A stretch of 12,143 nucleotides of DNA, from positions 1 to 12,143 of the forward strand of contig JAUSKS010000292.1 in assembly GCA_030646595.1 (NCBI GenBank). The letters are read 5' to 3'. The notes below the pieces were generated by a model that saw nothing but the letters and a program-made list of their open reading frames with translations, was not told where the DNA came from and ran no database searches. The translations under genes and the position numbers were made by a program. The stretch's first letter is position 1. The number at the start of each line of letters is the position of its first letter. The stretch is from Gallionellaceae bacterium. Lineage in GTDB: Bacteria > Pseudomonadota > Gammaproteobacteria > Burkholderiales > Gallionellaceae. This document shows, in pieces, positions 1-12,143 of the stretch.

Positions 1-4
1 CCAT

Positions 5-1180
5 ATGTCACATTTGATGAACACCTACGCCCGCTTGCCCGTCACCTTTACGCACGGTGAAGGGGTGTGGTTGTGGGACAGCAATGGCAAGCGTTATCTG
101 GATGCACTGGCTGGCATTGCCGTCAATACGCTGGGGCATGCCCATCCACGTTTGACCGCAACGCTCAGTGCGCAGATCAATAAACTGATACATGTTTCCA
201 ATGTGTACCAGATACGCGAACAGGAAGCCTTGGCGGATCAATTGTGCCTGTTATCCAAAATGCAGGAAGTATTTCTGTGCAATTCCGGCTGTGAGGCGAA
301 CGAGGCAGCGATCAAGCTGGCACGGCTGTATGGACACAACAAGGGCATAGAAAACCCCAGCATCATTGTGATGGAAAAAGCGTTTCATGGCCGCACATTG
401 GCCACGCTTTCCGCCACCGGTAACCGCAAGGTGCAAGCTGGTTTCGAACCATTGGTTAAAGGGTTTGTGCGGGTTCCTTATAATGATCTGGATGCGATAC
501 GCCAAGTTGCTGAACACAACCATGATGTGGTGGCAGTATTGGTCGAGCCGATTCAAGGCGAAGGCGGCATCCGTACACTGGACATTCATTATCTGCAACA
601 GCTGCGCCAGATCTGCGATCAGCACGGCTGGTTATTAATGCTGGATGAAGTGCAATGCGGCATAGGCCGTACGGGTAAATGGTTCGCTCATCAGCACACG
701 GGCATCTTGCCCGATGTGATGACCCTGGCCAAAGGTTTGGGTTCTGGCGTCCCGGTGGGTGCTTGTCTGGCTGCGGGTAAAGCGGCAGGGACTTTCCAGC
801 CGGGCAATCATGGCTCTACTTTTGGCGGCAACCCTTTGGCCAGCACCGCCGCACTGACCACGCTGACGATTATGGAACAAGACCAGTTGCTGACCAAGGC
901 CACCACCGTTGGTAATTTCCTGATGCAAGGATTACAGCAGCGTTTGGAGCAGGTTGCGGGCGTAGTGGAAATTCGCGGTCAGGGACTGATCATCGGCATC
1001 GAGCTGAATAAACCTTGCGCGGAACTGGTCAAGCTGGCACTGGCACAAGGGCTGCTCATCAACGTCACCGCTGATAACGTCATCCGTTTATTGCCACCCT
1101 TGATATTTACGCAAGCAGAAGCGCAACAATTGCTGGATATGCTGTGTCCGCTGATTACTGATTTTCTGTCACGTGCCTGA
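5..1180 (+). CDS. argD: Acetylornithine aminotransferase (ArgD)
   Basis: This is a PLP-dependent class III aminotransferase of cytoplasmic arginine synthesis. It interconverts N-acetylglutamate semialdehyde and N2-acetylornithine, with glutamate as amino donor. At 391 aa it has the usual family length. Visible landmarks are the phosphate-binding NSGCEANEAA stretch (from N93), the cofactor-ring aspartate D214 in LDEVQCGIGRTG, and the Schiff-base lysine K243 in LAKGLGSGVPVG. The GSTFGGNPLA segment follows. The start at base 5 gives MSHLMNTYARLPV. A second in-frame ATG at 17 (MNTYARLP) is a possible alternative, and the ribosome binding site lies outside the window. The gene ends 6 nt before argF, so the two are almost certainly co-transcribed. 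Succinyldiaminopimelate or ornithine aminotransferase is possible by fold alone, but the argF/argG context favours ArgD. Confidence 0.95.
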   Translation: MSHLMNTYARLPVTFTHGEGVWLWDSNGKRYLDALAGIAVNTLGHAHPRLTATLSAQINKLIHVSNVYQIREQEALADQLCLLSKMQEVFLCNSGCEANEAAIKLARLYGHNKGIENPSIIVMEKAFHGRTLATLSATGNRKVQAGFEPLVKGFVRVPYNDLDAIRQVAEHNHDVVAVLVEPIQGEGGIRTLDIHYLQQLRQICDQHGWLLMLDEVQCGIGRTGKWFAHQHTGILPDVMTLAKGLGSGVPVGACLAAGKAAGTFQPGNHGSTFGGNPLASTAALTTLTIMEQDQLLTKATTVGNFLMQGLQQRLEQVAGVVEIRGQGLIIGIELNKPCAELVKLALAQGLLINVTADNVIRLLPPLIFTQAEAQQLLDMLCPLITDFLSRA

Positions 1181-1186
1181 ACCAAA

Positions 1187-2107
1187 ATGGACATCAAACA
1201 TTTTTTACAATTTAAGGATTTGAATCGTGCTGAGCTGGAGCATATTTTCGAGCGCACGCGCATGATCAAGCAGCGCTTCAAAGCTTATCAGACTTATCAT
1301 CCGCTGGCTGACCGCACGCTGGTAATGATCTTTGAAAAAAGCTCCACACGCACCCGCTTGTCATTTGAAGCAGGCATGCAGCAACTGGGCGGTAATGCCA
1401 TCTATCTCAACACGCGCGATTCGCAACTGGGGCGCGGCGAGCCGGTGGAAGACGCAGCGCAAGTCATTTCGCGCATGAGCGATCTGGTGATGATACGCAC
1501 CTTCGAGCAGGACATCATCGAGCGCTTTGCTGCCAACTCGCGCGTGCCGGTCATCAACGGCCTGACCAACGAATATCATCCCTGCCAGATTCTGGCCGAC
1601 ATCTACACTTACATCGAACAGCGCGGCAGCATCCAGGGCAAGACGGTGGCGTGGATAGGGGATTCCAATAATGTATGCAACACTTGGTTGCAGGCAGCGG
1701 AAGTGTTCGATTTCAATGTGCATGTGTCTACCCCGCCCGGCTATGAAGTCGAACCGGAACGTGCCGGCTTGTTTGGTGAAGACAACTACGAAGAATTCGC
1801 CGACCCGATGAAAGCCGCAGCCGGTGCCGATCTGGTGACCACCGATGTGTGGATCAGCATGGGCTTCGAGCGCGAAAATGACGCGCGCCGCAAAGCCTTT
1901 GCCGATTGGATCGTGGATGCGGAAATGATGTCGGTGGCCAAACCGGATGCCTTATTCATGCACTGCCTACCCGCTCATCGCGGCGAAGAAGTGGATGCTG
2001 CCGTGATTGATGGCCCGCAATCTGCAGTTTGGGATGAGGCGGAGAACAGGCTGCATGTGCAGAAGGCGCTGATGGAATATTTGTTACTGGGAAAAGTGAA
2101 TAACTAG
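1187..2107 (+). CDS. argF: Ornithine carbamoyltransferase (ArgF)
   Basis: This enzyme joins carbamoyl phosphate to ornithine to give citrulline, the step before ArgG. The 306-aa length is normal for the anabolic enzyme. The carbamoyl-phosphate loop S53-T-R-T-R57 (KSSTRTRLSFE) is intact, as are H131-P-C-Q134 and the ornithine-side H259-C-L-P262 motif (FMHCLPAHRGEEV). The ATG is 6 nt after the argD stop. No convincing Shine-Dalgarno is visible in that short gap or in the end of argD, so translational coupling to argD is likely. The next gene is not argG but the hicB antitoxin, after a 29-nt spacer. Confidence 0.96.
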   Translation: MDIKHFLQFKDLNRAELEHIFERTRMIKQRFKAYQTYHPLADRTLVMIFEKSSTRTRLSFEAGMQQLGGNAIYLNTRDSQLGRGEPVEDAAQVISRMSDLVMIRTFEQDIIERFAANSRVPVINGLTNEYHPCQILADIYTYIEQRGSIQGKTVAWIGDSNNVCNTWLQAAEVFDFNVHVSTPPGYEVEPERAGLFGEDNYEEFADPMKAAAGADLVTTDVWISMGFERENDARRKAFADWIVDAEMMSVAKPDALFMHCLPAHRGEEVDAAVIDGPQSAVWDEAENRLHVQKALMEYLLLGKVNN

Positions 2108-2127
2108 ACGCTAACCCACCCAACGAT

Positions 2128-2132
2128 GGAGG
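2128..2132 (+). promoter_or_regulatory. Ribosome binding site of hicB
   Basis: A GGAGG core lies 4 nt before the hicB ATG. It is the only strong Shine-Dalgarno sequence seen between argF and argG. The starts of hicA and argG lack comparable sites and overlap the preceding stop codons. This site may therefore serve, through reinitiation, the whole hicB-hicA-argG block. Confidence 0.7.
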
Positions 2133-2136
2133 TTCT

Positions 2137-2340
2137 ATGAAGCTGAAAGTGATTGTGCATGAAGCGGAAGAAGGGGGTTACTGGGCAGAAGTCCCGGCCA
2201 TTCCAGGTTGCTCTACACAGGGAGAAACTTTTGAAGAGTTGTTGCACAATCTTTATGAGGCGGTTGAAGGATGCCTGTCCGTAGATATTGCTCCTATTGC
2301 AGCCTCATCGCATGACCGCATTTTTGAAATTGCGGTATGA
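2137..2340 (+). CDS. hicB: HicB-family antitoxin (short form)
   Basis: This small 67-aa protein has the HicB signature: MKLKVIVHEAEEGGYWAEVP at the start, then IPGCSTQGETFEELLHNLYEAVEG. This is the partial RNase H-like fold with which HicB antitoxins bind and block the HicA toxin. It stops soon after that domain, so the C-terminal HTH or ribbon-helix-helix DNA-binding domain of longer HicB proteins (E. coli about 138 aa) is absent. Self-repression by this protein alone is therefore doubtful. Its stop overlaps the hicA start by ATGA. The antitoxin-first order is opposite to E. coli hicAB but is known in other HicBA pairs. The pair sits inside the arginine operon, between argF and argG. Confidence 0.88.
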   Translation: MKLKVIVHEAEEGGYWAEVPAIPGCSTQGETFEELLHNLYEAVEGCLSVDIAPIAASSHDRIFEIAV

Positions 2341-2543
2341 AACCAGTTTCCGGCAAGGAGCTGGCGCGTGTGCTTGAGCGTCGCGGCTGGACGTTGTTGC
2401 GGGTCAACGGCAGTCACCATATTTATGGTAAGCCAGGCAGCGTAATCAGACTGTCCGTGCCTATACACGGAAAACAAGCACTCAAAATTGGCTTATTACA
2501 TCATTTGCTTAAACTAGCGGAAATTTCAGAAAACGAACTATGA
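2337..2543 (+). CDS. hicA: HicA-family mRNA interferase toxin
   Basis: This 68-aa protein matches the HicA family, whose members cleave mRNA and have a double-stranded-RNA-binding-like fold. Family features run in order: an N-terminal [12 protein letters not shown] helix, a strand ending in NGSHHIY with the likely catalytic histidine at H27 (or H28), a strand RLSVPIHG, then [19 protein letters not shown] at the C-terminus. The length is usual and the gene looks intact. Its ATG overlaps the hicB stop (ATGA, 2337-2340) and its stop overlaps the argG start (ATGA, 2540-2543). No Shine-Dalgarno is evident before it, so translation probably depends on hicB translation, which would keep antitoxin in excess. 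Confidence 0.88.
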
Positions 2544-3766
2544 ACGAAATCAAAAAAGTCGTCCTCGCCTACTCCGGCGGTCTGGATACCTCGGTCATCC
2601 TGAAGTGGTTGCAAGATACCTATCAGTGTGAAGTAGTCACCTTCACCGCTGACATCGGTCAAGGTGAAGAGCTGGAACCCGCACGCAAGAAGGCTTTGCA
2701 GTTTGGCATCAAACCGGAAAATATTTTCATTGATGATTTGCGCGAAGAATTCGTGCGTGATTTTGTGTTCCCCATGTTCCGTGCCAACACGGTTTATGAA
2801 GGGGAATACCTGCTCGGCACTTCCATCGCACGGCCCTTGATTGCCAAGCGTCAAATTGAAATTGCCAAACAGACTGGCGCGCAGGCAGTCGCGCATGGTG
2901 CCACTGGCAAGGGCAACGATCAGGTGCGCTTTGAACTCGGCTATTACGCGCTCAACCCGGCGATCAAGGTTATCGCGCCGTGGCGCGAATGGGATTTGCT
3001 GTCGCGCGAGAAGCTGATGGCTTATGCTGAAAAACACGGCATTCCAGTGGATATGAAACATAAGCAAGGCGGCTCACCCTACTCCATGGATGCCAATCTG
3101 CTGCACATCAGCTTCGAAGGCCGCCATCTGGAAAATCCTGCTGCCGAAGCGGAAGAAAGCATGTGGCGCTGGACCGTGTCGCCGGAGCAAGCACCGGATA
3201 CTGCCGAGTATCTCGACATCGAATACCAGCACGGTGACATTGTGGGCTTGAATGGCAAACAGCTTAGCCCAGCGCAAGTCCTTACCCAACTCAATAAGCT
3301 GGGCGGTAAACACGGTATAGGCCGTCTCGACTTAGTGGAAAACCGCTACGTCGGCATGAAGTCGCGTGGCTGTTACGAGACACCGGGTGGCACGATTATG
3401 CTACGTGCGCACCGCGCCATCGAATCAATCACGCTGGATCGTGAGGTCGCGCATCTAAAAGATGATCTGATGCCGCGCTATGCCAGCATGATCTATAACG
3501 GCTACTGGTGGTCGCCCGAACGCCGGGCATTGCAAACCCTGATTGACCATACGCAACAACAAGTCAATGGCTGGGTGCGCGTCAAGCTGTACAAAGGCAA
3601 TGTCATCGTCGTGGGCCGCGATTCCAAAACCAACTCTTTATTCGATCCCAACATCGCCACCTTCGAGGATGACAAGGGCGCTTATGATCAAAAAGATGCA
3701 GCAGGCTTCATCAAGCTGAACGCTTTGCGCATGCGCATCGCGGCAAAGTTAAATACCAGGAAATAA
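2540..3766 (+). CDS. argG: Argininosuccinate synthase (ArgG)
   Basis: This enzyme condenses citrulline with aspartate using ATP to make argininosuccinate, the penultimate step of arginine synthesis. The P-loop-like AYSGGLDTS motif lies at residues 10-18. The [13 protein letters not shown] citrulline/aspartate-binding stretch starts at G120, and [13 protein letters not shown] follows. The 408-aa length fits the short bacterial class rather than the 447-aa E. coli form. The ATG overlaps the hicA stop by 4 nt. The preceding 20 bases hold no good Shine-Dalgarno, only a distant GGAA, so initiation probably relies on ribosomes finishing hicA. This is an unusual dependence for a housekeeping gene. 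No argH is present in the window. Confidence 0.96.
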
Positions 3767-3776
3767 GGAAATCACC

Positions 3777-4094
3777 ATGTCAGAAAAATTTGATAACGTC
3801 AGTGTCGTCAAAAAAGCCAATGTATTTTTTGATGGCCAATGCGTGTCGCATTCTGTGCTGTTCCCCGATGGCACTCGTAAAACGGTAGGCGTCATCATGC
3901 CTGGCAGCAAGCTCACCTTTAACGTCAGCACCCCTGAATTGATGGAAATCACCAGCGGCACCTGCCAAGTTAAACTGGCCAGTGAGGCCGCATTCAAACC
4001 TTATACTGCGGGTACCTCATTCAGCGTGGCTGCCAATAGCAGCTTTGAAATTCATGCTGAAGATGCCGTAAACTATGTTTGCAGTTTTGGTTAA
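3777..4094 (+). CDS. ppnP: Pyrimidine/purine nucleoside phosphorylase (PpnP, DUF1255)
   Basis: This small cupin-fold protein belongs to the YaiE/PpnP family, whose E. coli member phosphorolyses several nucleosides to free base and ribose-1-phosphate. Its 105 aa are slightly more than the E. coli protein (about 94 aa). Family landmarks are the start FDNVSVVKKANVFFDGQCVSH, then VLFPDGTRKTVGVIMPG, FNVSTPELMEITSG, and the C-terminal FSVAANSSFEIHAEDAVNYVCSF. An AAGGA Shine-Dalgarno (3765-3769) overlaps the argG stop and is 7 nt from the ATG. The gap to argG is only 10 nt, so it is very likely in the arg transcript. It may be the last gene before the palindromic element downstream. Confidence 0.92.
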   Translation: MSEKFDNVSVVKKANVFFDGQCVSHSVLFPDGTRKTVGVIMPGSKLTFNVSTPELMEITSGTCQVKLASEAAFKPYTAGTSFSVAANSSFEIHAEDAVNYVCSFG

Positions 4095-4106
4095 TATAAA
4101 ACCTTT

Positions 4107-4258
4107 TACCACAGAGACACAGAGGCACAGAGAAAATCCTGAGAAATACTTATCTTAGTGTGTCAGTGACCAGATAATCCGCAAACTGGTCTGTGACTTG
4201 GAGCTGGCTCATGCAGAGTTTTCCTTGTTTTTCTCTGTGCCTCTATGTCTCTGTGGTA
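4107..4258. repeat. Palindromic element with 30-bp terminal inverted repeats
   Basis: The left arm (4107-4136) begins TACCACAGAGACACAGAGGC. The right arm (4229-4258) is its reverse complement with a single mismatch (C at 4120 opposite A at 4245), giving 29 of 30 pairs. A weaker A/T match continues outside, with ATAAAA at 4096-4101 against TTTTAT at 4267-4272. The whole unit fills the 189-nt gap between ppnP and yajQ and has no coding capacity. The CCACAGAGACACAGAGG type of arm resembles, from memory, interspersed repeats found in many bacterial genomes. A non-autonomous MITE or REP-type element is plausible. In RNA it would form a long hairpin between the two genes. Confidence 0.8.
4162..4197. 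repeat. Nested hairpin inside the palindromic element
   Basis: Twelve-base arms at 4162-4173 (GTCAGTGACCAG) and 4186-4197 (CTGGTCTGTGAC) pair at 10 of 12 positions, with a 2-base internal mismatch and a 12-base loop. The hairpin lies between the two long outer arms, so the complete element could fold as a long stem closing an inner stem-loop. There is no T-run after it, so it is not a standard terminator. Confidence 0.55.
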
Positions 4259-4283
4259 GATTTTAATTTTATAAGGACTCACT

Positions 4284-4772
4284 ATGCCCTCGTTCGATAT
4301 CGTGTCCGAAGTAGACAAGACCGAAGTTAAAAATGCGCTCGAGCAGACCAACAAGGAAGTAAGCACACGTTTTGATTTTAAGGGCTCGGATGCGCGCGTG
4401 GAACAGGCCGAATTGGTGCTGACTGTCCATGCCGACAATGAATTTCAGCTCAACCAGGTACAGGATATTCTTAACGCCAAGTTGATCAAGCGTGGTGTGG
4501 ATATCAAATGCCTGGAGATCAGCGACAAAATCGACAAGGTCAGCGGCAACAAAGTAAAGCGTTCGTGCACCGTAAAAGTAGGCGTGGAAATCGAACTGGC
4601 CAAGAAAATTGTCAAGCTCCTGAAAGAAAGCAAGATGAAAGTGCAGGCCAGCATTCAGGGTGATACCGTGCGCGTCAGCGGCAAAAACCGCGATGATCTG
4701 CAACAGGCCATTGCCTTCATCAAAAAATCCATTACGGACTTTCCATTGCAGTACCAGAATTTCCGCGACTGA
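4284..4772 (+). CDS. yajQ: YajQ-family nucleotide-binding protein
   Basis: This 162-aa protein matches the YajQ family (UPF0234), made of two ferredoxin-like domains. Members bind nucleic acid or nucleotides, and a Xanthomonas homologue was reported as a cyclic-di-GMP receptor. Hallmarks are the N-terminal [33 protein letters not shown] (about residues 32-45), and the C-terminal [17 protein letters not shown] followed by [10 protein letters not shown]. Family length is normal. An AAGGA ribosome binding site (4273-4277) is 6 nt before the ATG. It lies just outside the right arm of the inverted-repeat element, which may separate this gene's expression from ppnP. Its precise role here cannot be read from sequence. 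Confidence 0.93.
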
Positions 4773-4803
4773 TCGCAAAGGTTGTATCTCTGAATTTCAT
4801 TAT

Positions 4804-4809
4804 AAGGAG
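4804..4809 (+). promoter_or_regulatory. Ribosome binding site of the peptidase-hydrolase gene
   Basis: AAGGAG lies 6 nt before the ATG at 4816, a near-ideal Shine-Dalgarno. It fixes the start of the 637-aa protein and shows that the gene is translated independently of yajQ, which ends 43 nt earlier. No convincing -35/-10 pair was found in the short gap. Confidence 0.7.
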
Positions 4810-4815
4810 ATTTAA

Positions 4816-6729
4816 ATGTCAGCAAAAAAAAGCTCACGTTCAAGCCAGAAAAAATCGCCCTCCTCTGTTGTTCCCAAACGTAATGTTATTCCCGACAAGT
4901 TAGATCTGCGCGACCGACCTTATTTGCCGCCAGTCGCAGTGATACCGGGTGCAATCCTCGAACCCAAAACGCCTATCCCGGTGCTAAACCAGGGCGACAC
5001 CAATGCCTGCACCGGCTTTGCCCTGGCCAGTGTGCTTTTTCACTTGCAACATGCTGCCCGCCGCAAGCCTGCTCATTATCAAGTGTCACCATTCATGTTG
5101 TATTCCATGGCTCGCCGTTATGATGAATTTCCCGGCGACCCCCAGGTAGACACAGGATCCAGCTTGCGCGGAGCAATGAAGGGTTGGTACAAGCATGGCG
5201 TGTGCGCACATACGCTATGGACTAATGAAGCGATGCCCACCGCTCCCATCAGAAAAGCGACAGACGACTGGTGGCTAGACGCAGTAAGGCGTCCGCTGGG
5301 TGCTTATTACCGTGTGGATACGCGCTCGGTTACTGATATGCATGTGGCATTGAATGAAATTGGCATTCTATATGCCAGCGCGATTTGTCATAGCGGTTGG
5401 GATGTTGGATTTTCTGCCAAACAAAAATCCGGGTGGTGGACCATACCTGTACAACAAGCGAGCGCAAGTGATGGCGGCCATGCCTTTGCTATCGTAGGCT
5501 ATAACCGCGATGGCTTCATTATTCAGAACTCATGGGGTACAGGGTGGGGCAGCAAGGGCCTCGCTGTGCTCACTTATGAAGATTGGCTGGATAATGCGAT
5601 GGACTGCTGGGTCGCCCAGTTGGGCGTGGTGACTGATCTGCATCTGGAGATTGCACAATCCAAGACCTTACGCTTGCGCGATGGCAAGGTGCAACTGGCC
5701 AGCGATTCGTCCTTGCGCAAACGAGAACTCAGTCCCTTCATCATAGACATGGAGAATAATGGGCGGCTCAGCAACACTGGCGATTTCCGCACTCAGGATA
5801 GTGACCTCGAGGCGCTGGTCAATTTGCATCTGGGCGCGGCCCGCCAGGCCTGGGGGCTGGATAAAACAGCACCGGTAGACATTGCCATTTATGCCCATGG
5901 CGGTTTAACCTCGGAGGGCGATGCGGCAGAAACAGCGGCGCTGTGGATACCGGCGCTATATGACAATAAAATTTTTCCGATTTTTCTGATGTGGGAAACC
6001 GATCTTTTATCTACGCTCAAGAATCGCCTGGAAGATCTGTTGCAGGGACAACCGCGTCCTACCGGCGGCCTGATGGATAGCTTCAAGAGCTGGTGGAACG
6101 AGCGACTGGAAAAATTACTGGCCAAACCCGGCACTGTGATCTGGGGCGAGATGAAACAAAATGCGGTGGCCATTTCCACCGCTGCCGATAGCGGTGGAGC
6201 CAAGCTTTATAATGCCTGCCAGCGCTCTCCCTACTTTGCCGATCCGAGCAAAGTGCGCTTGCATTTAATTGGCCACTCAGCAGGCTCTATCCTGCATAGC
6301 CATGTGATAGAACGGCTAGGTGGTGCAGGCTGGAATTTTGAGAGTGTCAATTTTATGGCACCGGCGGTGCGCGTGGATACGTTCCAGAGCAAGGTAATCC
6401 CGGCCATTAAAAATGGCAAGATCAAAAGCTATAACCAATTTCATCTGGCTGACGGACAGGAGCTTAAAGACCCAACGTGCAAGCCGATTCTAGGCTATAG
6501 CCGTTCTTTGCTATACCTGGTTTCGCGTTCATTTGAAAAAGGGGAGACTACTCCCATACTGGGCATGGAAAAATATTTCCAAAGTTTGATTGCGCCACAA
6601 AAACTGCGCGGAGTACGTAGCTGGGTTGCTCCCAACAAGGAATCCAGCAGTACCACACATGGCGATTTTGATAGTGATGCAACGACACTAGCCAGCGTCA
6701 TTGCACTGATTAAAGGAAAGCTGCCTTAA
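4816..6729 (+). CDS. Papain-like (C1) cysteine peptidase fused to a serine alpha/beta hydrolase
   Basis: This 637-aa protein appears to combine two enzymes. Residues 1-25 are Lys/Ser-rich and probably disordered, with no signal peptide. A C1 peptidase core follows, from about 27 (KLDLRDRPYLPP) to 270. It has oxyanion glutamine Q59 and nucleophile C65 in NQGDTNACTGFA, H222 in GGHAFAIVGYN, and N238 in QNSWGTGWG. The Q-to-C (6) and H-to-N (16) spacings equal those of papain (19/25, 159/175). No inhibitory propeptide of the I29 type is visible. After a linker, residues from about 350 look like an alpha/beta hydrolase: HGGL (361-364) as oxyanion loop, GHSAGS with S488 as nucleophile, D546 after a beta strand as possible acid, and H615 near the C-terminus as possible base. 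I do not recognise a named family with this exact architecture. It could act on proteins and esters or lipids, perhaps as an effector, toxin or defence enzyme, but no substrate is evident. It is convergent with pnp. Confidence 0.85.
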   Translation: MSAKKSSRSSQKKSPSSVVPKRNVIPDKLDLRDRPYLPPVAVIPGAILEPKTPIPVLNQGDTNACTGFALASVLFHLQHAARRKPAHYQVSPFMLYSMARRYDEFPGDPQVDTGSSLRGAMKGWYKHGVCAHTLWTNEAMPTAPIRKATDDWWLDAVRRPLGAYYRVDTRSVTDMHVALNEIGILYASAICHSGWDVGFSAKQKSGWWTIPVQQASASDGGHAFAIVGYNRDGFIIQNSWGTGWGSKGLAVLTYEDWLDNAMDCWVAQLGVVTDLHLEIAQSKTLRLRDGKVQLASDSSLRKRELSPFIIDMENNGRLSNTGDFRTQDSDLEALVNLHLGAARQAWGLDKTAPVDIAIYAHGGLTSEGDAAETAALWIPALYDNKIFPIFLMWETDLLSTLKNRLEDLLQGQPRPTGGLMDSFKSWWNERLEKLLAKPGTVIWGEMKQNAVAISTAADSGGAKLYNACQRSPYFADPSKVRLHLIGHSAGSILHSHVIERLGGAGWNFESVNFMAPAVRVDTFQSKVIPAIKNGKIKSYNQFHLADGQELKDPTCKPILGYSRSLLYLVSRSFEKGETTPILGMEKYFQSLIAPQKLRGVRSWVAPNKESSSTTHGDFDSDATTLASVIALIKGKLP

Positions 6730-6750
6730 ATTTATTCCATCTCGCCAATT

Positions 6751-6778
6751 GTAGGGGTGCGATGAATCGCACCCCTAC
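6751..6778. repeat. Perfect 12-bp stem palindrome between convergent genes
   Basis: GTAGGGGTGCGA (6751-6762) and TCGCACCCCTAC (6767-6778) are perfect reverse complements around a TGAA loop. The palindrome lies in the 61-nt gap between the stop of the peptidase-hydrolase gene and the stop of pnp, where a bidirectional terminator would be expected. However, neither strand has a T-run after the stem, so it is not a canonical intrinsic terminator. It may still protect 3' ends or stop transcription with Rho. A GTAGGGG-type interspersed REP-like repeat is an equally good reading. Confidence 0.7.
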
Positions 6779-6790
6779 ACCTGCATGGAA

Positions 6791-8902
6791 TTATTCCGCA
6801 GCGGGTGCCACAGCCTCCGCCGCTGGAATAAGCGCCTTCATGCTCAAGCGCAAACGACCCTTCTCATCTGCCTCCAGCACTTTGACTTTTACTATCTGGC
6901 CTTCTTTCAGCACATCAGCCACTGCATTCACACGCTCGTTGGATATCTGCGAGATATGCAGCAAACCATCTTTGCCCGGCATGATATTAACGATGGCACC
7001 AAAATCCAGCATTTTGACGACCGGGCCTTCATAGGTTTTACCCACTTCCACTTCTGCCACGATGTCTTCGATGCGCTTTTTGGCCATCAGGCCGCCTTCA
7101 CTGCTGACGCTGGAGATGGTCACATTGCCTTCGTCATCAATATCAATTGCAGTGCCGGTTTCTTCAGTCAGTGCGCGGATTACTGCACCGCCTTTACCAA
7201 TCACATCACGGATTTTTTCCGGATTGATCTTGATCTTGATCATGCGCGGCGCGTGGGCCGATACTTCTTCACGCACGGCAGGCATAGCCTGTTTCATGAT
7301 GCCGAGGATGTGCATGCGCCCTTCACGCGCCTGGCTCAATGCAACCTGCATGATCTCGCGTGTGATGCCGTTGATCTTGATGTCCATCTGTAGCGCAGTA
7401 ATGCCTTGCTCCGAGCCGGCCACCTTGAAATCCATATCGCCCAGATGATCTTCATCACCGAGTATGTCGGTCAGCACGGCGAAGCGATTACCTTCCTTGA
7501 TCAAGCCCATGGCAATGCCGGCAATATGTGTTTTATACGGAACCCCCGCATCCATCAGTGCCAGGCAACCGCCACATACTGAGGCCATGGAGCTGGAGCC
7601 ATTCGATTCGGTAATTTCCGAAACCACGCGAATGGAGTAGCCAAATTCTTCTTCGCTGGGCAAACCCGCCACCAGCGCGCGTTTAGCCAGACGACCGTGG
7701 CCGATTTCGCGCCGTTTGGGTGTGCCCACGCGGCCAGTCTCCCCTGTGGAATAAGGCGGGAAATTATAATTCAGCATGAAACGATCGGTGTACTCGCCTT
7801 GCAAGGCATCTATTTTTTGCGCATCGCGCGCTGTGCCCAGCGTTGCCACGACCAAGGCCTGCGTTTCTCCACGCGTGAACAGGACCGAACCATGAGTACG
7901 CGGCAGTACGCCAGTGCGTATGGTAATCGGTCGCACAGTGCGGGTATCGCGCCCGTCTATACGGGGGTCACCGTTGAGTATCTGGCCGCGCACAATCTTG
8001 GCCTCGAGTGCGCTAAACAAATCATTGATGTGATTCTTGCTCAGTGTGGCATCCTCTGCCAGCAAGGCTTCCACCACCCGGCTGCGAATCGCATCCACCT
8101 GCGTGGTACGCGCCTGTTTTTGCCGTACTGCATAAGCAGCTTGCAAGGTATTTTCTGCCAGCTCTGCCATCTTGCTAATTAACGCCTGATCCTTGGTGAC
8201 GGGTGCCCAATCCCAGGCATCTGCACCGGCTGCATCTGCCATTTCAGTAATGGCCTGGATGACGACCTGCATTTGCTGATGACCAAACATCACGGCACCC
8301 AGCATCACATCTTCGGGCAATTCCTGCGCTTCCGATTCCACCATCAAGACTGCCTGTTGCGTACCAGCCACCACCAAATCCAGCTTTGATTCCGCCAGCT
8401 CATCGGCGGTTGGGTTGAGAATATATTCGCCGTTGAGATAACCCACACGCGCTGCGCCCACCGGGCCATCAAAGGGTATGCCGGACAGTGCCAGCGCCGC
8501 AGAAGCGCCTATCAGCGAAGGAATATCTGAATCTATTTGGCTATCCGAAGAAATAACGGTGGCAACAATTTGCACTTCGTTATAGAAACCTTCCGGGAAC
8601 AGTGGCCGCAAGGGGCGATCAATCAAGCGCGAAGTCAGAATTTCTTTTTCGCTGGGACGGCCTTCACGGCGGAAAAAACCGCCAGGAATTTTGCCAGCGG
8701 CATAAGTGCGTTCTTGATAATCCACGGTCAAGGGGAAAAAATCCTGGGTTGGATCAGCATCTTTGCGGCCTACGACAGTAACCAGTACCACGGTATCGTC
8801 CAGGCTGACCATGACTGCGCCGCTGGCCTGGCGTGCAATTTCACCGGTTTCGAGCGTGAGTTGATGCTTACCGAATGCTAATGTTTTTTTGTAATGACTC
8901 AC
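6791..8902 (-). CDS. pnp: Polyribonucleotide nucleotidyltransferase (PNPase)
   Basis: PNPase is the 3'-to-5' phosphorolytic exoribonuclease of mRNA decay and a trimeric partner of the RNA degradosome. The 703-aa protein shows every expected part. The first RNase PH-like domain has the RNA-contacting FFRR (76-79). An all-alpha linker follows. The second RNase PH domain has catalytic D485, D491 and K493 in [11 protein letters not shown] (matching D486/D492/K494 of E. coli). Next come a KH domain with GKGG (569-572) and an S1 domain (about 620-690) with LLHISQIS. The tail is short and Ala-rich. The start codon is GTG (8900-8902), reading [11 protein letters not shown]. An AGAGAGG ribosome binding site (8911-8917) is 8 nt upstream. 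It follows rpsO by 102 nt, the conserved rpsO-pnp arrangement. Confidence 0.97.
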
Positions 8903-8929
8903 GGTGTTAGCCTCTCTATGTACATGACA

Positions 8930-8945
8930 TGGCGCACAAGCGCCA
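8930..8945 (-). promoter_or_regulatory. Leader hairpin just upstream of pnp
   Basis: On the minus strand TGGCGC-TTGT-GCGCCA forms a perfect 6-bp stem with a 4-base loop, ending about 27 nt before the pnp GTG start. In E. coli the pnp leader folds into hairpins cut by RNase III, after which PNPase represses its own synthesis. This hairpin is in the right place for such control, but its short length makes an RNase III site uncertain. Confidence 0.45.
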
Positions 8946-8965
8946 CAGGTGGAATAACATCAAAT

Positions 8966-8986
8966 GGCATGGGCCATCATCATGCC
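8966..8986 (-). promoter_or_regulatory. Second hairpin in the rpsO-pnp gap
   Basis: GGCATG (8966-8971) and CATGCC (8981-8986) can pair around a 9-base loop, 19 nt downstream of the rpsO stop. On the minus strand the stem is preceded by a GGGGCG stretch and followed by ATTTGATGTT, so it is only a weak intrinsic terminator or attenuator. It may mark the rpsO mRNA 3' end or a processing point. An alternative pairing ATGGC/GCCAT (8964-8977) overlaps it. Confidence 0.4.
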
Positions 8987-9004
8987 CCGCCCCATTAATT
9001 TATA

Positions 9005-9274
9005 TTATTTACGCAATTCCAGACGTTGAATCAAGGCACGGTAGCTGTCCGCATTCTTACCTTTGAGATAATCCAGCAGCTTGCGGCGGCGGCTTACCAG
9101 GCGCAGCAAACCACGGCGGGAATGGTGATCCTTGACATGATCCTTGAAATGACCAGTCAGATAGTTGATACGTGCTGTCATCAGCGCAACCTGTACCTCT
9201 GGGGAACCGGTATCGCCTTTAACACGTTGGTGTTCAGCCACAATTTGCGCTTTCTGCGCTGCCGTAATAGACAT
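9005..9274 (-). CDS. rpsO: 30S ribosomal protein S15
   Basis: S15 is a primary-binding protein of the 16S rRNA central domain and contributes to an intersubunit bridge. The 89-aa length is exactly that of the family. Conserved stretches are [23 protein letters not shown] (20-42) and [22 protein letters not shown], with rRNA-contacting H42, D49 and S52 (E. coli H41/D48/S51 without the initiator Met). It ends with [10 protein letters not shown]. An AAGAGAG ribosome binding site (9281-9287) lies 6 nt before the ATG. A promoter is seen just upstream, so transcription of rpsO-pnp probably starts here. Confidence 0.98.
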
Positions 9275-9303
9275 ATATTTCTCTCTTCACTAAAAAGGGC
9301 CGT

Positions 9304-9333
9304 ATTTTACTCTCTAAAGCCCTTGTTACTCAA
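9304..9333 (-). promoter_or_regulatory. Probable sigma-70 promoter of rpsO-pnp
   Basis: Reading the minus strand, TTGAGT (-35, 9333-9328) and TAAAAT (-10, 9309-9304) are separated by 18 bases. This predicts a start near 9297 and a short leader of roughly 23 nt before the rpsO ATG. The boxes match the consensus at 4 of 6 (TTGACA) and 5 of 6 (TATAAT) positions. The placement, between the SGNH hydrolase stop and rpsO, is where a promoter is expected. Confidence 0.6.
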
Positions 9334-9389
9334 GTCTATTTACAGGGCAAAGAACGCCTGCAAATAGCCTATAGAGGCCTCTGTCGCTG

Positions 9390-10469
9390 TTATAAAACGG
9401 AATTATTAGCCAGGTAGTTGTACAACACATCTGCCATTAAGCGGTGGCCCAGATGGTTGGGGTGCACGATCTCACCGAATATTGCTGTATTTTTGGGATA
9501 GCCTGTTTCTATTAACTCTTCAATTTTGATAAAGGGTATGCCAGCTTGTGCAGCCGCCCCCCCTAAATTAATCCGGTTTTCGATGATGGTCTTGGCCTGT
9601 AGCGGATTGGATACGGCATCGCGATAAACCTGGGCAAGAATTATTGGCTTGGCATGATGTTCCTGGGCAATCCGGGTGATTTCCATCATATTTTTTACGT
9701 AATCCTCGCTAGATACCCGGTTAACCTGTTGCGCAACCACGCCGGCGCTACTGCCATTTCTTGCGGAGCGCAACCAGCGCGCAGCATAAACCACAGCCTG
9801 GCTTTGCGCGCTTAACCAGCGCAGGCCAACCTGCCAAGATTCACTGGGTAGCGTGTCCTTGTCAGCACGCGCACGGTAATCGCTGTCATTCCAGCCATAG
9901 TTGACTATCAATATGTCGGGCTGCAACCAACCTATATCGCGCTTGATCCAGGCCAGCCCCTGATGGCTGGTATAACCAGGCGTGGCCCATGCAATCACTT
10001 CCACCTTTCTGCCCGGCAGCAAAGCTTTGAGTTTATCTTCCAACAAACCGGGATAAGGCAATACCGCTTTATCATAAGCCAGTGGATTATCTGCCCAGGT
10101 CGTGGGAACACGATAACCAAAGGTAACTGAATCTCCCAAGCAAACGATGCGCAGTGCGCCCGGCTCCTTTTTTTTAATATCGGCAGGATAACGTACATGT
10201 TGGCTATTGGTAGAAAAAGGCGTGTAATCCCACCATTGATCATGGAGATTGGGTTTCAAACGCCAGCCCAGCAAAGGATCACCTTCAAAGGTCGCGTTAC
10301 CAGCATGATCATCACCATGGGTCGTGCCAGTGACATAAACCTGTATGCTGGGAATATAGGGCAGGCTAAGGCGAACGCCACCCTCAACCACCAGCAGAAT
10401 CAATATTAAAATCAGATAGGGTAGCGCATAAAATAGCAGTTTTTTCTTTAGTGACAACTCATCTGTCAT
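9390..10469 (-). CDS. Membrane-anchored SGNH/GDSL-type hydrolase
   Basis: This 359-aa protein starts with LSLKKKLLFY and a hydrophobic helix (about residues 9-30), so it is probably inserted N-in with its catalytic domain in the periplasm. SGNH blocks are visible: block I G112-D-S-V-T-F-G with nucleophile S114, a block II-like ATPGYTSHQG, and block III GWNDSDY with N194. Block V is GEIVHPNHLGH with catalytic H336, where the usual Asp three residues before the His is Glu (E333). Such enzymes remove or transfer acyl groups on glycans or lipids. The gene follows the SxtK-like gene by 33 nt, with an AGGAG site (10480-10484) 10 nt before the ATG. It therefore probably belongs to the carbamoyltransferase operon. 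The substrate is unknown. Confidence 0.85.
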   Translation of the reverse strand: MTDELSLKKKLLFYALPYLILILILLVVEGGVRLSLPYIPSIQVYVTGTTHGDDHAGNATFEGDPLLGWRLKPNLHDQWWDYTPFSTNSQHVRYPADIKKKEPGALRIVCLGDSVTFGYRVPTTWADNPLAYDKAVLPYPGLLEDKLKALLPGRKVEVIAWATPGYTSHQGLAWIKRDIGWLQPDILIVNYGWNDSDYRARADKDTLPSESWQVGLRWLSAQSQAVVYAARWLRSARNGSSAGVVAQQVNRVSSEDYVKNMMEITRIAQEHHAKPIILAQVYRDAVSNPLQAKTIIENRINLGGAAAQAGIPFIKIEELIETGYPKNTAIFGEIVHPNHLGHRLMADVLYNYLANNSVL

Positions 10470-10502
10470 AGCGCGTTCGCTCCTGATATTTGCCCTTGCT
10501 AT

Positions 10503-10655
10503 CTAAAATAAAGTATAGATAAAGGGCGCAATAGCCGAACCCTGTGCGAAGACTATCAATCCGCCTAGCAGCAGCAGGATCACAATGATAGGCAAGAGCC
10601 AGAATTTCTTGCGTGCGCGCATGAAGGCCCATAAATCTTTTAATAATTCCAGCAT
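10503..10655 (-). CDS. SxtK-like small membrane protein (DUF5989 family)
   Basis: This 50-aa gene encodes a protein beginning MLELLKDLWAFMRARKKFWL, followed by one strongly hydrophobic helix (LPIIVILLLLGGLIVFA, about residues 21-37) and the tail QGSAIAPFIYTLF. The pattern ELLKDLWAF, basic RARKKFWLLP, helix, then QGSAIAPFIYTLF is what I recall for the DUF5989/SxtK family. These proteins occur beside carbamoyltransferases, and SxtK is the corresponding gene in the saxitoxin cluster. The ATG overlaps the SxtJ-like stop by one base (TAATG), pointing to coupled translation. Function is unknown. A role as an accessory membrane subunit of the neighbouring carbamoyltransferase or SxtJ protein is inference. 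Confidence 0.85.
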   Translation of the reverse strand: MLELLKDLWAFMRARKKFWLLPIIVILLLLGGLIVFAQGSAIAPFIYTLF

Positions 10656-11062
10656 TAGAAGGGGTGCTCCATCTTGTCGCGTGAAGCAGTGCTGCTCTGC
10701 ACGCGGTAACTGTCAATATGCTCATCCAAACGGCGTGTCATGGGATCTTTTCCCAATATGCGCATGATGAGGCCAAAAGGAAAAAATACTACAAAAAAAA
10801 CCAGACTCAATATGATACGAGTGTTGATCCAGCCCAGAACATTGGCCAGCCTCATCCAAACATTATAAACCGGCCTGAGCGTAGCGGGCAGCAGCGTCCC
10901 CCATGCGCCCAGCATAGCTGCCGTAATCCATGGCCACAGAGGAAACGTCCACTGCCATATCCACGGCAGCAGCACACCAAAGAAAACGATAATGGCTGCG
11001 CCAGTAACCCAGGCAAAATTACGCAGTTCTTTATCATTCAGTTGCACAATTTCAGTTTGCAC
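10655..11062 (-). CDS. SxtJ-family membrane protein
   Basis: This 135-aa hydrophobic protein matches the SxtJ pattern. A short polar N-terminus (QTEIVQLNDKELRNFAWV) precedes one helix (about residues 15-36), a Trp/Pro-rich second helix (about 41-60), the segment LRPVYNVWMRLANVLGWINT and a third helix (about 82-104). RILGKDPMTRRLD and a polar tail follow. The start is uncertain. GTG at 11062 is chosen because GGGAG (11068-11072) lies 5 nt before it. The longest frame begins with TTG at 11074, directly after the carbamoyltransferase stop (11075-11077), and GTG at 11068 is also possible. No ATG exists near the N-terminus. The gene lies between the carbamoyltransferase and SxtK-like genes, the sxtI-J-K order. 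Its biochemical role is unknown. Confidence 0.85.
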   Translation of the reverse strand: MQTEIVQLNDKELRNFAWVTGAAIIVFFGVLLPWIWQWTFPLWPWITAAMLGAWGTLLPATLRPVYNVWMRLANVLGWINTRIILSLVFFVVFFPFGLIMRILGKDPMTRRLDEHIDSYRVQSSTASRDKMEHPF

Positions 11063-11074
11063 ACGCACTCCCAA

Positions 11075-12143
11075 TTAATCCAGCTCAAACTCGCTTTGCC
11101 AGCTATCATCCTTTTTCCACACTGGCTGCTCTGCTTTAGCCATGAGAAAACCCTCTATCGAAAGGTAGTCCATCTCAGTACGCATAAAGCAACGGTAAGC
11201 ATCCTGCGGGGTGCCTACGATAGGTTCACCACGCACATTGAATGAGGTGTTGACCAGCACGCCACAACCTGTATGACCATGGAACGCCTGCAATAATTGA
11301 TGATAACGGGGATTGGTTTCCTGATGCACCGTCTGGATGCGGGCAGAATAATCTACATGAGTGATGGTAGGCAAGGTGGAGCGCTTAACATTGAGTTTTT
11401 CAATGCCAAATAATTGTTGTTGCTGTTCAGTCATGCCTATGCGTAACGATTCCTGTATGGGCGCAACGATGAGCATATAAGGGCTGCGACTGTGCAGATC
11501 AAAATATCTGGCTACCTGCTCGGCCAGTACCGATGGCGCGAAAGGCCGGAACGATTCGCGATATTTTATTTTGAGGTTCATCACCGATTGCATTTTAGCG
11601 CTACGCGGATCGCCTATGATGGAACGCCCGCCCAGGGCGCGCGGGCCAAACTCCATGCGCCCCTGAAACCAGCCCACAACATTCTCTTCCGCTAAAATCT
11701 GCGCCAGCCTGGGCATCAATGCGGCATCCTCCAGGCGGATATATTTTGCGCCCATGTCGTCCAGTTGTTGCTGTATCACCGCATCTGTAAACCGTGGCCC
11801 CAGATACGCCCCTTGCATGGCATCGCCAGCGACCACTTTGCGCGGAGCTGCGTGATAGCCATACCAGGCCGCCTGTGCTGCACCCAGCGCGCCGCCCGCA
11901 TCACCCGCTGCTGGCTGTATCCATAGCTCCTTGAATGGTCCTTCGCGCAATATCCTGCCATTGGCCACACAATTGAGTGCCACCCCGCCTGCCAGACACA
12001 GTGCATCCATGCCGGTTTCTTTATGCAGGGTACGCGCCAGACGTAAAACCACTTCTTCAGTTACAGCCTGAATGGAAGCGGCAATATCCATTTCCCTTTG
12101 TGTCAGCTTGCCTGCCGGTTTACGTGCGCTGCCGCCAAACAAT
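11075..12143 (-). CDS. Carbamoyltransferase, NodU/SxtI type (C-terminal part, cut by window edge)
   Basis: About 355 C-terminal residues of an O-carbamoyltransferase of the NodU/CmcH/TobZ/SxtI family are present; the N-terminus lies beyond the window. These enzymes use carbamoyl phosphate and ATP through a carbamoyladenylate to carbamoylate a hydroxyl of a sugar or other small molecule. The end of the Kae1-like domain shows LAGGVALNCVANG and QPAAGDAGGALGAA. The C-terminal carbamoyltransferase domain then begins near YLGPRF and contains GWFQGRMEFGPRALGGRSII, followed by KYRESFRPFAPS and GVLVNTSFNVRGEPIV, all strongly conserved. The visible first codon (TTG) is internal, not a start. The SxtJ-like gene begins within about 12 nt of the stop. 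Carbamoyl phosphate use links it only formally to argF. Confidence 0.93.
   Translation of the reverse strand, partial: LFGGSARKPAGKLTQREMDIAASIQAVTEEVVLRLARTLHKETGMDALCLAGGVALNCVANGRILREGPFKELWIQPAAGDAGGALGAAQAAWYGYHAAPRKVVAGDAMQGAYLGPRFTDAVIQQQLDDMGAKYIRLEDAALMPRLAQILAEENVVGWFQGRMEFGPRALGGRSIIGDPRSAKMQSVMNLKIKYRESFRPFAPSVLAEQVARYFDLHSRSPYMLIVAPIQESLRIGMTEQQQQLFGIEKLNVKRSTLPTITHVDYSARIQTVHQETNPRYHQLLQAFHGHTGCGVLVNTSFNVRGEPIVGTPQDAYRCFMRTEMDYLSIEGFLMAKAEQPVWKKDDSWQSEFELD

Follow-up and report, generated by a model that had tools for sequence, protein, structure and literature searches.

We report here that the same serine hydrolase, of predicted alpha/beta fold, is, by sequence comparison, built into at least three bacterial protein architectures: papain-type peptidase plus hydrolase; a GH19 or muramidase domain plus papain plus hydrolase; and Amidase_2 plus hydrolase plus caspase. 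This modularity of the hydrolase is the main new result; the combination of caspase with amidase had already been noticed in 2012. The form studied here is a two-enzyme fusion encoded in the window, by which we mean the whole 12,143-nucleotide stretch of Gallionellaceae contig JAUSKS010000292.1 that was analyzed. Sequence relatives make it likely that this fusion represents one variety of a multi-enzyme protein group that is widespread in bacteria, apparently undescribed and predicted to break down cells, and the fusions to wall hydrolases and caspases among these relatives point to a role in lysis or killing. The gene, its parts and its neighbors are as follows.

4804..4809, + strand: Shine-Dalgarno-like AAGGAG, 6 bases before the ATG (sequence)
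4816..6729, + strand: open frame with ATG start, papain plus alpha/beta hydrolase fusion, 637 aa
4816..4869, + strand: Lys/Arg/Ser-rich tail, residues 1-18, predicted to be flexible (pLDDT 45 and 61 in the first two ten-residue blocks)
4870..4941, + strand: N-terminal arm, residues 19-42, with conserved PDxxDLRDR, counterpart of the xylellain arm (VIA structural alignment, conservation)
4942..5634, + strand: papain-type (C1A, xylellain-like) peptidase domain, residues 43-273
4990..5010, + strand: Q59 (4990-4992, oxyanion) and C65 (5008-5010, predicted nucleophile), by conservation
5479..5529, + strand: H222 (5479-5481) and N238 (5527-5529), predicted catalytic pair, by conservation
5635..6726, + strand: alpha/beta serine hydrolase domain, residues 274-637
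5896..5907, + strand: HGGL, residues 361-364, oxyanion-hole-type loop after a core strand (H361, G362 and G363 in 66/66)
6271..6285, + strand: GHSAG nucleophile elbow with S488 (6277-6279), by conservation
6460..6471, + strand: E549 (6460-6462) and D552 (6469-6471), candidate hydrolase acids, by conservation
6658..6660, + strand: H615, predicted hydrolase histidine, by conservation
Upstream neighbors (Pfam): class-III aminotransferase, ornithine carbamoyltransferase (OTCase), argininosuccinate synthase, Ppnp, DUF520 (YajQ)
Downstream neighbors, opposite strand (Pfam): PNPase, S15, GDSL lipase, SxtJ, carbamoyltransferase

A preliminary description of this DNA, made from the sequence alone, had proposed a fusion of two enzymes with two complete active sites, and Q59, C65, H222, N238, S488, D546, H615 and H361 of the HGGL loop all lie at the positions that it gave. 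Conservation was assessed in alignment A3, whose 66 rows are the window, 51 of the 80 loci from a scan of genome_contigs, 9 of the 16 loci from a search of relatives, 4 database proteins and 1 viral contig. A3 contains neither near-copies nor broken or truncated frames, and no plasmid loci, so that the 66/66 counts exclude plasmid relatives; partial frames (L077, L080, L081 and L085) and frames at contig edges (L073 and L079) are outside both A3 and the neighbor counts. Down to 33% identity, Q59, C65, H222, N238, HGG361-363, S488, E549, D552, H615 and D619 are identical in all 66 rows, so that the active sites are no chance pattern, and they are also identical in the 120 best database matches, the window itself being among these. 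Rather than missing from most homologues, the active-site C, H and S residues are kept (66/66, 120/120 and 120/120). A papain fold and an alpha/beta hydrolase fold are both predicted for the respective halves, and the AlphaFold model of the whole protein has a mean pLDDT of 90.3 and a pTM of 0.86. Conservation together with two confident models thus upholds the proposed fusion, and the 5472 homologues described below rule out chance or an annotation artefact.

For the papain half, sequence and model support an assignment as a C1A peptidase with a predicted catalytic site. Peptidase_C1 (PF00112) is the sole Pfam model that passes its cut-off (22.1 bits vs 20.7), and the C1A Cys/His/Asn and oxyanion Gln stand in papain order and spacing within a papain fold. 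Q59, C65, H222 and N238 occur in 66/66 rows of A3 and in 120/120 proteins of both the close set and the GH19 set of database matches. The closest solved relative of this half, by sequence and by structure, is xylellain (PDB 3ois), a short C1A peptidase of Xylella fastidiosa. Xylellain is a single-domain enzyme, whereas the fusion protein carries a further 364 residues that fold, in the model, as a serine hydrolase. A paper on prokaryotic C1A peptidases (PMC10380794) describes, in the part available, both single-domain and multidomain members, and the word 'hydrolase' is absent from its main text.

Ahead of the papain core lie two further segments. The preliminary description was right about a basic, Ser-containing tail, which is placed here at the N terminus as a correction: Lys and Arg make up 28% of residues 2-26 compared with 11% of the whole fusion protein, and their median share is 25% in the 82 N-terminal tails recognized among 95 homologues examined. 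Behind the tail follows the arm, in which D27, D30 and D33 are invariant in A3. The VIA alignment places model residues 19-271 onto xylellain 29-290, and the mature enzymes listed begin at about model residue 29-44. Residues 19 to about 30-42 are therefore outside the mature papain core and align with the xylellain arm and with parts of cathepsin zymogens, making it plausible that residues 19-42 form an autoinhibitory arm. An inhibitory propeptide had been denied to this protein; no propeptide family is indeed found among its Pfam matches, but the likeness of the arm to xylellain and cathepsin zymogen segments renders the denial doubtful.

The C-terminal half shows the features of the alpha/beta hydrolase superfamily, namely the predicted fold and a GxSxG elbow followed by an acid and then a histidine. 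S488 is present in 66/66 rows of A3 and in 120/120 proteins of each of the close, GH19 and caspase sets, and E549 is invariant in these same four sets. D552 occurs in 66/66, 120/120, 110/120 and 120/120, and H615 in 66/66, 120/120, 118/120 and 120/120, respectively. D546 was rejected as the catalytic acid, since it is found in 52/66 rows of A3 and is replaced by K or R in 78/120 caspase-type relatives. The hydrolase site proposed earlier thus stands for S488, H615 and HGGL; D546 is in its stated place but variable, and E549, invariant in every set counted, is with D552 a candidate for the acid. A Foldseek search with the hydrolase half returned only one PDB match under E 1e-3, and the substrate is not readable from so common a fold. 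DUF900 (PF05990) shares the fold, the GxSxG elbow and the Ser-acid-His order, and 8 of 62 C-terminal halves match it at E <= 0.01, but the window's protein scores 12 bits vs a cut-off of 20.5. The consensus of the hydrolase contains the stretches WET, EMK.NA, RSLLYLVS and THG.FD.D. To our knowledge, these stretches are its own and set it apart from DUF900.

That no named family holds this pairing is borne out in the libraries searched, in which there is no NCBIfam match and only Peptidase_C1 passes its Pfam cut-off. Listed homologues, where their sources name them, are called 'C1 family peptidase' or 'hypothetical protein'. A text search of the literature, covering mostly non-subscription journals, found no published description of a papain plus hydrolase family and no publication on a hydrolase common to the three architectures.

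Homologues of the fusion are numerous and unevenly distributed. A protein search yielded 5472 at E <= 1e-3 among 7998 scored candidates, and the best 120 of these are 72-100% identical and 600-660 aa long. Going by record titles, the 80 loci of the genome_contigs scan belong to Pseudomonadota, Nitrospirota, Acidobacteriota, Rokubacteria, Bacteroidota, Chloroflexota and other groups; full-length homologues are assigned by their records to these six and to other phyla. Matches were obtained in 17 of 61 genomes and 5 of 39 genera in the search of relatives, and in 25 of 397 genomes, many of them only partially, in an even draw of Pseudomonadota. Five homologues from the same genus are identical to proteins of Candidatus Nitrotoga genomes, which makes Nitrotoga the probable host of the window's gene. 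In a 90-row tree made by a quick method, the window falls into a starred 19-row clade that mixes Acidobacteriota, Nitrospirota and Pseudomonadota, and same-genus homologues occupy three other places. This placement fits repeated transfer, with paralogy as an alternative. One gene copy (L086), from a metagenome-assembled genome labelled Bordetella parapertussis, stands beside Desulfobulbaceae and the window's genus in the tree, and the label is probably wrong. A phage origin of the whole gene was rejected: 17 of 18 viral-contig loci match the papain half or less, L104 alone is nearly full-length, and none of 19 phage records reaches 80% coverage of the query.

Longer relatives carry a wall hydrolase ahead of the same two enzymes. 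In L128, an N-acetylmuramidase domain (PF11860, E 2.5e-61, above the Pfam cut-off) precedes papain and hydrolase, and in L129 the leading domain is GH19 (E 1.5e-9, also above cut-off). GH19 matches below the cut-off were obtained in L017 (E 0.006), L132 (E 1e-4) and L137 (E 0.008), with PG_binding_1 at or above cut-off in L017 and L132; the genome of L017 is placed in the window's genus and is 98% complete and 5% contaminated. With L129 as the query, 5485 of 7996 candidate proteins matched, a set that overlaps the 5472 to some extent, and the best 120 of these have a median length of 899 aa and contain PF00182 in 117 cases and PF00112 in 114. In the third architecture, represented by L141 (identical to a Magnetococcales protein), the hydrolase lies between Amidase_2 and caspase. 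The hhalign comparison of the window's hydrolase profile with L141 covers 334 columns with a probability of 100 and E 2.2e-43. L141 retrieved 367 proteins, and among the best 120 PF00656 is found in 120 and PF01510 in 118; all 120 match the hydrolase profile and keep S488, E549, D552 and H615. Of these 120 proteins, 114 contain the caspase Cys motif D.CHSG and 41 the exact string SGHG, for which reason we do not claim caspase activity for all L141-type proteins. The window's own clade, judged by its 120 best matches of 600-660 aa, is without a wall hydrolase.

Relatives on plasmids are more varied. GHSAG or AHSAG is present in 7 of 13 plasmid relatives examined and absent in 6, and in three of those six (L155-L157) the hydrolase half was not demonstrated. 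L022 and L023, two of the 17 rows of alignment A2, are without the GHSAG serine; the genes (L022:7962-9944 and L023:5962-7914) have lost serine elbow and HGG loop while keeping the papain residues, and appear to encode pseudo-hydrolase forms. The C1-like proteins L155:5110-7641, L156:4945-7821 and L157:4918-7521, on Paracoccus and Roseivivax plasmids, are each encoded by a gene transcribed away from that of a very large hypothetical protein, and in L155 and L156 Trypsin_2 precedes the C1-like region. Rhizobial plasmid members have a CHAP, CHAP plus PG_binding or amidase plus PG_binding (Amidase_2) gene alongside.

Several further genes were seen near plasmid members. On S. meliloti psymA (L023), a GDSL-lipase plus caspase gene (7939-9855) directly follows the papain plus hydrolase gene, and on R. 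leguminosarum pRle248d (L020) a gene of this type (2183-4093) lies about 3.7 kb from it; the two GDSL-lipase plus caspase proteins are 61% identical. An FGE/SUMF1 gene is also near in L023, and trypsin and YEATS-associated-helix genes are near in L020. Animal-type haem peroxidase genes occur near papain plus hydrolase genes in Palleronia (L022:6187-7902) and Rhizobium etli (L160:10783-12408). Since these relatives are only 24-37% identical to the window's protein, the peroxidase and GDSL plus caspase neighbors were rejected as a guide to its function, and plasmid neighbors assign none to it.

Within the window, 43 bases separate the fusion gene from yajQ, which precedes it on the same strand. 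The strong ribosome binding site reported for it is confirmed as AAGGAG. Its supposed stand-alone position is not clearly so: a search of the + strand at positions 4600-4815 gave no sigma-70-like site, and with the short gap this suggests that the gene may share the transcript of yajQ. With 52% GC, the gene is close to its neighbors in base composition. Among 18 other genomes of the same genus, one of them without yajQ, argG-ppnP-yajQ is kept without the fusion gene (in the 1.5 kb examined behind yajQ) in 17 of the 17 having yajQ; pnp was not found in 8-14 kb stretches from five of the genomes so compared. Between the fusion gene and pnp lies a perfect inverted repeat, GTAGGGGTGCGAT-GA-ATCGCACCCCTAC, at 6751-6778. 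Its 20-base core has 6 sites in its own genome at <=2 mismatches (3 exact) compared with 0 for a reversed control, and the repeat is thus probably a REP-like or terminator element. Genes for a GDSL lipase, a small SxtJ-family protein and a carbamoyltransferase stand in a row at 9390-12142 on the - strand and are perhaps part of a surface-modification cluster. The window contains no Rfam match and no tRNA.

Neighborhoods of the wider family, whose tabulation the preliminary description had suggested, gave no recurrent partner among the families listed. With open frames called mechanically in 59 non-redundant loci, a same-strand neighbor lies within 60 bases upstream in 4 of 58 cases and downstream in 11 of 55. 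The scan covered 180 of 203 neighboring open frames of >=110 aa from the 59 loci and the first 25 families of each list; a conserved operon partner was rejected, as the largest recurrences among the families listed were OmpA (4/93) and TerC (3/87), and no immunity- or secretion-like partner recurred. Flanks of the wall-hydrolase and caspase types (20 open frames compared) showed no partner gene keeping the same place; one gene, next to that of L128, is found again in Pseudoxanthomonas loci, and genes further off are linked by a few weak matches. A PADLOC-type defence neighborhood was likewise rejected, the matches among the first 93 neighboring frames, taken without a background set, being mostly single and including generic MotB/OmpA. 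For the fusion protein, PADLOC-DB gave nothing beyond a weak match to Cmr6 (E 0.063 over 17 residues).

Export of the protein as an effector had also been considered. Phage_GPD/VgrG is present in 5 and absent in 19 of 24 carrier genomes tested; these 24 are drawn from the 41 genomes that matched in the search of relatives and the Pseudomonadota draw, G101 being matched only by the hydrolase. It is found in 2 of 5 wall-hydrolase carriers tested (G122 and G440) but neither in the window's genome (G000, about 84% complete) nor in 6 carriers of the same genus. At that completeness, delivery of the window's protein by VgrG was set aside as unsupported for this genome, and the earlier suggestion of an exported effector, in the sense of VgrG-type T6SS export, lacks support there. 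A crude hydropathy scan of 95 homologues gave only borderline flags, at 2 N-termini and at 2 inner segments. The same scan flagged N-termini in 14/120 caspase-type and 4/120 GH19-type proteins and inner segments in 9/120 GH19-type proteins, so that some relatives may be exported or membrane-bound.

Two described systems resemble the proteins reported here. Asplund-Samuelsson et al. 2012 (PMC3501461), in the part of that paper available, report proteins with a cysteine peptidase (caspase) and a peptidoglycan amidase (Amidase_2) on one chain, once together with a GDSL lipase; one such protein is called 'a highly destructive weapon', and autolysis and programmed death are discussed. L141 and its 120 best matches carry the window-type hydrolase on one chain with amidase and caspase (2 of the 120 without an amidase match), as in the types of that paper. 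The window's protein differs in having papain in place of caspase and no wall hydrolase, and an alpha/beta hydrolase is unmentioned in the available part of the paper. The window's protein matches neither the caspase nor the amidase Pfam family; homology connects its hydrolase with the central portion of the amidase plus caspase proteins. Kaur et al. 2020 (PMC7159879), in the part available, describe caspase and alpha/beta hydrolase pairs in VMAP (MoxR-vWA) ternary conflict systems and suggest that the two work together. A cysteine peptidase is thus paired with an alpha/beta hydrolase in both cases; in VMAP systems the hydrolase is an adjoining gene of a multi-gene system, whereas the window has a papain-type peptidase on the same chain and no MoxR or vWA family among its ten neighbors (Pfam).

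The reading that we prefer, held tentatively as somewhat less than an even bet, is that the fusion is a latent cytoplasmic enzyme for self-directed demolition (lysis) of the cell. The N-terminal arm would keep the papain half latent until a trigger, presumably damage or infection, after which the papain half would cut the producing cell's own proteins and the hydrolase would cut a lipid or other acyl ester, probably acyl esters of the cell's own membrane; the producing cell would be the target and would be killed or lysed. With a wall hydrolase added, the longer relatives would have the complete set of cutters, for membrane, protein and wall, on one chain, and the window's form would be this set without the wall part. 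A cell-demolishing enzyme is suggested by the kept active sites, the lack of a clear export signal and of a recurrent partner, the signs of cross-phylum transfer and the fusions to wall hydrolases and caspases. Its patchy distribution and its cross-phylum clade count for this reading, as do the lack of VgrG in 19 of the 24 genomes tested and the connection made by Asplund-Samuelsson et al. between caspase plus amidase proteins and autolysis and programmed death. We favor self-directed action, which we infer, because endolysin-type domains without secretion signals reach the wall only through a breached membrane and the hydrolase could provide the breach. Counted against it are the missing wall hydrolase in the window's clade (best 120 matches), the loss of the hydrolase serine in some plasmid relatives, the relatives flagged by hydropathy, and the position of the gene behind yajQ among housekeeping genes with no evident defence neighborhood; the VgrG proteins of G122 and G440 would fit delivery equally.

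Contact-dependent effectors use GH19-, muramidase- and amidase-like domains. The resemblance of our GH19, muramidase and amidase fusions to such domains, the CHAP and amidase genes beside rhizobial plasmid members and the VgrG-type proteins in 5/24 genomes would suit an antibacterial or anti-eukaryote effector that is exported by a system not recognized here and breaks down both envelope and proteins of its target, with the wall-hydrolase fusions as the complete weapon and the window's form as a cut-down version. We consider this unlikely given that Phage_GPD/VgrG is absent from the window's genome and its same-genus carriers, that no immunity-like neighbor recurs among those scanned and that few N-termini resemble secretion signals in the crude scan. 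A non-lethal intracellular housekeeping enzyme, whose two halves degrade an acylated protein or a polymer that is stored or damaged and whose basic tail directs it to nucleic acid, to polyphosphate or to a granule, would agree with the Lys/Arg-rich tails, with the location among arginine-synthesis genes, ppnP, yajQ and pnp away from any evident defence genes, and with the strict conservation of both active sites, which fits steady use. The patchy presence (25/397 and 5/39, as above) and the three other places of same-genus homologues in the tree speak against it, and fusions to wall hydrolases and caspases do not suit a storage-polymer role, so that we give this explanation a low probability. 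Because L022 and L023 keep the papain residues while the hydrolase serine and HGG loop are lost, a non-catalytic hydrolase domain appears to be tolerated, and in the caspase-type relatives this hydrolase is retained, flanked by amidase and caspase. The hydrolase half could then mainly sense or bind a ligand such as an acyl compound and gate the peptidase, the two active sites acting in sequence rather than side by side; the window's family, however, keeps the hydrolase triad as strictly as the papain residues, which argues for catalysis and leaves this model quite improbable in our view.

Self-directed demolition, which remains our preferred reading, also has a bolder form that we regard as speculative and rather doubtful. 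The proteins would be modular lysis machines, each encoded by a single gene and all based on one hydrolase family. In them, opening the membrane would fall to the hydrolase, destroying proteins to papain or caspase, and cutting the wall to a GH19, muramidase or amidase domain that can be attached. They would represent a chromosomal one-polypeptide counterpart of the phage holin-endolysin cassette, serving self-destruction and passed between phyla, with the window's protein as the two-enzyme core form.

In conclusion, we find one hydrolase shuffled among papain, caspase and wall-hydrolase partners, which provides a testable idea on single-gene cell demolition. The role of bacterial caspases is a long-standing question, and the sharing of this hydrolase links them to a papain-based counterpart.
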